This document shows, piece after piece, positions 1 through 64,000 of a DNA stretch of 64,000 nucleotides. The first letter of the stretch is position 1. Every line of letters begins with the position of its first letter. Position numbers and translations under genes: made by a program. The stretch lies in the IMG/VR virus record IMGVR_UViG_3300036770_003454, positions 85,079 to 149,078 of that record. One strand, given 5' to 3'. Below the pieces are notes generated by a model that saw only the letters and a program-made list of their open reading frames with translations, ran no database searches and had not been told where the DNA came from. Source of the stretch: a virus.

Positions 1-555
1 AAGTGTCCCACTCATATAGATTCTGGACATAGTAAGACCTTCTGCAAGAATTGATCTTGCTACCTCTTTAGCAATACCTGCTTTAATTGCCCAATTATAT
101 TCACGCAATGCAATTTCTTGCACTCTCGTTTGTGCAAGCAACCAATTCATCCGCAGCATATCATTATCAGTTTCAAGAGAATTCTGACGATTCTTCATAT
201 CTTGTAGTCTGCATTCTCTCATATCCTTATCAGGAAATTCTTCACCAGATTCTGCATATCGTTGACTAAACTCCTGAAAACTAAATGAACGATGTCGTAG
301 AATCTGTCTACCAATATCTCGGGTAGTCTCAATTTCCATGGTTAAAGATACCATTTCAAAAATGCTCCAATGATTATTTGTTATGCAATATTTCAACAAT
401 TTGTTTGCTGTTTGAACATTCATCTGATTTGATTTATTTGAAACTCTGGCGCAATATGCAATAAATTCTTCTGCATTAATTTTTATTCCTTGTTCATTAT
501 CAATATCTGGTTGAGTTATTGCTACGAGTTTTACTTTTTGCCAATCATATGTCAT
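1..555 (-). CDS. thyX: Flavin-dependent thymidylate synthase ThyX (3' end beyond window)
   Basis: Makes dTMP from dUMP using FAD, NADPH and methylene-tetrahydrofolate in the cytoplasm, feeding phage DNA synthesis. The 185 codons visible contain the ThyX signature as RHRSFSFQEFSQRY near residues 88-101, and an ARSILAEGLTMSR segment near the break that matches the substrate-binding region (ARxxLP in most members; here the Pro is Ala). The start ATG (555-553) overlaps the stop of the upstream HNH gene as ATGA. The C-terminal part lies to the left of the window. The motif makes the family call firm. Whether the protein is intact cannot be seen. Confidence 0.93.
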   Translation of the reverse strand, partial: MTYDWQKVKLVAITQPDIDNEQGIKINAEEFIAYCARVSNKSNQMNVQTANKLLKYCITNNHWSIFEMVSLTMEIETTRDIGRQILRHRSFSFQEFSQRYAESGEEFPDKDMRECRLQDMKNRQNSLETDNDMLRMNWLLAQTRVQEIALREYNWAIKAGIAKEVARSILAEGLTMSRIYMSGTL

Positions 556-1121
556 AACTTCATTCCTTTTTTCCATTTTTCATTTGGAGCAAATTTACTT
601 CTAATTCTTACTCCGGTTTCAACATTCGTCCACCAAAAAGTATCTTTAACATAATTGCTTCCGTGTTTATCAGTATCAGGGTTTAAAAATCCTGATTTTT
701 TTTGTGCTGCAACCAACCCTGCTTTTTTACTATTCAATTTAACATCATCTATACCTAAAAAAGCAACCCCTTCTATTTTCAATCTTTTTTTCATAGTTTT
801 TTTACTTATTTCAGTTCGTCTCTTTTTACTCATGCGTTGAAAATTGTGAGTATTTTCTTGCAATTTTTGCAATTGAAAATTTCTTGCTGCTTCAATTATA
901 CCATCTCTATTTTCCATTCTAGCAAGAATTGCTTGTACTGCCCCCCAATCTTCTTGTGTTTTATGTATTTTTAAATGTTCTTCGATAGAAACACATAAAA
1001 GATTATCTGGGTGGTTGTTATTTCTATTACCATCAACATGATGTATTTCATATTTTTCTGGTATAGATTCGTTGTGATATGATTCCCATATTTTCCTGTA
1101 ATGCATAACATTAGTCTCCAT
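552..1121 (-). CDS. HNH homing endonuclease, free-standing, next to thyX
   Basis: A 189-residue protein with an HNH core near residues 25-55: YEIHHVDGNRNNNHPDNL followed by EEHLKIH, giving the paired His, the central Asn and the final His of the beta-beta-alpha-metal fold. The C-terminal half is basic and probably binds DNA (NUMOD-like, not firmly recognised). It lies directly upstream of thyX and overlaps it by four bases. Thymidylate synthase genes are frequent homing sites in T-even phages (the td intron), so it is probably a mobile endonuclease that cuts thyX alleles lacking it. The start ATG is preceded by a weak ribosome site, and 40 bases separate it from gp61. Confidence 0.85.
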   Translation of the reverse strand: METNVMHYRKIWESYHNESIPEKYEIHHVDGNRNNNHPDNLLCVSIEEHLKIHKTQEDWGAVQAILARMENRDGIIEAARNFQLQKLQENTHNFQRMSKKRRTEISKKTMKKRLKIEGVAFLGIDDVKLNSKKAGLVAAQKKSGFLNPDTDKHGSNYVKDTFWWTNVETGVRIRSKFAPNEKWKKGMKL

Positions 1122-1161
1122 TTGAATATTTTAAAGACCAATTAAAATTAAACTTTATATG

Positions 1162-2205
1162 TCATACTTTTCTCCATGACGAAAATTTAAGTTCTGCTTC
1201 CAATCCTTGATATGTATTATCATCAATGATTGATTTGATTTTTTCTGCTGCTCTTTGTATAACTTCAGTCTTACAATAAGTACCAGAGACTTTCTTCAAT
1301 ATCATATCATTTATATCTTTCTGCTCCATAGATGGTGGCCACAGGCAAACCTTATATCCCTTTTGAATTGCAGTCAATATGTTCTTCACAATGTCTTTAT
1401 TTCTTGGTTCATTATCATAAACCACAACAGCATTTGAGACATTTTTATTCAACAAATCCATCTCTCGTGTAAGTTGACCACCACAAGTAGCAATAGAATT
1501 AGAAATAAACATTGAATCTATTGGTCCTTCAAATATGTAATACTTATAGTTAAAATCGGTTGTATCTATGCCATATACTCTAGGTTTCGTTTCATCAAGC
1601 ATAATAGTAATATATCTGATAGAATCATTAGGATGTAATGCTCTACCTTGATATCCTATCAAAGATCCATCAGTCCAAAACATTGGAATAATAAGTCTTG
1701 GATAATCTATCTTCAGATCATTAAATTTTCCTGGGAGTATATTATTTGTCCATTCCTTGAACTTGGAACAGTAGTATAATTTATAATGGATTGTAGTGGG
1801 AATTTGCCTAGATACTACATACTTTTTGCATAGGTGATCTGCATTTAATTGAGATACTTTTTTAAGTTGTGATAAGTATGAATTAGAATTTTTTACTACA
1901 GTTTTCTTTTGTTCAACCGTTGGTTGTTCATTAGAACTTGATAGTTTTTCTTGTAGATATTGATCATACAGGGTTGAATTAATTTTCTTTAGTATTGTCA
2001 CAAAATGATGTGAAGCATTGCAATTATGACAATGGTAAACATATTTACCAGATTTGAAATAGATATAACCTCTTGTTTTGTTCTTATTGGTTTTTGAATC
2101 ACCACATAAGATACAACGAAAGTTAAACAAGTTTTCTGATTTTTGTTTAAAGTGAGGTAATTGACTTGATAGTAATAGAATATACTTTTTATCTAACCAC
2201 ATCAT
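1162..2205 (-). CDS. 61: DNA primase, T4 gp61-like
   Basis: Synthesises RNA primers for lagging-strand synthesis together with the gp41 helicase. The length of 347 residues is close to T4 gp61. The N-terminus has a zinc ribbon, Cys31-x2-Cys34 and Cys59-x2-Cys62 (CILC and CHNC). The middle has a TOPRIM domain with an acidic FEGPIDSMF segment and a second acidic motif VYDNEP. It begins MMWLDKK, so the start is 2205 or 2202. A near-perfect sigma70-type promoter lies 37-64 bases upstream, so primase heads its own transcript running on to the HNH gene and thyX. Confidence 0.9.
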   Translation of the reverse strand: MMWLDKKYILLLSSQLPHFKQKSENLFNFRCILCGDSKTNKNKTRGYIYFKSGKYVYHCHNCNASHHFVTILKKINSTLYDQYLQEKLSSSNEQPTVEQKKTVVKNSNSYLSQLKKVSQLNADHLCKKYVVSRQIPTTIHYKLYYCSKFKEWTNNILPGKFNDLKIDYPRLIIPMFWTDGSLIGYQGRALHPNDSIRYITIMLDETKPRVYGIDTTDFNYKYYIFEGPIDSMFISNSIATCGGQLTREMDLLNKNVSNAVVVYDNEPRNKDIVKNILTAIQKGYKVCLWPPSMEQKDINDMILKKVSGTYCKTEVIQRAAEKIKSIIDDNTYQGLEAELKFSSWRKV

Positions 2206-2241
2206 AATATAAATCCTACATTACATTTCATTGACATAGTC

Positions 2242-2269
2242 ATTATACAGGCAAAAAAAACCTTGTCAA
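2242..2269 (-). promoter_or_regulatory. Sigma70-type promoter for gp61
   Basis: On the minus strand a consensus -35 TTGACA (2269-2264) and consensus -10 TATAAT (2247-2242) are separated by 16 bp, with TG before the -10. The bases just after the -10 contain TGACTATGTCA, a near-palindrome. The same block occurs on the plus strand at 34024-34070. Confidence 0.85.
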
Positions 2270-2286
2270 GTGAAAAATGTAAGATT

Positions 2287-2739
2287 TTAGAATTTTATGT
2301 ATGAAGATGCTTTTGAGATAAGAAATCCAATAACAGCAGCACCACCTGTAACAACCCATATCCATTTTTCAACAAGTGCTAATTTGGTTTTCATTTCTTC
2401 GTGCTGTTTTTTATTTTCTTCTTTTAAAGATTTGATTTCTGAAAGCAATTCAGATTCTAGGTCATCAATTTTACGATTGAAATTTCTTTCAATTTCATTA
2501 TTGCTTTTTTCAGATTCTTTGTCTGTATTTTGAATAAGTTGTGATAACTGTTCAGACATTTTTTCTTGATATTGTAGACGAGTTCCTTGAACTGCCAATA
2601 ATTCAGAAATATTTTTTGAAACATTAGATAATTGACTTATTGCGATATCTAATCTGTCAATTAATGAATTGACATGTTGCATATCTGCTTTTAATTGATA
2701 CACATCTTTGTATAGTTCGTTTATATTATTTTCTGCCAT
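2287..2739 (-). CDS. Coiled-coil protein with C-terminal membrane anchor
   Basis: 150 residues, not recognised as a named family. Residues 10-115 are heptad-rich and charged, consistent with a long coiled coil. Residues 123-143 (WIWVVTGGAAVIGFLISKA) form one clear hydrophobic membrane segment, followed by a short polar tail. This resembles small phage XhlA-type or spanin/holin-accessory proteins in layout, but no motif proves it. It lies at the distal end of the virion-protein run, overlapping the preceding small gene by 14 bases. It may act at the host inner membrane during lysis or DNA entry; this is inference. Confidence 0.7.
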   Translation of the reverse strand: MAENNINELYKDVYQLKADMQHVNSLIDRLDIAISQLSNVSKNISELLAVQGTRLQYQEKMSEQLSQLIQNTDKESEKSNNEIERNFNRKIDDLESELLSEIKSLKEENKKQHEEMKTKLALVEKWIWVVTGGAAVIGFLISKASSYIKF

Positions 2740-2890
2740 TTTTCTTTTTCTTCTTCTCCGGAATTGCTCTCTCCAATACCCGCTTCAATACACCTAACAA
2801 TCTTGGAGAAAAAGAATTATCTCCGTCTGTACCAGAAACACCACTTCCTGTAGCATTGACAGGAACTTGATCTTCATTTACTTTCTTCAT
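2726..2890 (-). CDS. Small conserved basic-tailed phage protein
   Basis: 54 residues when started at the ATG at 2890, which gives MKKVNEDQVPVNATGSG. A longer reading would begin inside the previous gene without a ribosome site. The N-terminal KxxEDxPxNxxGxG pattern resembles a short family common in marine T4-like phages. The C-terminus is very basic (EKKKKKNGRK). Function unknown; the neighbours suggest a virion or assembly role. A CATAAATA sequence at 2947-2940 could be a variant late promoter. Confidence 0.6.
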   Translation of the reverse strand: MKKVNEDQVPVNATGSGVSGTDGDNSFSPRLLGVLKRVLERAIPEKKKKKNGRK

Positions 2891-3276
2891 ATTCTTCGTA
2901 GTGCCTCTATTATATTTTGGTCCATATCTATACAATCGGTATTTATGCTATTAATTTTTTCAATGTTGTAAATTTTTTCTGGCAATATGTTCAACAAAAT
3001 CAAGAAAGGTTTGATGTATTTCATATAATCTTTTAACTTAAAATACAAAATCCTACATGTTACTGTAGGACCAAAAACATTGTTTAATGTAATAATGTGA
3101 TTTAATATCAATCTTTCTTTCAAATCTCCAGATATTGTATATCGGGTTATTAATTTTTTAATATATGCAATTCTTTTCAAATCTTCATAAAAATCTTCTG
3201 TAGAAGAACAATGTCTGCCATCATAATGTTTCGCACAATATAAAATGAAATTATTTTCAGTAAGTATTTCATCCAT
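2887..3276 (-). CDS. Conserved T4-like phage protein of unknown function
   Basis: 129 residues, mostly alpha-helical by composition. Recognisable stretches are YDGRHCSSTEDFYEDLKRI and LKERLILNHIITLNNVFG, which recall a hypothetical protein found beside structural genes in many marine T4-like phages. No catalytic motif is seen. It overlaps the next gene (2890) by four bases and follows a small virion protein directly, so it is part of the same late operon. Confidence 0.7.
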   Translation of the reverse strand: MDEILTENNFILYCAKHYDGRHCSSTEDFYEDLKRIAYIKKLITRYTISGDLKERLILNHIITLNNVFGPTVTCRILYFKLKDYMKYIKPFLILLNILPEKIYNIEKINSINTDCIDMDQNIIEALRRI

Positions 3277-3603
3277 TTAGAAACTACTTAAAGCAACTCT
3301 CTTCAAACTATTGTTTGCAATTGCAATATAGATGAAATTATCATCAAATAAAATTGTGCCTCTAGTAACTGTAATGGTTGAGTTTGCTGGAGTTTGTTTA
3401 TTTCTCACAATAATAGTATTTGCTGATAGTACGGCAGTGTTTACTAAAGTAACATTAGCAGCAACATTGCTATACAAATTATTTGTAGAAAGTTGGTAGG
3501 TATTAACTACACTACCAACTGTATGATTGACTACCAACACTGTGTTTGCATTAGGTGCTGCAAGTGTTGGTAAATCTGATATTGTTACTGCATTATCTGC
3601 CAT
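3277..3603 (-). CDS. Small virion-type protein, Asn/Thr/Val-rich
   Basis: 108 residues with beta-rich, Asn/Thr/Val-rich composition (for example VNTAVLSANTIIV). This is typical of small head or fibre decoration proteins in marine T4-like phages. It starts MADNAVTISDLPTL, where the ISDLP motif is common at the N-terminus of phage fibre-like proteins. It ends one base before the next gene begins. No specific function can be assigned. Confidence 0.65.
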   Translation of the reverse strand: MADNAVTISDLPTLAAPNANTVLVVNHTVGSVVNTYQLSTNNLYSNVAANVTLVNTAVLSANTIIVRNKQTPANSTITVTRGTILFDDNFIYIAIANNSLKRVALSSF

Positions 3604-3622
3604 GTTATATTATAACCTTTAA

Positions 3623-4483
3623 TTATTCAGGAAGAACAGTATCATCTGAAGCATCAGATGTCATTGAACCCATAGCAACAAGTGTTTCATAAGAAACTCT
3701 TCCTGCTCTGCCACCAGTTCCTTCTGTTCTTACAACCCATCCAGCATGAGTAACACCCGTATTCTTTGCACCACCTACAACAACATATCCTGTAGCAGTA
3801 TCACCAGTAAATGTGTGTGTTTCTCCTGGATCGTCTGTTCTATCATCTGTAATATCAATGTTTGCTCCGCCTGATGTTGCTGATAAAGCAAGTGCAGTAG
3901 TATTAGCAAATGATACATAGTAAAATGCATTACCTGTTAGAGGGGCAATAGGAGTGTTTCCAGTGGGTACAGTATAGAATAGTCTATCTCCTGCCTGGAA
4001 TAATGAATTGGCAGTAGAAACTAAAATTACATTGTCTGTATTTGAAAATCCAGTGGTATTTGCAGTGATATTGATTGCAGATGGTGCAGCAATAGATACT
4101 GCTGGAGCAACTGTATAATTGTTACCCGCTTCTTCAATTAATAGTGATGTGATAGAACCACCTACACCAGCACTGACATTAGCAAAAGCATTTACTGCTG
4201 TAGCATTTGTTGAACCGTTGGCAAATGTTAAAGTAACAACAGCATTTGCTGAATAACCAGAACCACCTGATGTGACATATGCAAATGCTAGATTGCCAGC
4301 AGAAATTGCCATTTCTGCTGTATCAACACCAAATTGTCCTACACTAACACCAGAGACAAATGCTCCTGATGTTGTATTGTTATAAAAGTTTGTTTGATTT
4401 GTAGTATTGGCAGTCTTGTTATATTGAGCAACGCCCCATAGAACAGAGTTTGCTGCCGAATCGTCGTTTTTCCATTGAGACAT
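3623..4483 (-). CDS. Virion structural protein with Gly/Asn-rich beta repeats
   Basis: 286 residues. The N-terminus SQWKNDDSAANSVLWGVAQY is characteristic of a structural protein in marine T4-like phages. The centre is a Gly/Ala/Asn-rich beta region (SGGSGYSANAVVTL, EAGNNYTVAPAVSI) like the repeats of fibre or whisker proteins. The C-terminus contains GVTHAGWVVRTEGTGGRAGR followed by YETLVAMGSM, a conserved block. Probably exposed on the particle; the exact location is unknown. Confidence 0.75.
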   Translation of the reverse strand: MSQWKNDDSAANSVLWGVAQYNKTANTTNQTNFYNNTTSGAFVSGVSVGQFGVDTAEMAISAGNLAFAYVTSGGSGYSANAVVTLTFANGSTNATAVNAFANVSAGVGGSITSLLIEEAGNNYTVAPAVSIAAPSAINITANTTGFSNTDNVILVSTANSLFQAGDRLFYTVPTGNTPIAPLTGNAFYYVSFANTTALALSATSGGANIDITDDRTDDPGETHTFTGDTATGYVVVGGAKNTGVTHAGWVVRTEGTGGRAGRVSYETLVAMGSMTSDASDDTVLPE

Positions 4484-4489
4484 TGTTCT

Positions 4490-4720
4490 TTACTTCCCTT
4501 TTTTATTTTTAATTGCTGTCTTAAAAAGAGTACCCCATTTATCTGGCACTTTGCCATATTTTCCACTAGATTTATTTGATATTATTGATTGATATTTTGA
4601 CTCTTTTGCCATTTTATGTAATTTAGAAGAAATGTCTCCTGATTGCAGAGTTGCAAGCATTCCAAGAAAAGAAGCAAGTTTGTTTTTATCTAAATTTGAA
4701 ATTTCTTCTAAGTTTTCCAT
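4490..4720 (-). CDS. Small protein of unknown function
   Basis: 76 residues, rich in Lys and Ser, with a helical N-terminus (MENLEEISNLDKNKLASFLG) and a basic C-terminus. Its ATG overlaps the upstream stop codon in an ATGG/TAATG-type junction at 4720, showing translational coupling. It stops six bases before the next gene. Likely a virion or assembly accessory protein from context. Confidence 0.6.
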   Translation of the reverse strand: MENLEEISNLDKNKLASFLGMLATLQSGDISSKLHKMAKESKYQSIISNKSSGKYGKVPDKWGTLFKTAIKNKKGK

Positions 4721-4938
4721 TATACTTCCATTAAAAGTTCTATTAATTTTTTTCTTAATATATCATTAAGAACTACTCTTTCACCATTAATAAACAACTT
4801 TAATTTATCGTCAGTTACTCTATCTCCATTTTTTGAAATAGCAGTTACTGATGATTTGTTTCTATCATCAATTATATCTACTTTGTTATCTTGTATATTT
4901 ATAGTAGACTCATTTTTGTTTTTCAAAATTATTGGCAT
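4720..4938 (-). CDS. Small protein of unknown function
   Basis: 72 residues with no recognised domain. Charged, beta-like N-terminal half (LKNKNESTINIQDNKVDIID) and a helical C-terminus (VVLNDILRKKLIELLMEV). Both ends overlap neighbouring genes by one or a few bases, which supports a genuine cistron in the structural operon. Confidence 0.6.
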   Translation of the reverse strand: MPIILKNKNESTINIQDNKVDIIDDRNKSSVTAISKNGDRVTDDKLKLFINGERVVLNDILRKKLIELLMEV

Positions 4939-5747
4939 TATTCTTTTTCTTGTTTTTTTTTCTTACTTGTCTCAATGTGAGGGTGTTTTTCTTTTGATTT
5001 CTTCTTGTGACTTTCTGGTTCTTCCACTTCAACTTTAAACTCAGTTTTACCTATTTTAATGGTTGTTTCTTTTTCTCTTTCATGTTTTTTTTCTTCAAGA
5101 AAACTTTTAACACTTTCAACTAATCCTGAAGGAAGATCTTTGATTGACATCTGTTCGTCTACTCCTAAATTTAAATATCTTTTCTTAGCAACTGCTTTTG
5201 CTCTGGTTATATGAAATTTCTTCTTATTATCCATATCAGAATCAGAATTTGGTTCTTGTGTAATATATTCTTTTTCAGGATTCAAAAATCTTTTTCTTAA
5301 TTCTTCTGGAGTAATAGAATCTACAACTTGTGGCATATCTTTATATTTAGATTTTATTTCATTGACAATCTTATCCACGTGTGAATGGTCAATTTTTACT
5401 TCAAATCTTCCAGTCACATCAAAAATTTTATTTGCTAATTGTTCTGCTGTATCAATATCTTGTTTTGTTGAATAACCAGAAGCAATTACTTTTTTCATTA
5501 TACCAAATAGTTCATCCTGTGTTTTTACAGAACGTTCTACTTTATCTCCTGAAATGTCTTTTGATATATCTGAATATATTCTTTGTGCATCTGGTGATAC
5601 TTCAAAATGTTGACTTCTATATGAACCAGCATATACTTGATCGTTCATATCTTTTTCTTTTTTGCCGTGTCTTGGATCATGAGTTGATGATAACTCATTA
5701 ATAGAACCAAAACGAATTGTGTTTTCTAATGAACGATACTTTGACAT
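4938..5747 (-). CDS. Charged virion-associated protein, unknown function
   Basis: 269 residues, strongly hydrophilic. The last 60 residues are lysine/glutamate-rich (EKKHEREKETTIKIG, KKKSKEKHPHIET). No catalytic motif is visible. It sits directly downstream of the Dps-like gene with a one-base gap and overlaps the next small gene. Given the run of basic and charged proteins here, it may be packaged in the head. It does not carry the N-terminal packaging tag seen on other proteins of this phage. Confidence 0.6.
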   Translation of the reverse strand: MSKYRSLENTIRFGSINELSSTHDPRHGKKEKDMNDQVYAGSYRSQHFEVSPDAQRIYSDISKDISGDKVERSVKTQDELFGIMKKVIASGYSTKQDIDTAEQLANKIFDVTGRFEVKIDHSHVDKIVNEIKSKYKDMPQVVDSITPEELRKRFLNPEKEYITQEPNSDSDMDNKKKFHITRAKAVAKKRYLNLGVDEQMSIKDLPSGLVESVKSFLEEKKHEREKETTIKIGKTEFKVEVEEPESHKKKSKEKHPHIETSKKKKQEKE

Positions 5748-5748
5748 T

Positions 5749-6186
5749 TTATCCCTTTTGTACTGCTTTTAACATCCAAGCATGTTTTTTATGTGCATCT
5801 ATTCTATCTTGTAGAAAGTTTGCTAATCCGAGTTGCTTTGTTCTTTCTGCTTCTGTATAAGCAAGTTCTAAATCTATCAATAAAGATTCGTTATCTTTTG
5901 CCAATCTTTGACACATGATAACAGCAGATGGAACTGATGTTTCGTCCATGATTGTTGACAATTCAGAGAATCTTTTCAATGAACCTGGAGCATATGAATC
6001 TAATGCACGAATTTGTTCCGCAATTACATCAATCGAACCGTGAACTTCTTCATACAAATTACCAAAGAATTCGTGGTATTGAGGAAAATTTACTCCTTCA
6101 ACATTCCAATGATAATTTTGTGCTTTAAGATAAAAAGCAAATGAAGAAGCAAGCACAACTTTCATTTTATTGATTAATTCTTCCAT
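5749..6186 (-). CDS. dps: Dps-like ferritin (iron-storing DNA-protection protein)
   Basis: 145 residues, the usual size of a Dps subunit. Dps forms a 12-subunit cage that oxidises Fe(II) with peroxide and can coat DNA. The ferroxidase ligands are all present with the exact spacing of E. coli Dps: His26, His38, Asp53 and Glu57 (12, 15 and 4 residues apart), inside KAQNYHWNVEG and HGSIDVIAEQIRALD. It lacks the long lysine-rich N-terminal tail of E. coli Dps. It sits among late virion genes, one base from each neighbour, so it is probably expressed late, possibly to protect or be packaged with phage DNA. Confidence 0.92.
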   Translation of the reverse strand: MEELINKMKVVLASSFAFYLKAQNYHWNVEGVNFPQYHEFFGNLYEEVHGSIDVIAEQIRALDSYAPGSLKRFSELSTIMDETSVPSAVIMCQRLAKDNESLLIDLELAYTEAERTKQLGLANFLQDRIDAHKKHAWMLKAVQKG

Positions 6187-6187
6187 A

Positions 6188-8599
6188 TTATCCTCTTGCT
6201 GACATTGTTAATGTTCGTCTTGCATTTTGACGATTTCTCATGGATACTTGAGACATTCTTCTGCTCTTTGTTGCTGCTTTCACAAATTTTGCTGTATTAC
6301 GAATACCACCAGCAACAGTTGATCCTGGTCTTGGTTTTCTTATTGGTCCTGGTCCACGTGTTGCAACATTGTGTTTTGCTGTTGGTCTTTTTATAGTAAC
6401 TTTTCTTCCAGGAGGTGCAGATCTTTTCTTTTCTTGAAATCTAACTGTTCTTCTTGTAGTTTGTCCAGCACCTATTCTTGGAACTGCCTCACACAATACT
6501 TCTTCTTTTATTGTTTGTTTGATAGTATCAGTAATTTTCTTTTTCTTGTCATCAATTGGTAATTGTCCTGGAGTATGTTCAATATAGTTCTTAGTGAGTT
6601 CTGTGGTTCCCATATCTCCTGCTCCCCCTTCTTCTCTCAACCCAATTCCTTTCAATAATCTGTGAACTATAGAATTTTTTAAATCTCTGTGGTGTTGCAT
6701 TTGTTTTAAATATGATTCTTCGGCACTGTGTCTTTTCAACCAACCAAATTGATCGTTTGGTTGAATGTTTGATTTTGCTTCTTTATATTCTGCTTTAATC
6801 AGTTGTTTTCCTTTTTTTGGGTTGTATTGTTCGCCTGATTTTTTAATATCTTTTACATATGCCCAAAAAGGAGAAGTTGGTCCAGTTTCTTTTTTAGTTT
6901 CTTCTGGTTTTGAAGTGTATCCTGGTCTATTAAAAGCAGATGCAATTCTTTCTCTTGGAGTATCTTCTTTTGGTTTCATAGGTGGATCTGGTTGTTTTTC
7001 TGCTTTTTTTTCAGATGCTTTTCTTTTTCTTGCTGCTGCTAAAGTTCTTAAAAGTTCTCTTTCACGTGCTGCCTTTGGTCCTTTTACAGAACTCAATCTT
7101 TTATATTCACCCTTTAATGATCTTCTTGCTTCTGTTATTGCTTGTCCTGGTGTAGAAACATAAGAAGGAGATGTGCTATCATCAGCATAAGGATTTGATC
7201 CAGGTGTCATCATTTGAACTGTTTGTGGAATTGTTTTTTTATCCATTTTCTTTTTTGCTTCTTCTATTAGTTCATATGCTTCTTTAACTGTTTCGTCCCT
7301 TGAATCCATATAGTCAGCAAGAGTATCAATATAGTCTGCTGCTTTAGTCAGTTTAGACTGTACCCATGCTTCTAATTCTCCCTCACCATCAAGATGCTTC
7401 ATCAGTCTTTCAATGCCTCTCATTGCTGTTCGCAATTCGTTTCTGGCCATTTCATGTTCATAATCTTCATTCAAGGATTTCCATCCACCACCTTTAGATT
7501 TATACCATTTTGCTGCCCAACCATTCGCATAGGCAGAATTTCCTGTAATGGTTATAAATCCATTTTGTACCATTACCCAAGTTTGATTTTCTGTTGTTGG
7601 GCACCAAACATCTTCAGACCCCGCATCTTCTATAATTAGGTTTTGTGTGTTATGGTATTTTTTATTTCTAATTATAGATGCTCCAGATATACTTTCTGTT
7701 TTTTCATAAAAACTGATATGATAACCGTTAAGATACGCAGCAAACAACGCAGACCAAAAATGATCATCGTTTTTTTGAGTAAATCCAAAAGTATGTCTAT
7801 CTTTGATTTTTGATGATCCCCCAACATCATGCCCATCATATATAATAGAAGATGCCAAGAAAACTTCTCTCGTTTCTTTAGACCAAGATAAAACTTTAGA
7901 TACCCAATTATCCTTTTTAGACCAATTTTCCTCTAAAAATTTATTTTCTTCGTTCTCTAAAACTGCTCCTGTGACAATTCTCATTCTTTTATGTATATCT
8001 TTAGTTTCTACCAAAGATACTTGATCATAAGCAGTTCCGGTCTTGACAACCCATTTATGATTTTCTGTTGCTTTAATACAAAATCCGGTTGATTTATATA
8101 TTTTTTTCAAAGGAGCATTTTCATAAAAATGTAGATTTGTTATTGGACCCCATTCCAACACATCTTTATTAATATTGTATGTAAGTATTTCTTCTCCTAT
8201 AGAAAGTTCATCAAAAGATTTCAATCCTTCTCTAGTAATTGCTTGACTGTCCATTGGCACACAAGGATATATCTTAAACTTTTTCTTTGCTTGTGCTTTT
8301 GCTTGTGCCCATAGTTTAGGATTTGTGGGTACATTCTTTTCCAAAAGAACTTCTTCGTTATGAGTTTTCACGAATTTTGCCTTTCCTTTTCTTTCAGCAT
8401 TTGGATCTTCTCTTCTTTTTCTTCTTGCTGCTGATGCTCTTCTTTTTTCACCTAAAGCATGTGCTTCTGCCCTAGGCAAACATTTTGGTTTGCCTTCTCC
8501 TGGTTCTTTGGCACAATCACCTTTAATCTTCCCTTTGGTGTCAAAACGAACCCATTTTTCCTTAAACCATTTTCTTAAGTCTTCGTTTATGTCAGTCAT
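6188..8599 (-). CDS. Large basic virion protein with DUF5872-like N-terminus, interrupted by an intein
   Basis: 803 residues from the ATG at 8599 (a TTG nine bases upstream is rejected). Residues 6-75 match the DUF5872 type: WFKEKWVRF, paired Cys in DCAKEP and KCLPRAEA, then RRKRREDPNAERKGKAKF. The host domain resumes after the intein as SAYANGWAAKWYKSKGG, so the spliced junction reads FKIYP-SAYANGW. The middle is helical, and the C-terminal 150 residues are extremely basic (RRTVRFQEKKRSAPPGRK, RRMSQVSMRNRQNARR), suggesting DNA contact in the capsid. It overlaps the upstream gene by eight bases. Function unknown; DUF5872 segments recur in phages and giant viruses. Confidence 0.8.
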   Translation of the reverse strand: MTDINEDLRKWFKEKWVRFDTKGKIKGDCAKEPGEGKPKCLPRAEAHALGEKRRASAARRKRREDPNAERKGKAKFVKTHNEEVLLEKNVPTNPKLWAQAKAQAKKKFKIYPCVPMDSQAITREGLKSFDELSIGEEILTYNINKDVLEWGPITNLHFYENAPLKKIYKSTGFCIKATENHKWVVKTGTAYDQVSLVETKDIHKRMRIVTGAVLENEENKFLEENWSKKDNWVSKVLSWSKETREVFLASSIIYDGHDVGGSSKIKDRHTFGFTQKNDDHFWSALFAAYLNGYHISFYEKTESISGASIIRNKKYHNTQNLIIEDAGSEDVWCPTTENQTWVMVQNGFITITGNSAYANGWAAKWYKSKGGGWKSLNEDYEHEMARNELRTAMRGIERLMKHLDGEGELEAWVQSKLTKAADYIDTLADYMDSRDETVKEAYELIEEAKKKMDKKTIPQTVQMMTPGSNPYADDSTSPSYVSTPGQAITEARRSLKGEYKRLSSVKGPKAARERELLRTLAAARKRKASEKKAEKQPDPPMKPKEDTPRERIASAFNRPGYTSKPEETKKETGPTSPFWAYVKDIKKSGEQYNPKKGKQLIKAEYKEAKSNIQPNDQFGWLKRHSAEESYLKQMQHHRDLKNSIVHRLLKGIGLREEGGAGDMGTTELTKNYIEHTPGQLPIDDKKKKITDTIKQTIKEEVLCEAVPRIGAGQTTRRTVRFQEKKRSAPPGRKVTIKRPTAKHNVATRGPGPIRKPRPGSTVAGGIRNTAKFVKAATKSRRMSQVSMRNRQNARRTLTMSARG
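7538..8263 (-). mobile_element. In-frame intein, 242 residues, with degenerate LAGLIDADG-like core
   Basis: Residues 113-354 of the host protein. It starts at Cys (CVPMDSQAITREGLKSF, block A, then IGEEILTYN). Block B is IKATENHKWVV with the TxxH motif. It ends VWCPTTENQTWVMVQ then NGFITITGN (blocks F and G) before Ser+1 of the extein. The penultimate residue is Gly instead of His, followed by the required Asn. Between the splicing halves, EVFLASSIIYDGHD and ALFAAYLNGY resemble worn LAGLIDADG motifs. The insert is larger than a mini-intein but shorter than most with a full homing endonuclease. Confidence 0.9.
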
Positions 8600-9758
8600 T
8601 TTTCTCAACTGCCATTTTGACTCTTTGATAAATGGAAGAATCTTTTGTTACAACATCCATAAGTTCATCTAATACATCCATAATCATTTCTCTATAGGCA
8701 GCAATTTTAGAATTCTTTCTAATGTCAGACATTGCTTTTTTATATTGTAGATACTTATTTTTATCTACAAGACCAACTGCCATTAGTTTATTGAATTTGG
8801 ACATATCATCTTCAAGGATTACTTCTGCAAATGTAAGGATTTCAACTTCATCTGTCATAAGTTTATTTCTATATCCAACTTGAGTATCAGCTCCAGTTAT
8901 TGATTCTGGTCCGGTTGCTGTTCTTCCTCTTCTAACAGATTTCTTAGCAGATTTTCCGGAAACACCACGAATCATTTGGGCAATTGTCCAATTATCTGCA
9001 TCCGCTGCATCAAATCCTTTAAGATGTTTTTTTGATTTGCGAACATTTCTCCAAGCAGTTCTTGCTTCTGCTTCTGGCGAAGCAAATCTTTGTTGTCTGG
9101 AATATTGTCCTCTTTTTCTTTTATGAATATTTCTTTCAGATTGTGCTTTTCTTCTTAATAGCTCTAATCTGGATATTTCATCCAATTGTTCTGTTTGCTC
9201 ATTAATTAAAAAATCGATCGCAGTTTTCTTGTTTGTCGTGATTAATGTTTCGCCGTCTGCTTTGCGTTCTGCCCGATACTTGGTTACGGTTCTCGTTGGT
9301 ATTTTAGCATGGGTCCCTGATATTTTCATAATATCACCAACGTGGTCACCATTGTTATTGTGTACCTTTTCTTCATTTTGTAAATGTGGAACTGTTGGTT
9401 CTCCATGTTTGCCTTTTAATGCTTGAAATCTTTTATATTCTGCCATACGAACTACAGGAACCAATCGCATAGCAAGTCTTTTAATTGCTTTGCCTTTTTC
9501 ATCGATTAGTTTATCAATTTGAATTTTTTGTGTGGGAGAAAGTGATTGATAGTGAGCACCTTGTTGTCCAGCAAACTTAATGCGAAACATTTTTCTTGCC
9601 AATTTTTGTGCTCTGGCATATATTACATTTTCATCAGCAAGACGTTTTCTTTTGATTGCTCTTTGTCTTACTAATTTAGGTTCAATGCGTCTTAATTGCT
9701 GTGCTCTTTTTCTGCGTTGAGCAATAGACATAACCTTTTCTACAACTAAATCTTTCAT
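8592..9758 (-). CDS. Highly basic conserved virion protein
   Basis: 388 residues, Arg/Lys-rich throughout (RRKRAQQLRRIEPKLVRQRA, HKRKRGQYSRQQRF, KSAKKSVRRGRTATG), with a more acidic C-terminal helix region. It resembles a family of basic proteins next to structural genes in marine T4-like phages; no enzyme motif is seen. A central stretch (KIPTRTVTKYRAERKADGE) looks beta-rich. The ATG at 9758 follows a late promoter box 20 bases upstream. Probably a DNA-binding head protein; this is inference from charge and context. Confidence 0.75.
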   Translation of the reverse strand: MKDLVVEKVMSIAQRRKRAQQLRRIEPKLVRQRAIKRKRLADENVIYARAQKLARKMFRIKFAGQQGAHYQSLSPTQKIQIDKLIDEKGKAIKRLAMRLVPVVRMAEYKRFQALKGKHGEPTVPHLQNEEKVHNNNGDHVGDIMKISGTHAKIPTRTVTKYRAERKADGETLITTNKKTAIDFLINEQTEQLDEISRLELLRRKAQSERNIHKRKRGQYSRQQRFASPEAEARTAWRNVRKSKKHLKGFDAADADNWTIAQMIRGVSGKSAKKSVRRGRTATGPESITGADTQVGYRNKLMTDEVEILTFAEVILEDDMSKFNKLMAVGLVDKNKYLQYKKAMSDIRKNSKIAAYREMIMDVLDELMDVVTKDSSIYQRVKMAVEKND

Positions 9759-9777
9759 GAAAATGCCTTTTATTTAT

Positions 9778-9785
9778 TATTTATA
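9778..9785 (-). promoter_or_regulatory. T4-type late promoter TATAAATA
   Basis: Exact TATAAATA on the minus strand, starting immediately after the stop codon of the upstream gene and 20 bases before the ATG at 9758. It matches the T4 late promoter recognised by gp55-RNA polymerase. Confidence 0.8.
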
Positions 9786-11087
9786 TTAAGTTATTTCTTC
9801 CCAATCTATAGCACCTGATGCATCATCTCCAGCAGTTCCTGCCATGCCAGCAAGAGTCAATATCTCAGGGGTATTTGTCAAACCATTTCTTCGTAATTGA
9901 AATTTAAATAAATCATCTTTACCAAGTTGAATAATAGATGATGATTGATTTGTTACTCCCACAAATCCTTGTTGAATAACATCACCACCAGTTATTGTAT
10001 TTGCTACCATATTATATTCTACAGGAGAATCATTAGCAGCAGATGTAAAATCAGTATTACCACCTAAAGTGCCACCTGAAATTAATCCAAATTTTATTCT
10101 TCCGGTATTTCCTTCTCCTAAGAAAGATATATTTGTTGGAATAACAATTGAATCAATTTGGGATGATTTTAATCTAATAGATACGATAGGATACCATATT
10201 CCTGCTGTTGCCATATTAAAATTGCTATTTGCTGGGGTGCCTATTGATCTAGGTCTGCCCTTCAATTCATAACCACCTTCAGAAATAACTGAAGAACAAA
10301 CTTGTTTCAATGTTGATGAAGTTGTTGTATTTGCAATATTTTTTATTTCAAATCTAACGGGCAAACATGCTGTTGTCATATATGGTCCATCAGAAATATT
10401 AGCATGATGAAATGAATGACAATGAATTAATTGACCATTTATGATAAAACCACATCTAACTGATCCAAGACCCAACCATTCAATATCTATAAACATGATT
10501 TGACCTTTGGTAATATCTAAAGTCAACCCAGATGGTCCTGTGCCGTCTAATTTATCATAATTCCATTCTGACTGTGATGCTTTATTATCAGTAGGAGTAT
10601 TAGTTGAATTGCTTCTTTTAACAAAAGATAATGTTGAATTTTCTAATTCAAGAAAAATACCATTTCTATCATCAAAATAACCTGTTCTCTGTCTCAATCC
10701 GTCTTGTGCAGGATTCATAACGAATGTTTGAAGAACTTGTAAACTTTTTCCAGGTTGATATGCAAAAACTCTTTTTGACTCACGAACAACTTGTGCATTA
10801 TTAGCAGTATCTACAGTCATAGAAAATGCAGCAGTATTTGCATTAAATGTATATGTACCACCAGCAGTATTTGCAGTATCAAATTTACCATTTGGATCAT
10901 ATCTATGATATGAATCAAATAGTGTTAATGGTGTAGATACTCTTGCTCTACCAAAAGCATCTACTGTTGTTCCTGTTGGATTAGCAGCACCAACAAGATT
11001 ACCATATTGGTCTGCAAGCATTACTACTTCAAATACTGTTTTTCCATCATTTAAGTATTGGTGGGTATCTTTTCTAAATTGTGCCAT
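9786..11087 (-). CDS. Virion structural protein conserved in marine T4-like phages
   Basis: 433 residues. The N-terminus (AQFRKDTHQYLNDGKTVFEV, then MLADQYGN) and the block GRARVSTPLTLFDSYHRYD are characteristic of a structural protein seen in many cyanophage-like myoviruses. The rest is beta-rich with ELENSTLSFVKRS, GYFDDRNGIFLE and FIDIEWLGLGSVR, like a receptor-binding or decoration fold. It overlaps the stop of the HAD gene by TAATG. Probably a surface or fibre-associated protein. Confidence 0.8.
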   Translation of the reverse strand: MAQFRKDTHQYLNDGKTVFEVVMLADQYGNLVGAANPTGTTVDAFGRARVSTPLTLFDSYHRYDPNGKFDTANTAGGTYTFNANTAAFSMTVDTANNAQVVRESKRVFAYQPGKSLQVLQTFVMNPAQDGLRQRTGYFDDRNGIFLELENSTLSFVKRSNSTNTPTDNKASQSEWNYDKLDGTGPSGLTLDITKGQIMFIDIEWLGLGSVRCGFIINGQLIHCHSFHHANISDGPYMTTACLPVRFEIKNIANTTTSSTLKQVCSSVISEGGYELKGRPRSIGTPANSNFNMATAGIWYPIVSIRLKSSQIDSIVIPTNISFLGEGNTGRIKFGLISGGTLGGNTDFTSAANDSPVEYNMVANTITGGDVIQQGFVGVTNQSSSIIQLGKDDLFKFQLRRNGLTNTPEILTLAGMAGTAGDDASGAIDWEEIT

Positions 11088-11794
11088 TATGATACTCTCT
11101 TAACTTTTCCTTTGGTGAAGTGTATACCAACAAATTCTTTATCTGTGTGATGATCTCTAAGAGATTTTCCGCCCAACTCTTCAAGGGGGGTTGTGTGAAT
11201 ATCATCAACATTTGCTTTATGGTCATCGTATCCAACGATTTTTTTAACTCCAGATAAACCAAACTTTGGTTCTGTCAATATGCGATGCAACATTCTTGCT
11301 TTATTAATGTGTGTTGGGTTTTTGCCGTAATTTCCTGCTCTGTGTAAATGGAAATTAGGATGTGAAGTATCCAATCCCATTTGTTTCAAAGATCCCAATA
11401 GAATTTCTGGATTTTCTAAATCACTTCTTGCGGTGATGATATGAACATGATGTCCGTTATCTAATAATCTTTGTGCGTGGTTAATCATTTTTCTGATTGG
11501 GTGTGCAGAGTTAGCAAACACCTTTGGATCTTTAAATTCTTTGAAGTCATAACTATGTCCTGGTTTTAGATTGTCTCCCTTGACATGAGTATTAAATTCA
11601 GAGGTGGATAGAGTTTCCACTCTGTTTCCTTTTTCATCATTTACATGAACCTTTGCTCCTTTTTCTGGGTCATGTTTGACCAGTGTGTCGTCCAGATCAA
11701 ACCAACTTACAAATTTTTTTCCTCCATACAGTTTTTTCATTATGGATTTTAGTAGTTGTTCGTCTAATTGAATGAATGATTTAAATGGTAACAT
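11087..11794 (-). CDS. HAD-family phosphatase-like protein with N-terminal capsid-targeting-like tag
   Basis: 235 residues. The HAD motifs are clear: motif I WFDLDDTLV (nucleophile Asp near residue 33), motif II IITARSD, and a late acidic motif IVGYDDHKANVDD. A likely phosphatase of nucleotides, nucleic-acid ends or proteins; substrate unknown. The N-terminus MLPFKSFIQLDE resembles the tag shared by about ten proteins here and the T4 internal-protein capsid-targeting sequence, so it may be packaged in the head, trimmed by gp21 and injected. Translationally coupled to both neighbours. Confidence 0.82.
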   Translation of the reverse strand: MLPFKSFIQLDEQLLKSIMKKLYGGKKFVSWFDLDDTLVKHDPEKGAKVHVNDEKGNRVETLSTSEFNTHVKGDNLKPGHSYDFKEFKDPKVFANSAHPIRKMINHAQRLLDNGHHVHIITARSDLENPEILLGSLKQMGLDTSHPNFHLHRAGNYGKNPTHINKARMLHRILTEPKFGLSGVKKIVGYDDHKANVDDIHTTPLEELGGKSLRDHHTDKEFVGIHFTKGKVKRVS

Positions 11795-12828
11795 TATTCT
11801 TCTTTCTTAAATTGTCCCAGTTTTACATTAAATTGTAATGAACCCCATGGACCTTTTGTAGACCGGTGTTCTACATAAAATAGAGGTATTTTTCGTCCAT
11901 CTTCATGATGCGTATGATATTGTATAACTCCGTTTCCATGTTGGGTAGCAGACAATCTTGTAGCAGAATTGATCCTTTTTCTCATTGTTCCTCTGCCATG
12001 AAGAATTGCTTCACCCTGTCCTTGATTTCTATGTGGCAAAACAGTATAATATGGTATATCCGATTCTGGTTTTAATAAAGAATGAAGATATTTTCTTTGT
12101 TGATCTATTGAATTTGCACCATTGAAATTCTTTGTTATTTTATCAACAATGCCTTTTCTTGTTTCTAAATAAGAAGATCTTTTGCTTTCTTTATTTTCTT
12201 TTGTCTTGTTTGAACCAAGTTCTCTGGTTCTTGCAGAATTATAATCAGCATACGCATGAGATGCTATTCCAGTCGTGTCCTCTGATGAATGCCTGCGAGC
12301 CCCAAGATTGTTGTATGTTCCAAAATCTTTTTCTGATCCTTTCAACGATGCTCCATGAAAAGAACCGGTTCTTAGTTTAAACATTAAATCGTGTGGATAT
12401 CTTCTAGCACTAAAAGAACTGTCAGGGGTTCTTCCTATTAAACTAAATAAATGTCTAGCATTTTTTACATGCCTTACTTCAGATACATCTTGTAAAGTAA
12501 AATCTTTTTCCTTAGACCTTTTTTCAGACAATTTATCTATTAATAATTTTGAAGATTTTTTTGCTAAAGAATCTTGAGAATCCAACCTGTCTTTTAAATG
12601 AGGATTGTTTGCTCTGATCGTGTCCAATTTTGTTTTTAAATCTTCAATGTGATCTAAATATTCTGGATGTTGATTTGGATGACTTAATGAATTGTGAGTG
12701 TGCACAACCGTGGCCATTTCAAAATAATCGGAAACAGTTTTGTTTACTCTGCTTCCTTTTTTTCTTGCTTTTTCTCTGCGAAAGTATCTTCCATAAGACT
12801 CATTTATAAAGGTTTTAAATCTCATCAT
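11794..12828 (-). CDS. Unknown protein with capsid-targeting-like N-terminus
   Basis: 344 residues, basic. It starts MMRFKTFINESYGR: two adjacent Met codons at 12828 and 12825, the second giving the tag MRFKTFINE followed by Ser, an expected gp21 cut. The body is unrecognised; it has a helical charged middle and segments DLMFKLRTGSFHGASLKGS and IQYHTHHEDGR. The Asp...SLK arrangement faintly recalls PD-(D/E)xK-type nucleases but is not enough to call. A late promoter box lies 58 bases upstream, inside the preceding gene. Probably an injected head protein. Confidence 0.7.
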   Translation of the reverse strand: MMRFKTFINESYGRYFRREKARKKGSRVNKTVSDYFEMATVVHTHNSLSHPNQHPEYLDHIEDLKTKLDTIRANNPHLKDRLDSQDSLAKKSSKLLIDKLSEKRSKEKDFTLQDVSEVRHVKNARHLFSLIGRTPDSSFSARRYPHDLMFKLRTGSFHGASLKGSEKDFGTYNNLGARRHSSEDTTGIASHAYADYNSARTRELGSNKTKENKESKRSSYLETRKGIVDKITKNFNGANSIDQQRKYLHSLLKPESDIPYYTVLPHRNQGQGEAILHGRGTMRKRINSATRLSATQHGNGVIQYHTHHEDGRKIPLFYVEHRSTKGPWGSLQFNVKLGQFKKEE

Positions 12829-13361
12829 TCCTTAATCCAGTCCGGTGGTGATCTGTTGGTCCATGCGTGCAAATGCACTTTACCATATTTATAATAATTC
12901 ATATACGACTTCAAACTGTTACCTTTCACAATATACTGCTCATCCATAGCAGGAGTTGGTTCACTAAATCCACCAAACTTAATGCTCTTTGGCAACTCCG
13001 ATAATACATCTTTCATAGATGCACATTTGTGAACTTTGCCATATCTGTGAGTATATTCATCCAACAATCCAACAAAATGCCAATACAACCACTGATAGTT
13101 AGCAGATGTTTCTCTACACCAAATTGCACTTGGATGATTTGTGTGAGAAGCAAGATATAACTTGGTTTCTCTATCATCTCGTAATACCCACCGTTTCATT
13201 TTCCTTCCATTTTCATTTGGAACAACTACCATATTACCATCTAATACTCTGTGTGCTGTAGATAATAGTTGTGCTGTTTCTTTTGTTTGAGAAACAACAT
13301 GTCTATTGACCAACGTTTGTGCTGATAGTTTTGCATTTGGTGATAGATAAAAAATATTCAT
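12825..13361 (-). CDS. Conserved phage protein (NIFYL...NHPSAIW family), unknown function
   Basis: 178 residues from the ATG at 13361, chosen because it overlaps the HNH stop as ATGA and gives the family's usual start MNIFYLSPNAKL. Conserved blocks are LVNRHVVSQTKETAQLLSTA, HTNHPSAIWCRETSANYQWL and EYTHRYGKVHK, with several conserved His residues that could bind metal or be catalytic. The family is widespread in large phages but without a known activity as far as I recall. A second, truncated copy of its N-terminus lies at 13950-14042 on the other side of the HNH gene. Confidence 0.82.
   Translation of the reverse strand: MNIFYLSPNAKLSAQTLVNRHVVSQTKETAQLLSTAHRVLDGNMVVVPNENGRKMKRWVLRDDRETKLYLASHTNHPSAIWCRETSANYQWLYWHFVGLLDEYTHRYGKVHKCASMKDVLSELPKSIKFGGFSEPTPAMDEQYIVKGNSLKSYMNYYKYGKVHLHAWTNRSPPDWIKE
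12886..12893 (-). promoter_or_regulatory. T4-type late promoter TATAAATA
   Basis: Exact TATAAATA on the minus strand inside the 3' end of the preceding gene, 58 bases before the ATG at 12828. It would drive the tagged protein and the HAD gene late. Confidence 0.7.
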
Positions 13362-13906
13362 AGTTTGTCTTTCATTTTTTCTGCCCATTTTCCAAGCATA
13401 ATCAATTCATCTAACGTTGCATCTTTTTTTAATATATTTGCTTTTACTGACATAATTAAAATATTGTCTTTAATATAACCTTTAGTGTTGTCAATTCTAT
13501 CAATACTGGGTGCGTTTATATGATTTTTTCTATTTCCTGTTTCTAACTTAATGCCGAACACCGGACAATAATCCGGTATAACTATATCTTCAATAACTAA
13601 AGTATGTTCCAAATTACTATTTTTTGCTCTTTGCTTTGAGTTATTCAGCATAGATAAGGTCGGTTTATATTTCCAATCGTTTTTTCTTCTATCTCGTTCT
13701 ATTTTTGCTTTTTTTGCAGAACAAGATTTGCAATTTGACCTCCGACCTTTTTTGCTGTCTGTTTTGTCTATTAAAGAAAATTTATTTTCACGCAAATATT
13801 CTTTACATTTTTGGCATTGTATTTTTGGTTTTGGATTCCCATACTTATTTTTGCCTGATCTTGCCATCTGTGGCATTTTTCTTGGTGGGGGGGTTTGAAT
13901 TGTCAT
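13358..13906 (-). CDS. HNH-type homing endonuclease with N-terminal zinc finger
   Basis: 182 residues. The N-terminal half has four cysteines in two pairs (CQKC near residue 31 and CKSC near residue 59) separated by a basic linker, a likely DNA-binding zinc finger. The C-terminal half is an endonuclease VII/HNH-like core: YCPVFGIKLETG, APSIDRIDNTKGYIKDN, then LIMSVKANILKKDAT. The start at 13906 has a good ribosome site (AAAGGAAAA). It sits between the complete NIFYL gene and a truncated copy of that gene's 5' end, showing insertion at that site. Confidence 0.85.
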   Translation of the reverse strand: MTIQTPPPRKMPQMARSGKNKYGNPKPKIQCQKCKEYLRENKFSLIDKTDSKKGRRSNCKSCSAKKAKIERDRRKNDWKYKPTLSMLNNSKQRAKNSNLEHTLVIEDIVIPDYCPVFGIKLETGNRKNHINAPSIDRIDNTKGYIKDNILIMSVKANILKKDATLDELIMLGKWAEKMKDKL

Positions 13907-13949
13907 AAAATTTTCCTTTGTGCAATTTCTGTTTTATTATTTAGTAAAT

Positions 13950-14042
13950 TTAGAAATTACACAAAATTATTTTTACTACATGACGATCTACCATCATTTG
14001 AGCAGCAATGATTGGATCGGTCGAAATATAAAAGATGTTCAC
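13950..14042 (-). pseudogene. Truncated 5' copy of the NIFYL-family gene
   Basis: Reading from a GTG at 14042 behind a strong ribosome site (AAGGAG) gives 30 residues: NIFYISTDPIIAAQMMVD, then RHVVKIILCNF and stop. It aligns with the first 30 residues of the gene at 12825-13361 (NIFY, AQ, RHVV shared) and then breaks off. Best read as the original start of that gene, left behind when the HNH gene was inserted. It could still be translated as a peptide. Confidence 0.75.
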
Positions 14043-14076
14043 GGTCAATCTCCTTGTTGATGAAGGATCATAGCAT

Positions 14077-14111
14077 AAAAAAATAGGGAAGTAAAGTTGC
14101 CTCTACTTCCC
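14077..14111 (-). terminator. Rho-independent terminator
   Basis: On the minus strand, GGGAAGTA (14111-14104) pairs with TACTTCCC (14093-14086) across a ten-base loop, followed by a T-rich run (TATTTTTTTATG). It would end the gp41 and small-gene transcript coming from the right. Confidence 0.85.
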
Positions 14112-14149
14112 TTATCGGCAATACGATGCCTATTAAAAACAAAAATGTC

Positions 14150-14184
14150 GTGAACGAGAGGAACCCCACCTGTGGTCTCGTCAC
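14150..14184 (-). other. Stem-loop, possible structured RNA
   Basis: Minus-strand RNA can pair GUGA...UCAC and CGAGA...UCUCG (14150-14159 with 14176-14184), with an inner CCAC/GTGG helix at 14066+100 (14166-14169 with 14172-14175) and an unpaired strand on one side. It lies between a small gene and the terminator. It may be an RNA-processing or stability element. It is not a tRNA. Confidence 0.4.
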
Positions 14185-14241
14185 TTCCTTGCGTCTAAAC
14201 TAAATAAACACTTGCCTCTTATGGAAAACCATAAACACGAC

Positions 14242-14436
14242 TCATTGTTCACTATTTATAATTTTTACATTTTTGATAAAAAATTCTGGTGTAAATCCAT
14301 CAAATCCACCTCCCGCATTAAGAAAACAACAATATTCAAATGCTTTCTTTTGAGTTTCAAAAGATTTAATACAATGTCCTGTTTGCTTTTCAATTACATT
14401 AAAAATTTTGTTTGTGCGAGAAATATCATAATTCAT
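14242..14436 (-). CDS. Small protein of unknown function
   Basis: 64 residues, no recognised domain; it contains TGHCIKSFETQKKAFEYCCF and a glycine-rich turn (NAGGGFDGF). Its ATG overlaps the stop of the preceding small gene (ATGA-type), which supports a real cistron at the end of the gp41 operon. Confidence 0.55.
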   Translation of the reverse strand: MNYDISRTNKIFNVIEKQTGHCIKSFETQKKAFEYCCFLNAGGGFDGFTPEFFIKNVKIINSEQ

Positions 14437-14651
14437 TAGATCACCCCTCTATAATTTTCCCATGCTTCTTCAGACATAACTAACCCAATCTCATTTTCAA
14501 TATCTTTAATTTCTTTCATTAAAGATTCACACATATAATCTCTAATATCAATATCATACTTTGTAGATTCAGTTACAAATGCAAGAGCAGAATGCAAATT
14601 TTGCAACCTGATAATGGTTGAATTAATAGAACGACTAAATGATACCATCAT
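14436..14651 (-). CDS. Small helical protein of unknown function
   Basis: 71 residues, probably all helical (LQNLHSALAFVTESTKYDID). Start at 14651 or 14648 (two Met codons), overlapping the end of gp41 by four bases. It is coupled to the helicase gene, so it may be a small replication accessory factor; no direct evidence. Confidence 0.55.
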   Translation of the reverse strand: MMVSFSRSINSTIIRLQNLHSALAFVTESTKYDIDIRDYMCESLMKEIKDIENEIGLVMSEEAWENYRGVI

Positions 14652-16042
14652 ACAAATCCTTTGAATTTATTTTTGTTGAATTTCTTTTTTGGTTTCTTTC
14701 TCTCTTCTTCCTCCTCACCAAATTTACTTCCATCAAATACTGGACCATCCAGGACATCATCCTGTGCAGCATTTTCTACATTGTACAATCGCATTTTAGA
14801 TCTGTCAACCCCAACAACAAATCTCTTGTTGATATTTGGATCTCCAAATCTATTCTTCAATTGTTTTACCATAATCTGTCCAAGATCGTCAAGTTCTTCT
14901 GTTGCAATTAATGCCAGCATCAAATCAACCGTCATTGGCAATCCAATACTATCAGAAGTATTCTCAAGACCAACATCAGATGCATTAAATGCTCCACGGT
15001 TTGCTTGTGTTGCAGTCCAAATTGGAACCTTGAACTCTACTGCCAATCCTCTCAATTCTTCTGCAACTGCTTTAACATATGAATAAGTATTCACTTGAGA
15101 ACCCGGTTTGATTCTTGAAGATATACAAAGATTCAAGTAATCTATGTATATGACATCAGGAACAAAATTCTTCTTAATCTTCAATTCGTTTAGAAGATGT
15201 CTGAAATGTGCAGAACCAGCAGATGCTGTTGGATACTCTTTGATAATCAATTTGCCTTTCGTTGTTCTCTTAATCTTATCCATCTTCTTCTGATATTCAA
15301 GTTTTGATAGTTGCATCAAATCTTGAATGCCAACATCTAATAGATTCGCATCTATTCGTTGGGCAATGCGTTCTTCTGCCATTTCTAGTGTGATGTATAA
15401 TACATTCCTATTACACATCAAATTATGTGATGCCATATGACACATTGCTAATGATTTACCACCACCTGTTGTTGCAATAAGACAACATAGTGTTTTTTGT
15501 GGTACACCACCACCTGTAATTTTGTTTAGATATTCGATATCAAAATCGAGTTTGATTTCTTTTTTATGATATACATCAAATCGATCTGATGCATCTTCAA
15601 CGAAATCGTGTCCAACATGAGAATCAAAGGATACCTGCAAAGCATCTTGTAATAGTTTAGGAATAGTTCCCTTTGGTGTCTTTGAATCCTTATCCATAAC
15701 TTTGATTGATTGTCTTAGAGCATTGAATAATGCTTTTTCCTGACAAAACTCTTCAGTTTTATCTAACAACCAATCAAGGTTTGTTGTTTTATCGATTGAT
15801 AGTCTTGAAATCAAATCTCTCACATCTTTGAAAGACTGTTCGTTAAGATTTGTTTTGTTTTCCAAATCAATGAACAAAGCTTCTTTTGTAGGAAATTGAT
15901 TATACTTCTTTGCATAAGAATCGATTAGGTCAAAAACCGTCTTATCGGTTTCTGACTGGAAATATTCTAGTTTAAGAAATGGAAGAACCTTTCTTCCATA
16001 ACTTTCGTTTTCAATTAGATGCGATAGTATTAGTTGTTCCAT
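14648..16042 (-). CDS. 41: Replicative DNA helicase, T4 gp41-like (DnaB family)
   Basis: Hexameric 5'-3' helicase that unwinds the fork and works with gp61 primase. 464 residues, close to T4 gp41. RecA/DnaB core: Walker A at residues 189-197 (ATTGGGKSL), Walker B ending VIYIDYL with Asp301, a conserved LYITLEMAEERIAQRIDAN helix, and a final Lys-rich tail (KKPKKKFNKNKFKGFV). The N-terminal 150 residues are the helical domain. It is preceded by a small gene and UvsX in the same direction. Confidence 0.95.
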   Translation of the reverse strand: MEQLILSHLIENESYGRKVLPFLKLEYFQSETDKTVFDLIDSYAKKYNQFPTKEALFIDLENKTNLNEQSFKDVRDLISRLSIDKTTNLDWLLDKTEEFCQEKALFNALRQSIKVMDKDSKTPKGTIPKLLQDALQVSFDSHVGHDFVEDASDRFDVYHKKEIKLDFDIEYLNKITGGGVPQKTLCCLIATTGGGKSLAMCHMASHNLMCNRNVLYITLEMAEERIAQRIDANLLDVGIQDLMQLSKLEYQKKMDKIKRTTKGKLIIKEYPTASAGSAHFRHLLNELKIKKNFVPDVIYIDYLNLCISSRIKPGSQVNTYSYVKAVAEELRGLAVEFKVPIWTATQANRGAFNASDVGLENTSDSIGLPMTVDLMLALIATEELDDLGQIMVKQLKNRFGDPNINKRFVVGVDRSKMRLYNVENAAQDDVLDGPVFDGSKFGEEEEERKKPKKKFNKNKFKGFV

Positions 16043-16050
16043 GAATTGTG

Positions 16051-16293
16051 TTATTCCTCGTATGAATAATAACCGAGTTCTCTCATAAACTGTGCAGTAG
16101 ATATTGTATTCAGATGATTTATTCTTCTTTGGAAATATTGAATAAATCTTTGCTTTGCTTCATCTGGACTATATCCACACTTTGGTTCACCGTCTACTTT
16201 TGTTTTACATGAACATGCCCAAGGTTGTTTGCATGATGTCAGATTTAATTGAATTTCATCTTCTTTGAAGATAATTTCATACATATCACTCAT
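16051..16293 (-). CDS. Small cysteine-containing protein, unknown function
   Basis: 80 residues with four cysteines in the middle (SCKQPWACSCKTK, PKCGY) that might bind zinc, and a helical C-terminus (EAKQRFIQYFQRRINHL). It lies between uvsX and gp41 with one- and eight-base gaps, so it is probably an early replication or recombination accessory protein. Confidence 0.6.
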   Translation of the reverse strand: MSDMYEIIFKEDEIQLNLTSCKQPWACSCKTKVDGEPKCGYSPDEAKQRFIQYFQRRINHLNTISTAQFMRELGYYSYEE

Positions 16294-16294
16294 G

Positions 16295-17302
16295 TTATTC
16301 TCCTTTTACCAAAGAATACTTTTGTTGAACGAATGTTTTGAACTTATCGTCTTGTAATAGATTATGCCAGAACTCATTGTCATTTTCAATGTCTGCCCTT
16401 CTTCGTTTCTTTTCACCATCTGTAGAAAACCATCCAGAAGACATTTCTTTAATATATTCTCCTGCCAAAGCAACTTCAAACAATCCTGACCATTTTTCTA
16501 TACCAGATTCTAGCATTACAGTAATTGGTATCTTTGATTTCTCTTTCACTGTTCTAGACTTCTCAATGTTGATAATAAAGTTAAACCCGGCAACTTCAGA
16601 AGACCCCTTTTCTTTCTCTTGTTGCCTACCAATGATCCAAATATCACTTGCTGAATAATAAGCACCTGTTCCACCACCTGGAATAGTTTTTGGAAACATA
16701 GTTCCGATTTCCTTATACACATGATTGATAACAACCATAGGAATATCCTTTAGTGTAAGATGCGGAGTAACCATTCTAAACAAGGATTTGAATTGCTTGG
16801 CACGAGACATATCAGCAACACTTTTTCCTTCCATAGCATCTTCAACTTCTTTCTTTGAAGCAAGATTGCCGAGAGAATCAAGGATAATGAAAACCTTTTC
16901 TCCTCGATTAATATTATCTAATTGATTAACAATATCGTGTTTTAGTTCTTCAACATCTGTAATTGGAACATGAACTACTCTATCCGTATCAATTCCAAAC
17001 TGTTTGAAATATTGTTGTGGCATTCCAAATTCTGTATCATAAAACAGAATAATACCATCAGCATATTTCTTTTGAAATGCACTGCCTAATACTAGAGCAA
17101 ATGAACTTTTGAAATGTTTGCTTTCTGCTGCAATTACTAGTAGACCTGGAGATAATCCACCGTCAAGTTTACCCGACAATGCAACATTGATCATTGGAAC
17201 ATCTGTTTGAATTACATCCTTATCTGTGAAAACTTCACTTTCGGTGAGGATTGATGTTTTCTTTATCTTTGAATTGCTCATTAGTTTTTTCATTAATGAC
17301 AT
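16295..17302 (-). CDS. uvsX: RecA-like strand-exchange protein UvsX
   Basis: Forms filaments on single-stranded DNA and drives recombination and recombination-dependent replication with UvsY and gp41. 335 residues. Walker A is AAESKHFKSS (about 58-67), the K-x-F-K-S form typical of UvsX. Walker B is VFIILDSLGNL with Asp142. It also has the conserved VVINHVYKEIG and TIPGGGTGAYYSAS blocks that correspond to the DNA-binding loops. It has its own promoter just upstream, following a terminator. Confidence 0.96.
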   Translation of the reverse strand: MSLMKKLMSNSKIKKTSILTESEVFTDKDVIQTDVPMINVALSGKLDGGLSPGLLVIAAESKHFKSSFALVLGSAFQKKYADGIILFYDTEFGMPQQYFKQFGIDTDRVVHVPITDVEELKHDIVNQLDNINRGEKVFIILDSLGNLASKKEVEDAMEGKSVADMSRAKQFKSLFRMVTPHLTLKDIPMVVINHVYKEIGTMFPKTIPGGGTGAYYSASDIWIIGRQQEKEKGSSEVAGFNFIINIEKSRTVKEKSKIPITVMLESGIEKWSGLFEVALAGEYIKEMSSGWFSTDGEKKRRRADIENDNEFWHNLLQDDKFKTFVQQKYSLVKGE

Positions 17303-17336
17303 ATAATGTCTCCTATGTTATTTGGATAATAGGATT

Positions 17337-17365
17337 ATCATAATACAAATTGAAGTATAGGTCAA
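17337..17365 (-). promoter_or_regulatory. Sigma70-type promoter for uvsX
   Basis: Minus strand TTGACC (17365-17360), 17 bp spacer, TATGAT (17342-17337), 35 bases before the uvsX ATG and immediately after the terminator of the upstream gene. Confidence 0.75.
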
Positions 17366-17397
17366 TAAAAAATCCCCATGGAAACTAATCCATGGGG
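17366..17397 (-). terminator. Rho-independent terminator of the membrane-protein gene
   Basis: CCCCATGG (17397-17390 on the minus strand) pairs with CCATGGGG (17381-17374) around an eight-base loop, followed by ATTTTTTATTG. Located ten bases after the stop at 17407. Confidence 0.9.
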
Positions 17398-17406
17398 ACC
17401 GAAAAA

Positions 17407-18363
17407 TCAGAATTTAGCATTAGTCATATCTAGTGCTTTTCTTTTTTTTCTAGGACGCTTAAGAATCGGCGTGGAAGTTGGTCGCTTATCACGGCGCAAT
17501 TTAGGAGCTTTTACACTCGCCAATTTTGCCGCTTTTGCGGGCATCGGTATAACTCGGGATTGCCGATTTACCGGTGCAGAAACGGTCTGTTTAACAGATT
17601 GCGTTTCTTGTTTTCTAATGCTTGCTGTATGATTCGATGCTAGCAATAGAGCAATTGCAAGTGGATCGAACACAAACACTAGCGTGAGGATGAGCATTTG
17701 AACCGCTTGCTCAAGATTAGAAGCATTTGCCTCTCCATAATAGAGTTTAGCAAGATACTTCAACGGTCCTACTTCAACCTCATTCTTTTTTATTACATTT
17801 TCTAGTCGTGATTTCTCCGTTTCTAGTTCTGTAATAACAACAAAGAGTTTATCTTTGTTGGCGACCAACCCATCACGTGTCTTGCGTTGCTGTTGTGCAG
17901 CAGCAAGTGCCGATCTGGCGTCTTTCGTTGCCCTACTCTTCTCTGTCATAGTAGATACCGCAGTATCTATCTGGGCAATTTGCTTGTCAAGGTCAGCAAG
18001 CTTTTGCCGTTCGATCTTGATTTTACTCTCAATCAAAGGCAATCGAGAAGTTTCCCCGGTTGTCATTTGAATCTGCTGTTCAATATGTGCTCTTGCGAAG
18101 AACCCATAAATGCCGAGTGATGTAATTAACATCAGCACGATAACAGCAGAAACTAGATAACTCTTGAGTTTATACCCAAGTGTTTTCCAATGTTGCTCCA
18201 GCCAAGCAGCAGTTACTACTTTGGCAACCTCAAGTAATGAAGCAACAATAACGACAGGCCAAAAGGCACCAGAGAACATTGATGCTAGTCCGATCACAGA
18301 GATCGTTCCAGCAGCAATGGATATAATAATCGCAACTAATCGTGCGACGTGATTCAGAACCAT
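17407..18363 (-). CDS. Polytopic membrane protein with periplasmic or cytoplasmic coiled coil, G+C-rich
   Basis: 318 residues. Three membrane segments near residues 10-30, 35-53 and 70-90, then a 110-residue coiled coil (KIKIERQKLADLDKQIAQID, then ELETEKSRLENVIKKNEVEV), a fourth segment near 220-242 (VQMLILTLVFVFDPLAIALL) and a basic C-terminal tail. Reminiscent of DUF4407-type membrane proteins; function unknown. It has its own promoter and terminator, forming a single-gene transcription unit between early genes, and its G+C content (about half in parts) is well above its neighbours. This suggests recent acquisition. Confidence 0.8.
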   Translation of the reverse strand: MVLNHVARLVAIIISIAAGTISVIGLASMFSGAFWPVVIVASLLEVAKVVTAAWLEQHWKTLGYKLKSYLVSAVIVLMLITSLGIYGFFARAHIEQQIQMTTGETSRLPLIESKIKIERQKLADLDKQIAQIDTAVSTMTEKSRATKDARSALAAAQQQRKTRDGLVANKDKLFVVITELETEKSRLENVIKKNEVEVGPLKYLAKLYYGEANASNLEQAVQMLILTLVFVFDPLAIALLLASNHTASIRKQETQSVKQTVSAPVNRQSRVIPMPAKAAKLASVKAPKLRRDKRPTSTPILKRPRKKRKALDMTNAKF

Positions 18364-18396
18364 AAGTCCTCCTTTTGGTCTGATTTCAGTATGTGT

Positions 18397-18425
18397 AGAT
18401 TACCATAATCAAAACCAAAAGTCAA
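18397..18425 (-). promoter_or_regulatory. Sigma70-type promoter for the membrane-protein gene
   Basis: Minus strand TTGACT (18425-18420), 17 bp spacer, TAATCT (18402-18397), 33 bases before the ATG at 18363, which has a strong AGGAGG ribosome site. The -10 is weak. Confidence 0.6.
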
Positions 18426-18433
18426 GGTCTTTT

Positions 18434-18700
18434 TTATTTGTTGTCTTGTATATACTTATCTATTTTCTGTATAAATGCTTTAATCTTTTCTACTCGATTT
18501 GGCCAATAAATATAAGTTTTGCCTTCATCTTTCATCAGATTAATAAGTAAAGGCATAAATAGTGTTTTCAGTCCTTCCATTTTTTGTTGTGCAGAAGTTT
18601 GAACTTCAACTAATTGCTTTTCAAGCAATCGTTCATATTCTTTTAATTCTTCTTCAGTAACAATAGTAAAACCGAAATCATCATCATCATTTTTTATCAT
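18434..18700 (-). CDS. Small conserved T4-like phage protein
   Basis: 88 residues. The N-terminus DDDDFGFTIVTEEELKEYE is a pattern I associate with a small protein found near replication genes in marine T4-like phages. The rest is a long helix pair ending WPNRVEKIKAFIQKIDKYIQ. No activity assigned. It lies two bases after the kinase-like gene. Confidence 0.65.
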   Translation of the reverse strand: MIKNDDDDFGFTIVTEEELKEYERLLEKQLVEVQTSAQQKMEGLKTLFMPLLINLMKDEGKTYIYWPNRVEKIKAFIQKIDKYIQDNK

Positions 18701-18702
18701 TT

Positions 18703-19644
18703 TTACTCTCTCGAATAATTAGTTAATGGAATCCCCATTCTTATTTTTTTACGATCAGCTTGATATTTTTTATCACTACGTTTAGCATATTCTTTAACAG
18801 TATTATGTAATCCTTCTACATGCCCAGGTGGTGTAAGAAATCCAGAATCTGCCATCAATACTCTTTCTCCGTGTGGATGATTTATGCTCATCCCAGTATT
18901 ATCTTCGTTGAAGTCTCCACCATGAAGTCCTGCTTCTGTTACAGCGGACCTCCATGATTTTACCAATGGATGATCTTCTGTTATATTATGTTTACCATAT
19001 TCTTGGTGTTGTTGTATATCCATACCAGTAGTTGTACTGCCAAGACCCCTTATCGCATGATTACGCAAAGCATTTAAATAATCTCCCATATCATCCATAT
19101 GTATTCCATGAATCTTATGGAAATCTGCTGTTTTAATAGGACGAATTCTTTCTGATATTAAATATAATCCTTCTGGATGTGCATGAAATACCGTTGGTAT
19201 AATACCATGTGGATTTGCAGAATATGTACCATCTTCATGTTTGTGATATGTTCTCAGAGGATCAAAAACAGGATGTACTTCATTCAAATTTTGCAATTGA
19301 CCCAACATTTTTTGATGTGGTTCACGCACAGAATCATAACTGCTATAATGTTTTATAGCAAACTTATAAACAACAGGAACATGATGGTCCACCACAGTAT
19401 ATGAACCACCATCCTTACTATATTGTCTCAATTTAATTGGAATAGTTACTCCAGCATGTGCTGCTCTTGAAGAACCTTTACCCAATAATGGACCCATCTT
19501 TGGACCCATTTGTTTTTTTGTTTGTTCATAATAATCTTCAGGATTTTCTGATTCTTGTAAAATTTGAAGAAAGATTTGAAACTCTTCCTCTGTAAGTAGA
19601 GGAAGATTTTGATATTGTTCTCTAAACTCTTTAAAAGATTTCAT
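18703..19644 (-). CDS. Protein-kinase-like protein with capsid-targeting-like N-terminus
   Basis: 313 residues. Kinase-fold features in order: glycine-rich GKGSSRAAHAG (55-65), VYKFAIK with Lys94 as candidate ATP lysine, YLISERI (161-167) as hinge, HGGDFNEDN (241-249) as catalytic loop with Asp244 and Asn249 five residues apart as in HRDxxxxN, and LMADSGF (264-270) with Asp266 as the DFG-type metal ligand. It begins MKSFKEFREQ, similar to the packaging tag on other proteins here, although the gp21 site is less clear. If packaged, it would be injected and could phosphorylate host targets early. It lies between gp43 and small early genes. The kinase call rests on motif order. Confidence 0.65.
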   Translation of the reverse strand: MKSFKEFREQYQNLPLLTEEEFQIFLQILQESENPEDYYEQTKKQMGPKMGPLLGKGSSRAAHAGVTIPIKLRQYSKDGGSYTVVDHHVPVVYKFAIKHYSSYDSVREPHQKMLGQLQNLNEVHPVFDPLRTYHKHEDGTYSANPHGIIPTVFHAHPEGLYLISERIRPIKTADFHKIHGIHMDDMGDYLNALRNHAIRGLGSTTTGMDIQQHQEYGKHNITEDHPLVKSWRSAVTEAGLHGGDFNEDNTGMSINHPHGERVLMADSGFLTPPGHVEGLHNTVKEYAKRSDKKYQADRKKIRMGIPLTNYSRE

Positions 19645-19653
19645 TTGTTACCT

Positions 19654-22146
19654 TTATGCAAAAAATGTAGATATTGTGGTTTTCTTTTCTGTTTGCCAAC
19701 CAATAACATCCAAGATGGTTTTAATTGGTTCAAGAAATGCTTTCTCGAATTGAAGTTCGTAATCTATATATTTATCTAATTCAAGTTGTTTGGGCAAAAC
19801 AGTAGGCACAGATATTACATTTTCTTGTAATGGATTTGGCATTTTTAAATAACAGAACTTTACCTTTTCCTTATCAAAGATTTCAGAAAACCTGTCAGTC
19901 AATTTTCTATCTTTGATTAGTTTGTTGTAAAGTAATGCACCACGAACATGGATTGGTGTACTCTTTTTATAAATGTTTTCTCTATCAAAATACTTATCCA
20001 TGCCATTTACTCCACGAGGAAAAGCAACATCTTCAAACGGAAGAGTTACAAATGAGTCTCTAAACTCATTGATGAATTTAATAGCATCATCCTCAGTTCC
20101 AGTCAAGATAACTTGTATGGCATTCTTAATTGCAAGTCTACAGGAAGCAGGAGTTGAAGATCGAACTGCTTCGATGCCCATCATTTTCAACTTTGGTTTT
20201 TCATATTGAATGCCTTCATTGTTCCAAAGATTGGTAATATATCGTTTCTTTGCAATGAAAATTGCACGATCTGATATGCCTTCTCGTTTCATAAACATTG
20301 CCTGTTTATAAGCATTCATCTGGTTTGACAAATCGGTATAGATCTTATCTAAGATCGGTTGGATTTTCTTTTCACACAAATTATCAATCGTTTTGATAAT
20401 CTCTATCTTATCCGTCGTTCCAAATTTAGAAACAACAGGACCAAAATTAAGATAAACAGAATCGGTATCACTTGCAATGCAGTAATCTATTCCATCTGTC
20501 TTGAGTATTTTATTTAAGTATGCATTCAAATACTTTTCTGCCCAACGAATTGTTAATTGTCCGGACATAGTAATAGATTCTGCATAATTAAAATCAAACC
20601 ATCTGAAATAAGTATTTGCAAGAGCACCATAGGCAGAATTGAGTTTGATCTTTGCTGCCATCTGTAGATTCTCATACTTAGCAATCTCATTCTGCAATTC
20701 CAGATTCTTGGTTTTCTCGTATTCTTTCTTCAAATCAAGCATCTTATTCTTATACTCTTTTCTTTTATTAAAGAGTTCTTCCATCAATGCAGGAAGAAAC
20801 CCTTGAAACTCTCGGGTATAAAAACAAGAATTTGCAGTGAAGGATAAGTTTTTATCTATGCAGTATTGTTGAACGTCAGGATTAACTCCTTCCAACAATT
20901 CTTCTGTAGAATAAATCTTATCCAGTTTACCACGATAAGTATCTGGTGAGATGTTATAACCCATAATCAAATGTGGATATAGACTCGTCAAATCAAAAGA
21001 TACGATCCAATCGTGCATTCCCGTTTGCGGATCTTTTACATATCCACCAACTGGAATACGATCTGCTTTATTATCTTTCTTTTGTGGAATTACGATATTT
21101 CTATCCAACAAATAATTATGAATAATTACATCCCAGGTTCTCACCGTAGTTAATGCGTCAACAAAATTAATTCCAGAATCGTATGCAAAGGTATAAACAA
21201 GATCGAGCAATTTCATCTTGTCGTCTAGTTTCTTTACTAGCAAACAATCACGAATATTATATTCCATGAACTTTTGATGATCGTTTCGATACAATCCTGC
21301 CAACGATTCATATTCAGAATAATCTAATTTCTTCTCTCCAAGTTCAACATAACAAATGTTATCTAACTTATATGATTCCTGTTGTGTATATGTGAACTTT
21401 TTATATAACTGAAAATAATCAAGAACATTCACACCAATAGGAGTAAATGCCGTATTCTCTTTCCCGTGAGATACTACAGTTCTTTCTTCTAGTATGCCCC
21501 ATGGGGACAGCATGTCCGCAAATTCTCGTCCTAGCACCCTAGAAATACGATTAACGCAATATGGAATATCGAATAGTTCTACGTTCCAACCTGTAACAAC
21601 ATCAGGACTATATAATTCTGATGACCAGATCTTAATGAACTTATGAAGCAAATCATGCTCGTTCTTACAACGAATATACTTCACTTTATTATCTTTCGTT
21701 GCAAAATCACCATACCCAAGAGCAAAGATGATGTCATTATACAACAGTGTAATAGCAGTAATTTTACAATCTGCTTCTTGAATATTTGGGAATTTTTCAT
21801 CAGTGCTTACTTCGATATCGAGCACTACAGTTTTGATTAGATTTGTATCATATTTGATATTTGGAAAGGTATCATGGATATAAGTATATGCATATTGATT
21901 GAGTCCATAGATATTGAACCCATCAACATTGTTATGTGTTTTATAATACTGATGTGCTTCGTAGATTGATTCAAACTGTTTTTTCATAACAGGAGAACCA
22001 TCGATTGTTCGATACTTACTATCTTTTCTTGAAGATACAAACAAATACGGGCAGTAAGGAACTTCTTCCTTGAATCTTTTCCCATTATCGTATCCACGTA
22101 CAAGAATTTGACTCTTGTATTGTGCAACATTTGTATAGAAGTTCAT
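19654..22146 (-). CDS. 43: Family B DNA polymerase, T4 gp43-like
   Basis: Replicative polymerase with 3'-5' exonuclease. 830 residues, slightly shorter than T4 gp43. Exo I VVLDIEVSTD (Asp110), Exo II GWNVELFDIPY (186-196), Exo III YNIRDC (296-301), Pol A DLTSLYPHLI (385-394), Pol B KLNSAYGALAN (501-511), Pol C ASDTDS (558-563). The extreme C-terminus TTISTFFA has the hydrophobic pattern of a sliding-clamp-binding peptide. Good ribosome site (AGAGAGG). Upstream lies the Hsp20 terminator. Confidence 0.97.
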   Translation of the reverse strand: MNFYTNVAQYKSQILVRGYDNGKRFKEEVPYCPYLFVSSRKDSKYRTIDGSPVMKKQFESIYEAHQYYKTHNNVDGFNIYGLNQYAYTYIHDTFPNIKYDTNLIKTVVLDIEVSTDEKFPNIQEADCKITAITLLYNDIIFALGYGDFATKDNKVKYIRCKNEHDLLHKFIKIWSSELYSPDVVTGWNVELFDIPYCVNRISRVLGREFADMLSPWGILEERTVVSHGKENTAFTPIGVNVLDYFQLYKKFTYTQQESYKLDNICYVELGEKKLDYSEYESLAGLYRNDHQKFMEYNIRDCLLVKKLDDKMKLLDLVYTFAYDSGINFVDALTTVRTWDVIIHNYLLDRNIVIPQKKDNKADRIPVGGYVKDPQTGMHDWIVSFDLTSLYPHLIMGYNISPDTYRGKLDKIYSTEELLEGVNPDVQQYCIDKNLSFTANSCFYTREFQGFLPALMEELFNKRKEYKNKMLDLKKEYEKTKNLELQNEIAKYENLQMAAKIKLNSAYGALANTYFRWFDFNYAESITMSGQLTIRWAEKYLNAYLNKILKTDGIDYCIASDTDSVYLNFGPVVSKFGTTDKIEIIKTIDNLCEKKIQPILDKIYTDLSNQMNAYKQAMFMKREGISDRAIFIAKKRYITNLWNNEGIQYEKPKLKMMGIEAVRSSTPASCRLAIKNAIQVILTGTEDDAIKFINEFRDSFVTLPFEDVAFPRGVNGMDKYFDRENIYKKSTPIHVRGALLYNKLIKDRKLTDRFSEIFDKEKVKFCYLKMPNPLQENVISVPTVLPKQLELDKYIDYELQFEKAFLEPIKTILDVIGWQTEKKTTISTFFA

Positions 22147-22216
22147 TATACCTCTCTTGATCTATAAACAGGTCATATGGCACTAGCATGATCCATTTAT
22201 GAATAATCGTCAATAA

Positions 22217-22247
22217 CAAAAAAAGAGAAGGAGTTACCCCCTTCTCT
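22217..22247 (-). terminator. Rho-independent terminator of the hsp20 gene
   Basis: Minus strand AGAGAAGG (22247-22240) pairs with CCTTCTCT (22231-22224), followed by seven T residues. It lies 25 bases after the hsp20 stop and separates it from gp43. Confidence 0.9.
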
Positions 22248-22271
22248 TTCCAAATACTTTTTCAAAAAAAG

Positions 22272-22724
22272 TTACTTTTTTGTTTTTGTGGTATCCTGTA
22301 CATCTTCAATATCAAACTTTCGTGATTTCTTATGTTCTGGAATAATATTCTCTAGGAATATCTTAAGCATTCCATTCATAAGTTGTGTGTTTTGAATCTC
22401 TACCGTATCTGCAATATTGAAAGCACGGGTAAAGGCACGATCTGCAATACCCTTGTAGAGATAATTTTCCGCAGGAGTGTTTGCTGTAATGTTACCAGAA
22501 ACCACCAACGAGTTTTCCTTTAGTTCAACAGTCAAATCTTGTTTGGAAAATCCAGCAACGGCAACTTCAATTACATACTTATTCTCATCAACCTTCACAA
22601 TATTGTAAGGTGGATATCCAAAAGACTTTGCGGTATTTCGTGCAATTGAATCAAGTTGCTTTACAGTATCTTCAAAACCAACAGATAATGCACGATAAAC
22701 GTCTGGAAAAGAATTGTAACCCAT
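22272..22724 (-). CDS. hsp20: Small heat-shock protein Hsp20/IbpA
   Basis: ATP-independent chaperone that holds unfolding proteins. 150 residues with an alpha-crystallin domain (about 35-135): NKYVIEVAVAGFSKQDLTVE, NSLVVSGNI, and the closing NGMLKIFLENIIPEHKKS that contains the family's GxLxIxL and C-terminal Ile-Pro. Common in marine T4-like phages. It has a consensus promoter, a perfect AGGAGG ribosome site and its own terminator, so it is an independent, strongly expressed early gene. Confidence 0.95.
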   Translation of the reverse strand: MGYNSFPDVYRALSVGFEDTVKQLDSIARNTAKSFGYPPYNIVKVDENKYVIEVAVAGFSKQDLTVELKENSLVVSGNITANTPAENYLYKGIADRAFTRAFNIADTVEIQNTQLMNGMLKIFLENIIPEHKKSRKFDIEDVQDTTKTKK

Positions 22725-22783
22725 GTTATTCCTCCTATTTAAGCAAGGTTTGAATTATGTGCTCCATTAGGCAGCACAACATA

Positions 22784-22812
22784 TATATAGGCAACTTCAG
22801 AATCATTGTCAA
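22784..22812 (-). promoter_or_regulatory. Strong sigma70-type promoter for hsp20
   Basis: Minus strand TTGACA (22812-22807), 17 bp spacer, TATATA (22789-22784). It immediately follows the terminator of the upstream gene and is 60 bases before the hsp20 ATG. Confidence 0.88.
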
Positions 22813-22816
22813 TATA

Positions 22817-22852
22817 CAAAATTACCCCCGGAATAAAATTCCGAGGGTAATT
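22817..22852 (-). terminator. Hairpin terminator after the small gene at 22854
   Basis: An almost perfect long stem at 22821-22852 (ATTACCC plus CGGAAT pairing with ATTCCG plus GGGTAAT, one mismatch) starts two bases after the stop codon and is followed by a short T run. The short U tract makes it a weaker terminator than the others. Confidence 0.75.
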
Positions 22853-22853
22853 A

Positions 22854-23123
22854 TTATAGAATTGCTTTCTCTATAAATCCGTCAAACATTGCACGAATTG
22901 CTTCACTTGTTACTTTTTTGTTTCCCTTTACAGGCACACCGCCCTTAGTATAAACTGCAAAAAGACGACCACGTTCATAGTTCCACTGTTTGTTTGCAGT
23001 CCAAGTATCATAAAGAATATTCCATCCTTTATTCTTCACAACATCATCCACACCAAGATTGAAATGCTTGGAATGCATAACAGAACGGTAAGAGATCGGA
23101 ACAATCTTAACCTGGGTTTTCAT
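22854..23123 (-). CDS. Small early protein of unknown function
   Basis: 89 residues from the ATG at 23123, chosen because AGGAGAGACGAG lies just upstream; a longer reading to 23159 would start inside the promoter. It contains NKGWNILYDTWTANKQWNYE, GRLFAVYTKGGVPVKG and a helical C-terminus. No known domain. Single-gene unit with a strong promoter and hairpin terminator, like other phage host-takeover genes. Confidence 0.75.
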   Translation of the reverse strand: MKTQVKIVPISYRSVMHSKHFNLGVDDVVKNKGWNILYDTWTANKQWNYERGRLFAVYTKGGVPVKGNKKVTSEAIRAMFDGFIEKAIL

Positions 23124-23147
23124 CTCGTCTCTCCTAATTGTGATACT

Positions 23148-23176
23148 AATATAGCACACACAAATACAGATGTCAA
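23148..23176 (-). promoter_or_regulatory. Strong sigma70-type promoter
   Basis: Minus strand TTGACA (23176-23171), 17 bp spacer, TATATT (23153-23148), 25 bases before the ATG at 23123. The -35 box touches the stop region of the upstream gene at 23180. Confidence 0.88.
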
Positions 23177-23179
23177 GGC

Positions 23180-23461
23180 CTATTTGTTGAAGGGTTCTCC
23201 GTCTAAATCATATCCCACTTCAACATTAGCACACACCAGTTCTACTGGTTCTCCTCCGTGATATACAAGTAACTTATTTGTCGCATCAAGTGTTGCAAAA
23301 AAGTCTTGCAAATCTTTAAACAAATGAATTGGAGATGCAGAATCTGTATAATTATTCCGTAGCATTTTAATTGTATAATTGATATGCCAGATTTGATCTC
23401 TTGCCATTTCTGTTAGATACGGGATCATCTGCGTTTCATCTAATTCAATTTGAATTTTCAT
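23180..23461 (-). CDS. Small protein of unknown function
   Basis: 93 residues, acidic, with helical segments (MIPYLTEMARDQIWHINYTI) and a C-terminal VELVCANVEVGYDLDGEPFNK. No recognised family. It follows the deaminase gene by six bases in the same early operon. Confidence 0.6.
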   Translation of the reverse strand: MKIQIELDETQMIPYLTEMARDQIWHINYTIKMLRNNYTDSASPIHLFKDLQDFFATLDATNKLLVYHGGEPVELVCANVEVGYDLDGEPFNK

Positions 23462-23467
23462 TTTGCC

Positions 23468-23926
23468 TCACAATTGCACATAACCATTATTGTCTAAACT
23501 ATAGAACACATTTTTGATATCAAAAGTTGCAATTGCTCTTGCACATCCTGGACACGGTTTCGCAAGACCATAAACAAACTTTTTCTTTTCATTTGTCTCG
23601 TACTTCATTCTACATACATATAACGTGCATCGTGTTAGATCGTCAATACTTATTTCTCTCAATGCATTTTTGATACAATCTGTTTCAGCATGTAAGAAAA
23701 TAGACTCTTTATTCTTACCATACATTGCTTGAAACGGATGTGTTTTCATTTGATTTATACCAAACGAAACGATCTCATTTTTAAGAACAAGACAAGCAGC
23801 AATTCGTGCTTGCCTAACAGGTTCAACTGCACTTGCCATCTTAGACAGGATGTTCATATACTTATCGTGTCTGCCACCGAAAGACTTATCTTTCAGTGGC
23901 CGTCTCGGTCGATCAATATCGTTCAT
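23468..23926 (-). CDS. Cytidine/deoxycytidylate deaminase-like zinc enzyme
   Basis: 152 residues. Zinc-binding deaminase motifs are complete: HAETDCI (His and the proton-shuttling Glu) and PCPGCARAI (two zinc Cys). The fold pattern ARIAACLVLKNEIVSFGINQ is typical of the dCMP deaminase group. It would produce dUMP (for ThyX, also encoded here) or act on RNA or free nucleosides; the substrate is not certain. It overlaps the upstream small gene by 14 bases. Confidence 0.88.
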   Translation of the reverse strand: MNDIDRPRRPLKDKSFGGRHDKYMNILSKMASAVEPVRQARIAACLVLKNEIVSFGINQMKTHPFQAMYGKNKESIFLHAETDCIKNALREISIDDLTRCTLYVCRMKYETNEKKKFVYGLAKPCPGCARAIATFDIKNVFYSLDNNGYVQL

Positions 23927-24041
23927 TTTTATGCTTTACCTTTCTAGTATATTTCGTTTTGTCTCGCACTACCTTTGGTTTGAAAGGAGTGTCTTTAGCA
24001 AAAAGAACATATGCTGTTCTAGGTTTCTTTTGTTTTCTCAT
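23913..24041 (-). CDS. Very small basic protein
   Basis: 42 residues, MRKQKKPRTAYVLFAKDT then PFKPKVVRDKTKYTRK, extremely basic. A good ribosome site (AAAGGAGAGATCAG) precedes the ATG at 24041. It overlaps the DUF1289 gene upstream and the deaminase downstream, as is usual for coupled cistrons here. Function unknown; nucleic-acid binding is plausible. Confidence 0.55.
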   Translation of the reverse strand: MRKQKKPRTAYVLFAKDTPFKPKVVRDKTKYTRKVKHKNERY

Positions 24042-24192
24042 CTGATCTCTCCTTTAGTTCTTCCATTATAGAAGAACGATTCTCGTCTGTCAAGATAGAC
24101 CAAACTTCAATTTCTTCAACATATCGTTTACATCCAACACACATCTCTGTGTGTGGATCAATCTTACACACCTTAATACATGGACTTTGCAT
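24019..24192 (-). CDS. DUF1289-family small cysteine protein
   Basis: 57 residues: MQSPCIKVCKIDPHTEMCVG then CKRYVEEIEVWSILTDENR. The pattern SPCxxVCxxDxxxxxCxGCxRxxxEIxxW followed by an acidic Ser/Thr-x-x-E/N-R segment is the DUF1289 signature, a family of Proteobacteria, with four cysteines probably binding zinc. A GAGGAAACA ribosome site precedes the ATG at 24192. Its presence suggests transfer from a proteobacterial host. Role unknown. Confidence 0.82.
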   Translation of the reverse strand: MQSPCIKVCKIDPHTEMCVGCKRYVEEIEVWSILTDENRSSIMEELKERSDEKTKET

Positions 24193-24206
24193 TGTTTCCT
24201 CTATAT

Positions 24207-24238
24207 GAAAAAAGAGTGAGGAACGAATCCCTCACTCT
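24207..24238 (-). terminator. Rho-independent terminator of the GIY-YIG gene
   Basis: AGAGTGAGG (24238-24230 on the minus strand) pairs with CCTCACTCT (24221-24213), followed by TTTTTTC. The stem overlaps the last codons of the gene at 24232. Confidence 0.9.
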
Positions 24239-24573
24239 GCGATTTCTCGTATATCCGTGTTGAGAGTGGGTTCCAGTTCTGCGATAAGTTCACGCTCCAT
24301 CAAATGAGCAGCATCTTTACCACGAACCTTTGCCAGTACACGGTATCCAACATCCTCTACCGTCTCAAGACTTAGCAAAGCCTTAGACAGCTTCCAGGAG
24401 TATCCTCTCGTATGAGCATTATACCAATGCTGACCGATGCGTTTATGCATCGACTTACGAACGGATTTATCCCTCAAGAAGGTAATGCCGATATAGGTAT
24501 CACCTTCTACGTTAAGCTCGTAGATGATGTGGGTGCGGTCTGTTCGACCTTTGCGTTTGCGTCCGTTATTCAT
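24232..24573 (-). CDS. GIY-YIG-domain protein, apparently leaderless
   Basis: 113 residues from the ATG at 24573. A GIY-YIG-like nuclease core: IIYELNVEGDTYIGIT (the YxL...YIGxT form), then SMHKRIGQHWYNA with the catalytic-type Arg, and a C-terminal AHLMERELIAELEPTLNTD with the Glu and closing Asn. The gene is richer in G+C than its neighbours. The -10 box of a consensus promoter ends only six bases before the ATG and no ribosome site fits, so the mRNA is probably leaderless. The function could be homing, host DNA attack or repair. Confidence 0.78.
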   Translation of the reverse strand: MNNGRKRKGRTDRTHIIYELNVEGDTYIGITFLRDKSVRKSMHKRIGQHWYNAHTRGYSWKLSKALLSLETVEDVGYRVLAKVRGKDAAHLMERELIAELEPTLNTDIREIAE

Positions 24574-24579
24574 ACAAGT

Positions 24580-24608
24580 ATAATACCAAACCCTACACCT
24601 AATGTCAA
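24580..24608 (-). promoter_or_regulatory. Consensus extended sigma70-type promoter
   Basis: Minus strand TTGACA (24608-24603), 17 bp spacer ending in TGG, TATTAT (24585-24580). Transcription would start at or within a base or two of the ATG at 24573. Confidence 0.85.
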
Positions 24609-24611
24609 GCA

Positions 24612-24640
24612 CTTTTTTGCATAAAAGGTATGCAAAAAAG
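24612..24640. repeat. 12-bp perfect inverted repeat beside the promoter
   Basis: CTTTTTTGCATA (24612-24623) and TATGCAAAAAAG (24629-24640) are exact inverted copies around AAAGG. It sits four bases beyond the -35 box. It could be an operator or a bidirectional weak terminator. Confidence 0.75.
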
Positions 24641-24641
24641 C

Positions 24642-24682
24642 ATAGGTTGTATATGATTTGTTGTATATATAGGTTGTATATG
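24642..24682. repeat. Short direct repeats in the regA downstream region
   Basis: ATAGGTTGTATATG occurs at 24642-24655 and again at 24669-24682, with a third partial copy (TTGTATAT, 24661-24668) between them. The 27-bp spacing and location beside a promoter and inverted repeat suggest protein-binding sites. The 24613-24792 stretch holds no gene. Confidence 0.6.
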
Positions 24683-24714
24683 GTGGACTAAACTCAATTA
24701 TTTAGATACAACCC

Positions 24715-24802
24715 AACACAATTACCACATGTATACAGATTACTATGAGTTGTCTTTAATACTTAACACAATTACCACATGTATACAGATTACTATGAGT
24801 TG
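24715..24802. repeat. 38-bp direct repeat with 50-bp period at the 3' end of regA
   Basis: Two copies (24715-24752 and 24765-24802) of the same 38 bases, extending to 44 with one mismatch. The right-hand copy overlaps the last codons and stop of regA, so the left copy is a duplicated regA tail plus its downstream bases. Confidence 0.85.
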
Positions 24803-25188
24803 CCTTTACGACCTATTGTATACTTAGCAACGCATTCCCAATTTGGTTTTTCTTTAAAAGAAAGAATTTTGATTTGAGATAATGGTGATCTAGGTTCTTT
24901 AATTTTATCAGGAGAAATTAGTTTCAACAATCCCCATTCTTCTAAAAGAGCAGCAATTGTATTTCTTCTACCTTTATCATCATCAGAGAAATCGGTTTGT
25001 TTTCCATCTAATGCAAACAATTCTTTAAAATGAACTATAAAATATCTACCTTGTTTATGTAAAATATGACAAGATTGATATAACTTATTTTCTTTTCTGG
25101 ATGCAACACCGATTCGTGTTAGAGTTTCTTTTATTTTAAGAAAATCTTGTTCCTTTTCTAGTTTCACTTCAACTAACTTATCAATCAT
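24793..25188 (-). CDS. regA: Translational repressor RegA
   Basis: Binds ribosome-binding regions of early mRNAs and represses their translation. 131 residues, like T4 RegA (122). Conserved blocks: DFLKIKETLTRIGVASRK, LYQSCHILHKQGRYFIVHFK, GRRNTIAALLEEWGL and a final CVAKYTIG. It lies last in the gp45-gp44-gp62-regA operon as in T4. Stop at 24793 lies within a duplicated sequence. Confidence 0.95.
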   Translation of the reverse strand: MIDKLVEVKLEKEQDFLKIKETLTRIGVASRKENKLYQSCHILHKQGRYFIVHFKELFALDGKQTDFSDDDKGRRNTIAALLEEWGLLKLISPDKIKEPRSPLSQIKILSFKEKPNWECVAKYTIGRKGNS

Positions 25189-25563
25189 CTATCCGCCCTT
25201 TTCTTGTTGTTTTTTCAATTCGGATAATTGTTCATCGGTCAAAATAGAAAGAACTTCTCTTGCTTTGACACGATTATATTTATAAACATCACAAATTAGA
25301 TCAACATCAGAGGCAGATGTCTTTTTCCAAGGCCATTTTTCAAACCTTTTCTTTTTACGAATAGAGTTATAATGGTATTCATATTGGAGTTTTTTATCCA
25401 GATGATGATTGATATTCATCTCGTTTGCATGAAATAGTGTATCTGGATATAGAGAAAGTGCCCGATTACAAACAAAGGGCACATATAACGATTCTAGGTA
25501 TTCATCAACCATTATATGTTCTTTCTTGAACATAATATCATTCACAAAATCAAAAGGGGTCAT
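25189..25563 (-). CDS. 62: Clamp-loader small subunit, gp62-like
   Basis: 124 residues, shorter than T4 gp62 (187) but typical of marine T4-like phages. Features: MTPFDFVNDIMFKKEHIM, PFVCNRALSLYPDTLFHANE and MNINHHLDKKLQYEYHYNSI, then KWPW, a block conserved in this family. It works with gp44 to load gp45. Overlaps the small zinc-ribbon gene by ATGA and abuts regA. Confidence 0.88.
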   Translation of the reverse strand: MTPFDFVNDIMFKKEHIMVDEYLESLYVPFVCNRALSLYPDTLFHANEMNINHHLDKKLQYEYHYNSIRKKKRFEKWPWKKTSASDVDLICDVYKYNRVKAREVLSILTDEQLSELKKQQEKGG

Positions 25564-25733
25564 TGTATATCCTTCAACTTTATCTCTTCAAGAGTGTTGG
25601 CACAAGAATCACATATCTTCATTTTTAAAACCCCATCAGAGGTTTTAACTTTAATCTTATTCGGAAATGTCTTAGAATATACACTCCCGCAAAGTTGACA
25701 AGTTCTCTTGAAGTATTTGTCCATCTTAGACAT
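25560..25733 (-). CDS. Small zinc-ribbon protein
   Basis: 57 residues: MSKMDKYFKRTCQLCGSVYS, then VLKMKICDSCANTLEEI. Two CxxC pairs (residues 12/15 and 41/44) make a zinc ribbon. Its stop overlaps the gp62 start (ATGA), and it follows gp44 by 20 bases, so it is a genuine cistron in the clamp-loader operon. Whether it binds DNA, RNA or a replication protein is unknown. Confidence 0.72.
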   Translation of the reverse strand: MSKMDKYFKRTCQLCGSVYSKTFPNKIKVKTSDGVLKMKICDSCANTLEEIKLKDIQ

Positions 25734-25753
25734 GTGTTCTTGCCCAACAATAA

Positions 25754-26683
25754 TTATTTCATCTCACATTCCAACATAATTTCAACTAAACACGCCATTG
25801 TATTTATCTCTTTATCTGCGGCAAAGGCTGCCTGATACATATATTTTGATAAGATTAATACTAAAGTTGGTATTGATTGTGGAGTGAAATATGTAGATGC
25901 AGTATCATACAATTTACGATATAATGTAGTATCATCATATTCTGCTTCAACCGACCATTTACGAATGCCCGTAAAGTTCTTCTCCTTTATCATACCAACA
26001 AGTTGCTTTAATTGAACAGTCTCAAAGTCTGTCAAAATACCAGAATCAATCTTACCAGATACAGAATACTTCTGTAGTTCATTCAGAATCTTTCTGAAAT
26101 CTGGGAAGAACTTTCTGATTACTTCAGCAACAGCATTCTTATCAAACTCAATGTTTTCTTTTGTTAAAATGTCACGGATTCTCTTATAGAACTGTGCAGC
26201 AATTTCTAATCTTTCCTGCTTACTGTAAATAAATTCAACAGTAGAACACCGAGAATGCAAAGGTTCAATGATCTTATGCTTAAAATTACAAGTAAGAATA
26301 AAACCACAGTTTGCCGAAAACTCTTCCATAAAATTACGAAGTGCAGGTTGTGTGGCAGTTGTTAGGTAATCTGCTTCATCAAGGATTACATACTTTCTTC
26401 CACCAGAAATAGACATGGAAGAAGCAAAATCCTTAATTTGTGTTCTAAGAGTATCAATGTTTCCATCAAGAGATCCATTGATAATCATATAATCACAATT
26501 TAGTTCTTCTAGCATTGCTCTGGCAATAGTAGTTTTACCAACTCCAGGAGCACCTGATAGAATCAGATTTGGAATGCTTTTCTGAGATACAAAATCAAGA
26601 AAAGTCTGTTTTAGTCTCTCAGGAAGAATGGTTTCAGCAACCGTCTTTGGACGATACTTTTCTACAAACAAATAATGTTCCAT
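25754..26683 (-). CDS. 44: Clamp-loader AAA+ ATPase, gp44
   Basis: Forms the clamp loader with gp62 and uses ATP to place gp45 on primer ends. 309 residues. Walker A SGAPGVGKTT (43-52), Walker B YVILDEADYL, sensor and arginine-finger region EPLHSRCSTVEF. The N-terminal FVEKYRPKTVAETILP is the clamp-loader signature. Confidence 0.97.
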   Translation of the reverse strand: MEHYLFVEKYRPKTVAETILPERLKQTFLDFVSQKSIPNLILSGAPGVGKTTIARAMLEELNCDYMIINGSLDGNIDTLRTQIKDFASSMSISGGRKYVILDEADYLTTATQPALRNFMEEFSANCGFILTCNFKHKIIEPLHSRCSTVEFIYSKQERLEIAAQFYKRIRDILTKENIEFDKNAVAEVIRKFFPDFRKILNELQKYSVSGKIDSGILTDFETVQLKQLVGMIKEKNFTGIRKWSVEAEYDDTTLYRKLYDTASTYFTPQSIPTLVLILSKYMYQAAFAADKEINTMACLVEIMLECEMK

Positions 26684-26694
26684 AATATAAATCC

Positions 26695-27342
26695 TTATTC
26701 AAAGACCGATTTGACACTTAGTGCAATCCAATATTCAACCACATCACTCTTAAGATGTGCTCTTCCCTCACTACTTAAAGATACAGTATATGTTGCAGGA
26801 ATCAACTTAAGTTTTTCAGATTCAATAATAGCAGAAAAGGTTTTATCGGTTTCTCCAATCTCTGTAGAGAATACATCCGAACCTTTATTCTTTGTGTTAA
26901 CTGTTGATATTGATAAAACTCCATCTTCTCCACGGATTTCAATTTCTGAAAATCCAAGAATAGACATTGCTTTAGTAACCCCTTGTAGAATTTCTGGGGT
27001 CAAATCAAACACAACATATACAGGCAAATCCTTCATTTCTTTCTCTGGATAAAGAATCAGAGAAGGATCACAATAGTTATATTTTACCTTGCTTCTTCCT
27101 TGTCTAATAATCATATGATTATCATGAAAATCTATATCAGATTCCCTATCTAAAGATAGAATACCCAAAAACTTAGACAAATCATAAATACCAACTTTCA
27201 TAGGAAAAACATCAGAAACCTCTGCCTTTGCGACAGAGGTTTTTGTCATAGTTTTAATAATGTTTCCTGGAGTTAGTACAATCGAAGGGTTCAAAGTTTG
27301 AAAGTTTTGTAGAACAGCAATGGTTTGCTGGTTTAATTTCAT
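26695..27342 (-). CDS. 45: Sliding clamp, gp45
   Basis: Trimeric DNA-encircling processivity factor; in T4 it also activates late transcription with gp55. 215 residues (T4: 228). Its N-terminus KLNQQTIAVLQNFQTLNPSI and the internal VGIYDLSKFLGILS block match gp45. It lies upstream of gp44, as in T4. Confidence 0.92.
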   Translation of the reverse strand: MKLNQQTIAVLQNFQTLNPSIVLTPGNIIKTMTKTSVAKAEVSDVFPMKVGIYDLSKFLGILSLDRESDIDFHDNHMIIRQGRSKVKYNYCDPSLILYPEKEMKDLPVYVVFDLTPEILQGVTKAMSILGFSEIEIRGEDGVLSISTVNTKNKGSDVFSTEIGETDKTFSAIIESEKLKLIPATYTVSLSSEGRAHLKSDVVEYWIALSVKSVFE

Positions 27343-27372
27343 AATATATCTCCATCATTGCAAAAGGAACTC

Positions 27373-27401
27373 ACCTTATCAGAAGGAATTAAGACGGTCA
27401 A
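27373..27401 (-). promoter_or_regulatory. Possible promoter for the gp45 operon
   Basis: Minus strand TTGACC (27401-27396), 17 bp spacer, TAAGGT (27378-27373), 30 bases before the gp45 ATG and overlapping the upstream stop codon. The -10 is poor. Confidence 0.45.
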
Positions 27402-28264
27402 CCCGCCTTCTTTTTTCTCTTCTTAATTTCATCAAGTTGTCCAGCATCAGCAGTAGCACTAGCACCCAATGCTGCAAGATCAACTAATGATCCACCAAAC
27501 ACCATTGTACCAACGTGTTGCAGTTTCATCCATGGACATAACCAAGTCTTCAACCCTGCTTCTTGCAACTTTTGACAGAACCAATAATCTTCTGATAGAT
27601 ATCTTTTAGAAACTGGATCGATTTCTGCTTGGAAGAACATCATAATTTCACGAGAACCATCAAAATGTTCAGTACGAACATGATCTGGTTTATATGAATA
27701 TTGTGGGAACTTTTCAACGAAAGTCTGGAATGTCTTTCTACGCATCATCATAAATCCAGTGCCAATTTCTAGCACTTCAACTGGTTGTCCTAATGGAATT
27801 GAAGTTTGATTTCCCTTTGGATTGAAAACATAATCACCAACAAATGCTTCTAACTTACCTGGATCTTCATCAGCAAATCCCTTATCAACTGCCATCTTAA
27901 TCTTTTCCCATGCAATGCACTTCTTGGGATATGGACCACCGATAACATCATATTCGGATTCATCTGATTGTAGTGCAAGCAGAGCAATAACATCATGTGG
28001 ATTAAACCCAATATCTGCGTCAATAAACATCATATGGGTTGCATCAGAACGCATAAATTCATCACAACAATAGTTTCTTGCTCGGGGAATTAGTGATTCA
28101 TTGAATAGAAAATACATCTGCAATGCCACACCATAATGCACACACATTGCAGATAAATCAGCAATCGATCTGGCAAACATTCCGCTGCAATTTCCTCCGT
28201 ACATCGGAACTGCTAGGAATAACTTTTTCTTCTTTAATTCTGCAACGGGAATCTTGATTTCCAT
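27398..28264 (-). CDS. Glycosyltransferase-like protein (GT-A fold)
   Basis: 288 residues. A nucleotide-sugar transferase pattern: FLAVPMYGGNCSGMFARSI at the N-terminus, RNYCCDEFMRSDATHMMFID and the DxD-type FIDADIGF, GIGTGFMMMRR-like EIGTGFMMMRRKTF, and the acceptor-side LSEDYWFCQKLQEAGLKTW. Proteins of this type occur in many marine T4-like phages. The acceptor (host surface glycan, DNA base or virion) is unknown. Confidence 0.8.
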   Translation of the reverse strand: MEIKIPVAELKKKKLFLAVPMYGGNCSGMFARSIADLSAMCVHYGVALQMYFLFNESLIPRARNYCCDEFMRSDATHMMFIDADIGFNPHDVIALLALQSDESEYDVIGGPYPKKCIAWEKIKMAVDKGFADEDPGKLEAFVGDYVFNPKGNQTSIPLGQPVEVLEIGTGFMMMRRKTFQTFVEKFPQYSYKPDHVRTEHFDGSREIMMFFQAEIDPVSKRYLSEDYWFCQKLQEAGLKTWLCPWMKLQHVGTMVFGGSLVDLAALGASATADAGQLDEIKKRKKKAG

Positions 28265-28306
28265 ATTATTATTTCTCCTTAATCATTGATATAATCACGA
28301 TAGTAT

Positions 28307-28600
28307 TTATGCTTGTCCTTTTTCAACCATCGTCTTCAATCTCTCTGCAAAATATATAATCTTGTTCAAGTCATATATTTTTTCTGCACCATCCTTTTCA
28401 CCAAATCTATAACATGCCTTGAATATATTTCCCAATGCAAAATTCATATTCTTGTATTCAATCAAATCATTCAGTTCTTTTGCACTATCTGGTAATTCAT
28501 AATATGATGTAGATCCACCATCAGATTTTACCTTTGGTTGTTCTTGTTGAACTTGTGGTTGTATCGGATCAACGTATAGAGATGATGTAGTCATAACCAT
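28307..28600 (-). CDS. DUF3310-like small protein
   Basis: 97 residues. The second half, YYELPDSAKELNDLIEYKN, NFALGNIFKACYRFGEKDG and YDLNKIIYFAERL, matches the DUF3310/SaV-like pattern (a GN-x-x-K...R...K...DL-x-K-x-x-Y). The N-terminus is Gln/Pro-rich. Family function is unknown, often listed as nucleotide-metabolism related. The start at 28600 overlaps the deformylase stop (TAATG). Confidence 0.7.
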   Translation of the reverse strand: MVMTTSSLYVDPIQPQVQQEQPKVKSDGGSTSYYELPDSAKELNDLIEYKNMNFALGNIFKACYRFGEKDGAEKIYDLNKIIYFAERLKTMVEKGQA

Positions 28601-29094
28601 TATTTCATCCTCACTTTCTTTTTTCTTGCTTGTTCTAAATGATAACTGTTTGCTCTTTGTGTAAATAGAATTCCATTTAAATGATCTAATTCATGTTGGA
28701 ATATTCTTGCAGTCATACCAATAAATTTATTTGTTACAGTTTGCCCGTCTGGATTAGTATATCTTGCTCTAATCATCTTAGGTCTTTTGACCTTAACAAT
28801 CAAATTTGGAAAAGTTAAACACCCTTCTTCCAAATATATTTCTTCTGAAGAAATATCAACAATAATAGGATTAAAACAACACGTGATAGGTTTACCTGTC
28901 ATAACAAATGCTCTATAAGGTAGACCCACTTGAGGTGCTGCTAATCCTATTCCATTATTAGCAATCATAGTTTGTGCTAAAATGTGTGCCAGTTCAGATG
29001 GATGAATAGGAGGATTTGAAAAATCAAATCTCTCCGTTTTCTTAAATAAGATTTCATCTGTACTAGGAACTAATTGTCTTACCAAACTATCCAT
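28600..29094 (-). CDS. def: Peptide deformylase
   Basis: Removes the formyl group from nascent proteins. 164 residues. All three motifs are present: GIGLAAPQ (48-55), EGCLTFP (90-96; metal ligand Cys92) and HELDH (134-138; ligands His134 and His138). Phage-encoded deformylases are common in marine T4-like phages and probably support fast production of phage or host proteins. Overlaps the upstream gene by eight bases. Confidence 0.96.
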   Translation of the reverse strand: MDSLVRQLVPSTDEILFKKTERFDFSNPPIHPSELAHILAQTMIANNGIGLAAPQVGLPYRAFVMTGKPITCCFNPIIVDISSEEIYLEEGCLTFPNLIVKVKRPKMIRARYTNPDGQTVTNKFIGMTARIFQHELDHLNGILFTQRANSYHLEQARKKKVRMK

Positions 29095-29323
29095 TATCTT
29101 TTCTCTTTCTTACATCAGAAATGAGTTGTTCAGAAACAATTAAAGAAAATCCTGGATGTATTGATCTATCCAATTCTTGTACAAACATAACAATTGAAGC
29201 AGAAATCATTGGCAATCCTGTTTTATCGTCTCCATGCATTTTCATGACATCAATAACAGTTTTGAGAAATCTATCTTTCATTTCCAGAATTGTTTCTGCT
29301 TTCACTGCTGTTTCATAATCCAT
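29087..29323 (-). CDS. Small helical protein of unknown function
   Basis: 78 residues from the ATG at 29323 (an upstream TTG is rejected, and the ATG has GGGTATAA before it). Mostly helical: MKDRFLKTVIDVMKMHG, ISASIVMFVQELDRSIHPGF. No domain recognised. Coupled to deformylase by overlap. Confidence 0.6.
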   Translation of the reverse strand: MDYETAVKAETILEMKDRFLKTVIDVMKMHGDDKTGLPMISASIVMFVQELDRSIHPGFSLIVSEQLISDVRKRKDNG

Positions 29324-29324
29324 A

Positions 29325-29813
29325 TTATACCCTTTCAATTTTAACAGGAACCACTCCCGATTTTGTCATCGCAATCACTTTAGCAGCAGCAAGAGATAAG
29401 TCAATAATTCTTCCTCTAATAAAAGGTCCACGGTCATTGATTGTTACAATTACAGACTTATTATTTCTTACATTTGTAACTCTAACTCTTGTTCCAAAAG
29501 GCAAGGTTCTATGTGCAGCAGTCAATGCATTTGGATTAAACCATCCTCCTGAAGCAACTCTTTGTGGTTGCCAATAATAGGATGCTAACCCAGAAGAATC
29601 TACATTTCTTGTTCTTGCAACTGTTCTGATTCTTTTCTTTTTTGCAAGTTTTTGTTGCTTCACCTTTACAAGTTTTTGTTGACTTGTTTCAGAAGAAAAA
29701 CAATTTGGAAAACAATCTATTTGTGCTCTTGCGGGTTTTGTTGTAAAAATAACAAAAACTAAAAATGTCAATGCTAGTGCAAATAAAATGTCTCTAAAAA
29801 TACGATAATGCAT
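29325..29813 (-). CDS. RlpA-like double-psi beta-barrel protein with signal peptide
   Basis: 162 residues. Residues 1-30 form a signal peptide (FRDILFALALTFLVFVIF, ending PARA). The C-terminal domain is RlpA-type: GLASYYW, NALTAAHRTLPFGTRVRVTN, IVTINDRGPFIRGRIIDLSL, with the His and Asp that serve lytic transglycosylase activity in bacterial RlpA. It would act on peptidoglycan in the periplasm, perhaps in lysis or in blocking superinfection. A host-like gene, exported, next to an exported nuclease. Confidence 0.9.
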   Translation of the reverse strand: MHYRIFRDILFALALTFLVFVIFTTKPARAQIDCFPNCFSSETSQQKLVKVKQQKLAKKKRIRTVARTRNVDSSGLASYYWQPQRVASGGWFNPNALTAAHRTLPFGTRVRVTNVRNNKSVIVTINDRGPFIRGRIIDLSLAAAKVIAMTKSGVVPVKIERV

Positions 29814-29824
29814 TTTTTTAATCC

Positions 29825-30241
29825 TTATTTGTTACACCAATCTGGTTTTTTCTTTCCATCATATGAAACTGCAAGTTTCATTGCAATCAATTTCTTACTC
29901 AACAAAATACCATCTACATAAACATCTCCAACTATTCTGCCTCCATACTTATCCCATTTTATAAGTTTTATGTCAACCACTTTTGCTTTATTAATTTCTG
30001 TAATAACAAAAGATTTTGCTTCTTGTGCTAATTTATTTTCATTTGGACATTTTGCTTTTCCTCCAATTTCTGGACTATCAATACCAGAAATTCTGAGAAG
30101 CAAAGTTTGTTTCAATTCTTTTGGTAAAAATTTTGCTTCTATTTCTACAGTATCCCCATCCAACACCCGTAATACTTTATATGGTTCTGCTATTGTTGGG
30201 GTTGAAAATGCTAATACTATTGCTAATGCTATTCTTATCAT
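29825..30241 (-). CDS. Thermonuclease (SNase-like) with signal peptide
   Basis: 138 residues. Residues 1-18 are a signal peptide (MIRIALAIVLAFSTPTIA). The mature part is a staphylococcal nuclease fold: VLRVLDGDTVEIE, LLRISGIDSPEIGG with catalytic-type Arg and Glu, and KWDKYGGRIVGDVYVDG with the second Arg. It has two cysteines (KCPNE, DWCNK) that could form a disulfide outside the cytoplasm. Likely degrades DNA or RNA in the periplasm or outside the cell, perhaps attacking competing phage DNA. Confidence 0.9.
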   Translation of the reverse strand: MIRIALAIVLAFSTPTIAEPYKVLRVLDGDTVEIEAKFLPKELKQTLLLRISGIDSPEIGGKAKCPNENKLAQEAKSFVITEINKAKVVDIKLIKWDKYGGRIVGDVYVDGILLSKKLIAMKLAVSYDGKKKPDWCNK

Positions 30242-30249
30242 TAGGTCTC

Positions 30250-31971
30250 CTATTCTACAATCTTTGAAAAGTTCTTTTTCTTTTCAAATCTAATAATATT
30301 TTCAAATCGTTCTTGTATTTGATCCGTCTTATGACTAATAACAAATACATTATTTCGTTTTGTTAACGATTGAACAATTTTAATGAATTCTTCAGTACCA
30401 GATGAATCTAAAGAAGAATCCATGATTTCATCAAGTATTAGAAGATTCGTTGCTGCTGAATTTCTCATTCTTGCCAATTCTCTCCATGTAAAAAGAATAG
30501 CAAGATTCAATCTCATTTTTTCTCCTTCAGAAAAAGATTCAAAGGTAAAAGCATCCCTATATCTGGACTTTATCTTTTCTTCAAAGGTTTCATCAATAGT
30601 AAATTGACAGAAAAATTCCATATCGTCCAAATACTTGTTAATCATCTGATTGATAACTGGAATATATTGTTTGATAATTTTTGCCTTAATTCCACCATCT
30701 TTCAACAAAACGAGACCAACATTATATAGTTCTCTTTGAGCAAAAAGATGTTCTTTTGTTTTTTTCAAATAATTCAATTTATTAATAGTTTCTGTATCAT
30801 CAATTTCGACCAACGAATTATTGTTCAAATCTTTGATATCTTTCTCATATGAAGAAATTACTTTCATGCAGAAATTAATTTTAGAAGAAAGTTCAATAAG
30901 TTCTTTGTTTAGTTGTTGTAATTCATCTGCCCATGAAATAATTTGCTCTTGATTCTTTTCCAGTTTTGAAATCTTTTCTGATAATTCTTTGAGAATAGAT
31001 TCGTTTTCTTCTTTCTTTGTAGAAATATCAAGCAATTTCTTATCTTTAAAATCAGAAGTAATATGTTGTTCACAGGTGGGACAAGAATCATTTCCCTGAT
31101 AGAATGCAATACCCTTCTCATTGCCCTTTAATTTAGATTCTAGGGCAGTTCTCATATTGTATGCCTTATCCAGTGCATTCTTATTTTTCTGCCTGTTCTT
31201 GCTTATTTTTGACTGTAATTGATTGCTTTTAATTTCCAAGGAAGAGAACTCAGAATTGTGAGTATCTAATTCTAATTGAGTTTCTTTAATCAATGTTTCT
31301 TTTTGAGAAATTAATTCCATGATATCACGAGAAGCACGTTCTCTATGCTTTTTATTCACTTCTAAAGTATTTTCTGCAATCTTGATTTTGGTATCACAAT
31401 CTGTGATCTCAAACTTGTTTTCTGCTGTTTTATCTTTAAGCAAAGCATTCATGGTTGTGAATATTTGTATATCCAACAAATCTTCAACAAATGCTCTTCT
31501 TTGTGCTGCTGGTAATAGCATAAACGGAGTAAAGTTTGCAGAACCAAGAACAACAACCTGACAAAATGATTTATAATTCATTTTAAGAATTGTTTTTTCT
31601 AAAATTGATTGATAATCTTTACTGTCTGCTGATTGATTTATCAAAGTTCCGTTTTGATAGATTTCAAATATATTTGGTTTCATTCCACGACGAACTATGT
31701 ATTTGTTTCCATTGATAGAAAATTCTATTTCTACCAACATATTTTTAGAATTTGTACTGTTGATTAATTGTGGTTTGTTTATATTACGAAACGATTTTCC
31801 AAAAAGAACAAATGTTATCGCATCAATCAAAGTACTTTTTCCAGAACCATTGACCCCACAAATTAAAGTATTATTATGAGAATTAAGTTGGATTTCCGTA
31901 AACATGTTTCCCGTAGACAGAAAATTTTGCCATCGGATTTTAGAAAATATAAGAATGGTCACATCCTCCAC
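30250..31971 (-). CDS. 46: Recombination exonuclease subunit gp46 (SbcC/Rad50-like)
   Basis: ATPase arm of the gp46-gp47 end-processing nuclease. 573 residues. Walker A GVNGSGKST, a long coiled coil with a zinc hook CPTC near residues 300-303, and the ABC signature and Walker B in LLILDEIMDSSLDSSG. No ATG fits the N-terminus: the reading begins at GTG (31971) next to GGAGG, giving ILIFSKIRWQNFLSTGN. The expected family start MxTFxKIRWxNFLSTGN is instead duplicated on the small HNH gene upstream. Confidence 0.93.
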   Translation of the reverse strand: MEDVTILIFSKIRWQNFLSTGNMFTEIQLNSHNNTLICGVNGSGKSTLIDAITFVLFGKSFRNINKPQLINSTNSKNMLVEIEFSINGNKYIVRRGMKPNIFEIYQNGTLINQSADSKDYQSILEKTILKMNYKSFCQVVVLGSANFTPFMLLPAAQRRAFVEDLLDIQIFTTMNALLKDKTAENKFEITDCDTKIKIAENTLEVNKKHRERASRDIMELISQKETLIKETQLELDTHNSEFSSLEIKSNQLQSKISKNRQKNKNALDKAYNMRTALESKLKGNEKGIAFYQGNDSCPTCEQHITSDFKDKKLLDISTKKEENESILKELSEKISKLEKNQEQIISWADELQQLNKELIELSSKINFCMKVISSYEKDIKDLNNNSLVEIDDTETINKLNYLKKTKEHLFAQRELYNVGLVLLKDGGIKAKIIKQYIPVINQMINKYLDDMEFFCQFTIDETFEEKIKSRYRDAFTFESFSEGEKMRLNLAILFTWRELARMRNSAATNLLILDEIMDSSLDSSGTEEFIKIVQSLTKRNNVFVISHKTDQIQERFENIIRFEKKKNFSKIVE

Positions 31972-31985
31972 ATAATAATTTTAAC

Positions 31986-32207
31986 TTAAAAGGTATTTTT
32001 AACCCAATTTCTTTCTAGGTTCTTTTTCCAAGGCAACATTCTCAAATTACTTTTTTCTGATAATGCCTCAGGAGATATGTTATTGTCAAATCCAAATTTT
32101 ATCGATATGATGTGGTCTAATTGATAACCACCATCAATCCCAGATAATGTTCTTTTATGAGTATTTATGATACTTTTCTGCCATCGGATTTTTTCAAAAG
32201 TCAACAT
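31986..32207 (-). CDS. Small HNH endonuclease inserted between gp47 and gp46
   Basis: 73 residues. The C-terminal part is a minimal HNH core: YQLDHIISIKFGFDNN, SPEALSEKSNLRMLPWKKN. The first ten residues, MLTFEKIRWQ, duplicate the N-terminus of gp46, and the DNA at 31930-31943 and 32170-32183 is identical over 14 bases (TGCCATCGGATTTT). The gene starts two bases after the gp47 stop, exactly where gp46 would be expected to start. Confidence 0.8.
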   Translation of the reverse strand: MLTFEKIRWQKSIINTHKRTLSGIDGGYQLDHIISIKFGFDNNISPEALSEKSNLRMLPWKKNLERNWVKNTF

Positions 32208-32208
32208 A

Positions 32209-33264
32209 TCAAATTTCCATATTGCTTGCTTGCTGATATAAGTCAGAAAATAAATCTTGTAATTGTGGTTTATTTACTTCTACATCAAGACCATCAATCG
32301 TTTTTCTTAAGATTGAAATTGTATCTTCTGCTTGGTCAAAAGTCGTTTCTTCAGTAACTAATATACTATGTTCAATGATTTTTATTTCGTTTGGAGATTG
32401 TTTCTCTAACTCATTAATAAAAAGATCAAACAAATATGGGTTTGACTTTTTCTTAACAATAACTTTACAATAATTGTTAGTAATATTATTACATGATACA
32501 AACTGTTGGATAATATCCTCTAATGTCTTACAGTTTGTATCATCATAATTAATTTGTGTAAAGATAGAATAAGGATTTGCAATGAAAGTAAGTTCTCTTA
32601 TATTTGTATCAAATAAATGAAATCCTCTAGGACAATCATAATCTGCCCAAGTCATTGGATAAGGAGCACCAAGATAATGAATATTTCCTTTTGATGATTT
32701 CTGATGATAATGTCCCGAAAATACCAAATCAAATTTACTTAAAGTATCAGGAGACATACCATGTTCTGATACAACACCTTTATAAAATTCAAATCCTGAA
32801 AGTTCAAAATGACCCATACAAATTTGTGCTTTTGTATCATCAATCATTTGCATTGTATGCGATTCATTTTGTGTTGTTATCCAAGGAACTAAAAGAATAG
32901 GAGAACCATCAATCACAATTTTAGTTGTGTTTGTATAAACATCAAAAGAATAACTATTCAGCAATTCTTGCAATGCGTTTACTTCGTTCGTATTTTTATG
33001 AAATACATCATGATTTCCAACAATCATATGAACAGTATATTCTTGCAACGGATTGAGAAAATCTGTTCTCATTCTTTTTGATGTATTAAAATTAATATAT
33101 TTTCTTCTATCTACTAAATCTCCCAAATGAATAACAGTATTCACACCCTTTTCCTTTAATGTTGGGAAAAAGGTGTTATCAAAAAACTGTTTTTGGTTAT
33201 CTAGAAGAATAGTAGAATCTGATCTAGCACCATAGTGTGTGTCACAAACAATAGCAATTAACAT
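32209..33264 (-). CDS. 47: Recombination nuclease subunit gp47 (SbcD/Mre11-like)
   Basis: 351 residues. Calcineurin-type metallo-phosphoesterase motifs: CDTHYG, HLGDLVDRR, VGNHDVFH, MGHFE and SGHYHQK. Works with gp46 to resect DNA ends for recombination-dependent replication and host DNA degradation. Preceded by a small gene and gp55. Confidence 0.95.
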   Translation of the reverse strand: MLIAIVCDTHYGARSDSTILLDNQKQFFDNTFFPTLKEKGVNTVIHLGDLVDRRKYINFNTSKRMRTDFLNPLQEYTVHMIVGNHDVFHKNTNEVNALQELLNSYSFDVYTNTTKIVIDGSPILLVPWITTQNESHTMQMIDDTKAQICMGHFELSGFEFYKGVVSEHGMSPDTLSKFDLVFSGHYHQKSSKGNIHYLGAPYPMTWADYDCPRGFHLFDTNIRELTFIANPYSIFTQINYDDTNCKTLEDIIQQFVSCNNITNNYCKVIVKKKSNPYLFDLFINELEKQSPNEIKIIEHSILVTEETTFDQAEDTISILRKTIDGLDVEVNKPQLQDLFSDLYQQASNMEI

Positions 33265-33269
33265 AATAT

Positions 33270-33485
33270 TTATTTCTTTGTTGTAATTTTTGGTGCTTTT
33301 AAGGTTTTCATATTATGTGTATTAATTGCATCTTGACAGGCACGTTGAATCCTTTCAAGCATCACACAATACATATCTCTTTGCCATTTATTTGTCTTAT
33401 CATCAGACAACTTTTCAATGTATTCAACGATGATAGGTGGCAGTTTGTTTTTTGCTTCTTCTTTCATATACATAGTTAACCTCAT
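33270..33485 (-). CDS. Small basic protein between gp55 and gp47
   Basis: 71 residues, basic and helical (KWQRDMYCVMLERIQRACQD). Its ATG at 33485 overlaps the gp55 stop (ATGA). A small protein in this position is common in marine T4-like phages. Later Met codons (residues 5 and 7) are possible starts. Function unknown. Confidence 0.65.
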   Translation of the reverse strand: MRLTMYMKEEAKNKLPPIIVEYIEKLSDDKTNKWQRDMYCVMLERIQRACQDAINTHNMKTLKAPKITTKK

Positions 33486-34009
33486 TCAAAAAATTGTTGA
33501 ATTGTATTAGAACTGACCTTAGCAATTTTCTTTTTCTCTGTCAACTTATTTTCATACTGTCTGACAAATTCATCCGATACTTCATTGAATACAGAATCTT
33601 GTTGAGCATAATTATACAAATCATCTCCAACATCTTCAAGCATCAACGATTTCATATTTTTAATTTTTATATATTGTTGTTTCTTCTCTTTGTCAATCCT
33701 TCTAATAAAGGCAAATTTAATTATTTGTGTAAAATATGCAAATGGGTTGTTTGTTTTATCTGGATTAAAATTATGAAGATATAGCAAACAATTTTCCACA
33801 CCATCAGAAATCATTTCATCTTTATATGAATAAGCAAAGAAACTGGACTTGTTTGCCAGATTAGTTGCAATCAATAATATTGCTTCTCCAATATATGAAG
33901 GAATTGGAGGAGATTCTTTGTTCATAAGTTTGTTTTGATTGCATTCAATTTTATATTCGCAAATCACTTCATACAATCTTTTGTTATTCACATAATTTCT
34001 TTTTCTCAT
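33482..34009 (-). CDS. 55: Late transcription sigma factor gp55
   Basis: Redirects host RNA polymerase to TATAAATA late promoters together with gp45. 175 residues (T4: 185). Sigma-2-like core DGVENCLLYLHNFNPDKTNN then PFAYFTQIIKFAFIRRIDKE. The C-terminal TIQQFFE resembles a clamp-binding peptide, fitting the known gp55-gp45 contact. The many TATAAATA boxes in this window agree with its presence. Confidence 0.93.
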   Translation of the reverse strand: MRKRNYVNNKRLYEVICEYKIECNQNKLMNKESPPIPSYIGEAILLIATNLANKSSFFAYSYKDEMISDGVENCLLYLHNFNPDKTNNPFAYFTQIIKFAFIRRIDKEKKQQYIKIKNMKSLMLEDVGDDLYNYAQQDSVFNEVSDEFVRQYENKLTEKKKIAKVSSNTIQQFFE

Positions 34010-34023
34010 GCTGTATTTTTTCC

Positions 34024-34051
34024 TTGACGAGATTTCTGGTGCCTGTATAAT
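34024..34051 (+). promoter_or_regulatory. Plus-strand sigma70-type promoter, antisense to the gene at 34070
   Basis: TTGACG (34024-34029), 16 bp spacer with TG, TATAAT (34046-34051). It and the following 30 bases closely match the minus-strand gp61 promoter block (both have GCCTGTATAATGACT then TGTCA and TGAAATGT). No plus-strand gene follows. Confidence 0.6.
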
Positions 34052-34069
34052 GACTGTGTCAGTGAAATG

Positions 34070-34462
34070 TTAATGTAATGATCCTGAACCATCATTTGAT
34101 TTAATGCTGTTAGAATAACTATCCATCAATGATGCTTCCATCATAATATTCACTGATTGTATTTCTTTAATCATATTCTCTTCATGTACAAAAGAAAATC
34201 TTAAGGAATGATGATAATATCTTATCATTTCTTCATGTAAATCTGTTGTAGTAATAATATGATTGGTTGATATTTCACATATATTTGTTGTTGCAAAAGG
34301 CATGTATTTTGTTAATACTATTGCTGATTTGCCTCCAGGGGTCATCTTTTCAGATACCACTAATGGACAAGAAATAAGAAGTTTATTATCGTAATAATCT
34401 ATTATGTCTCCAATAATTTCTTCACCGTTAATAAGTCTTATGTGTTGTATGTTTTCTGACAT
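34070..34462 (-). CDS. Sm-like fold small protein (putative)
   Basis: 130 residues. The N-terminal half HIRLINGEEIIGDIIDYYDN then LLISCPLVV has the Sm1-like pattern of LSm/Hfq proteins (strand, NG-x-x-x-x-G-x-I, strand). The C-terminal half is helical and Ser/Asn-rich. Related small proteins occur next to uvsW in marine T4-like phages. RNA binding is possible but unproven. Confidence 0.65.
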   Translation of the reverse strand: MSENIQHIRLINGEEIIGDIIDYYDNKLLISCPLVVSEKMTPGGKSAIVLTKYMPFATTNICEISTNHIITTTDLHEEMIRYYHHSLRFSFVHEENMIKEIQSVNIMMEASLMDSYSNSIKSNDGSGSLH

Positions 34463-34479
34463 GCTTCCTCCTATGAGGA

Positions 34480-35910
34480 TTAAATACTAACTCTATAAAC
34501 TTTATATGGAAATTTCTCTTGATTATAAATCTTAACTCTTTCTATATAATGAAGAATAGTATAATTCTTACTAGATTTCCATGATAAATCGTCTGCAATA
34601 TCAAATAATGTAGATTTTACTTTACTTTCACTTTTTCTCAATACACGACCAATAGATTGCAACGTTCTAACTCTCGATTTAGATGGTGATGCAAATATTA
34701 TATTCTCAAGACTCTTGATATTTATTCCAGTAGAAAATGTCTGAACAGAAGCAACAATTATAGCATTTGTTTGAGATTCAACAATTTCTCTCATATCATT
34801 TCTTTCTTCTCCATCTACCCCACCATGTATGAAATATACTGGTCTATCAGTAATAGATTGAAGCATACGATGTAATACTTCACCGTGTTTCTCAACATAT
34901 TGAAATAATATTAGAGTATTACCATTAAGAGAATTTGCTAAGTTTACTATGAACTTATTTCTTTTTTGATTTGATATAATATAATCAATTTCTTGTTGAT
35001 AATCAAGTTTCTTTGCTGCTTTTTTAACATCATCTGCATAATCAAATACTATGCATTTGACACGAAAATCTGCAAGATGTTTTTCTTCTATTAACTTAGC
35101 AGTTGTTGTTACTTCTTTCACAGGACCAAACAATCCTTCAACAACTAATTTATTTGTTTGTGTTCCATCTAAAGTTCCTGTAAATCCAAAACGATATTTA
35201 CAATTTGCAAGGTTGCACATAATTTTAGTAAGTGATGCTGCTTTTGCTAAATGAACTTCGTCACATATCACTACTTCAAATTGATTAAACCATTCTTGTG
35301 GCATACGATATATGCTTTGCCATGTGGAAATTGTATATTGACAATCAGTATCTTTTTCTTTTCCAGAAGTAATTAGATGACAATTTAAATTATAACCATA
35401 TGATTTAAAATCAGATGCCAATTGATGAACTAATCCTGTTGTTGGAACTATAAATAAAGTTTTCTTGGCATAATATCTGGATATAAGATATATAATAAAA
35501 GATTTGCCACTTCCAGTAGGACTTAATAATACTCTTCTACTGCTTCTTATGGCAGATACAAAAGCATCTATTTGATAATCTCTTGGTTCTAAAGGAAGGT
35601 TTAGAGAATCAAAGAAATGTCTACTCTCAGTGAGTGAAAATGGGGTATTCGTAAACTCGTTAGTATACGATATATTATATTCTCTATCTTCAGCAAACTT
35701 TACGATTTCTTGAAAAAGTCCGTGATAAATTGACTTATTTCTAGGATTATAAAGTCTCAATTTCCCATCCCATGTTCCACGTTTAAATGCGGGCATAAAC
35801 TTATATCCAGGAACTTGGAACGTGAAATATTCTTTAAGTTCTTCTTCGATGCCTTTATCGGTTGAAGAGACTTTAATATATACTTCATTTATTTTTGAAA
35901 TTTCTATCAT
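34480..35910 (-). CDS. uvsW: Recombination helicase UvsW
   Basis: Branch-migrating SF2 helicase that also unwinds R-loops to switch off origin replication. 476 residues from the ATG at 35910, which overlaps the uvsY stop (ATGA); an earlier Met is five residues upstream. Motifs: LSPTGSGKSF, CDEVH (DEVH box), FGFTGTLDG and QSIGRVLRKSE (motif VI). Confidence 0.95.
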   Translation of the reverse strand: MIEISKINEVYIKVSSTDKGIEEELKEYFTFQVPGYKFMPAFKRGTWDGKLRLYNPRNKSIYHGLFQEIVKFAEDREYNISYTNEFTNTPFSLTESRHFFDSLNLPLEPRDYQIDAFVSAIRSSRRVLLSPTGSGKSFIIYLISRYYAKKTLFIVPTTGLVHQLASDFKSYGYNLNCHLITSGKEKDTDCQYTISTWQSIYRMPQEWFNQFEVVICDEVHLAKAASLTKIMCNLANCKYRFGFTGTLDGTQTNKLVVEGLFGPVKEVTTTAKLIEEKHLADFRVKCIVFDYADDVKKAAKKLDYQQEIDYIISNQKRNKFIVNLANSLNGNTLILFQYVEKHGEVLHRMLQSITDRPVYFIHGGVDGEERNDMREIVESQTNAIIVASVQTFSTGINIKSLENIIFASPSKSRVRTLQSIGRVLRKSESKVKSTLFDIADDLSWKSSKNYTILHYIERVKIYNQEKFPYKVYRVSI

Positions 35911-36341
35911 GCTCCAGATAACCACTTTCTTTCTTCAATAAAGTTTTTTATAACAAATGTTCTTCCATTTATTGATTGAAGAATCATTTTGAGATATTCT
36001 ACTTTTTCTTGTTGCACACCAATTTTCAATTCCATTTCGAGCAATTCCGAATCATAATCAAGGAAAAATTCTATTTCAGATTTGAGAATCTTTCCTCTTT
36101 CTGGAATTTTCCATTGTTTTTCTTGCATTACTTCTTTGGTAGGATTAATAAAAAACTCTTTCTTTTCTGCTCTTAGAGTTTTATATGCGTGTTGATGTTT
36201 TAGTAATTTTGTTTTTTCAGCAAAGTATAGTTTGATATATTTTGCATGTAGTTGTGGGGTTCTTATTGACTCTTGTCCGATATTGGTGCTATCTATCTTA
36301 GAGTCAGAATCCCAACATTTTTGTATATCTTCAAAATACAT
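35907..36341 (-). CDS. uvsY: Recombination mediator UvsY
   Basis: Loads UvsX on gp32-covered DNA. 144 residues (T4: 137). Recognised by position before uvsW, length and the pattern MYFEDIQKCWDSDSKIDSTN, the central KYIKLYFAEKTKLLKHQHAY and the C-terminal INGRTFVIKNFIEERKWLSG, which matches the T4 C-terminal helix. A promoter lies just upstream. Confidence 0.85.
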   Translation of the reverse strand: MYFEDIQKCWDSDSKIDSTNIGQESIRTPQLHAKYIKLYFAEKTKLLKHQHAYKTLRAEKKEFFINPTKEVMQEKQWKIPERGKILKSEIEFFLDYDSELLEMELKIGVQQEKVEYLKMILQSINGRTFVIKNFIEERKWLSGA

Positions 36342-36364
36342 AATATTCTCCTCTTTTTGTAAGG

Positions 36365-36393
36365 AGACTACTGAATATGTTGAGTAATGTCAA
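36365..36393 (-). promoter_or_regulatory. Sigma70-type promoter for uvsY-uvsW
   Basis: Minus strand TTGACA (36393-36388), 17 bp spacer, TAGTCT (36370-36365), 24 bases before the uvsY ATG, whose ribosome site is AGAGGAG. Confidence 0.65.
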
Positions 36394-36397
36394 GCAA

Positions 36398-36856
36398 TTA
36401 TTTTGGATCATACCCCCATTCTAAATGAGAATTGCCATCAGTGAATATATGTTTTGCTGGTACTCTCATTGCGGCAACATGATATTCGCCATTTAAATGA
36501 TTTCTACCATGCTCGTGTGCATATTCTTTTGATGTTGTTACCCAATCTCCTGGTCTAATCATATGTCTTATTGGTATTTCTTTTTTCATTGCTTCTTTAC
36601 GAACAGATAACGGAACTGCTCTAAATATATAAATTTTTTCGTCTGGTTTATCTTTCATCCTTTGTATTTTATTAAAATTAGATTGATCATAATCATTTCC
36701 TTGATTTCCATAATATTCAAATCCTTTATGTGAATAAACATCTTTTGGATAAATTCCATTAGAAGTAACATCATGTAAGGGTGCTCCAGTTTCCTTATCT
36801 GGCGCTTCATGCTGTCCTTTATAATTTTCAGTGATAAACTGTTTAAATGTATACAT
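36398..36856 (-). CDS. ADP-ribosyltransferase-like protein with capsid-targeting-like tag
   Basis: 152 residues. The N-terminus MYTFKQFITE then Asn is the packaging tag with an expected gp21 cut after Glu10. The body carries an R-S-E-type ART pattern: YIFRAVP (Arg79), DWVTTSKEYAHEHG (Ser109) and HLEWGYDP (Glu146). T4 packages and injects ARTs (Alt) to modify host RNA polymerase. This may be a counterpart, though far smaller. It belongs to a late operon starting at 38007. Confidence 0.75.
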   Translation of the reverse strand: MYTFKQFITENYKGQHEAPDKETGAPLHDVTSNGIYPKDVYSHKGFEYYGNQGNDYDQSNFNKIQRMKDKPDEKIYIFRAVPLSVRKEAMKKEIPIRHMIRPGDWVTTSKEYAHEHGRNHLNGEYHVAAMRVPAKHIFTDGNSHLEWGYDPK

Positions 36857-36865
36857 TTTTATCCT

Positions 36866-37387
36866 TTACATTTTTTGGATACTATATGATCTATATCTAA
36901 ATGTTGCTGATGCTTCAAGATATTGAACATCTTGTGGGGTAGAATCGAAAATCAATGATGATATTGAAATAGGAAAAGCATCTTTAAATACTACTTCATA
37001 ATTTGGATTTCTTGAAGATGTTAGAATAATCAATGACATATCAGAAGTTATTCCAAGTCCAGTATAAACTGGATTTCCTGATATTGATTTGTATTCATCA
37101 AAACTATTTGGAAATCCAAGTTCTCTTATCCAATTATACAACTCAAGATAGTTCTGAAGATCTTCATCAACTTTATAGTTAATCATAAGATCATCAAAAT
37201 CGATATGATCTCCTGCTTTTGGTATTCTGACGAATGGGTTAGGTTGTTCTGGACCATTTAATACCATTCCTGGAAGATTTACATTTTGAAGAAAGAAATT
37301 AACATTGGGGCACTTTTTGATTTGAAATCTGAAATTCAAAGGACTCAGAAAGTTTTTATTTTCTGGAATATTATCAAGTGCTGACAT
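36866..37387 (-). CDS. Tail-tube-like virion structural protein
   Basis: 173 residues. SPLNFRFQIKKCPNVNFFLQ, LPGMVLNGPEQPNPFVRIP, GDHIDFDDLMINYKVDEDLQ and NYLELYNWIRELGFP are typical of the gp19-like tail tube and tube-initiator proteins of T4-like marine phages. It is distinct from the gp19 found at 46246-46869. Probably a baseplate or tail-tube component. Confidence 0.78.
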   Translation of the reverse strand: MSALDNIPENKNFLSPLNFRFQIKKCPNVNFFLQNVNLPGMVLNGPEQPNPFVRIPKAGDHIDFDDLMINYKVDEDLQNYLELYNWIRELGFPNSFDEYKSISGNPVYTGLGITSDMSLIILTSSRNPNYEVVFKDAFPISISSLIFDSTPQDVQYLEASATFRYRSYSIQKM

Positions 37388-37388
37388 T

Positions 37389-37733
37389 TTAAATTCTCCT
37401 TAATGCTTTGTGATCGAATACATAAATTGAATGTGGTTCATTTCCACCTTCATTAAATCTTACTGCGGCAAATCCTTCACTTTTTGCTTGATTCAGATGT
37501 GGTTCTATATCATCTCCTGCATAAATGTGACTCATATCTTTTACACGATTTGTTGGTATTTGTTTTGTCAATACTTCTTTTTCTTGTCCTGATTGTGTAA
37601 ATTGTCTAGCAAACTCTTTATCTACAGAATAAAATTTTCCTTTTAGTGGTCCACCTTTACGATTGTGTACAGATTCTCCACGATATATTGTTATGTGATT
37701 TTCTTCTGTGATATATTGTTTAAACTTCTTCAT
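37389..37733 (-). CDS. Small ADP-ribosyltransferase-like protein with capsid-targeting-like tag
   Basis: 114 residues. It starts MKKFKQYITE then Glu, matching the packaging tag. The rest follows a compact ART-like pattern: ITIYRGES (Arg18), GKFYSVDKEFARQFT, and a C-terminal GFAAVRFNEGGNEPHSIYVF. Such short ART-like domains are common in phages. It overlaps the upstream GIY-YIG-type gene by 14 bases. Confidence 0.7.
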   Translation of the reverse strand: MKKFKQYITEENHITIYRGESVHNRKGGPLKGKFYSVDKEFARQFTQSGQEKEVLTKQIPTNRVKDMSHIYAGDDIEPHLNQAKSEGFAAVRFNEGGNEPHSIYVFDHKALRRI

Positions 37734-38007
37734 CTTTAAGATACCTAATTCTTGCGTGTTTTACTTCTGATATTGCTTGTTCTAAATCAATATCAAACCA
37801 TTCCCCATGTGTTTTTCTGTGTTTAATCGTATTGTGAATAGTTTGTTCAAGTAATCTAACTTGATCATCAGAAATCAATTCAATGTGATGCAATTTAAGT
37901 TTTTTTGGATGTCCTGTTTGAAGATTTTTCAATCTTCTTGCAGGATTATTTGTTATTCCAATTTTATATGGTTTTTCTGTTCCACCGATTACATATAGAT
38001 ATGCCAT
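37720..38007 (-). CDS. T5orf172/GIY-YIG-type domain protein
   Basis: 95 residues: YLYVIGGTEKPYKIGITNN, PARRLKNLQTGHPKKLKL and a C-terminal LLEQTIHNTIKHRKTHGEWF, which is the T5orf172 (MUG113) variant of the GIY-YIG nuclease fold, with Tyr, Tyr/Gly, Arg, and Glu in place. First gene of a late operon behind a TATAAATA box. Role in DNA cleavage or homing is possible. Confidence 0.85.
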   Translation of the reverse strand: MAYLYVIGGTEKPYKIGITNNPARRLKNLQTGHPKKLKLHHIELISDDQVRLLEQTIHNTIKHRKTHGEWFDIDLEQAISEVKHARIRYLKDEEV

Positions 38008-38032
38008 TTTATACTCCTGTTGTCTTATGGAG

Positions 38033-38040
38033 TATTTATA
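38033..38040 (-). promoter_or_regulatory. T4-type late promoter TATAAATA
   Basis: Exact TATAAATA on the minus strand, 26 bases before the ATG at 38007 and directly after the terminator at 38043-38068. Confidence 0.85.
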
Positions 38041-38042
38041 AC

Positions 38043-38068
38043 AAAAAGGGGAGGCATTTCTGCCTCCC
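38043..38068 (-). terminator. Rho-independent terminator
   Basis: Minus strand GGGAGGCA (38068-38061) pairs with TGCCTCCC (38056-38049) around a four-base loop, followed by five T residues. It ends the transcript of the endonuclease gene at 38108. Confidence 0.9.
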
Positions 38069-38107
38069 TCAGTAAGACCAGTTATTCTGGTTCTTGTTTA
38101 ATATTAT

Positions 38108-39637
38108 TTATAAAATTGACTTTTTTACAAATACCAATGTTCCACAATCATATATTCTTTTGTATCCGTTGTCTTCCATATATTGTTTCTCTGTAATATC
38201 ATTACATATATTTAATTTTTTCTTTGTATAATTTGACCTATGCATTCTTTTTTCGTTTTTTGATAAATCAACATAAGCATATGATGGTGGATTGCGTTTA
38301 ATTAATACAAACCCATTTTTCAAATATACATTTCCTTGTGACCTTGAATAATCAGCATAGGATATAATATCTCCTTGATATTGTTTTTGAAAATTCTTTA
38401 GTAGTTTAGAAAATCCTCCTACACAAGAAATTCCTTGACCAACACAATATCTTGACAGTTCCCACGGATAGTTTTTGTTATACCTGGATTTACAAAAAGT
38501 CATAATGCTTATGATTTTATCATCGTCATATAAGGCAAACCAAATGCTTGATTTATCATCACCTTGCAAATGATTTTTATTTAAAAACTGTTTTTTGTCT
38601 GTTTGTGATGGTATTCTTATTGTCAATTTCCTCGCATACAATCTTTGGTATGGTTGTTCCAAAAGATTTACCAGAATAGACTTCCATATATCTTGTTTAT
38701 AGATCCAATCATCACTAAAGATATGAATCAACCTAACACCTACTTTCTCGCACTCAAGTGTTTTTGATATATGATACTTTCTGTCTTTTCTTAATGCAGG
38801 GTTGGAGTGTTCTGGTCTAAATGCGTGATAAAACACTCCATTATATTCAATCGCAAGTTTTTTAGATGGAATATATAAATCTACTTCCTTGCCATTCAAT
38901 AATGTTCTGTCGTTGATTAAAACTTGGTCTTGTCCAATAATAGAACAAACATAATCAATAACTTGCTGATGTTGTCCAGATATTTTATTAAATTTTCTTG
39001 GATAACTGTTTGGTTGATTGGTCTCAATTTCGTGATAGTTCAACCACCTACTTACTGTTGCTTTAGAACTACCAACCATTTCTGCTATTTCTTCAACCTT
39101 CTTTCTTTGATTACAATGTAAATCAAACAACCATTGTTTATCTTGTAGTTTCAACAATATAAGGGGTTGAGAACAATTGTGTTGAACCATAGGTATGTTA
39201 TGTTGAATACATGCTTTTTTTATTGGATTAATAGAACAGTTAATCAATTCTGCGATTTCTTCATAAGACTTTTTCAAATCAATTCTTTGATAATATAACC
39301 AATCTTTATCATTTAGTTTTTGATAAGTATCTTGATTCAATCTGTGTCTATGAGATCTACTACAATCTGGACCACAATAATTGCTAAATTTATTTTGATA
39401 TGATTTGTTATATGTTACAGGCAACCCACAGACTATACAGTTAGGGAAAGTTTGCTCCGTATAACCAAGATGTATTGCTAAACAACGAATCTTTAGTGGA
39501 GAATCAATCGGCATCCATTGTGTATAATTTATTATTGTTTCACGAAGTTGTTTGTTTACTGATAAAGAAATCATATATTTCTTATCAAAGATTCTTTCGT
39601 CACATATTTGTTTGAGATCAATCATTATAGTTTCCAT
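38108..39637 (-). CDS. Homing endonuclease with Vsr/EDxHD-like nuclease domain
   Basis: 509 residues from the ATG at 39637; the reading can be extended to a TTG at 39688, but that lies inside the gp23 terminator. The N-terminal third has two Cys pairs (CIVC, CGPDC) and two helix-turn-helix-like repeats (SYEEIAELINCSINPIKKAC and KVEEIAEMVGSSKATVSRWL). The nuclease core is GKEVDLYIPSKKLAIEYNG, VFYH, then ECEKVGVRLIHIFSDDW, the Vsr/EDxHD pattern. The C-terminal 180 residues may form a DNA-specificity domain. It sits directly downstream of gp23, a typical homing location. Confidence 0.85.
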   Translation of the reverse strand: METIMIDLKQICDERIFDKKYMISLSVNKQLRETIINYTQWMPIDSPLKIRCLAIHLGYTEQTFPNCIVCGLPVTYNKSYQNKFSNYCGPDCSRSHRHRLNQDTYQKLNDKDWLYYQRIDLKKSYEEIAELINCSINPIKKACIQHNIPMVQHNCSQPLILLKLQDKQWLFDLHCNQRKKVEEIAEMVGSSKATVSRWLNYHEIETNQPNSYPRKFNKISGQHQQVIDYVCSIIGQDQVLINDRTLLNGKEVDLYIPSKKLAIEYNGVFYHAFRPEHSNPALRKDRKYHISKTLECEKVGVRLIHIFSDDWIYKQDIWKSILVNLLEQPYQRLYARKLTIRIPSQTDKKQFLNKNHLQGDDKSSIWFALYDDDKIISIMTFCKSRYNKNYPWELSRYCVGQGISCVGGFSKLLKNFQKQYQGDIISYADYSRSQGNVYLKNGFVLIKRNPPSYAYVDLSKNEKRMHRSNYTKKKLNICNDITEKQYMEDNGYKRIYDCGTLVFVKKSIL

Positions 39638-39668
39638 TCTATGGTTTGGTATCTGTTGTAATATAGAT

Positions 39669-39697
39669 AAAAAAGAAGGGGGAATCAACCCCCTTCT
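39669..39697 (-). terminator. Rho-independent terminator of gp23
   Basis: AGAAGGGGG (39697-39689 on the minus strand) pairs with CCCCCTTCT (39682-39674), followed by TTTTTTATC. Located 21 bases after the gp23 stop. Confidence 0.92.
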
Positions 39698-39717
39698 AAT
39701 AATATGTATTGACTATT

Positions 39718-41067
39718 TTACATCAAGTTTGTAACAAGAACTCTTCTGTAGTAAACATTGCTGTCCTTAGTAAGTGCACCAACACCAGCAGTTGCACCTT
39801 CGGCAAATGGATTTGCTACCATTCCATAACGAGTCTTGAATCCAATCTTTGGATGGAATGAGTCTTGATCAACTGCACGAACCATTTGGAGAGGAACGTA
39901 TGGGCAGTAGAATAGACCGGCATCAAATGCGTTTGATCCCTTATAACCTACGACCATATAGTTTCCACCTGTTGCATATGGGTCGATATAGACACGCATA
40001 CGACCGTTAAGAACACCAGCAAATGTATTACCAGTATCATCAACATTAAGTTGGTTGCTATTAAGTGCTGGAGCATAATCAAGGATACCTGCCATTTGAA
40101 GTGCAGAAGCAACATCTGATGAACAGATTACGATATTGCCCTTCCCTCTACGGGTATCTTTTGCGATCTTATTAGCTTCTCTTTCAACTTGGAACATAAG
40201 ACCCTTGAACTTTTCAACTGACCAACGACCGTTTGAGTCTGTATCAAGATCAAAGATACCAGAAGTTGTTGTACCTTCTGTAGCACCCTTAGTTGCAGTA
40301 ACAAGGATTGTACGAACTACTTCACGATTGATTTCTGCAAGAATTTCAGCAGAAAGAATGTTTGATAGTTCTGTTTCTGCATCAAGACCGTGAATTGCCT
40401 TAAGATCTTGTGCAAGTTCCATTGTGTATTCTGCTTTGAGAGCACGTGACTTTGCAGTAACGGCAACCTTTTCAATGCTGAATGCCATTTGAGCAAATGC
40501 AGTATTGTCAGTTGTACCAAGTGCTTCTGCTTGTGCAGTTGACATTGCTGAACCGAAGTTATAGATTCCTTCTTCAGCAAGGTTTGCTGTTACAGTTGTG
40601 TTGCCTGGAAGAGTACCAACATGCTTTTGACCAAGTGTGTTTGCACCAGAAACAACTGAAGAGAATGCAGTATTGACTTCGTTGTAGAATGTTTCTGTGT
40701 GTGTTTGGTTAGCATATCTTGCACGCATTGCGAAGATAAGTCCTGTTGGACCTGTCATTGGCTGAACGCCGCAGATATCATAAGCAATAAGATTTGGCAT
40801 TGCACGACGAACGAGAGAAATAAGAACAGGATCGAAAGTGTCGATTGCACCATCAGATGCTGTAGAGCTAGATGCTCTCATTGCGTTTGCTGGAATTGGA
40901 TTTTCAACAAGGAACTGGCTTGAATAAGCAGAACCTTCACGAAGTGCCTTTTCTGTATTTTCAAGAAGAACGGCAGTTGTATTACGGCGATGAATGTCCT
41001 TAATTGGGTTAAGGTCTTCATGCTCTAGAATTGGCTTCCACTTGTTATTAAGTTGTTCTGTTAACAT
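39718..41067 (-). CDS. 23: Major capsid protein gp23
   Basis: 449 residues, HK97-fold capsid protein. The N-terminal region (MLTEQLNNKWKPILEHEDL) and the capsid blocks ALVRRAMPNLIAYDICGVQP-like SLVRRAMPNLIAYDICGVQP, RRGKGNIVICSSDVASALQ and GSNAFDAGLFYCPYVPLQMV match gp23. The maturation cleavage by gp21 is expected within SSQFLVE-NPIP near residue 56, i.e. after Leu-x-Glu. It has a late promoter upstream and a strong terminator downstream. Confidence 0.97.
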   Translation of the reverse strand: MLTEQLNNKWKPILEHEDLNPIKDIHRRNTTAVLLENTEKALREGSAYSSQFLVENPIPANAMRASSSTASDGAIDTFDPVLISLVRRAMPNLIAYDICGVQPMTGPTGLIFAMRARYANQTHTETFYNEVNTAFSSVVSGANTLGQKHVGTLPGNTTVTANLAEEGIYNFGSAMSTAQAEALGTTDNTAFAQMAFSIEKVAVTAKSRALKAEYTMELAQDLKAIHGLDAETELSNILSAEILAEINREVVRTILVTATKGATEGTTTSGIFDLDTDSNGRWSVEKFKGLMFQVEREANKIAKDTRRGKGNIVICSSDVASALQMAGILDYAPALNSNQLNVDDTGNTFAGVLNGRMRVYIDPYATGGNYMVVGYKGSNAFDAGLFYCPYVPLQMVRAVDQDSFHPKIGFKTRYGMVANPFAEGATAGVGALTKDSNVYYRRVLVTNLM

Positions 41068-41107
41068 TTTTGTGTTTACTCCCTAGAATTTCTTTATGGG
41101 TTGTTAT

Positions 41108-41115
41108 TATTTATA
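41108..41115 (-). promoter_or_regulatory. T4-type late promoter TATAAATA for gp23
   Basis: Exact TATAAATA on the minus strand, 41 bases before the gp23 ATG, between gp22 and gp23. Confidence 0.88.
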
Positions 41116-41120
41116 ATTAA

Positions 41121-42347
41121 TTACTTTTTGATAGTTCTTGAAATTGCTTTGGCATAATTAGCAATTTGTGGTTCAAGATATTTTACTTCTTGAGATTGTG
41201 TAACTTCTTCAACTTCTTCATTTAAAGTTGAAGGTGCTGTCTTAATGCCAAAATACTTTTCCTTGACAATTTCAAGTTTCTTCTTGTAGTTGTCTGGATT
41301 ATTTTCAAACTCAACTCCTTCTGTCAAAGTCTTAAACTTGTCTACTTGTGTAAGAGCAAGTCCTTCAGAGACTTCGGCAAAAACCTTTTCTTTGTTACGT
41401 TCTTCAACGATTGCATTAAGCTCAATATTCTTTTCAAGTTGTTCGTTAAGTCTTGCTTCTAGTTCTTCAACTTTTTCTGCAAGTGCTTCAACTGCATCAA
41501 CTTGTTCTTCTGGGAATTGAACATAATGTTCTGCGAATAGATTACGGAGACCCATAATGAAATCTTCTGCTAGTTCGTTGCGCAATGATGTATCAATTGC
41601 AACTTTATTTTCTTCTACCCAATTTTGAGCAACATATGACATATAATAATCAATTTGCTCAGTAAGTGTTTCTGTAACTTGTTCTACTTCTTCAGTAAGT
41701 TTTGCTTCGTATTCTTCTTCAATACGAGCAACTTCTGCGATAACTTTTGCATTTACTGCTGCTTCAAAAAGAACTGCTGTCTTTTCTTTGAATTCTTCTG
41801 AAAGTTCTTCACCGGAAAATAGTTCTGCAACATCTTCCTTAACAGCACCTTTCATAGCAATTGATGCGGCATTCTTGGCAGCAGCATCATCTGGAATTGT
41901 GGAAGCAAATTGTTTAGAAGTCATCATAGCAAGGACTTGTTCTAGTTGTGACTTATCCATTGCTGCCATTGATGTCATTGCTTGTGCCATCATGCCTGAT
42001 TTTGAGGCATCTGATGGTTTTGCTTCGATAGAAGAAGCAGCAGAAGTATTGTCACCTTCCATGGCTTCCTCCATTACTTCTGGTTTCTTCTTCATATTTT
42101 TGCCTTTCTTCTTATTGTGGTAAGATTCATTTACTTTTTGTTCAACTCTAACTAAAGCACCTTTAACATCATCAGTTTTGGCACTCCCATCATTAATTTT
42201 TTTTAACAATTCATCATGGGATGGATGCTTTTTGGGTATCAGTTTTGGGCCATCTTTCATATGATCTGCATGAACAGTTATTCCTAATGGTCCTGGAGTA
42301 ACCCGAAATTCTTTCCCCAAACGATCTTTCATAGTTGTTGTTGGCAT
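41121..42347 (-). CDS. 22: Prohead core scaffolding protein gp22
   Basis: 408 residues, highly charged and helical, the main internal scaffold degraded by gp21 during head maturation. Identified by position between gp21 and gp23, by composition (EAKLTEEVEQVTETLTEQID, ALAEKVEELEARLNEQLEKN) and by the family segment FAEHYVQFPEEQVDAVEAL. It carries an N-terminal extension (GKEFRVTPGPLGITVHADHM) found in marine relatives. Confidence 0.9.
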   Translation of the reverse strand: MPTTTMKDRLGKEFRVTPGPLGITVHADHMKDGPKLIPKKHPSHDELLKKINDGSAKTDDVKGALVRVEQKVNESYHNKKKGKNMKKKPEVMEEAMEGDNTSAASSIEAKPSDASKSGMMAQAMTSMAAMDKSQLEQVLAMMTSKQFASTIPDDAAAKNAASIAMKGAVKEDVAELFSGEELSEEFKEKTAVLFEAAVNAKVIAEVARIEEEYEAKLTEEVEQVTETLTEQIDYYMSYVAQNWVEENKVAIDTSLRNELAEDFIMGLRNLFAEHYVQFPEEQVDAVEALAEKVEELEARLNEQLEKNIELNAIVEERNKEKVFAEVSEGLALTQVDKFKTLTEGVEFENNPDNYKKKLEIVKEKYFGIKTAPSTLNEEVEEVTQSQEVKYLEPQIANYAKAISRTIKK

Positions 42348-42377
42348 ATTTTCCTCTTTAAAGTGTGAGTTTATTTC

Positions 42378-42385
42378 TATTTATA
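42378..42385 (-). promoter_or_regulatory. T4-type late promoter TATAAATA for gp22
   Basis: Exact TATAAATA on the minus strand right after the gp21 stop and 31 bases before the gp22 ATG. Confidence 0.85.
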
Positions 42386-43033
42386 TTAAAGTGATTTTAG
42401 GAATTGCTCAAACAACTTTACTTTCTGTTCTTCAAGTTGTCTTGATGACATTTTCTTAACACTTTCTTTAATCTTTTCTACAAATTCACCAGTTTGTTCA
42501 TTGTAGAAATATTCTACATTCTCCATGATTCCTTGAACAAATGCTCCTGGTGCTGATGGATCTGCAACAATATCTGCTGCTGTTACAATACGAAAATCGT
42601 CTTGTACTTCCATCAATCCATTTTGTCCTGCCTTCAATGAACCTAGTCCACGTGAAGAAACACCAAGATTTGCTCCACCTTCAATCAATCCTCTGGCAAT
42701 ATTTCCCATAGGAGTATCAAGAACTTTTGCTCTACCCCAAACAACACCATTTGATCTAACTTCAAGATTTTCAATGAGGTGTGATACTCTATCAAGATTG
42801 ATTTGTGGTCCTGATGGATGATTTAATTCACCATAAGCACGTTTTTCTGAAACTACTTCTTTTAGATAACGATTGACTTCGTTTCTCATCACTCCTTCAG
42901 AATAAACTCTTCCGTTCTTGTTACCTTTTCCATAGACCATGTAACAACCTTCAATGAAAAGATTTTTCTTTCCATTTTCTGATGCTTCTGTGATGAACGA
43001 TACTTCATCTGCTTGTTCTAAAATAAGTTTCAT
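42386..43033 (-). CDS. 21: Prohead serine protease gp21
   Basis: Cleaves gp23, the core proteins and tagged internal proteins after (L/I)-x-Glu. 215 residues. Catalytic His72 in AYGELNHPSG and Ser126/127 in LGVSSRG are clear. Its substrates in this phage probably include the roughly ten tagged proteins described here. Confidence 0.95.
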   Translation of the reverse strand: MKLILEQADEVSFITEASENGKKNLFIEGCYMVYGKGNKNGRVYSEGVMRNEVNRYLKEVVSEKRAYGELNHPSGPQINLDRVSHLIENLEVRSNGVVWGRAKVLDTPMGNIARGLIEGGANLGVSSRGLGSLKAGQNGLMEVQDDFRIVTAADIVADPSAPGAFVQGIMENVEYFYNEQTGEFVEKIKESVKKMSSRQLEEQKVKLFEQFLKSL

Positions 43034-43042
43034 GAATTCCTC

Positions 43043-43414
43043 TTAATATGTGCTAATAAAATTGCCGATCTTTTGTAGATCAATCATAATATAACCGTTT
43101 GAAGTACCTATAAGTTCAAGGACAAGAGTTGCACTTTGATCTTTTAGTAATGCTTTACCGTTTCCAGCATAATCTGCCCATCCTGTAGAATCATAAACTC
43201 CAACAGTATTTGATCCTCTTTTCACAATCCAACAAGCACCTTCATTTGGTTGAGATCCCCACCAAACTTGTTTAATAACAGCACCTGTTAATATTTCGTT
43301 TGATGTGGCAACATTTGAAGTAGAACTATTACCAGCAATAGTTATTGTACTATTGCCGGTAGCATGAATTGTTACTGATAAATTTTGTCTATTATGTACA
43401 ATTGAATAACTCAT
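43043..43414 (-). CDS. Small head-region protein, beta-rich
   Basis: 123 residues, Asn/Ser/Thr-rich (TIHATGNSTITIAGNSSTSN), with KQVWWGSQPNEGACWIVKRG and STGWADYAGNGKAL. The location between the gp67-region genes and gp21 is shared by a small conserved protein in marine T4-like phages. It may be a head decoration or core component. Confidence 0.65.
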   Translation of the reverse strand: MSYSIVHNRQNLSVTIHATGNSTITIAGNSSTSNVATSNEILTGAVIKQVWWGSQPNEGACWIVKRGSNTVGVYDSTGWADYAGNGKALLKDQSATLVLELIGTSNGYIMIDLQKIGNFISTY

Positions 43415-43417
43415 GGA

Positions 43418-44293
43418 TTACTTCTTGCTTTTTGTAGATTTTGATGGTTTTTTGTAATTTGGATCTAAAGTTCCAACTACAACCCCTTTACCAGGAACTT
43501 TTGCTAATGCCCGTGTGGGGTCCATTGGACCTGATCCATATCTTTCATCTGGTCCTGCGTCTGCTGGACCTAGCATTTCTTTAGGATATTCTGGTGCTCT
43601 AATTCTATTTACATCAATACCTTTTAGAATTTTTGACATTCTTTTTGTAGTTGATGGAGGAGATGTTGCTTCTTTTGCTGCTGCTTTCAATTCGTTTCTT
43701 TTTGCAACAATGCCTGGGCTTCTTTTGTTGAAAGTATCTTTATATGCTTTTTTTATTGCTATTAAAGATTGTTCGTCTGAAGATTCATTCATCTGACTGT
43801 AAGCAATTGCTAATGCTTGCTTTTTATCTGTTACCTGTTTGCCGTGACTATCTTTAAGTTCTCCAGCAGAAAACTCCCGCATAACCTTGGCAATCTTACT
43901 TTGTTCTTTTGGTGAAAGTTTTCGGGTTACTCTTTCATCTAATGTTTCAAAATATTCCAATTCTTCAAATTCTTCATTCTTGGGGGTTTTATTTTTTTTC
44001 TTTTCTTTTTGATTCAAAGCAACTGTGCGATTTCTAGCAGCAGTGAATAAAGGATGTTCTATTTTAGATTTTTCTTCAATGGTTTCTTCATAAACCTTTT
44101 CATCTTCACCAGGATTATATCCATGCTCAGGTGTACGATTTACAGTCTTAATATTCTTTGCATTGAATAAATTATCATCGTTGCCATTTGCATCTTTATG
44201 CTTAACAACAACATGCTTGTCCTTGAATCTCTTTTCATCAGGAGATTTAGGTTCATAAACCTCTAATTGAAGAATTTCTTTAAGCGTTTTCAT
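43418..44293 (-). CDS. Prohead core-region protein with tag-like N-terminus and DUF6496-like segment
   Basis: 291 residues, charged. It starts MKTLKEILQLEVYEPKSP, close to the packaging tag. Two-thirds along, KEQSKIAKVMREFSAGELKD, then SHGKQVTDKKQALAIAYSQM, matches the DUF6496 pattern (a short helix pair found in many phage head-region proteins). In T4 this position is occupied by gp68. It overlaps gp67 by 14 bases. Probably part of the prohead core, later cut by gp21. Confidence 0.72.
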   Translation of the reverse strand: MKTLKEILQLEVYEPKSPDEKRFKDKHVVVKHKDANGNDDNLFNAKNIKTVNRTPEHGYNPGEDEKVYEETIEEKSKIEHPLFTAARNRTVALNQKEKKKNKTPKNEEFEELEYFETLDERVTRKLSPKEQSKIAKVMREFSAGELKDSHGKQVTDKKQALAIAYSQMNESSDEQSLIAIKKAYKDTFNKRSPGIVAKRNELKAAAKEATSPPSTTKRMSKILKGIDVNRIRAPEYPKEMLGPADAGPDERYGSGPMDPTRALAKVPGKGVVVGTLDPNYKKPSKSTKSKK

Positions 44294-44594
44294 CTGAATC
44301 TCCTTCTAAGTCTTCTTCTTCAAAATCGAAATCTAGTTCATCTCCTACTTCAAGATCATCATCCTCAAATTCTTCTTCTTCACTTTCTTCGTAATCTTCT
44401 GTTTCTTCTTCTGTGTCGTCATCTTCAGATTCTTCATCATCTGAATTGACTCCCATAAATTCTTGTGCTACTTGTGCTTTTCTTTCAGCAACAGCATCAC
44501 GAATCTTATCAAGCATTAATTCTGCAAATGTGGTTTGCATACCAACCACATCTTTGTCTAATGTTTGTGTGATAATATCTTCTTTATCAGCCAT
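44280..44594 (-). CDS. 67: Prohead core protein gp67
   Basis: 104 residues. The N-terminus (MADKEDIITQTLDKDVVGMQ, TTFAELMLDKIRDAVAERK) is the gp67 type, and the C-terminal half is a long acidic run of Glu and Asp, as in gp67 homologues. It sits between the portal gene and gp21, as in T4. The ribosome site is GGGAGA. Confidence 0.9.
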   Translation of the reverse strand: MADKEDIITQTLDKDVVGMQTTFAELMLDKIRDAVAERKAQVAQEFMGVNSDDEESEDDDTEEETEDYEESEEEEFEDDDLEVGDELDFDFEEEDLEGDSDENA

Positions 44595-44597
44595 AAT

Positions 44598-46232
44598 TTA
44601 TTTATCTCCCTTTTTATCTTCACTTTTCTCATCAGATTTTTGTTTTTTTGCTGGTTTTTTAGCAGCAGGTTTTGGAGGAGGTTGCCCTTGTTCCATTTGT
44701 TGTTGCATCTGTTGCATCATAAGTTCTTGATTATATTGCGGATTTTCTATTTCTTCCGCAATTTGTTCATTCATTTCTTCAATTTCTTCATCAGATTGCT
44801 TTAATACATTTCTGCGAATCCAAAGATGCGAATAATACTTACCTGCATAATCATCTACATCTCTAAGACGATTCATTCTTTCTGCCATAATTTCCATTTC
44901 TTTCAACTCGGCAAAATAATTATCTCTTAGGAATCTAAATCTAATAAATTTCTTGATCTGTTCCCAATCTTCAGGAGCAGCAATTTTCTTCAGTATAAGT
45001 TGTTTTTCTAATGCAGCAATGAATAGCATAGAAAATTTATTTCTTACTCTGTCAACAAATTTGGCAAAGTTGACTTCATCCCTAGAAATTTCAGTTGCAC
45101 GACCTAATGTATATACAGTATCAGGTTTCAATCTTGACATTGGAACTTGCAGTGATCTGTATAATTTATCTTCAAAATATTGAACAGATTCAAGCAATTG
45201 TGGTAATGCTGTTCCACCTTGAAGAACATCTATTTGTGTTCCTCTTCCACCTTCTCTGCGTGGCAACCAATAATCTTCAAGCATAGTCATAAACTTACGG
45301 TCATCACGAATTTCACCTGTATTTGCATCATATGATAATTTATTCTTATATTTAACCATCATTTCACGAAGATATTGTTCTGCTTTAATTTTTGGCAGAT
45401 TTCCAACATCAATATAAAATATTCTTCTTTCGGGAGCACGAGACAAATGGTAAATTAGAGAAGAATCTTCTAGTGCTCTCAATTGATTCAATGGTTTAAT
45501 AGATGGATGGAGATATGATAATACCATTGTATTATTTTTATCCATCAATCCAGATACTACTTGAATAATAGAATCTGGATTAACTCTTACACCGGTTGTT
45601 CCTAGTTGAGAGATTATTTTTGAACCATAATTCAATCCTCGTTCATTGTATATGTAATATTCTTTTTTGGTATTTTGGATTACGGCATCTGTTTTGCCAT
45701 CTCTTTTCTTTGTTACCTCACGAATTTTACGAATCTTTCGAGGATCAATATATCTCAATTCTTTTATACCTTCAGCAGGTCTTGCTTCGTCAATGATGAT
45801 ATGGTAATAACTTCTTCCATCAATATACCATCTTTTAAAAACATCATATGCATTATTTTTGAAATCTAATAAATCGATAACATTATCGAATTCTTGAAGA
45901 ATAACTTTTTTTAGATTGTCTTGTACTGGGAGATCATCTAGGATTAATTCAACTGTTTTTTTACCATCTTCTGATACGATTGCTTCATTTGTTACTTCAT
46001 TTACTGCTTTATCGATTTCTGGTTGCAAAGACATTTCTCTGTATTTTGCAACCAGTTCTGCTTCTGTACGAACAGTACCATCTAAATCTATATATTGGCC
46101 AAATGTCCCGCCAGCAGCAACAACAACGGCACCATCGTCCTTTACTTCTGGAGTAAAGGACTTTATTGTTTCCTTGGGTTCTTTGCGTTTAATTTGGAAC
46201 CCAAAGAAATTAAATCCATTGTTATCTGCCAT
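44598..46232 (-). CDS. 20: Portal vertex protein gp20
   Basis: 544 residues, forms the 12-subunit DNA entry ring. Conserved blocks: ELVAKYREMSLQPEIDKAVN, IVSEDGKKTVELILDDLPV, IIIDEARPAEGIKELRYIDP, LSRAPERRIFYIDVGNLPK, DYWLPRREGGRGTQIDVL and VPMSRLKPDTVYTLGRATEI. These are core gp20 signatures. The C-terminus is Gln/Pro/Lys-rich. Confidence 0.97.
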   Translation of the reverse strand: MADNNGFNFFGFQIKRKEPKETIKSFTPEVKDDGAVVVAAGGTFGQYIDLDGTVRTEAELVAKYREMSLQPEIDKAVNEVTNEAIVSEDGKKTVELILDDLPVQDNLKKVILQEFDNVIDLLDFKNNAYDVFKRWYIDGRSYYHIIIDEARPAEGIKELRYIDPRKIRKIREVTKKRDGKTDAVIQNTKKEYYIYNERGLNYGSKIISQLGTTGVRVNPDSIIQVVSGLMDKNNTMVLSYLHPSIKPLNQLRALEDSSLIYHLSRAPERRIFYIDVGNLPKIKAEQYLREMMVKYKNKLSYDANTGEIRDDRKFMTMLEDYWLPRREGGRGTQIDVLQGGTALPQLLESVQYFEDKLYRSLQVPMSRLKPDTVYTLGRATEISRDEVNFAKFVDRVRNKFSMLFIAALEKQLILKKIAAPEDWEQIKKFIRFRFLRDNYFAELKEMEIMAERMNRLRDVDDYAGKYYSHLWIRRNVLKQSDEEIEEMNEQIAEEIENPQYNQELMMQQMQQQMEQGQPPPKPAAKKPAKKQKSDEKSEDKKGDK

Positions 46233-46245
46233 ATTATATCAGTCC

Positions 46246-46869
46246 TTATCTTACTCCAGGAGGAGTAGAAATATCTGCCGTATCATTTCCTCTTTCCGCA
46301 GTCAATTCTCCAGAAATCCAATAATCATATGCAAATTCTACATCAAATTGTTCGACTTGATTGATTGCATCCCAATCCAATTGAATTGCATCAACTGTTA
46401 CTGGAAATGCACCAACTAAAGTACATTTAAAAATTACTCCGGGTTCTTCTTGAATTCCATATTCAAAACCTCCTTTGGAATATTGTTTCACCACGATATT
46501 TGCTTTATAAGTTAATGGTGAAGGACCAACTTGTCCTGACATAATGTTTGTTATTTTTCCATTCAATTGTTCGTGCCAATTCATAAATGAGTTTCTGACT
46601 AGAAAATCTTCATCGTTCATTACTGTAATTGACCAATTTGGAAATACTCTATCACCTATAATTTTTACTTTTCTTCCAAAGTATGGAATGTCGATAGATT
46701 CCACCACTGATGGTGGAATCGAAGATGCTTTTGCCAAAAATCTAATTCTTTCTGGGGAGGTGGTTCCATTGCTTCCAGGAAAAGTAGACATTTCTATTTC
46801 AAATAGAGAAGGTCTGGCTCCTCCTAGATTAAGACCTTCCGATTTGAATCGTTCTATATTGAATGTCAT
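46246..46869 (-). CDS. 19: Tail tube protein gp19
   Basis: 207 residues. LFEIEMSTFPGSNG, LAKASSIPPSVVESIDIPYF, GRKVKIIGDRVFPNWSITVM and a C-terminal AIQLDWDAINQVEQFDVEFA block are typical of gp19. It lies downstream of gp18 as in T4, with a late promoter between them. Confidence 0.95.
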   Translation of the reverse strand: MTFNIERFKSEGLNLGGARPSLFEIEMSTFPGSNGTTSPERIRFLAKASSIPPSVVESIDIPYFGRKVKIIGDRVFPNWSITVMNDEDFLVRNSFMNWHEQLNGKITNIMSGQVGPSPLTYKANIVVKQYSKGGFEYGIQEEPGVIFKCTLVGAFPVTVDAIQLDWDAINQVEQFDVEFAYDYWISGELTAERGNDTADISTPPGVR

Positions 46870-46897
46870 TTTTTAATAACTCCTTTGATAATCTTGT

Positions 46898-46905
46898 TAT
46901 TTATA
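46898..46905 (-). promoter_or_regulatory. T4-type late promoter TATAAATA for gp19
   Basis: Exact TATAAATA on the minus strand, 29 bases before the gp19 ATG. Confidence 0.85.
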
Positions 46906-46913
46906 TCTATTTA

Positions 46914-49436
46914 TTAAAACTGTCCAACAACTTCAGAGAAGTTTACCCCTGTGCGAACGGCGACAAAATTTAGGGTGATAAAATTAATCGAGCGAGCAGG
47001 TTTTATATAGATATCACCAACAAATTCGTTTCTATCAATAACTTCTGCGGTGTTGTTTGTGCTGTCACAGACAACAAGGAAATCTGTGATACCACGACGG
47101 CCCTGAACATCACGAAGATATGGAACAACAAGATTCTTAAACTGACTACGAGTAAATGCATCGTTAAATTCAAAAAGTGTGAACTTAGATGCAGTTGCAA
47201 TTGCCTTTTCAAGGACAATGAATAGTCTACGAACATTAATGCGATCAAATGCAGATGGTTTAGCAAGAAGTGTCTTATCACCAAATAAAACAGTTCCTTG
47301 ACCTGGGAATGTTACTACTGGATTAACTCCTGCTTTATAAAGAGTATCACGGTCTGCTTGTCTTGGATTATATGCAAGTTTAACAATGTTCTTAATTTGA
47401 CCACGATTAAATCCAGCAGGAGACCACCAAGGATCATTGGTTTGATCAGTTCTAACACAAAGACCAGCAGTATCACCGTTTAATGGAATCCAACGATAAA
47501 TGTCATTATAACGATCATACATATACTTATAACCAGAATCCATTACAGCATATGAAGTTGAACGAATGTTATTTCTGAAATTAACAACTGCTTCTGCTTC
47601 ATTACCAATGTTATTAACAACATCACCTTTTTGTGGTGAAATTAAAACAATGCAATCTTTTCTCTTTTCTGCGATATTATCAATTAGATAATTTGCAAGA
47701 GTAAATGATCTTGCCTTGCCTTGAAGAATTAATGAAATATCAATGTCTTCGGCAGAAGCAAACTTATCATATGCAGAAAGAAGAATTGATTGTTCAATGT
47801 TTGATTCGTCCTTACCATCTCTTCCAAGAGACATTTGGAATGTAACATTGTCTAGTGTTGAACTAACAAGATTTTCTGCTGCTGCTGATGCAGCACCTGC
47901 AATATCATTTACTGCATAAACATATTGTGATTGGTCGTTTATAACTGTTCTCCAGTAGTTTGCTCCACCATCGATTGTCTTAGCATCGGTAGCACGAGAA
48001 ACTGCACGATAAACTTCAAGGATTGTTCCTGGAACACCTGTAATCTTGCCACCTTCATCAGAAACAACAACATGCATTTCATCAGAATTGATTGAAGAAT
48101 TTCCAAAATTGATTACATAATCAGATTGTCCTGGTGCAGAATCAACTGATGGATAAAATTCCCAATATCTTGTGACAGCATTTGTTGTTGTGCTGTTTGA
48201 AACAAATGTGTAGTCTGTAGATAGTGCATAACGATCTTCAAAGTTTATTGTATATGTGGCAGCAGGAGAAACTGTTACTTCTGTTGTGAAAGTAGCATTT
48301 GTAACAAGATTTGCAGAAATTGCAACTGTTGTATTAAATGCAGTTGAGTTAATAACATTGTTAACAACAGCATCTACTGCAAAAGTGTTTCCAGCAGTTA
48401 TAACCATACCCGCATATAGGGCATCAGTATTACTTGTTGCTGCTTCTGAACCACCTGTAGAATTTGTTACTAATACTGTTGAATTTCCAGTTGTGCTTAC
48501 ATAAACATTTGATGCGGCATTACCATAAACTGTTGTATTACCAATTGCAGTGATTTTCATAAATTGTGTACCAATTAAAGTATTGCCAACTTCAATCAGA
48601 TCTGTTACATTTAGTAATGCTTTTAATGCGGTTGCATTTGCAGAAGCATTGGTGTTTGATGTTGCAGATTGACGAACTGTGGCAGTATTTGAATTGATTG
48701 TGATTGGTATTGTTGTTCTTGTGCCATATGAAGAAAGATTAATGGTTGAAGAATAACCAGTAGAATTTCCGCACACTGAAATCTTTAATGAATTGCCCAA
48801 TTCTCCTGGGAATCTAGCAACAAATTTTACATCAGTATCAAATGTTCCATCTTTTTGTGTGAAGTGATCTTCATTTTTAACTATTTGATATTCTAGATTT
48901 GCTACAGCAGCAGTATTTGCTACGGCAGAAAATGCTGTGTTAGATACAAATTGAATTGCATCGTTCGTTGTATTTGCAATTGCATCATCAGTATCTGTGA
49001 TAGAGAATGCAGTAGAATTGATGATTGATGCAATTGTTGCTCCAGTCGCAACTCCTGAATTTGCAGAAGAAATGACAATTAATCCAACAGAAAGTTCGGA
49101 AGTATTACCAGTTGCAAGTGTAACAATACCATTGCTGGATTCAACATTTGCTGTAACAGTAGGGGTTACTCCAGTAGTATTTGCTGCACGTGAAATATAA
49201 AGACGATTTCCATAACCAAGGAATGATGCAGCAGTAAACCAAGTTTCTGCGTTTAGATTTGTTGGTTTGCCAAATCTTTTTACTAATTCGGTTTCAGAAT
49301 CGATTAATACTCTTTGATCGATTGGTCCCCAACGAAAAACTCCACCAAGTGCACCTTCAGTTGTTGAAACTGCTGGTACAATGGTAGTTAAATCAATCTC
49401 TCTGACATTAACTCCAGGCGAAACTAAAAATGGCAT
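46914..49436 (-). CDS. 18: Contractile tail sheath protein gp18
   Basis: 840 residues, longer than T4 gp18 (659). N-terminal VSPGVNVREIDLTTIVPAVS, then TTEGALGGVFRWGP, and C-terminal TLFEFNDAFTRSQFKNLVVP, YLRDVQGRRGITDFLVVCDS and a closing NFVAVRTGVNFSEVVGQF. Between about residues 95 and 400 lies a large insert very rich in Asn, Thr, Ser and Ala (GNTSELSVGLIVISSANSG, NTNASANATALKALL), probably one or more extra outer domains on the sheath. Confidence 0.96.
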   Translation of the reverse strand: MPFLVSPGVNVREIDLTTIVPAVSTTEGALGGVFRWGPIDQRVLIDSETELVKRFGKPTNLNAETWFTAASFLGYGNRLYISRAANTTGVTPTVTANVESSNGIVTLATGNTSELSVGLIVISSANSGVATGATIASIINSTAFSITDTDDAIANTTNDAIQFVSNTAFSAVANTAAVANLEYQIVKNEDHFTQKDGTFDTDVKFVARFPGELGNSLKISVCGNSTGYSSTINLSSYGTRTTIPITINSNTATVRQSATSNTNASANATALKALLNVTDLIEVGNTLIGTQFMKITAIGNTTVYGNAASNVYVSTTGNSTVLVTNSTGGSEAATSNTDALYAGMVITAGNTFAVDAVVNNVINSTAFNTTVAISANLVTNATFTTEVTVSPAATYTINFEDRYALSTDYTFVSNSTTTNAVTRYWEFYPSVDSAPGQSDYVINFGNSSINSDEMHVVVSDEGGKITGVPGTILEVYRAVSRATDAKTIDGGANYWRTVINDQSQYVYAVNDIAGAASAAAENLVSSTLDNVTFQMSLGRDGKDESNIEQSILLSAYDKFASAEDIDISLILQGKARSFTLANYLIDNIAEKRKDCIVLISPQKGDVVNNIGNEAEAVVNFRNNIRSTSYAVMDSGYKYMYDRYNDIYRWIPLNGDTAGLCVRTDQTNDPWWSPAGFNRGQIKNIVKLAYNPRQADRDTLYKAGVNPVVTFPGQGTVLFGDKTLLAKPSAFDRINVRRLFIVLEKAIATASKFTLFEFNDAFTRSQFKNLVVPYLRDVQGRRGITDFLVVCDSTNNTAEVIDRNEFVGDIYIKPARSINFITLNFVAVRTGVNFSEVVGQF

Positions 49437-49482
49437 TGTATTGTCTCCTTTTCAGAGTTGTTATTATTATTGTGGTTAGTGA

Positions 49483-49490
49483 TATTTATC
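49483..49490 (-). promoter_or_regulatory. Late-promoter-like GATAAATA for gp18
   Basis: GATAAATA on the minus strand, 47 bases before the gp18 ATG, one base off the TATAAATA consensus. Confidence 0.55.
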
Positions 49491-49496
49491 AATTTA

Positions 49497-51119
49497 TCAA
49501 TTTTGATCCACAACAATCCAATAATCATCTCTATAAGACATTTCATCAGAGACAGGTTCTACTCCATCATCAATAAATCCAAACGGTAACATATCATCGT
49601 TTAATTCTTCTAAACTCTTTTCTTTCAATTTCATTAATGTGTTTATATCAGTTAAGTCTTTGAAGAATTTCTGTTCTGTTAACCATCCAAACAAAACTAA
49701 ACACATAACCAAATCATCATGGCATCCTGATTCTGCTTCATATGAAGCACCTTTTTTAGAAAATGTAGATAACTCGTGAATTGTTTCATAATCATTAATA
49801 AGTAATTGATTTTGTTCTACTAATAATTTTAACATAGAACATCCAATTGCTTTTACAGATTTTGTAGTTCTTATTCCTCTATCAGTTCCTGAAGATTTGT
49901 AGTTCAGAGTAATTCGTTTTCCTTGCTTTCCAGCAGACTCAGTAAACATCATTGATTCATATTCATAATCAAAATATAACGATTCTGCTACTTGTTGTCC
50001 TATATCATTTACTTCAATTAACATAGAACAATTGTTATATTGTCTTCCGATTCTGTTTAATATTTCTGCAAAATCTCCAGGAGTTGTCATATTATCTCTG
50101 AACGATAAAACTTGTTGATATGGCATTTCTGTCACATCAAATACTTGCAATGCAGAATAATCTAATCCTTTTCCACGAGAAACATCAGCAACACCAACAT
50201 ATGTCCTGTTTTTCTTTGGTTTTTCATATTGACTAATACCAGCATGTTCTGCTATTGGTGTTTGAGGAACTAATTCTTGTAATTTCCAACCAGCAATAAG
50301 AGTTCCTGATGAACCAAGATATTGATTTTCATATTCTTGTGCAAATCTATCATAGTCAAAATTCATTCCTGCAAGAATTTCTTCTTTCCATTTTTCATCT
50401 CTGTTAGGAACATTTTGCCACGGAACAGAAATCAATTTGTAATTGTTTTTATTTTGTCTTGCCAAAGATGTTATCTTATAAAAATGATTTAATCCGTTTA
50501 CTGTTGATACAAGAACAAGTTTTGTAGATGCACCTGATGATATAGTTGGAAATACTGAAGTAAAAAACTCGTCCCAATTATCAATAAATGCTGCCTCATC
50601 AATGATTAATAAATTAATTGAATAACCACGAATGTTATTTGAAGAGGTTGCTGCTGCAATAACTCTTGATCCGTTTTCTAATTCAAACGAACCTTTATTC
50701 CATTCTATAACACCTTGTTGTAACCATTTTGGCAAATGTTCGTATGCTAACTGTATCCTTGATAGAATTTCTCTTGCAGTTTCTGCTTTATTAGCAAGAA
50801 TTGCTACAGTTTTATTTGGATTAAAAATAATATACCAAAGAACGAATACAGTAATAGAAGTTGTTTTCCCTGACTGTCTACTGCATTCTGCTACTGTAAA
50901 CCTTTCATTAAGAACTGTTGTGATGATATCTTTTTGATAATCATATAAAGGAATAGTGATTAGTCCTTGGTCAACATTCACAATTTTCATATGATTTTCA
51001 GCAAAGTAGATTGGGTCTTGTGAACACTTAACCATTTCTTGGACTTTTTCAGGAGTCCAATCTATTTGTACATTTGATTTTTTTAGTGTGGATGATCCAC
51101 GATAACCTTTAAGTTCCAT
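49497..51119 (-). CDS. 17: Terminase large subunit gp17
   Basis: DNA-packaging motor and nuclease. 540 residues. Walker A ECSRQSGKTT (78-87), Walker B INLLIIDEAAFI, motif III LVSTVNGLNHFY, and the RNase H-like nuclease beginning VGVADVSRGKGLDYSALQVF with later acidic residues at LIEVNDIGQ and CHDDLVM. N-terminal DPIYFAENHMKIV matches the family. It overlaps the lysozyme gene upstream by one base. Confidence 0.97.
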   Translation of the reverse strand: MELKGYRGSSTLKKSNVQIDWTPEKVQEMVKCSQDPIYFAENHMKIVNVDQGLITIPLYDYQKDIITTVLNERFTVAECSRQSGKTTSITVFVLWYIIFNPNKTVAILANKAETAREILSRIQLAYEHLPKWLQQGVIEWNKGSFELENGSRVIAAATSSNNIRGYSINLLIIDEAAFIDNWDEFFTSVFPTISSGASTKLVLVSTVNGLNHFYKITSLARQNKNNYKLISVPWQNVPNRDEKWKEEILAGMNFDYDRFAQEYENQYLGSSGTLIAGWKLQELVPQTPIAEHAGISQYEKPKKNRTYVGVADVSRGKGLDYSALQVFDVTEMPYQQVLSFRDNMTTPGDFAEILNRIGRQYNNCSMLIEVNDIGQQVAESLYFDYEYESMMFTESAGKQGKRITLNYKSSGTDRGIRTTKSVKAIGCSMLKLLVEQNQLLINDYETIHELSTFSKKGASYEAESGCHDDLVMCLVLFGWLTEQKFFKDLTDINTLMKLKEKSLEELNDDMLPFGFIDDGVEPVSDEMSYRDDYWIVVDQN

Positions 51120-51751
51120 TAATTATGTAATCCAAACTCATCTTTTATTTTATTTAATCTTGCTTTCCACCCTTCACGATATTTTTCATATTTTGGGTTT
51201 GCGGTTAATCTATTATAATCCTTTTGTCTTGCGTTTAAAAGTTCGTGTGGATTATCTCCTACGGTATCAATTAATTTTTTTGCAAATCTTGGACCATGAT
51301 GTACAGATGCATCCAATACAATTGCTCTTGATGGTTTGCTCAGTGTATGATATTTTGGATGTTTTATCATTTCATTATAATATTGTGTTTTATATATTTC
51401 TCCTGCTTTTTCGTGTGAGAGATTTTTTATTTCATTTTTTGAAAGTCCTGTTCCTTTTTCACTCACTCCAAACTTTGTTGTTCCTCCAGGATCAGATTTA
51501 TCTTTTGATAATCCCCCTTCCAACTTGAAAGTTCTTTCAATAAAATCTTCTGATTCTTTTTTATGATCTATAGGATTGTCTAGTCTTCTAATTAAATCTC
51601 CTATTTCATCTTTTGGTGGCGCAACATATTTTTTAATCAAATTACCAATATGATCAATTCCACGTCTTGGAGTTACTATTGCAGGAGGTTGCATAGATGT
51701 TGGGGGTAGATACCCCGAGTCTTCTTTAAGAAATTGTTTAAAAGTTTTCAT
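51119..51751 (-). CDS. GH108-type lysozyme with capsid-targeting-like tag
   Basis: 210 residues. N-terminus MKTFKQFLKE then Asp: the packaging tag. Residues 70-205 form a glycoside hydrolase 108 domain: FIERTFKLEGGLSKDKSDPG, GTTKFGVSEKG with catalytic-type Glu78, and LDASVHHGPRFAKKLIDTVG. It cuts peptidoglycan. It sits between gp16 and gp17. If packaged, it could help DNA entry; it may alternatively act as endolysin, but no signal peptide is seen. Confidence 0.85.
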   Translation of the reverse strand: MKTFKQFLKEDSGYLPPTSMQPPAIVTPRRGIDHIGNLIKKYVAPPKDEIGDLIRRLDNPIDHKKESEDFIERTFKLEGGLSKDKSDPGGTTKFGVSEKGTGLSKNEIKNLSHEKAGEIYKTQYYNEMIKHPKYHTLSKPSRAIVLDASVHHGPRFAKKLIDTVGDNPHELLNARQKDYNRLTANPKYEKYREGWKARLNKIKDEFGLHN

Positions 51752-52131
51752 TATTCTTTCTTTTGTAATAATGTTAATAAATCAGCAGTTGATCCAACAA
51801 ATAAATTTTGATTAACAGTTTTTGGTGAATCGTTTGCCTTTTCTTCTTTGTGTCTAATATCAACTTCTTTGGATTTGATTTCCATAAGTTCTTTATTTGC
51901 AGTGGTCATTGCAGAAATTAATTCTGTCAAAACTCTGTACACTCTTGGGTCTTGAGATTGCTGTGCCATGTCTGCTAAATCAGACATTGCTCTTGTCCCA
52001 ACATCAATAACATTGTGCATATTCCCTTTTGCCGTTTCATAATCACTATTAGTTTTAACTGCAACCAAATCTTTTCTTGTTGGTTCTAAAGGAGTTAAAT
52101 CTAATGCAGTGGCAATAGTATCATCACTCAT
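51751..52131 (-). CDS. 16: Terminase small subunit gp16
   Basis: 126 residues, mostly helical, with the T4-like pattern SDYETAKGNMHNVIDVGTRA, VYRVLTELISAMTTANKELM and a C-terminal NQNLFVGSTADLLTLLQKK. The location between gp15 and gp17 agrees. Overlaps gp15 by eight bases. Confidence 0.92.
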   Translation of the reverse strand: MSDDTIATALDLTPLEPTRKDLVAVKTNSDYETAKGNMHNVIDVGTRAMSDLADMAQQSQDPRVYRVLTELISAMTTANKELMEIKSKEVDIRHKEEKANDSPKTVNQNLFVGSTADLLTLLQKKE

Positions 52132-52972
52132 TCAAAATAATTCCTTCCGATGTTATAATATACCCAAAATCATCATCTACTTCAATCAATGAATAGTCTA
52201 TAGAAACATTTGCATCTGATGTTGGATTGCCATTAGCATCCAATCCAGGGTTTACTGTTACTCTACCTATAACATCTGTTTCTCCAACAGATGCAGCAAC
52301 ATTTGCTTGTGATCCTCCAGAAGGAACAAAGAATTGAGTATTAGCAATCTTGATAATTGGTTTGCTTACAACTGGACCATACATCCATCCTTTAACCGTA
52401 AAATTCAAAGTCCATATGATTGCTCGTCTTTCTTCAAAATTTCCTGCATATGTATCTTCCATACTGATGTTATTAAGAATGATTGGAATATCCATAGCAA
52501 TATTCATTTCAGGAATTAGGTTTACTGTTGCTGTCCAATCTGGAGTGAAGAATGGAATAATCTGTTCAATGATCTTTGTTCCGTCTTCAGCATTTTTAAC
52601 GTATACATATAAATTAAAATCAAAATTGTATGGAACTGGATTATATTGTGATTTTAATTTATTTGCATTTGATGCATCTTTAACTACTTGTCTTGATATA
52701 GTATTAAGTTTTCTAGAACCATCATAACCTAGACCGGTCATCTCAAATGACATTCTTGGTAAAAATATTGCTGTTTGTCTTGTGATTTCTGGATCGGCAT
52801 CCACTCGTGCAAGCATTTTATCCTTTGGTGCATAAGACAAAGGTATTTTTAATACTGCAACTGTATTTCCATCAGCATTAGATCTTGTTATTCTTACATC
52901 ATTAAAAATATTACCAAAATAAATAACCATTTTACGAATAGTTGAAAAATAAAATACTCCGTGTCCAAACAT
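52124..52972 (-). CDS. 15: Tail sheath stabiliser gp15
   Basis: 282 residues. The N-terminus FGHGVFYFSTIRKMVIYFGN followed by IFNDVRITR is diagnostic of gp15, the tail terminator that caps the sheath. Other blocks: VPYNFDFNLYVYVKNAEDGT, QIIPFFTPDWTATVNLIPEM and WTLNFTVKGWMYGP. A homing-type gene is inserted just upstream. Confidence 0.95.
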   Translation of the reverse strand: MFGHGVFYFSTIRKMVIYFGNIFNDVRITRSNADGNTVAVLKIPLSYAPKDKMLARVDADPEITRQTAIFLPRMSFEMTGLGYDGSRKLNTISRQVVKDASNANKLKSQYNPVPYNFDFNLYVYVKNAEDGTKIIEQIIPFFTPDWTATVNLIPEMNIAMDIPIILNNISMEDTYAGNFEERRAIIWTLNFTVKGWMYGPVVSKPIIKIANTQFFVPSGGSQANVAASVGETDVIGRVTVNPGLDANGNPTSDANVSIDYSLIEVDDDFGYIITSEGIILNE

Positions 52973-52974
52973 TA

Positions 52975-53616
52975 TTAATACCTCGTACTCTTTTTTCTAT
53001 TTTTGGCAGATTCTGACATTTTTTTCTTGTGTTCTTCGGAAAATATTTGTTTTGCTCTTGCCATTTTTATTTTTTCTATTGTTTCTGGAGTATGTTTGTG
53101 TCCTTTGCCAAACCCGACATCTCTGCCTTTCATTTTTTTACTTATTGTAGTTTTTGTTTCTTCAGAATGTTTTTTCCCTTTATTTCCTTCACTTATTTTT
53201 TTTCTTGCTTCTGCGGAGTGTGTTTTGTTAAACATATGGTTTTTAGAACCAAGTTGTGCTAATGCTATTTTTTTCTTACTATCTTCGGAGTGATGTTTGC
53301 CGAGCATTCCATAAGTGATATTATCAAAAGGCATTTTTCCTTCACTTATGTTTATCCATTCTTTTTTCCTTTTTACTTTCAATCTTCTCAACACTTTATT
53401 TTCCCAGTTTATAGCATCAATTTTGTTTTCAAAAATTTTTCTAATTTCAACTTCAAATGAATTTATGCCATATTCATTAATTAACTCTTTTACTTTTTTA
53501 CAAGAAGTGAAATATTTATCCCATAAATCTTTAGGGTCACAATTCTTAGCATATCTTACTCCATAATATTTTAGTCCGGTGGGGTGATGATATAGATAAT
53601 ATGTATAAGGTTTCAT
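52975..53616 (-). CDS. GIY-YIG-like homing endonuclease with NUMOD3 repeats
   Basis: 213 residues. The N-terminal part YTYYLYHHPTGLKYYGVRYA then CDPKDLWDKYFTSCKKV and WENKVLRRLKV is a GIY-YIG-like nuclease (Tyr, YYG, Arg, Glu). The C-terminal half has about five NUMOD3 repeats (GKHHSEDSKKKIA, NKTHSAEARKKIS, GKKHSEETKTTIS, GHKHTPETIEKIK, FSEEHKKKMS) that bind DNA. Inserted between gp14 and gp15, a pair normally adjacent in T4-like phages. It has a late promoter upstream. Confidence 0.88.
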   Translation of the reverse strand: MKPYTYYLYHHPTGLKYYGVRYAKNCDPKDLWDKYFTSCKKVKELINEYGINSFEVEIRKIFENKIDAINWENKVLRRLKVKRKKEWINISEGKMPFDNITYGMLGKHHSEDSKKKIALAQLGSKNHMFNKTHSAEARKKISEGNKGKKHSEETKTTISKKMKGRDVGFGKGHKHTPETIEKIKMARAKQIFSEEHKKKMSESAKNRKKSTRY

Positions 53617-53647
53617 TAATAATTCTCCTGCAATTTAAATACAATAG

Positions 53648-53655
53648 TATTTATA
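53648..53655 (-). promoter_or_regulatory. T4-type late promoter TATAAATA
   Basis: Exact TATAAATA on the minus strand, 32 bases before the ATG at 53616 and downstream of gp14. It would serve the homing gene and gp15. Confidence 0.8.
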
Positions 53656-53667
53656 ATTGGTTTGGGT

Positions 53668-54414
53668 TTAATACTTTCCATCTGGAGAATTGCCAAAAGG
53701 ATTGGTTTCTGTCCAATCTATTACACTATCATCTGTTATTTCATCACCAATTCGTTTATTATCTGCTAACGGATCAAATTGCTCAATGTTATCTTGGAAT
53801 TTAGATGTAACAAGATAATCTCCGTTATTGGTTTTAAGCACCTTACCGTTTGCTGCAAGTAATCCAAAATCAATTGCATTGACTGAAAAATTCTTTTGCA
53901 ATTTATCAATATCTTCTATGCCAGTTTCTAATACTTCATTAGAATATTCGTATAGTTCACATGTTAAATCATACATTTGCAATTCACCAAGTTGATAGAA
54001 GAAAGGTTTATTATCTACATACTTGATTTCAAAGCATTTTTTATTGAGAGGAAAATATATTAAATCTCCTTCTCTAGGTCTTAATAATTCTGCTTCTTCT
54101 CTAGTTATTTCTATTTCAAAAGTTCTTCTAGCAATTGATAATATAACTTGATCTCTGATTTCTAATCCAAATTTGGAAAAGAATGAACCTTGACCACCAA
54201 AACCTTCAGTTGATTTTGTATATACTTCTATTGTATAAAATGTATCAAATGAAGAAATATCATCTTCATAATAAACCCCATCAAAGTTATTTCTTCTTCT
54301 GGGAAGGTAATACATATCTTGCCCATACAGACGAATGCTCTCTACAACAAGATCTTCTAGGAGTTCTTGCTCCATAGAGTTTCCAAAATTGTTGAAAAAA
54401 GTTGACGTGGGCAT
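53668..54414 (-). CDS. 14: Neck protein gp14
   Basis: 248 residues. QELLEDLVVESIRLYGQDMY, YLPRRRNNFDGVYYEDDISS, FEIEITREEAELLRPREGDL and YFPLNKKCFEIKYVDNKPFF are typical gp14 blocks. It joins heads to tails with gp13. The C-terminus contains DSVIDWTETNPFG as in relatives. Confidence 0.95.
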   Translation of the reverse strand: MPTSTFFNNFGNSMEQELLEDLVVESIRLYGQDMYYLPRRRNNFDGVYYEDDISSFDTFYTIEVYTKSTEGFGGQGSFFSKFGLEIRDQVILSIARRTFEIEITREEAELLRPREGDLIYFPLNKKCFEIKYVDNKPFFYQLGELQMYDLTCELYEYSNEVLETGIEDIDKLQKNFSVNAIDFGLLAANGKVLKTNNGDYLVTSKFQDNIEQFDPLADNKRIGDEITDDSVIDWTETNPFGNSPDGKY

Positions 54415-54425
54415 ATTCTAATACC

Positions 54426-54974
54426 TTATGACATAGGTGATGATTGTTTAGTATTTATCATCTTTTTATTATGTTGTTTAAGATGTTCAAATGCCGCATT
54501 AATATCACCATTGTTGTGAGAATCAATAGCATTGGAGAGATGTTCCCCTGGCATAGATTCGTCGTATTCATCTTGTGCTTTTTCCAATGCTGCTTTTGAT
54601 TTAGCAATCAACTCTGGATTTAAGTTTGGTTTATTAATCTCTCCATGAGAATAAACTGGCAATTCATGTGCCATTCCACCTGCTTGTGCTGGAGATGCGG
54701 CAAGCATTGTTGCTGCTATCATTGCTCTCAATGATTTTGATTCTAGCAACGAACCTCTTATTTCTTGCGCAGACATTTTATTATTCAATGGTGTATGCCC
54801 AAGATTATGTCTTAGAGCATTAATCTTTGTTAGATGAAATTTTTTTTCACTTGCTGAGGTTTTTGGATTCAGATAAGCATGAATAGAATCATTATGTGCT
54901 TTTTTGATGTGTATGTCTTCTGGATTATCGTTGCTTGCTTGCATTTCAGCAAGGAATTGTTTGAATGTTAGCAT
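54426..54974 (-). CDS. Tagged head protein with hidden signal-peptide-like segment
   Basis: 182 residues. N-terminus MLTFKQFLAE then Met: packaging tag. At residues 76-78 a second possible gp21 site, LLE before Ser, is followed directly by a segment with the layout of a signal peptide: SKSLRAMIAATMLAASPAQA then GG (79-98). After two gp21 cuts the mature N-terminus could be exported. The rest is helical and His/Asn-rich (SNAIDSHNNGDINAAFEHL). Function unknown; between gp13-region genes and gp14. Confidence 0.72.
   Translation of the reverse strand: MLTFKQFLAEMQASNDNPEDIHIKKAHNDSIHAYLNPKTSASEKKFHLTKINALRHNLGHTPLNNKMSAQEIRGSLLESKSLRAMIAATMLAASPAQAGGMAHELPVYSHGEINKPNLNPELIAKSKAALEKAQDEYDESMPGEHLSNAIDSHNNGDINAAFEHLKQHNKKMINTKQSSPMS
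54452..54459 (-). promoter_or_regulatory. Late-promoter-like GATAAATA for gp14
   Basis: GATAAATA on the minus strand, 38 bases before the gp14 ATG and inside the end of the upstream gene; one mismatch to TATAAATA. Confidence 0.5.
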
Positions 54975-55001
54975 AAATTGGTTGCCCTGTAAAAATGTTT
55001 G

Positions 55002-55508
55002 TTATTCAGAATATTGTCTATTGAATGGAATCCATTTTTTATTTTTGTGATCCCATTTGTCACGAATGTATCTTGCTGGTATTTTGTCTTTTACTTTATA
55101 ACCACCGTAGTTACCGCCTTTTTCAATAGGATTTGGCATATTTCTACCAGGAATAATTCTATATAATGCTAATTTTTTTTGTATACCAGCTTTCTTATTT
55201 GCAGAACTAATTTTCCAAGAACCACTTTTTTCATTTGTTGGATCAGTATCATCCCAATGATCACTTATATGAACATGTTTTGTTTGTTCATCCGCAGCTT
55301 TGTTTAAGTCTTCATCATTTGAAAAAGTGTCTCCCCATTTTTTCTTAAATATTTTTTTTGCTTCTTCATGTCCAACAAGAGATGAAAGTGATTTCAAATC
55401 CTCTCCAGGTTGTAAATCATCAGGGCCTATATGAAAAAATCTTTTTGGTCTTTTTAATTCTGTCAAATATTCTTCATTTATATTAAAGAATTGTTTGAAT
55501 GTTAGCAT
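55002..55508 (-). CDS. Tagged head protein, possibly ADP-ribosyltransferase-like
   Basis: 168 residues from the ATG at 55508 (overlapping the upstream stop as TAATG), which gives the tag MLTFKQFFNINE. An ATG two codons earlier is also possible. The body begins PKRFFHIGPDDLQPGEDLKS and has AKKIFKKKWGD and LALYRIIPGRNMPN. The His-Gly-Pro start with a later YRIIP strand loosely resembles short ART-like domains, but catalytic residues are not certain. Confidence 0.62.
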   Translation of the reverse strand: MLTFKQFFNINEEYLTELKRPKRFFHIGPDDLQPGEDLKSLSSLVGHEEAKKIFKKKWGDTFSNDEDLNKAADEQTKHVHISDHWDDTDPTNEKSGSWKISSANKKAGIQKKLALYRIIPGRNMPNPIEKGGNYGGYKVKDKIPARYIRDKWDHKNKKWIPFNRQYSE

Positions 55509-55813
55509 TACCATTTAACCTTATTTGCCCAATAGGCAGCAGACATTTTACCTTTTGCTATATTTTTGGCATGTCTTGCTTTGAATCTCTTTCTTCTATT
55601 CGCATATGCTTCTGATTCTCCTTTTTTCTTAGGAGAACCTTTCACTCCTCGTTGTCCAAAACGAATAATCTTTTCTTTACCACCAGAACATGCTTTTACC
55701 ACATGAGACTTACCAGTTTGAGAATCACCGACTGCTTGTGCTCTTGGTTTATTACATGCCATTTTGCTTTTATCTATTTTTGCTTCAGATAAGAATTGAC
55801 TAAATGTTAACAT
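55508..55813 (-). CDS. Tagged small basic protein (conserved KACSGGKEKIIRFG family)
   Basis: 101 residues. N-terminus MLTFSQFLSE then Ala: the cleanest tag and gp21 site in the set. After cleavage the body is a small basic protein with SHVVKACSGGKEKIIRFGQR, RRKRFKARHAKNIAKGKMSA and AYWANKVKW, a conserved motif set I recall from other phages without a tag. High charge suggests DNA binding inside the head or in the host. Confidence 0.78.
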   Translation of the reverse strand: MLTFSQFLSEAKIDKSKMACNKPRAQAVGDSQTGKSHVVKACSGGKEKIIRFGQRGVKGSPKKKGESEAYANRRKRFKARHAKNIAKGKMSAAYWANKVKW

Positions 55814-55826
55814 AAAATCTCCTTAA

Positions 55827-56567
55827 TTATCCTACAAGATCACTGATAGGTAATGAATACGATATAATCATATCTTGTTCTAACAATCTTATTTCCTCAA
55901 TTGCTTCATCATATATCTGCTGACCATTAAATTGAATGCCTCCTGGCATAACCATACCAGTAAACTTCTTTAAATTATTTCCCCACTGACGTTTAATCAA
56001 AGCAGTGCAATATTGTAACAACCAACGATCTTTCCATACATCAGTAAATGTATCTGGATCAACAATTTGATATGCTTCAACAATAATATATTCTCCAGTA
56101 TTAACTTTGCTCCAATCAACATCTATATGTAATCTGTTTCTATGTCTATTGTATCTAATAGGTTGTCTTCCAACGAGAATTTCTTCTAGCATAGAAATGT
56201 GTTGCATTGCCATATAATATGGAACCAGAGATACATTTGTTAATGTATAAAGATCATTTAATGCAATTTGATATCTAATATTAAATAAATTGTTGGTATT
56301 CAATCCTTCACCAATAGTGAAAAGGTTTACTGCACCGATGATATTTTCTGGTAATTCTATATACCCATCAGTTTTGTTTTGTGCTGTTATTTGGTGTTTG
56401 TAGTATTGTTTTTCTGTACCATCAAAATGGTAATCCCAATAATAAGTTAATGCTTCATCAACTCTATCATCAACTTGTTCATCTGAAACGTTGATTTCGA
56501 TTACTGGTGCTCCTAATCTACGGAGGCAATTTTCTTTAAAAGTTGCTCTTGAATTTGGAAATGCCAT
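55827..56567 (-). CDS. 13: Neck protein gp13
   Basis: 246 residues. FKENCLRRLGAPVIEINVSD, EQVDDRVDEALTYYWDYHFD, RNRLHIDVDWSKVNTGEYII and LLQYCTALIKRQWGNNLKKF are typical gp13 blocks. Head-completion protein acting with gp14. Transcribed away from the plus-strand oxygenase operon. Confidence 0.95.
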   Translation of the reverse strand: MAFPNSRATFKENCLRRLGAPVIEINVSDEQVDDRVDEALTYYWDYHFDGTEKQYYKHQITAQNKTDGYIELPENIIGAVNLFTIGEGLNTNNLFNIRYQIALNDLYTLTNVSLVPYYMAMQHISMLEEILVGRQPIRYNRHRNRLHIDVDWSKVNTGEYIIVEAYQIVDPDTFTDVWKDRWLLQYCTALIKRQWGNNLKKFTGMVMPGGIQFNGQQIYDEAIEEIRLLEQDMIISYSLPISDLVG

Positions 56568-56581
56568 GGACTTCCTTTACA

Positions 56582-56589
56582 TATAAATA
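56582..56589 (+). promoter_or_regulatory. T4-type late promoter TATAAATA on the plus strand
   Basis: Exact TATAAATA on the plus strand, 40 bases before the Rieske gene ATG. It is the only clear plus-strand late promoter seen and would drive the three-gene oxygenase operon late. Confidence 0.82.
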
Positions 56590-56607
56590 TGATTGTGCTA
56601 TAATTAC

Positions 56608-56615
56608 TATTTATC
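56608..56615 (-). promoter_or_regulatory. Late-promoter-like GATAAATA for gp13
   Basis: GATAAATA on the minus strand, 41 bases before the gp13 ATG, overlapping the divergent promoter region. Confidence 0.5.
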
Positions 56616-56629
56616 ATGGAGCATATTTT

Positions 56630-57460
56630 ATGTTTAGAAATCCACCAAAAGTGATTGGACATATATCAGCACTAAAAAAAGGACCGTTCGTAGGTCAAGA
56701 ATATATTATGTCAAAAGTTGACGATGAAATCAAATTATTCAATCGATTGTGTCCTCATAGATTTTATCCTATTGGTGAAATAGGAAATAGTGAAATCAAA
56801 TGTAAATTGCATGGATTTGGTTTTAATTCTGATGGCAGTCCACAAAACAATCCGTATAAGTTAAACTGTCAAAGTTCTAATAATGGCAAGTCTGGAATTG
56901 TTTTTAAAAATTTTGTAGAACCTAATCATAAGTGGGTTGATGATGTTGCCAATGAAACAAATTTAGAATATAGTCATAGTTATACTGGTGAAAGTACTGG
57001 AAATTGGTTGTGGTTGATGGAAATTGAGGCAGATTTATTACATATAATAGAGAATGGAGTTCATCCATGGTTAGCATCTCAAATTGATCCATACTCTGTA
57101 AAATTAGAAAATGGTGATGGTTGGATATATCAAGAACATCCTAATGGGTGGTGGGTTTATATTTTTCCGTTTATATTTGTAGAGTGGACAAAAGGTTGTT
57201 TATCTATAAATTGCACTTTTCCTAATGATATTAAAGAAGAAAGAGGGTATAAATGGTTAACCCAATTATATTATGATCCTAAAGTAACAACAGAGCAGAG
57301 AGATATATTCAATAAAATTGAAGATGTTTTTAGAGAAGATGTTATTGTATCAGAATTACAGAAAACACGATATGTTCCATATAAAAAATGTATTAATTCA
57401 CTTGAAAGTCAATCAGTAATTTTTGGCGAATGGGTTAAAAAAAATAGGATAAAAGAATGA
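56630..57460 (+). CDS. Rieske [2Fe-2S] oxygenase-like protein
   Basis: 276 residues from the ATG at 56630, with GGAG eight bases before; the upstream extension is rejected. The Rieske cluster ligands are present: CPH (Cys41, His43) and CKLH (Cys58, His61). Downstream a possible mononuclear iron site: Asn125 in NWLWLMEIEAD, Asp135, His138 and His145 in ADLLHIIENGVH (spacing slightly different from classic Rieske oxygenases). Likely an iron oxygenase acting on an unknown substrate; it needs an electron donor not seen here. First gene of the plus-strand operon, overlapping the next by four bases. Confidence 0.85.
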   Translation: MFRNPPKVIGHISALKKGPFVGQEYIMSKVDDEIKLFNRLCPHRFYPIGEIGNSEIKCKLHGFGFNSDGSPQNNPYKLNCQSSNNGKSGIVFKNFVEPNHKWVDDVANETNLEYSHSYTGESTGNWLWLMEIEADLLHIIENGVHPWLASQIDPYSVKLENGDGWIYQEHPNGWWVYIFPFIFVEWTKGCLSINCTFPNDIKEERGYKWLTQLYYDPKVTTEQRDIFNKIEDVFREDVIVSELQKTRYVPYKKCINSLESQSVIFGEWVKKNRIKE

Positions 57461-58143
57461 TAAATTATGCTTTATTTCCAACATTGGTAAGTGAATTTCA
57501 CTATGAATATCCTTTGAGATTTAAAAAAGTATTTTTTGAAAGTGTGTTTGATCACTTAAATGAAAATGGTGAATCAAGTGAACAAACATGTCATGTAACA
57601 ATACATCATGATGAAAGATACAAAGAAATTTATGAGTTTGCCGTTTCTTGTGTCAAACAATTTATTAGAACATATAATGTAAATCCAGATTTATTTGATA
57701 TAAATGTTGTCAAATCTTGGTTGAACATATTAGGAGGACAATCAAACCCAAATCATAATCATGCAGATGCACACATTTCATTCGTATATTATGTACATGT
57801 GCCAGATACTGTTCAAAATTCAATAAGATTTTATAATTATGAAAACAGACACGAACCTTTTTCATTGTTTTGTAAAATGAATAATCAAAATAATATGTGG
57901 GATCATTTCAATTCATATACATGGCAATTCAAACCGATAGATGGACAACTAATGGTATTTCCAGCATCATTAAATCATGACACAATAGGACATGATGAAA
58001 GATTGTCGTGTAATATAAAAATCGTTGAAGATATTGAAAACAGAAGAATTGCTATTGCTGGAGATATATTGTTAACTCATAAAGAAAAGAATTCAAAACA
58101 TTTAGGATTACAACCTGTGAAAAATTGGAGATTGTTTGAATAA
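57457..58143 (+). CDS. 2OG-Fe(II) oxygenase-like protein (2OG-FeII_Oxy_5 type)
   Basis: 228 residues. Pattern of the phage-typical Fe(II)/2-oxoglutarate family: VVKSWLNILGGQSNPNHNHA with candidate iron ligands His102 and Asp104, HISFVYYVHVP, DGQLMVFPASLNH with His174, and ERLSCNIKI with Arg182 for 2-oxoglutarate. Hydroxylates an unknown substrate. Overlaps the Rieske gene by ATGA and the next gene by one base (TAATG). Confidence 0.85.
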   Translation: MINYALFPTLVSEFHYEYPLRFKKVFFESVFDHLNENGESSEQTCHVTIHHDERYKEIYEFAVSCVKQFIRTYNVNPDLFDINVVKSWLNILGGQSNPNHNHADAHISFVYYVHVPDTVQNSIRFYNYENRHEPFSLFCKMNNQNNMWDHFNSYTWQFKPIDGQLMVFPASLNHDTIGHDERLSCNIKIVEDIENRRIAIAGDILLTHKEKNSKHLGLQPVKNWRLFE

Positions 58144-58757
58144 TGAAATACACTACAATTTATAATGATCCAGTAAGAAGAGCAACTGTTTTTGAACCAT
58201 GGTGTTATTGGGACAATGCATTTACTGATGAAGAATTGCAAAAGATAATTGATTATTGTGAGTCTAAAGAATTATCTCATGGAACTACTTTTGGTCAACA
58301 AACAAAAGAAGAAACAGAAAAGATTAGAATATCGGATGTTGGTTTTCATAATAGAAATCCAGAAACGGCATGGATATTTGATAGAGTAAATTTTGTTTTA
58401 CAAAGTGCAAATGAGATGTTTTATGGATTTCATTTGAATGGTTATGATTCTTTTCAGTATACTACATATGATGCGGAAAAGAATGGTAATTATGATTGGC
58501 ATATGGATACTTGTATGGGCAGTTCCACTGACCAATTTGAAATTCGTAAATTGTCAATGACTTTGTTGTTGGATGATGATTTTGAAGGTGGTGAATTTCA
58601 ACTTAATGTAGGAAATCAAAACGAACCTGCTATTTTACCTGCACAGAAAGGTAGAGCATTATTATTTCCATCCTTTATGTGTCATAGGGTTACACCTGTA
58701 ACTAAAGGGAAGAGAAGGTCTTTGGTAGTATGGTGTTTGGGTCCAAAGTTTTATTAA
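58143..58757 (+). CDS. 2OG-Fe(II) oxygenase, prolyl 4-hydroxylase/PKHD-type
   Basis: 204 residues. The double-stranded beta-helix motifs are complete: YDWHMDT (His120, Asp122), RKLSMTLLLDDDFEGGEFQL, LLFPSFMCHRVTPV (His181) and KGKRRSLVVW (Arg191/192). Of the hydroxylase type often found in marine T4-like phages; the substrate (protein side chain or other) is unknown. Its stop codon overlaps, tail to tail, the stop of the PP-loop gene on the other strand. Confidence 0.92.
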   Translation: MKYTTIYNDPVRRATVFEPWCYWDNAFTDEELQKIIDYCESKELSHGTTFGQQTKEETEKIRISDVGFHNRNPETAWIFDRVNFVLQSANEMFYGFHLNGYDSFQYTTYDAEKNGNYDWHMDTCMGSSTDQFEIRKLSMTLLLDDDFEGGEFQLNVGNQNEPAILPAQKGRALLFPSFMCHRVTPVTKGKRRSLVVWCLGPKFY

Positions 58758-58768
58758 ATATTTAATAA
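58751..58768. repeat. 18-bp perfect AT palindrome at converging stops
   Basis: TTATTAAATATTTAATAA is its own reverse complement and contains the stop codons of both converging genes (58755-58757 plus, 58754-58756 minus). It could be a weak two-way terminator or a protein-binding site. There is no GC stem. Confidence 0.6.
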
Positions 58769-59719
58769 ACAGTCAATATATGATTTGCTAGTATAGTTGT
58801 TAATATTGTTCAATCTTTTGAAAGAATCTTTTAGAGAAGAATTTATATATAAGTCTTTAAATTTATCATCTTCTTTACTGTATGAATTAAGCAAAACATG
58901 AATATCTGAATATGGTTCAATATTATTGAGTTTGTTTTTAACATCACCAAACATAATTGGTGTTGGTGATATTAAAGGATTGTATACATCTCTTATCAAT
59001 CTTTTCATTCTTTTTATATTACTAACATATTTGTTATTTTCTTTCATATCTTTTGCAACCATATATGATTGTTTTATATGCAATTTTGGAAAATCGTTGG
59101 TTGTGAAAAAATATGTATTTTCGTGAAATGATGATGCCATAAAACAGATTTTCAAATCTAATCTAGAATAAAATTTGTTTTCTTTTCTTACTATTTTTGG
59201 TTCACCAACACCAACAACATGTGCAGTTTTTTCTTTTCTATTCATAGGTTTTGCGAACCCATACTGTTCTAAGTATTTAATGTTATATCGTTGAATAGCA
59301 GGCATAAAATGTGCAAATTGTATGTTTGAACCATCTTCTAATAGATTTTCTTTTTTGTAATAATTTACGAGAGAATCAAAAGTTATATTTACTCTATTAT
59401 AAATGCCTTTGAAATTTTTTTGCTTTAGATCAAATATAGACTTTTTACCATCAACATTTGGAGAATTAACATTTTCATAATAACAGGTTATTATTTCATC
59501 TACATGAATATTATTATCCAAAAAACTATTTAATACAGTCGTAGAATCTGAACCTCCAGAATGATATACTATGACATAATCATATGATTGTCTTATCTGC
59601 AATGCCCTTTGTTTACAAAGTTCTTTAAAAGACTCAGTTGGTTCTGTCAACCAATCCCAGTTTTTGAAAGATGTCAAGTTTTCAATGTTTATCAATATAT
59701 TTTGATTATCAAAAAACAT
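58754..59719 (-). CDS. PP-loop ATPase, paralogue A (asparagine synthase-like)
   Basis: 321 residues. A PP-loop SGGSDS (54-59) binds ATP pyrophosphate. Upstream lies WDWLTEPTESFKELCKQRA, then IRQSYDYVIVYH, which matches the paralogue at 60540. The enzyme class adenylates a carbonyl or carboxyl before amidation or sulfur/nitrogen transfer; the substrate is unknown. A later conserved GVGEPKIV segment also matches the paralogue's TGTGKTGI. Third gene of the minus-strand PP-loop series. Confidence 0.82.
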   Translation of the reverse strand: MFFDNQNILINIENLTSFKNWDWLTEPTESFKELCKQRALQIRQSYDYVIVYHSGGSDSTTVLNSFLDNNIHVDEIITCYYENVNSPNVDGKKSIFDLKQKNFKGIYNRVNITFDSLVNYYKKENLLEDGSNIQFAHFMPAIQRYNIKYLEQYGFAKPMNRKEKTAHVVGVGEPKIVRKENKFYSRLDLKICFMASSFHENTYFFTTNDFPKLHIKQSYMVAKDMKENNKYVSNIKRMKRLIRDVYNPLISPTPIMFGDVKNKLNNIEPYSDIHVLLNSYSKEDDKFKDLYINSSLKDSFKRLNNINNYTSKSYIDCLLNI

Positions 59720-59727
59720 TTTATTAT

Positions 59728-60543
59728 TTACATTTTAATTAATTCTAAAAATTGTTTTTTAGTATATGTAACTTGTGATTTTGGTTGTGTCTTTTTCTTT
59801 TCATTGATGCGTAATAGCACATTATTGATTTTTCTGTCAAAATGTTGTCTAAATTTTGGTCTAAAAATAGTTTGATATAAATTTGATTTGAATTTCTCAG
59901 ATGTGGATTTATCAAATAAATTTACCATAGAATTAACTATGCTTAAATCATACTGAAAAAACGGAATCAAAATGTTATCATCTACTATAATATCTGTGTA
60001 ATAATCCCATTCCGAAAACCCTGCTAACATAATTCCAGTTGATTTATTGTATCCAACATCACCTAAATGATCAGCAGAAACTATGATACCTCCATTTTCT
60101 TGTGCATATTTTGCACACTCAATCAATGCAATAGAATTAAGGGCTTTTACATTTGTAGTCTTTAATAAATCCAAATATTTCTTAATGAAAATTTTAGGTT
60201 GAGATATATCAATATATGTTTTTTGAATGTCAGGAAATTCCTCATAAACTAAATCTACATACATTAACTCATACTCATTGCCGGGAGTTTTAACTGTTAC
60301 TGCGGTAAACGGAATATTTAATCTTTTGAATAATCTGACAACATACTCCGAATCAGCACCACCACTAAATGCTATGTAAATAGATTTGTTCATTGCTGCA
60401 ATTTTTATTGCAGTTGCTTCACATGCTTCAATAAATTTCATTTTTGTAAAAGAATAGGGTGTTATAGTAACATCAAAATCAATATTTTTGTTAATTAGTC
60501 TTTCTTTGATATTTGTTGTTAACCAATTGTTTTCTACAATCAT
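59728..60543 (-). CDS. PP-loop ATPase, distinct type
   Basis: 271 residues. PP-loop SGGADS (60-65) in YIAFSGGADSEYVVRLF. It lacks the W-x-T-E-P helix of its neighbours but has VSADHLGDVGYNKSTGIMLA and a helical C-terminus with many Lys. Perhaps of the NH3-transfer/ExsB group. Overlaps the upstream paralogue by four bases and lies nine bases from the next. Confidence 0.8.
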   Translation of the reverse strand: MIVENNWLTTNIKERLINKNIDFDVTITPYSFTKMKFIEACEATAIKIAAMNKSIYIAFSGGADSEYVVRLFKRLNIPFTAVTVKTPGNEYELMYVDLVYEEFPDIQKTYIDISQPKIFIKKYLDLLKTTNVKALNSIALIECAKYAQENGGIIVSADHLGDVGYNKSTGIMLAGFSEWDYYTDIIVDDNILIPFFQYDLSIVNSMVNLFDKSTSEKFKSNLYQTIFRPKFRQHFDRKINNVLLRINEKKKTQPKSQVTYTKKQFLELIKM

Positions 60544-61568
60544 GTTAATTCCCTTAAATAATATTTTCTCGTGTAATATGTTTTCTGTGCATTTGGAACC
60601 TCATGCAACAATTTTTGTAATCCATTCTTGTAGTATTTATACATATCACTGTCTGTTTTGTTTTTAATAAAAGTATCTCTAATACTCATTAAAACATTTG
60701 ATGATTTTTTGGTTTTCATAATCATTGGATTGACCAGTTCATAAATTGCTTTATTATATATTTCATTATAATTTTTCATAAATGTTTTTTTATCTTTCAT
60801 TATATCAAATACTTTTAACATAGTATATGCTTGTTTTTTGATTATCTCTGTTGAGAGTAAGGTATTTCCCCAATAGAAATTCTCACGATATAAATTACCA
60901 TCAAAATATTTACCAGAATAATTCATCAACTCTAATTCACTGAAAGAAACATATGGAATTTGTTCAAAAACAGAAATACCAGTTTTTCCAGTACCTGTTA
61001 CCCAACAGGTCTTTTTGTTATCTTTAACAATATGTTTTGATAAATCATTCCAATATAAATGATGTGGACTTTTCCAACAACTTATATTATACATCCAATA
61101 ATCTTGATATTCAGATATCAATGAAAAAGATTTTGGATTTCTGAAGTATTCTGTGTAATCTAAAAATGATATTTTAGTGTTTGGCAAATCTAATTCGTTC
61201 AATAATTGTTTTACATTTACATATATTTCTCTGTTGTTATTTTCATCAGAACCAAAATATTTATCTTGAGAAAATGCACCAACAGATATGATTTCATCTA
61301 TCTGTATATTATTGTAATAAAAAGATTCTAATACATTGCGGGAGTCAATACCACCTGATAAACATAATATAACTCTTTCATATGAATCTCGTATCTCTTG
61401 TGCTCTTAATTTGTATAATTCTTTTAAAGAAAAAGATGGTTCTGTTTTCCAATCAACAGAACCATATAATGAATCGTTGTAATATATACAACATTCTTTA
61501 CCAGATTTCAAAGCATCTATATGTGTTTTATAAACATTTTTGTCTGCATCATACCAAAATATTGTCAT
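60540..61568 (-). CDS. PP-loop ATPase, paralogue B (asparagine synthase-like)
   Basis: 342 residues. PP-loop SGGIDS (71-76). The preceding VDWKTEPSFSLKELYKLRAQ, then EIRDSYERVILCL, and the following RNVLESFYYNNIQIDEIISV closely match the gene at 58754, showing duplication and divergence. No glutaminase domain is fused, so ammonia or another donor must come from elsewhere. First of the three PP-loop genes, just after a tail-fibre-associated gene. Confidence 0.82.
   Translation of the reverse strand: MTIFWYDADKNVYKTHIDALKSGKECCIYYNDSLYGSVDWKTEPSFSLKELYKLRAQEIRDSYERVILCLSGGIDSRNVLESFYYNNIQIDEIISVGAFSQDKYFGSDENNNREIYVNVKQLLNELDLPNTKISFLDYTEYFRNPKSFSLISEYQDYWMYNISCWKSPHHLYWNDLSKHIVKDNKKTCWVTGTGKTGISVFEQIPYVSFSELELMNYSGKYFDGNLYRENFYWGNTLLSTEIIKKQAYTMLKVFDIMKDKKTFMKNYNEIYNKAIYELVNPMIMKTKKSSNVLMSIRDTFIKNKTDSDMYKYYKNGLQKLLHEVPNAQKTYYTRKYYLRELT
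60634..60641 (-). promoter_or_regulatory. T4-type late promoter TATAAATA
   Basis: Exact TATAAATA on the minus strand inside the end of the first PP-loop gene, 91 bases before the ATG at 60543. It could drive the second and third PP-loop genes. Confidence 0.6.
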
Positions 61569-61978
61569 TATAATTGTTTAATAAATTGATTGATCTCTTC
61601 TTCGGTTAAATCTTGTGGTGTAGATTCTGGTGGGATTCTTAACGAACCAATTTCTTCAAGTGTTGTTGTTTTCACTACATTCAATTGTGCTTGATATGTA
61701 CTCATTGAAGTATCAATTTCTGGATCTTTTAGTTTTTCTTGTGTTTCAAAAAAACCAATTGGACAATTCAATAGAATAATTTTCTTTAATTCTTCTTCTG
61801 TAGGTTCTGGAATTGGAATTGATAATGATACATCTGTTCTACATCTTACAGGAGTTCCATCTGGTTTTGTACCAGGAGCAGATGCCAATTCATTTTCAGT
61901 AATAGTATCTGTGAAATATCTAACAACAATTAAGTGATCTTGTGGCCAAACTTCTACTATTTTATAGTAAATGTTCAT
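61568..61978 (-). CDS. Tail-fibre-associated conserved phage protein
   Basis: 136 residues. YYKIVEVWPQDHLIVVRYFT, then VRCRTDVSLSIPIPEPTEEE and TSMSTYQAQLNVV match a family found next to tail-fibre genes in marine T4-like phages, function unknown (perhaps fibre assembly). It overlaps the next PP-loop gene by one base (ATG/TAA) and lies 15 bases after the glycine-rich gene. Confidence 0.75.
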   Translation of the reverse strand: MNIYYKIVEVWPQDHLIVVRYFTDTITENELASAPGTKPDGTPVRCRTDVSLSIPIPEPTEEELKKIILLNCPIGFFETQEKLKDPEIDTSMSTYQAQLNVVKTTTLEEIGSLRIPPESTPQDLTEEEINQFIKQL

Positions 61979-61993
61979 TTAAGTTCTTCTCCT

Positions 61994-62962
61994 TTAAGAA
62001 ATAGGACCATTTCTAGTTCCTGTATTTATATATGCTGTAATATTTGAATTGCCTGATACTGCTGGACCTTGTGCACCTGCTGGTCCTGTTGAACCTGTAG
62101 ATCCAACACCACCGCCAGAACCACCAGAACCACCACTAACACCAGAATAATTATCACCTGAAATTCCTGCTGAACCTAAATTACCACCACCACCACCATT
62201 GGCTGAAAATGAAGGAAATCCTGGAGCACCTAAAACACCATTACCTCCAGCACCACCTGTTGTTGCTGTACCTGGACTTCCTGGACTGGAAGATGGTCCT
62301 CCAATACCAGCACCACCAGGACCCCCAGCACCAGCGGGAGAACCAGCACCACCTCCACCACCACCACCAGCATAGGCAGTATCTATAGAAGGACCTTTTT
62401 TATTTGGAATGCTAGAATAGTAATAACCACCAGCACCTCCACCACCTCCACCACCAGTACCACCAGAACCTCCTGGACCACCAGTACCACCAGAACCACC
62501 AGTAAATGTTGCTGATGCATTATCTACATATAATATAACTCCTGGGTTTGAATTTGCTGCAAATGCTGTTCCTCCATTACTACCAGTTCCTCCAGTTCCT
62601 CCTGTTGCTCCAGGACTTCCACCAGAACCAGAAGGTGCGGGAGCGCTGTTTGAGAAAAAAGTACCAGGACCCCCTGCTCCACCTGCACCATTAGCACCAG
62701 GAGTTCCTGGACTTCCAGCAGGGCCAGTGCCTCCTGTTATAGTAGAATTATTATCTACATACAAAAATGTTCCTGCTTTCCAACCAGTTCCAGTTCTAAA
62801 TGCTGGAGTTGTGTTAGATGTTGAACCAATATTTGCATTGATAAAACACAATAAATTCAACGGATATAATGGATTTCCTGATGTTGAGTATAAATCAACA
62901 TTATTTGTTCCGGCAGAAATTGTAACAACTTTAGTAGGTCTTAAGATTGGTATAATAAACAT
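61994..62962 (-). CDS. Glycine-rich adhesin-like tail tip protein
   Basis: 322 residues. An N-terminal beta domain (about 1-75) is followed by long Gly-Gly-x and Gly-rich runs (GTGGTGSNGG, GGPGGAGIGGPS, GGSGGSGGGVG). Two copies of a spacer motif FLYVDNNSTITGG / ILYVDNASATFTGG split the runs. This layout is that of polyglycine-II bundles in gp38-type adhesins of T4-like phages and other fibre tips, which bind host receptors. The start overlaps the fibre gene stop (TAATG). Confidence 0.82.
   Translation of the reverse strand: MFIIPILRPTKVVTISAGTNNVDLYSTSGNPLYPLNLLCFINANIGSTSNTTPAFRTGTGWKAGTFLYVDNNSTITGGTGPAGSPGTPGANGAGGAGGPGTFFSNSAPAPSGSGGSPGATGGTGGTGSNGGTAFAANSNPGVILYVDNASATFTGGSGGTGGPGGSGGTGGGGGGGAGGYYYSSIPNKKGPSIDTAYAGGGGGGGAGSPAGAGGPGGAGIGGPSSSPGSPGTATTGGAGGNGVLGAPGFPSFSANGGGGGNLGSAGISGDNYSGVSGGSGGSGGGVGSTGSTGPAGAQGPAVSGNSNITAYINTGTRNGPIS
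62023..62030 (-). promoter_or_regulatory. T4-type late promoter TATAAATA
   Basis: Exact TATAAATA on the minus strand, 45 bases before the ATG at 61978, inside the 3' end of the glycine-rich gene. It may drive the fibre-associated gene and the PP-loop genes. Confidence 0.75.
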
Positions 62963-64000
62963 TATTTTACATCCGGTAAGAATGATCCATATAGATTTGT
63001 ACCATCACAAACAAAAGAAAACACATCTCTTGCTCCTCCTGTTGTTGTTAATGGAGGCGCAACCCCTGCTGTCCATTTAAATACAGAATTCCAAGTCATT
63101 GTTCTATTACCGGCACCATCTTGTATAACATGAAGAATATATGTACCAATTTTCAAATTGGTTGGTGCACCAAATGTTCTATTTCCACCTAATGTAACTG
63201 TAGCAATTTGTCCCAATGCAGTATTCCAACTAATTGTTGAAGCATCTGTTAATGTTTGTGATTGTACATTTGCTTTTGCAATAGATACTGTGCCAGAAAC
63301 ATCTAGGGTCGTTGCTGGAGATGCAGTTCCAACACCAACATTACCATTAGCAACAAAATAAACAGAAGTTCCTATAGTAAAGGTATTTGATATAGATGCA
63401 TTAGCATAAGTTGCACTGTTTGATGCTATAGTTGCAATATAAGCAGAATTTACATAAGTGCCAGTAGCATTTGCTATTATACCAGTATTAGCACGAACAG
63501 ACACGGTTCCTGTACTAGTAATAGTTCCACCAATCATACCATTGCCAGTTGCTACAGATGTCACTCCTTGGTCATCTGTTGCCCAATAAACAGTGGTTCC
63601 GTTTGAGTGTAAAACTTGTCCGGAAGTGCCAATACCACCATTTGCTTGTAAACCTACAGAGGTTCCAAGAACAACCCGTGTTGAGTTTGCGGTTACAGAT
63701 GATCCAACAGATAATGTAGAACCGTTAACTACACCAGTATAAACACCAGTAGAATTAGCAATTGTATTTGTGCCAACAGTATGTGATGTTGCATTAACTA
63801 CACCAGTATAAACACCAGTAGAGTTGGCAATTGTTGATGTGCCAACAGTATGTGATGCTGCATTCATTGTTCCTGTAGTATAAACACCAGTAGAATTAGC
63901 AATTGTACTTGTACCAACAGTGTGTGATGCAGCATTAACTACACCGGTATAAACACCAGTAGAATTAGCAATTGTACTTGTACCAACAGTGTGTGATGCA
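62962..64000 (-). CDS. Tail fibre protein with 23-residue repeats (5' end beyond window)
   Basis: Open reading frame continues to the right edge with no start seen. N-terminal part in the window has repeated units of the form NAASHTVGTSTIANSTGVYT. The middle is beta-rich (GIGTSGQVLHSNGTTVYWAT, VGVGTASPATTLDVSGTVSI), and the C-terminal 90 residues (LGGNRTFGAPTNLKIGTYIL, GAGNRTMTWNSVFKWTAG) resemble a fibre-tip domain common in marine phage fibres. Probably a distal fibre subunit. Confidence 0.85.
   Translation of the reverse strand, partial: ASHTVGTSTIANSTGVYTGVVNAASHTVGTSTIANSTGVYTTGTMNAASHTVGTSTIANSTGVYTGVVNATSHTVGTNTIANSTGVYTGVVNGSTLSVGSSVTANSTRVVLGTSVGLQANGGIGTSGQVLHSNGTTVYWATDDQGVTSVATGNGMIGGTITSTGTVSVRANTGIIANATGTYVNSAYIATIASNSATYANASISNTFTIGTSVYFVANGNVGVGTASPATTLDVSGTVSIAKANVQSQTLTDASTISWNTALGQIATVTLGGNRTFGAPTNLKIGTYILHVIQDGAGNRTMTWNSVFKWTAGVAPPLTTTGGARDVFSFVCDGTNLYGSFLPDVK
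63741..64000. repeat. Coding tandem repeats of 69-72 bp in the tail fibre gene
   Basis: Units starting AAACACCAGTAGA occur at 63741, 63810, 63882 and 63951 (periods 69, 72, 69 bp), then are cut by the window edge. They encode the 23-24-residue fibre repeat. Confidence 0.85.

Follow-up and report, generated by a model that had tools for sequence, protein, structure and literature searches.

A T4-like phage genome very probably carries, inside a gene with a DUF5872-type module, a mobile intein that would excise itself from the host protein and home by means of a LAGLIDADG domain; we infer both the splicing and the DNA cleavage. The window, which is the whole stretch of DNA analysed (64,000 nucleotides), comprises bases 85079-149078 of the 149,078-base IMG/VR virus record IMGVR_UViG_3300036770_003454. 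The interest of the element lies in a mixed catalytic signature, in three insertion sites within one motif and in a one-repeat nuclease, all of them computed or noted by eye.

Insert boundaries and predicted splicing

The minus-strand codons across the insert were ...ATATATCCT / TGTGTGCCAATG ... ATTACAGGAAAT / TCTGCCTATGCGAATGGT, with 242 codons in frame, the first being TGT (Cys) and the last AAT (Asn), followed by TCT (Ser). The 242-residue in-frame insert described in the earlier note, with Cys1, block A, a TxxH block B, the ending NGFITITGN and Ser+1, was found exactly where it had been placed (Table 1). The features that mark an intein, namely a nucleophile at residue 1, TxxH in block B, a terminal Asn and Ser, Thr or Cys at +1, were all present.

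Table 1. Positions in the window of the intein-bearing gene, its exteins, and the motifs and domain of the intein
Feature	Position	Strand	Description
Host gene precursor	6188..8599	-	803 aa from ATG (MTDINEDL...), open frame
N-extein	8264..8599	-	EDLRKWF module and first half of DUF5872 module, ends ...KKKFKIYP; phrog_727 and phrog_23735 matches
Intein	7538..8263	-	242 aa, Cys1 to Asn242; from intein-free homologues, family alignment and HINT fold
Block A	8225..8263	-	CVPMDSQAITREG, with Cys1; Cys1 in 71/71 distinct complete members
Block B	8045..8086	-	GFCIKATENHKWVV (with TENHKW): Thr B:7, His B:10, Trp B:12
Single LAGLIDADG repeat	7634..7930	-	Intein residues 112-210; AF2 pLDDT 88, structure matches, dN/dS
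LAGLIDADG motif FLASSIIYDG	7832..7861	-	Acidic Asp143
Block F	7565..7615	-	EDVWCPTTENQTWVMVQ, with Cys F:4 (Cys221)
Block G	7538..7564	-	NGFITITGN: Thr G:5, Gly G:6, Asn G:7; then Ser+1
C-extein	6191..7537	-	Ser+1 AYANGWAAKWYKSKGGGW, then EAWVQSKLTKAADYID module and basic C-terminus

The 47-aa module formed by joining the two flanks was used as a query, and it had at least 590 relatives in viral contigs. Among the best 80 of these, 79 read through YPSAYANGW unbroken, which bears out the claim that the host is continuous across the splice point. The empty, intein-free site was KFDVYPSAYANGW. In GC content the insert (0.315) did not stand out from the exteins (0.363) or the window (0.329). The curated models scored the insert low (Pfam Intein_splicing 16.6 bits, cut-off 35.8; TIGR01445 14.8, cut-off 24.5) because the family is divergent, and Pfam Intein_splicing found nothing above threshold across the phage's own genome.

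The AlphaFold2 model built from 8 sequences had a HINT fold (pLDDT 77). The best VIA structure match was 6zgq, the class 3 AceL NrdHF intein (Z 17.9, rmsd 2.1, 143 aligned), and class 1 inteins scored within 1-2 Z units of it, so the HINT fold does not decide the class. Z was at least 5 for 113 of the 996 aligned chains, and the matches listed were inteins and other HINT domains. A direct search of the single intein sequence against solved structures gave no match; the family profile found, by sequence, NrdJ-1 (E 5e-7) and AceL NrdHF (E 2e-6). Going by the sequence, the insert can be taken as an intein with exact boundaries, and it would be expected to splice.

Once translated within the host protein, the insert would fold into the HINT splicing domain, and the N-terminal peptide bond would be passed to the thiol of Cys1; Cys F:4 could assist, act as a relay or be the first nucleophile instead. 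From the residues, His B:10 and Thr G:5 would activate this step. The chain would then pass to Ser+1, Asn242, preceded by Gly and not by the usual His, would cyclise, and the ester would become a peptide bond that joins ...KKFKIYP to SAYANGW... and restores the DUF5872 module. The spliced junction peptide would read KFKIYPSAYANGWAAK.

Catalytic residues and class of the intein family

Scans of viral contigs gave 7 loci at first and 47 related loci with a profile, 41 of which were complete and had splice residues in common with the window copy. A wider profile confirmed 160 relatives; 80 were kept, and 71 distinct complete inteins remained after partial and identical copies were dropped, 4 of them from bacterial genome contigs. 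Cys1 and the Gly-Asn end were each found in 71/71, figures that lean on the filter, as a complete member was one that starts with Cys and ends with GN. All the full-length matches in the first, unfiltered list also began with Cys and ended with GN, and partial loci that were set aside but seen in full (L145, L148, L153 and L154) had Cys at the N-junction too. Cys F:4 was likewise found in 71/71, a count that is inflated because the scan patterns partly contained WCP and that includes L235 by eye, its block F (AWCPQT) lying outside the regular expression. Thr G:5 was present in 70/71 and Trp B:12 in 65/71; no scan pattern contained Cys1, Thr G:5 or Gly G:6. The +1 residue was Ser in 52 inteins, Cys in 12 and Thr in 7.

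The class 3 inteins Msm/Mch DnaB1, AceL NrdHF, Dra Snf2 and Catera Gp206 share Trp B:12, Cys F:4, Thr G:5 and the F-to-G spacing with this family. Catera Gp206 has Ser1 together with WCT. The distance from Cys F:4 to Asn G:7 was 21 residues in most members, a spacing shared by the class 3 DnaB inteins of Msm and Mle (numbering PMC5222942). However, class 3 inteins are defined as having no nucleophile at position 1 (PMC7891396, PMC5050341), whereas the class 1 residue (Cys, Ser or Thr at position 1) was present throughout the window family as an invariant Cys1. Judged by its residues, the family combines the class 3 WCT motif with the class 1 nucleophile and lies between the class definitions. 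Since Cys1 was found in 71/71, it was not filed as class 3; it would work like a class 1 or a class 3 intein.

In a class 3 route, Cys F:4 (Cys221), together with Trp B:12 and Thr G:5, would make a direct attack on the N-junction, and Cys1 would be dispensable. This is a variant of the leading explanation, and its likelihood overlaps with that of the latter; we consider it quite possible, if on balance doubtful. The full W-C-T set at B:12, F:4 and G:5, spaced as in class 3 inteins, agrees with it, as does the nearest solved structure, the class 3 AceL NrdHF intein, which also ends in Gly-Asn like the window family (PMC7891396), but an idle Cys1 would not be expected to stay invariant in 71/71 over deep divergence, and the definitions of class 3 leave no room for a position-1 nucleophile (PMC5050341, PMC7891396).

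The Gly-Asn ending noticed earlier is real, but it is the rule of the family (71/71) and no oddity, as other inteins with this ending splice well (PMC5050341, PMC7891396). The mycobacteriophage Bethlehem gp51 (RDF) intein, which is treated as class 1, has a penultimate Gly and splices completely, and its change to His (G316H) is harmful and slows splicing (PMC5050341). G145H likewise impairs the class 3 AceL NrdHF intein (PMC7891396). Because Gly to His impaired both of these inteins, the penultimate Gly is, by analogy, no defect.

These residues bear on how class 3 inteins arose. When WCT and Cys1Ala were grafted on the class 1 gp41-1 intein, splicing largely stopped, and the step from class 1 to class 3 was judged improbable (PMC7664689). 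A family with both Cys1 and WCT is the bridge type that such a step would need, and their coexistence makes the origin of class 3 testable with two point mutants. A more far-reaching reading, which we regard as rather unlikely in its entirety, is that Cys1 and Cys F:4 are both catalytic, forming a dual-nucleophile relay and a living class 1/class 3 intermediate, in one lineage that is specialised on one short motif, has shifted its insertion point 9-12 bp between clades and carries a one-repeat homing endonuclease.

Nuclease domain

The middle part of the intein was modelled alone from 33 sequences (pLDDT 88), and the order of its elements was helix-helix-strand-strand-helix-strand-strand, in keeping with the alpha-beta-beta-alpha-beta-beta repeat fold of LAGLIDADG homing endonucleases. 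In both PI-SceI (residues 288-422; Z 8.4, moderate) and I-DmoI (residues 89-172; Z 7.3) it matched the second repeat; these enzymes have two repeats per chain, in contrast to the one found here. Foldseek with the domain alone gave weak matches (E ~0.02), and Pfam LAGLIDADG_3 had matches in 4 of 35 relatives (best 2.6e-6); the domain is called LAGLIDADG on the strength of these matches, the Z of ~8 and the motif. The motif acid was Asp or Glu in all 41 members with a residue aligned there. Two worn LAGLIDADG-like motifs had been proposed, and this was ruled out: there is one motif, FLASSIIYDG, and the second stretch is the ordinary helix 2 of a single repeat. Two repeats per chain, as in PI-SceI and PI-PfuI, were not found in the window copy. 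The alternative to two-repeat chains is a dimer of single-motif chains, as in I-CreI; a one-repeat endonuclease would have to dimerise.

The dN/dS of the nuclease part was 0.035-0.15 in 12 pairs, similar to that of the splicing part, by simple Nei-Gojobori counts in which several dS values were near saturation. These values, the retained acidic residue and recent horizontal transfer speak against the suggestion of a decaying homing endonuclease. Sequence and model together point to a compact one-repeat LAGLIDADG domain under purifying selection, from which we infer DNA cleavage. The domain, probably as a dimer, would cut intein-free DNA coding for (Y/W)PSAYA, and repair of the cut would copy the intein in.

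The nuclease part could instead be a non-cutting remnant half that is kept for folding, the intein being spread by ordinary recombination. This has a real but minor chance of being correct: the window copy has one repeat where the bacterial relatives L145 and L153 apparently have two (by eye), and nuclease-free mini forms exist (L124, 163 aa; L228, 168 aa; L238, 138 aa), but the acidic motif residue in 41/41, the low dN/dS and the near-identical inteins in divergent DNA are against it. Homing endonucleases have a life cycle in which such losses of the nuclease are expected.

Relatives of the intein and their hosts

In tblastn, precursor residues 116-358 matched DNA polymerase inteins and, for some of these residues, a Gordonia tape measure protein. 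The insert was ~35% identical from end to end to the annotated DNA polymerase I intein of PaulScherrer. Besides this full-length identity, the DNA polymerase I inteins of Stephanstirmvirinae (phi92, PaulScherrer) share Cys1, WCT, ITITGN, a similar length (245 aa) and one LAGLIDADG repeat with the window copy; they differ in lying in DNA polymerase I and in having Cys at +1, and the intein is all that they share with the window gene. The GenBank mat_peptide of the PaulScherrer intein (L001:3004-3738) is one codon off, as it begins with Val2 and ends on the +1 Cys. Mycobacterium and Gordonia phages (KilKor, Hail2Pitt) have inteins in DNA methyltransferase, portal and terminase proteins that are alike in Cys1, VWC at F:4, the TGN end and Ser+1, but these inteins are ~330-355 aa long, have apparently two LAGLIDADG-like repeats (by eye) and lie in other hosts. 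An intein-like segment with Cys1 and VWCPTT was also seen in the tape measure protein of Gordonia phage Twinkle (L242:1501-2700), ending in LTSN and not TGN.

Host proteins, named by eye from sequence, included DNA polymerase I (L116, L128, L131), calcineurin-type phosphoesterases (L118, L119, L121, L226) and portal-like proteins (L122, L223), and DUF5872-type modules were also among them. The host was tiny in several loci (33+37, 45+36, 40+30 and 35+29 residues from stop to stop), far below the intein in size. To judge from these matches, the insert belongs to a wide phage intein family, and a chance origin is far off.

The insert is highly unlikely to be a HINT domain of the bacterial-intein-like (BIL) kind or a dead one, with cleavage only or no activity. 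The low curated-model scores and the penultimate Gly could be read in this way, but the +1 nucleophile and terminal Asn were present in 71/71, the sequence is under purifying selection, the host motif is exactly continuous, and BILs are without the +1 nucleophile (PMC4031507). The idea that the host protein normally includes this segment as one of its domains can practically be dismissed, as nothing beyond the open frame was found for it, 79 of the best 80 (of at least 590) relatives are without the segment, and similar segments occur in genes for DNA polymerase I, phosphoesterases and portal-like proteins.

Mobility and insertion points

The inteins of L096 and L098 were 95.2% identical in DNA and the adjacent 150 nt 72.0%; for L091 and L092 the values were 93.8% and 81.3%, with flank identities counted without gaps. 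Farther out, these loci were 67-82% alike in scattered pieces. Near-identical inteins in divergent DNA thus point to recent intein transfer between divergent phages. Across all site a pairs the correlation between intein and flank identity was 0.85, so most of the intein history may be vertical or transfer between near relatives.

Three insertion points were found within a dozen bases of one seven-residue motif. Site a, YP/SAYANGW, held 24 distinct inteins with the window copy counted, a few reading SAYANAW or similar, and divergent phages carry the insert there. Site b, YPSAY/SNG, held 2 inteins, and the usual Ala of PSAYANG is here Ser, as splicing needs. Site c, (W/F)PSAYA/SG, held 18 inteins, one of them cut close on the N side. 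Inteins 9 or 12 bp further along PSAYA were seen at L115:3501-4430, L120:3501-4418, L189:2501-3334 and similar loci. By eye, the sites have CCNWSNGCNTAYGC, or a sequence close to it, as a common DNA core. DUF5872 was the best Pfam family for the modules of sites a, b and c, those of b and c being below the cut-off; the site c module is phrog_727, which the N-terminal module of the window protein also matches. In the tree, all PSAYA inteins but one fell in one cluster (93/96), with a site c clade (100/100); the exception was L238, a long-branched mini form. On the tree, therefore, one lineage appears tied to the PSAYA motif, its insertion point having moved 9-12 bp. Inteins usually settle at functional hot spots. 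With this habit and three insertion points in PSAYA(N/S)G, the motif is likely the functional core of DUF5872, an uncharacterised phage module.

Host gene

The host protein would have 561 aa after splicing. The gene has its stop codon at 6188-6190, and the TTG-started ORF extends to 8608, the ATG at 8599 being the better start. The earlier description of the host stretch as DUF5872-type was supported, though at borderline strength: the spliced window module scored 27.2 bits for DUF5872 (PF19197; E 6.4e-6), just under the gathering cut-off of 27.5, and the equivalent module of the relative L004 scored 31.5 bits. In the Pfam search DUF5872 was scored only once the insert had been taken out, and the match covered the first 38 of 116 model positions, the first third. 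The isolated 47-aa module gave this match, whereas a Pfam search with all 561 aa of the spliced protein did not find DUF5872. No second DUF5872 copy was found in the phage's own genome. The listing of DUF5872 extends to an algal virus (PMC12085832).

The host had also been called a virion protein, which its PHROG matches, all "unknown function", neither support nor exclude. Its neighbours include a virion structural protein gene (phrog_1645) and, directly downstream, a ferritin/Dps-like gene at 5749-6186 on the minus strand (PF00210 E 3.6e-20, phrog_3636). When the whole precursor was compared with phage records by tblastn, pieces outside the insert matched cyanophage proteins, mostly of unknown function. 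The best-conserved C-extein module occurs in cyanophage S-SM2, in a gene of unknown function flanked by gp16 and gp17. The upstream gene (8592-9758, minus strand) overlaps the start of the host gene. In L014, a stretch similar to this upstream gene (MQRQKRARIMRR...) is fused to the DUF5872 protein, which suggests gene fission or fusion.

Genome setting

Matches to T4-type families were found for the major head protein, scaffold, head protease, portal, sheath and terminase, as well as for a UvsX-like recombinase, a DnaB-like helicase and DNA polymerase. The closest cultured phage by major head protein was Stenotrophomonas phage DLP6 (71.5%), followed by Sinorhizobium phages. By these matches and the nearest head proteins, the source of the window is a T4-like phage. 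Two adjacent minus-strand ORFs, 1162-2205 and 2287-2739, match consecutive parts of phrog_451 (primase-type), and an HNH endonuclease ORF (552-1121) adjoins them; together they may represent a split or interrupted primase gene. A large homing endonuclease-like ORF at 38108-39688 on the minus strand (phrog_3339, E 2e-95) adjoins the major head protein gene at 39718-41067.

What the first reader, a model, noticed from the sequence alone, without database searches (positions are those of the whole stretch)
36398..37733. Two tagged ADP-ribosyltransferase-like genes in one late operon
Both proteins begin with the tag and show a catalytic-type Arg in YRG/FRA plus a Ser-containing strand; the larger has Glu146. 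T4 injects Alt, a much larger ART, for RNA polymerase modification. Here small single-domain ARTs may replace it. A third candidate is at 55002-55508.
Basis: partly seen in the sequence, partly recalled or inferred. Interest (0 to 1): 0.72.

Follow-up and report, generated by a model that had tools for sequence, protein, structure and literature searches.

The report
Head-packaged ADP-ribosyltransferase-like phage cargo proteins
Two small genes of a T4-like phage each carry a T4-type "load me into the virus head" tag fused to what looks like an ADP-ribosyltransferase, an enzyme that chemically marks host molecules, so the phage probably injects them with its DNA to disable or reprogram the bacterium.

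Summary
ORF A (36398-36856, 152 aa) and ORF B (37389-37733, 114 aa) lie on the minus strand around a tail-tube gene, behind a T4-type late promoter. Each starts with a tag that keeps the register of the T4 capsid-targeting sequence: F4, F/Y7, I8, E10.

A belongs to a widespread phage family (50 sequences aligned) with R79, W105, Y112, A113 and E146 invariant. Pfam and NCBIfam lack it and PHROGs labels it "ParB C-terminal domain". Its AlphaFold model (pLDDT 90) matches almost only ADP-ribosyltransferase (ART)-fold proteins, at low scores (VIA Z up to 4.9), with R79 and E146 in catalytic register.

B is rarer. Its weaker model (pLDDT 68) ranks the ART anti-CRISPR AcrIF11 first, then other ARTs.

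Both domains also sit inside 700-3500-aa phage proteins, several of them "polyvalent" injected proteins. Tagged A homologues carry their own genome's tag version. A and B come and go independently in near relatives.

Best reading: head-packaged, injected ART effectors, a stand-alone version of polyvalent-protein domains. Activity, packaging and targets are untested. The third candidate (55002-55508) is tagged, but its ART assignment could not be tested.

The parts
36398..36856 (-). ORF A, 152 aa: capsid-targeting-like tag (residues 1-10) plus R-[ST]-E type ART-fold domain (about residues 11-152)
36827..36856 (-). tag of A: MYTFKQFITE, predicted prohead-protease cut after E10
   Evidence: homologues without a tag start at the next residues
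37389..37733 (-). ORF B, 114 aa: tag MKKFKQYITE plus small ART-like domain (R18, S36, E95)
36866..37387 (-). tail-tube-like gene (second phrog_45 paralogue) between A and B
37720..38007 (-). T5orf172/MUG113 GIY-YIG-like gene, first gene of the operon, overlaps the start of B by 14 bases
38033..38040 (-). T4-type late promoter motif TATAAATA, about 26 bases upstream of the first gene of the operon
   Evidence: 15 in window, 8.6 expected; 13 of 15 on the minus strand
42386..43033 (-). prohead protease (gp21 type), the enzyme expected to cut the tags
   Evidence: phrog_207, E 1.4e-69
55002..55508 (-). third candidate: tagged (MLTFKQFFNINEE), no detectable relatives; ART identity not established
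51119..51751 (-). another tagged cargo candidate: MKTFKQFLKE plus glycosyl hydrolase 108/endolysin domain
11087..11794 (-). another tagged cargo candidate: MLPFKSFIQLDE plus HAD-phosphatase-like domain
11794..12828 (-). another tagged cargo candidate: MMRFKTFINE, 344 aa, no family
18703..19644 (-). another tagged cargo candidate: MKSFKEFREQ..LLTE, 313 aa, no family match
54426..54974 (-). another tagged cargo candidate: MLTFKQFLAE, 182 aa
55508..55813 (-). another tagged cargo candidate: MLTFSQFLSE, 101 aa, phrog_7595

Best explanation
A and B are late-expressed internal head proteins of a T4-like phage. The first 10 residues are a T4-type capsid-targeting sequence that brings the protein into the prohead core. 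The gp21-type protease then cuts after Ile-Thr-Glu, leaving an almost bare single-domain ADP-ribosyltransferase-fold enzyme in the head, which is ejected with the DNA. In the cell it uses NAD+ (Arg79/Thr107/Glu146 in A; Arg18/Ser36/Glu95 in B) to modify a host molecule, most likely a protein of the transcription machinery or of a defence system. The same two domains are used by other phages as modules of large, probably injected proteins; here they travel alone with a tag. Shown here: ORFs, tag register, family membership, invariant residues, ART-like fold of A (by prediction), contexts of relatives. Inferred: packaging, cleavage, injection, catalysis, target.
For: Tag: A = MYTFKQFITE, B = MKKFKQYITE, T4 IPII/IPIII = MKTYQEFIAE. 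In T4 IPIII, residues 4 and 7 are needed for targeting and 8 and 10 for processing, and gp21 cuts after [LI]xE (PMC9026906); A and B keep all four. A gp21-type protease is present. Tagged A homologues carry the tag version of their own genome (MIKLTDLIKE beside MIKLKILLNE in L076; MITYKQLIEE beside MITYKQLLVL in L054): within-contig tag identity 0.67 against 0.38 between contigs, 2 of 40,320 permutations as high. Untagged stand-alone homologues begin where the tag would be cut (MSDYRGTHTAP, MQDYKGSH). Fold: model of A, pLDDT 90, pTM 0.84. Structure matches are nearly all ART-fold: Tpt1/KptA (Z 4.9), Vis, cholera toxin A1, SdeA mART, TreTu, PARPs. The aligned range ends put R79 and E146 level with the catalytic Arg and Glu of cholera toxin A1 and SdeA (residue numbers from my own knowledge). 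R79 and E146 are 50/50 invariant, T/S at 107 in 47/50. B: AcrIF11 (ART anti-CRISPR) Z 4.5, ParT, diphtheria-group toxins, PARPs. Context: homologues in large proteins with PBECR5, MuF_C, LPD22, LPD23 domains, near the tail sheath in Gordonia phages and among structural genes in Rhodococcus phage E3. Late promoter.
Against: No structural match reaches significance by itself (Foldseek best E 0.25 for A, 1.1 and non-ART for B; VIA Z below 5). B's model is weak (pLDDT 68). There is no sequence match to any solved or curated ART. The Ser/Thr of A's motif is Ala in 3/50. Packaging, cleavage and activity are not shown. In KVP40-like phages the tagged homologue lies among replication genes (regA-pol), not structural genes.
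Confidence: 0.68

Rival explanations
1. ART-fold proteins that are packaged but act mainly as NAD+ glycohydrolases or as inhibitors of host NAD+-based defence, not as protein-modifying transferases.
For: Some ART-fold enzymes of phages may degrade NAD+ (PMC9503650); the short forms have little room for substrate recognition.
Against: Invariant Arg and Glu with an R-[ST]-E pattern is typical of transferases (own knowledge); literature places head-packaged ARTs as host-protein modifiers.
Confidence: 0.15
2. The tag marks prohead core proteins: A and B are packaged as core or scaffold fillers and the ART fold is a degenerate leftover without catalysis.
For: T4 IPs have mixed or unknown functions; A and B are dispensable cassettes.
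Against: R79, W105, Y112, A113, G141, S143, E146 invariant in 50/50 over highly diverged phages; dN/dS about 0.2.
Confidence: 0.1
3. A and B are made late but act inside the infected cell and are not packaged; the N-terminal resemblance is incidental.
For: No virion data; the KVP40-like homologue sits next to regA.
Against: Tag in nine ORFs, all in the 64-kb window with the structural genes and none convincing in the other 85 kb; positions 4, 7, 8 and 10 kept; tags track the genome.
Confidence: 0.1
4. A is a ParB C-terminal (DNA-binding) domain, as PHROGs and RefSeq label its relatives.
For: phrog_2579 label, E 2e-32; RefSeq names of homologues.
Against: No Pfam ParB match in A, in any of 50 members, or in full-length Myrna gp78 or Pupper gp109; model is ART-like.
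Confidence: 0.03

Closest known systems
Phage T4 Alt (head-packaged ADP-ribosyltransferase)
   Same: Internal head protein, N-terminal propeptide cut by the gp21-type protease, ART of the R-S-E clade, injected with DNA (literature)
   Different: Alt is 682 aa with a different short propeptide (MELITELFDE); A and B are about 142 and 104 aa after the predicted cut and match no curated ART family; no Alt match in this record
T4 internal proteins IPI, IPII, IPIII (capsid-targeting-sequence cargo)
   Same: Same 10-residue tag register and late internal-protein logic
   Different: Cargo is an ART-like domain rather than an IP body
ART domains of phage polyvalent proteins (ART-PolyVal, PF18760; Tox-ART-HYD2 clade)
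   Same: ART domain thought to be delivered by the virion; A and B homologues occur inside large phage proteins with polyvalent-type partner domains
   Different: Published polyvalent ARTs use H-Y-D; A has R-[ST]-E and no PF18760 match; here the domain is stand-alone and tagged
AcrIF11 (ART anti-CRISPR, PDB 6kyf)
   Same: Best structural match of B (Z 4.5, rmsd 4.1, 85 aligned); small single-domain phage ART
   Different: No sequence relation detected in the PDB sequence search; I know of no virion tag on AcrIF11
PHROG phrog_2579 ('ParB C-terminal domain')
   Same: A matches its last 125 positions, E 2e-32
   Different: The ParB name has no support in Pfam scans or in the fold; it looks like a mislabel of this ART-like domain

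Membership tests
ADP-ribosyltransferase superfamily (ORF A) | ART split beta-sheet fold | tested here: met
   AF2 pLDDT 90; 44 VIA rows with Z 2-4.9, nearly all ART-fold proteins from many families; scores individually weak, Foldseek best E 0.25
ADP-ribosyltransferase superfamily (ORF A) | Catalytic R-S-E (strand-1 Arg, S/T motif, Glu) | tested here: met
   R79 50/50, T/S107 47/50, E146 50/50; aligned ranges place R79/E146 at cholera toxin R7/E112 and SdeA R766/E862, numbers from own knowledge and assuming no gap near the ends
ADP-ribosyltransferase superfamily (ORF A, B) | NAD+-dependent ADP-ribose transfer | not testable with these tools
   needs assay
ADP-ribosyltransferase superfamily (ORF B) | ART fold | tested here: inconclusive
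   pLDDT 68; Foldseek list has no ART; VIA list is nearly all ART, AcrIF11 Z 4.5, ParT 3.5
ADP-ribosyltransferase superfamily (ORF B) | Conserved strand-1 Arg, S/T and Glu | tested here: met
   R18 7/7, S/T36 7/7, E95 7/7, only 7 sequences; the catalytic role of these residues is inferred
ADP-ribosyltransferase superfamily (third candidate 55002-55508) | ART fold or motif conservation | not tested
T4-type capsid-targeting-sequence cargo (internal head proteins) | N-terminal 10-residue tag with aromatic 4 and 7, hydrophobic 8, Glu 10 | tested here: met
   A: F4 F7 I8 E10; B: F4 Y7 I8 E10; positions from PMC9026906
T4-type capsid-targeting-sequence cargo (internal head proteins) | Cut by gp21 protease and present in virion | not testable with these tools
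   gp21-type protease gene present; needs virion mass spectrometry
T4 Alt family | Sequence similarity to Alt | tested here: inconclusive
   full T4 Alt finds nothing in the 149-kb record at E <= 1, but no positive control was run; A and B have no curated ART-family match
ART-PolyVal (PF18760) | Match to the Pfam model above its cut-off | tested here: not met
   A, B and third: no match; 50 A members: none; the model does ring in a relative's other protein, L076 3349-4797
ParB C-terminal domain (phrog_2579 label) | Match to a Pfam ParB model | tested here: not met
   no ParB model in A, 50 members, Myrna gp78, Pupper gp109

The most novel reading that the evidence does not exclude
Capsid targeting works as a general, swappable export signal: across T4-like and jumbo myoviruses each genome has its own tag version, and a shared pool of small effector domains (this R-[ST]-E ART family, B, ART-PolyVal, HD hydrolases, CCA/poly(A)-polymerase-like enzymes, muramidases) moves between tagged stand-alone genes and giant polyvalent proteins. 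The phage head then acts as a multi-effector injection system, and the tag can be used to predict its cargo.
Probability: 0.45. Interest if true: 0.75.

Novelty: new variant of a known kind. Interest (0 to 1): 0.6.

Why it matters
T4 Alt and the T4 internal proteins have long been the main examples of proteins packed into a phage head with a short cleaved N-terminal peptide. If A and B work as proposed, the same tag delivers a different and widespread ART family, found from mycobacteriophages to jumbo phages and now labelled "ParB C-terminal domain". The tag gives a simple sequence rule for listing injected effectors in uncultured phages, and stand-alone versions make the domains of giant polyvalent proteins easy to express and test.

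Tried and rejected
Pfam, NCBIfam and PHROG scans gave no ART family for A, B or the third ORF. Profiles of A and B against PDB sequences gave only chance matches. A genome-contig scan for B relatives found none. A scan with a polyvalent B relative added little. Searches with the third candidate found only the near-identical contig; profile comparison aligned only its tag to A. ART-PolyVal was not found in the own record (no positive control). A and B profiles align over the Arg and S/T motifs (hhalign E 0.008 but probability 5%), which is suggestive only. A count of repeated domains per giant protein came back empty under the filter used and was not pursued. The ParB label was rejected.

Full report
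WHAT IS THERE. The window (bases 85079-149078 of a 149,078-base virus record) holds the structural genes of a T4-like myovirus on the minus strand: major capsid protein, prohead protease and tail tube match PHROGs, and portal, sheath, terminase and neck genes are recognised by eye and by their order in relatives. ORF A (36398-36856) and ORF B (37389-37733) flank a tail-tube-like gene (36866-37387, phrog_45) and follow a T5orf172 gene (37720-38007). The spacing is 9 bases, 1 base and an overlap of 14 bases. An exact TATAAATA late-promoter motif lies about 26 bases upstream of the first gene (15 in the window against 8.6 expected, 13 on the minus strand, several of them just upstream of capsid, scaffold and tube genes).

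THE TAG. The T4 record gives MKTYQEFIAE for IPII and IPIII, MKTFKEFTST for IPI and MELITELFDE for Alt. In IPIII the first ten residues suffice for capsid entry, residues 4 and 7 matter for targeting, 8 and 10 for processing, and gp21 cuts after [LI]xE (PMC9026906). A (MYTFKQFITE) and B (MKKFKQYITE) keep all these positions. Nine ORFs in the window carry such tags: six in exact register, 11087 and 55002 with the [LI]xE two residues later, and 18703 with LTE further on. None is convincing in the other 85 kb. In a shuffle test 10 of 256 ORFs match a simple tag motif against a mean of 2.3 and a maximum of 6. The gp21-type protease is present.

THE FAMILY OF A. Relatives occur in Schizotequatrovirus phages of Vibrio, in Mycobacterium, Gordonia and Rhodococcus phages and in 62 IMG/VR loci. 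In a 50-sequence alignment H16, R79, W105, Y112, A113, G141, S143, E146 and G148 are invariant, and position 107 is Thr/Ser in 47. There are three contexts. (1) Stand-alone with a tag: L004, L005, L032, L054, L063, L071, L072, L076, L077, L082, L088, and Vibrio phage VH7D with MKTYTEFLSE. (2) Inside longer proteins, up to about 3500 aa, of which L027 carries LPD23. (3) Stand-alone without a tag, beginning at about the point where the tag would be cut (MSDYRGTHTAP in Mycobacterium phage Phaux, MQDYKGSHESP in L036). Gordonia phages Pupper and Skog have it four genes before the tail sheath; Rhodococcus phage E3 has it among structural proteins.

TAGS FOLLOW GENOMES, NOT THE FAMILY. In eight contigs with a tagged A homologue and other tagged ORFs, tags are 67% identical within a contig and 38% between contigs; only 2 of 40,320 reassignments reach this. 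For example L076 (a 354-kb contig) has MIKLTDLIKE on the A homologue, MIKLKILLNE on its neighbour and MIKLKMLLNE on a CCA/poly(A)-polymerase-like protein. The neighbour (L076 3349-4797) matches ART-PolyVal above its cut-off (E 4e-9). Caveat: the sets were chosen with a tag-like pattern and some start sites were picked by eye.

CASSETTES. L002 and L003, whose major capsid protein is 96% identical to the window's, have the tube-like gene and A but no B. L008 has B and the tube-like gene but no A. dN/dS is about 0.2 for A and B against 0.04-0.05 for the tube gene between them: selected, but faster evolving.

FOLD OF A. The model has pLDDT 90.1 and pTM 0.84. Foldseek ranks KptA/Tpt1, Vis, cholera toxin and other ARTs, but with E of 0.25 or worse and with unrelated folds mixed in. 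VIA-align gives Tpt1 Z 4.9 (2.9 A over 76 residues), CNFy, Vis, LT-IIB, TreX/TreTu, cholera toxin A1, PARPs and SdeA. The scores are individually weak; the consistency over many ART families is the argument. Cholera toxin residues 3-117 align to model 75-151, and SdeA 760-868 to 73-152. With no gaps near the ends this puts cholera toxin R7/E112 and SdeA R766/E862 (numbers from my own knowledge) at R79/E146, the two invariant residues. Among viral models there are 15 hits with E below 0.001, mostly uncharacterised phage proteins, one named as carrying a large-polyvalent-protein-associated domain.

B. Few relatives: L008 (77%), a 103-aa untagged protein (L014), and domains inside proteins of 700-2850 aa, including Cobetia phage Carin1 gp32 with PBECR5 and L092 with MuF_C and LPD22. 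R18, G19, F41, A42, R43, E95 and S102 are invariant in seven sequences. The model is weak (pLDDT 68). Foldseek's own list has no ART, but the VIA list is headed by AcrIF11 (Z 4.5), ParT (3.5), diphtheria toxin and relatives, and PARPs. AcrIF11 is an ADP-ribosyltransferase that modifies Cas8f (PMC13131331). I hold B's ART identity at about 0.6.

THIRD CANDIDATE. 55002-55508 is tagged, but has no relatives apart from a near-identical contig, no family and no profile match outside the tag. Undecided.

MECHANISM. Late synthesis, entry into the prohead core by the tag, cut after I-T-E, ejection with DNA, NAD+-dependent modification of a host molecule. Literature supports the general scheme: T4 Alt is packaged and injected; ARTs are in 30% of myoviruses, and about 44% of phage ARTs have contexts suggesting head packaging (PMC9503650); ARTs are the commonest protein-modifying domains of polyvalent proteins, of H-Y-D type (PMC5512222). 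A differs in using R-[ST]-E and in lacking a match to PF18760. Targets are unknown: RNA polymerase (as for Alt) or a defence protein (as for AcrIF11) are guesses.

NOVELTY. Head-packaged ARTs, capsid-targeting sequences and polyvalent proteins are known. What appears new is an unnamed ART-like family hidden under a ParB label, used both as a module of large phage proteins and as a tagged stand-alone cargo. I found no paper saying this in the searches made, which cover open-access papers only.

Noticed in passing
L011/L012 (L012:1789-2499): Protein with a tag (MKTFRQYNQLDE) after a 14-aa leader, matching HD_4 (RelA/SpoT-like HD hydrolase type), with about the last 42 residues of B fused at its end, between gp16 and gp17: a possible packaged alarmone hydrolase.
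   Followed up: partly
L076:3349-4797: Jumbo-phage protein with tag MIKLKILLNE matching ART-PolyVal and, weakly, Tpt1/KptA, next to the tagged A homologue; other tagged neighbours include a CCA/poly(A)-polymerase-like enzyme.
   Followed up: partly
L005:29-5501: Run of at least five tagged ORFs in one contig, one with WMYHGTNRKID reminiscent of H-Y-E type ARTs; no Pfam match.
   Followed up: partly
36866-37387 and 46246-46869: Two tail-tube (phrog_45) paralogues in one T4-like genome.
   Followed up: no
51119-51751: Tagged glycosyl hydrolase 108/endolysin-like protein between terminase and gp16: possibly a muramidase carried inside the head.
   Followed up: no
11087-11794 and 18703-19644: Tagged HAD-phosphatase-like protein (weak polynucleotide-kinase PHROG match) and tagged protein resembling a kinase by eye, without family match.
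   Followed up: partly
36398-36856 and its homologues in RefSeq phage records (phrog_2579): The label 'ParB C-terminal domain' on many phage proteins appears to be an annotation error for this ART-like domain.
   Followed up: partly
6188-8608: The 806-aa ORF shows an intein-like insert by eye (CVPMDSQAITREGLKSFDELSIGEEILTYN ... WVMVQNGFITITGN).
   Followed up: no

Follow-up and report, generated by a model that had tools for sequence, protein, structure and literature searches.

What do three iron oxygenases and three PP-loop ATPases do side by side in a T4-like phage, and on what substrate would they act? The question was addressed for a six-enzyme island at positions 56630-61568 of a 64,000-nt stretch of DNA from an uncultured aquatic virus (hereafter the window), in which a Rieske oxygenase and two 2OG-Fe(II) oxygenases (OG1, OG2) are encoded on the plus strand and three PP-loop ATPases (PPa, PPb, PPc) on the minus strand (Table 1).

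Layout of the island

The facing arrangement, as described in an earlier note on this DNA, was confirmed from open reading frames, Pfam matches and motifs. Within the window no other plus-strand block occurs, as that note had stated, but the 149-kb contig has a second one, of tail genes, at C1:29469-36383. A sugar-nucleotide/heptose-like cluster was seen by eye elsewhere on the contig (C1:51360-56564). The Rieske gene was read from the ATG at 56630, though its open reading frame opens earlier at TTG 56543. A fibre-associated gene flanks the island on one side and the neck gene gp13 on the other, and the cassette holds this place, in the same order, in nearly all T4-like relatives. By gene-order comparison, the 136-aa gene sits before PPc or the gene for a fatty-acid (FA) hydroxylase-like protein in the T4-like cassette; it is possibly a fibre-assembly protein.

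The plus-strand box TATAAATA lies about 40 nt ahead of the Rieske ATG, and similar minus-strand boxes are found at 62023-62030 (upstream of 61978) and 60634-60641 (upstream of PPb). Late promoters had been proposed for each gene group. The boxes are present, and reading them as late promoters is plausible but weak, because the window holds 15 such boxes against 8.6 expected and no conserved late promoter was found at matching positions in relatives; promoters are thus not established.

Table 1. Features of the island and its borders (positions in the window)
Feature	Position	Strand	Evidence and remarks
gp13-type head-tail adaptor (Ad2)	55827..56567	-	phrog_211 8e-43; syntenic in relatives; conserved cassette boundary
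TATAAATA, T4-late-promoter-like box	56582..56589	+	exact match; upstream of Rieske gene
Rieske non-haem iron oxygenase, 276 aa	56630..57460	+	PF00355 5e-8; conserved motifs
OG1, 2OG-Fe(II) oxygenase, 228 aa	57457..58143	+	2OG-FeII_Oxy_5 8e-12 (Pfam), phrog_81
OG2, 2OG-Fe(II) oxygenase, PKHD-type, 204 aa	58143..58757	+	2OG-FeII_Oxy_3 9e-15 (Pfam), phrog_61
PPa, PP-loop ATPase, 321 aa, SGGSDS	58754..59719	-	same new family as PPc (by sequence)
PPb, PP-loop ATPase, 271 aa, SGGADS	59728..60543	-	TtuA profile match; AF2/Foldseek; co-occurrence
PPc, PP-loop ATPase, 342 aa, SGGIDS	60540..61568	-	93 viral relatives; alignment; weak Foldseek match to LarE; core member of T4-like cassette
Small conserved gene, 136 aa	61568..61978	-	30 relatives by phmmer
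Glycine-rich fibre/adhesin-like protein	61994..62962	-	sequence; phrog_10745 4e-9; other cassette boundary

The six enzymes and their occurrence

The Rieske [2Fe-2S] ligands (C-x-H and C-x2-H; C41, H43, C58, H61) and the 2-His-1-Asp iron site, assigned by motif (D-x2-H-x6-H...D; D135, H138, H145, D237), were invariant in 27/27 viral sequences. Both motifs are shared with carnitine monooxygenase, SxtT and naphthalene dioxygenase; unlike these, the phage protein is short (276 aa), is matched to them little beyond the Rieske domain (best E 0.015), and is encoded in phages beside a PP-loop gene. No dedicated ferredoxin or reductase was found within the island, and electrons are assumed to be supplied by the host. 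The iron triad and 2OG-binding arginine are conserved in OG1 (H102-x-D104...H174...R197; 21 relatives) and OG2 (H120-x-D122...H181...R191; 27 relatives), with each catalytic residue kept in at least 93% of sequences. Phage 2OG-Fe(II) oxygenases are common auxiliary metabolic genes (PMC11561400). OG1 and OG2 belong to the same broad families (phrog_61, phrog_81) as those of marine cyanophages and pelagiphages, but share at most about 40% identity with them and here belong to a single fixed cassette that also includes PPc, PPb and TctC.

None of the three ATPases reached the Pfam cut-off. The SGGxDS pyrophosphate-binding loop is present in 129/134 members of the PPa/PPc family and in 42/42 PPb sequences. 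PPb was matched by profile search to TtuA (7e-6) and NAD synthetase, and its model by Foldseek to 5ztb (1.5e-5) as well as NadE, LarE and TtuA; the low-confidence PPc model gave a weak match to LarE (7e-4). A HUP-type alpha/beta fold is therefore predicted for PPb and PPc, and for PPa by homology to PPc. AF2 models built from shallow alignments had pLDDT of about 50, so substrate pockets could not be read. PPb and PPc have SGGxDS and the predicted alpha/beta PP-loop core in common with TtuA, LarE, NAD synthetase and asparagine synthetase, while the likeness of all three phage proteins to known HUP-type ATPases is limited to the core. Profile searches of PPa/PPc against the PDB matched no family (PPa gave no real match), and their PHROG match was weak and at motif level only. 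Judged by sequence, PPa and PPc form a new PP-loop family without a relative of known function by profile search. When viral contigs were scanned with single sequences or close pairs, only the same virus and L005 were matched; with a four-sequence PPa/PPc alignment as query, the family opened up. The counterpart of PPa in L005 has an N-terminal extension that PPa itself lacks.

Among 50,697 sequenced phage records, tblastn returned no match to Rieske, PPa, PPb, PPc, rSAM, TctC or FA hydroxylase, 359 to OG2 and 8 to OG1; at the DNA level only gp13 and small neighbouring genes were matched. The view that Rieske and PP-loop enzymes are unusual in phages thus stands for these families, but not for the PP-loop superfamily, which is not rare there. 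With strict cut-offs, Rieske and PPb were found in 0/369 sampled Gammaproteobacteria, a sample that may not include the host's group. PPa homologues were found in 1/369, on a phage-like contig, and in 4/291 genomes of the phylum of the Bacteriovoracaceae genome. Glycosyltransferase-like and DegT-aminotransferase-like genes were seen by eye near the Bacteriovoracaceae homologue in 2/4 loci; other neighbours of the bacterial homologue, also by eye, were spermidine-synthase-like and nicotianamine-synthase-like. Apart from the few Bacteriovoracaceae homologues of PPa, the enzyme families that recur in fixed combinations are apparently confined to uncultured aquatic viruses.

A conserved cassette in viral contigs

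Uncultured viral contigs were scanned three times, with PPa/PPc, Rieske and PPb as seeds. The six genes were not scattered at random among relatives but recurred as a conserved cassette. In the PP-seeded set, PPb co-occurred with an FA hydroxylase or Rieske gene (31/1/1/29, n = 62 non-redundant loci, Fisher 3e-15; within the T4-like clade, common descent accounts for some of this association), and the FA hydroxylase and PPb genes were adjacent in 23/25. FA hydroxylase and Rieske never shared a locus in this non-redundant set, and almost never did so across sets. Each PPb-seeded locus had an iron oxygenase partner (34/34; FA hydroxylase in 33, Rieske in the remaining one), and a PPb-type gene was present in 26/27 Rieske-seeded viral loci, within 24 bp of Rieske in 23; in the single exception the sequence ends at Rieske. 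PPb is thus constantly paired with either of two unrelated iron oxygenases. Rieske itself is optional (7/62 non-redundant PP-seeded loci), and, like rSAM, amidoligase and QueC-like genes, it is present at the locus in some relatives and missing in others; adjacent pairs recur in differing orders and orientations. These counts from three seeds strongly support the proposal that oxygenases and PP-loop enzymes share a pathway.

Other partners recur in relatives. PPa/PPc genes adjoin a TctC or DctP gene in 35/62 non-redundant loci. Both proteins show full-length homology to TTT/TRAP solute-binding proteins, TctC to terephthalate-binding protein (profile, 8e-55) and DctP to DctP structures; they differ in being phage-encoded beside PP-loop genes, and signal-peptide-like sequences were found in 80/81 TctC but 0/10 DctP proteins. 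FA desaturases are abundant in Rieske-seeded loci (20/27 loci, 47 genes), and AcpS, ketoacyl-synthase-like and NMO/FabK-like genes each occur in single loci. No TctC, DctP, FA hydroxylase or desaturase match was found on the focal contig, hence everything that hints at lipids or carboxylates is drawn from relatives only. An apparent TctC match in the literature proved to be a primer sequence. Freshwater pelagimyophages, likewise uncultured, also carry lipid genes (fabF, stearoyl-CoA desaturase, 2OG oxygenase; PMC7029224); Rieske and PP-loop genes are not mentioned in that paper's text on them.

Beyond gene content, intact catalytic motifs and fixed pairings, clear purifying selection was observed on all island enzymes except PPa. 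dN/dS was about 0.13 (Rieske), 0.14 (OG1), 0.08 (OG2), 0.35 (PPb) and 0.22 (PPc); PPa evolves fast (about 0.66, at near-saturated sites). Amino acid identities to one diverged phage, in gene order from Rieske to PPc, were 76/75/85/30/49/67%.

Substrate and proposed pathway

The earlier note had named a virion protein, a surface glycan or packaged DNA as the target; these found no direct support, and the partner genes favour a small molecule or lipid. A route in which the PKHD-type OG2 and others hydroxylate a surface glycan or a protein of the virion or fibre, with PP-loop amidation to follow, altering adsorption or blocking competitors, is rather unlikely: the site between fibre genes and gp13, the resemblance of OG2 to PKHD hydroxylases and, by eye, the glycosyltransferase-like and DegT-like genes near the Bacteriovoracaceae PPa homologue (2/4 loci) and the sugar-nucleotide/heptose-like cluster on the contig speak for it, but exported TctC, membrane FA hydroxylase and desaturases are not easily reconciled with such a substrate, and no fibre genes were recognised by the module in phages of other kinds. 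Alternatively, the cassette might serve scavenging: the solute-binding proteins would catch a metal chelator or organic acid, and the enzymes would produce it or break it down to supply nutrients or metal. The signal peptides of TctC, its closeness to aromatic-carboxylate binders and the spermidine- and nicotianamine-synthase-like genes (by eye) near the bacterial homologue would fit; we consider this improbable, as the focal phage has no solute-binding protein, DctP has no signal peptide and none of the loci showed a noticeable membrane subunit of a transporter.

Slightly more doubtful still is nucleoside or DNA hypermodification of the kind that other phages achieve through 7-deazaguanine (QueC) pathways. 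In its favour are QueC-like genes in five relatives and weak PHROG matches to QueC-like and PAPS-reductase families at the PP-loop motif only, but these matches span about 60 residues. On inspection, PPa, PPb and PPc lack the C-terminal zinc-binding QueC Cys cluster and the island shows no recognisable QueD, QueE or transglycosylase; solute-binding proteins and FA hydroxylase would have no evident role. That unrelated cargo genes were heaped in a variable genome spot agrees with the gains and losses of Rieske, rSAM, amidoligase and QueC-like genes, but is largely refuted, and very improbable, given the PPb pairing in all three seeds, the strong purifying selection and gene pairs that stay adjacent though their order and orientation vary.

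A small-molecule or lipid substrate is favoured because the recurrent partners are solute-binding proteins, FA hydroxylase and desaturases, and acyl-carrier enzymes. With some reserve, we read the island as this phage's form of a viral biosynthesis cassette that would act during infection to modify a lipid or a small acyl compound. We infer its chemistry, step order, substrate class and product as follows. PPb would form an AMP ester at a carbonyl or carboxyl group, activating it for attack by a nitrogen or sulphur donor, and would share its substrate with an O2-activating iron enzyme, the FA-hydroxylase-like membrane protein in most relatives and Rieske in the focal phage. PPc and PPa would perform related ligations; relatives, unlike the focal phage, encode a solute-binding protein that would be dedicated to handling the carboxylate of these reactions. 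OG1 and OG2 would supply further hydroxylations.

Phage auxiliary genes are usually viewed as host genes used one by one. Several enzyme families in fixed combinations, with one step filled by two unrelated oxygenases, bear the stamp of a genuine multi-step pathway, and a compound oxidised by both the hydroxylase and Rieske is the likely substrate or product of PPb. More tentatively, the PP-loop ligase family with its carboxylate-binding protein, and PPb with its interchangeable oxygenase, might constitute a virus-specific biosynthesis not known from cells, whose product in infected aquatic bacteria would be a metabolite or lipid not yet described. The product of the cassette could alter infected cells or what they exude.

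Island content and setting

All six enzyme genes described in the earlier note, one Rieske protein, two 2OG-Fe(II) oxygenases (OG1, OG2) and three PP-loop ATPases (PPa, PPb, PPc), were recovered in the terminal 64 kb of the viral contig (149,078 bp, 33% GC). The island was flanked by gp13 (head-tail adaptor, phrog_211) on one side and by a small gene and a glycine-rich fibre protein on the other. By DNA-level search the closest sequenced phage was Caulobacter phage Cr30, matched via gp13, around which no enzyme island was annotated. The Rieske start codon, ATG 56630, lies ~40 nt downstream of a promoter-like box; this box, proposed as a late promoter, is present but was weakly enriched within the window and not conserved in relatives. 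Description of the island as the sole plus-strand block held for the window but not for the genome, which is otherwise mostly minus-strand and carries a second such block.

The Rieske protein matched PF00355 (5e-8), and its cluster and catalytic-iron ligands were all invariant across 27 viral sequences. The iron triad and arginine were intact in OG1 and OG2, and SGGxDS was present in all three ATPases. PP-loop enzymes form an AMP ester or imidate that is then passed to a nitrogen or sulphur nucleophile, as in asparagine synthetase, NAD synthetase, TilS and TtuA. The PPb profile matched TtuA and NAD synthetase, in agreement with its predicted fold, and PPc gave a weak fold match to LarE (predicted model pLDDT 50.6). 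Paralogous to each other (30% identity over the matched part), PPa and PPc belong to a family for which Pfam and PDB gave no match and PHROG, at best, a weak one at motif level. dN/dS, computed against the diverged relative phage in L005, was ~0.13 (Rieske), ~0.14 (OG1), ~0.08 (OG2), ~0.22 (PPc), ~0.35 (PPb) and, for the fastest evolving of the six, ~0.66 (PPa, dS >1); the island enzymes are therefore in use.

PPb and its iron oxygenase partner

Viral contigs were scanned with PPa/PPc (seed 1; 93 relatives returned, 80 loci kept), Rieske (seed 2) and PPb (seed 3; contigs mostly overlapping seed 1, about a dozen new). PPb was present in 26/27 Rieske-seeded loci, 23 of these within 24 bp of Rieske; in L140, the only locus lacking it, the sequence stops at Rieske. 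The pair also occurred in phages outside the T4-like clade, in varying order and orientation. With PPb as seed, a fatty-acid (FA)-hydroxylase-like protein (PF04116, 9e-17) was found in 33/34 loci and Rieske in the remaining one. Among non-redundant seed-1 loci, PPb against either oxygenase gave 31/1/1/29 (Fisher 3e-15), T4-like clade counts being inflated by shared ancestry, and FA hydroxylase and Rieske never co-occurred; L123 was the lone exception across all seeds. The clearest result is that one or other of two unrelated iron oxygenases apparently serves at a single step of the pathway.

Cassette variation and solute-binding partners

The usual T4-like order was small gene, PPc, FA hydroxylase, PPb, PPa, TctC (solute-binding), convergent OG2, OG1, TctC and gp13. 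Where the small gene and OG2 were both present (26 loci), PPb was found in 24, TctC in 25, FA hydroxylase in 22 and OG1 in 21. Relative to this cassette the focal phage lacks FA hydroxylase and TctC and has Rieske; in L005, Rieske and TctC are joined by a radical SAM enzyme grouping with B12-binding members. In some relatives it is as if the amide-forming step were also exchangeable (Amidoligase_2/QueC-like).

In 35/62 non-redundant loci a solute-binding protein, TctC or DctP, was encoded no more than 100 bp from a PPa/PPc gene. TctC, whose profile matched terephthalate-binding protein (8e-55), looked exported in 80/81 cases when judged by a simple rule for signal peptides (48/357 for the remaining proteins of these loci); the same rule detected a signal peptide in 0/10 DctP proteins. 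A cytosolic solute-binding protein would be unusual.

Coordinates of features in the focal contig (C1, whole contig) and in related loci
Location	Feature	Remark
C1:29469-36383	plus-strand block, TnsA-like (PF08722) and tail-tube genes	outside window
C1:51360-56564	apparent heptose/sugar-nucleotide cluster: SIS isomerase, GHMP kinase, epimerase, glycosyltransferase, HAD phosphatase, cytidylyltransferase	outside window; by eye
window 61568-61978	136-aa family between glycine-rich fibre gene and cassette in ~30 relatives	perhaps a fibre-assembly protein
L005:6324-7019	GIY-YIG-like homing-endonuclease-like ORF immediately downstream of gp13	by eye
L049:10195-11001; L061:10016-10924	Amidoligase_2 or QueC-like protein taking up part of cassette	
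L071:10745-11695; L105:505-1461; L120:1193-2140; L135:2111-3064	phage DctP-type proteins near PP-loop genes	no signal peptide
L130:1-16837; L136:247-12630; L120	FA desaturase arrays around Rieske-PPb pair (~8 by eye in L130); also AcpS, ketoacyl-synthase-like, NMO/FabK-like, GNAT-like and several 2OG-oxygenase-like genes	suggests acyl or polyene chemistry encoded by the phage
L106; L114; L115; L116	Bacteriovoracaceae-type chromosomes: PPa homologue near spermidine-synthase-like membrane proteins; nicotianamine-synthase-like proteins in two	by eye

Proposed chemistry and cellular homologues

Rieske-seeded loci contained 47 FA desaturase genes (20/27 loci) and B12-type radical SAM enzymes (13/27); single loci carried a 4'-phosphopantetheinyl transferase, an NMO/FabK-like protein, TauD or Asp/Asn-hydroxylase-type 2OG enzymes and, by eye, a ketoacyl-synthase-like protein. 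These neighbours make acyl or lipid chemistry the foremost guess as to the substrate. With an O2-dependent oxygenase linked to PPb, and PPa/PPc linked to proteins that bind carboxylates, the simplest interpretation would be that a small acyl compound or lipid is oxidised and also amidated or thiolated, chemical steps that we infer.

Alternatively, the pathway may be an ordinary one of the host. Cellular PPa homologues turned up only in Bacteriovoracaceae-type chromosomes and on one phage-like contig, and Rieske and PPb homologues numbered 0 in 369 Gammaproteobacteria at strict cut-offs, a sampled group that may not be the host's. Aquatic phages are already known to carry auxiliary metabolic cassettes, as well as 2OG or desaturase genes singly (PMC11561400, PMC7029224); searches of the open-access literature turned up no account of Rieske enzymes in phages or of this PP-loop/oxygenase module. 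The cassette thus has a real chance of being a wholly novel system, once its product is identified.
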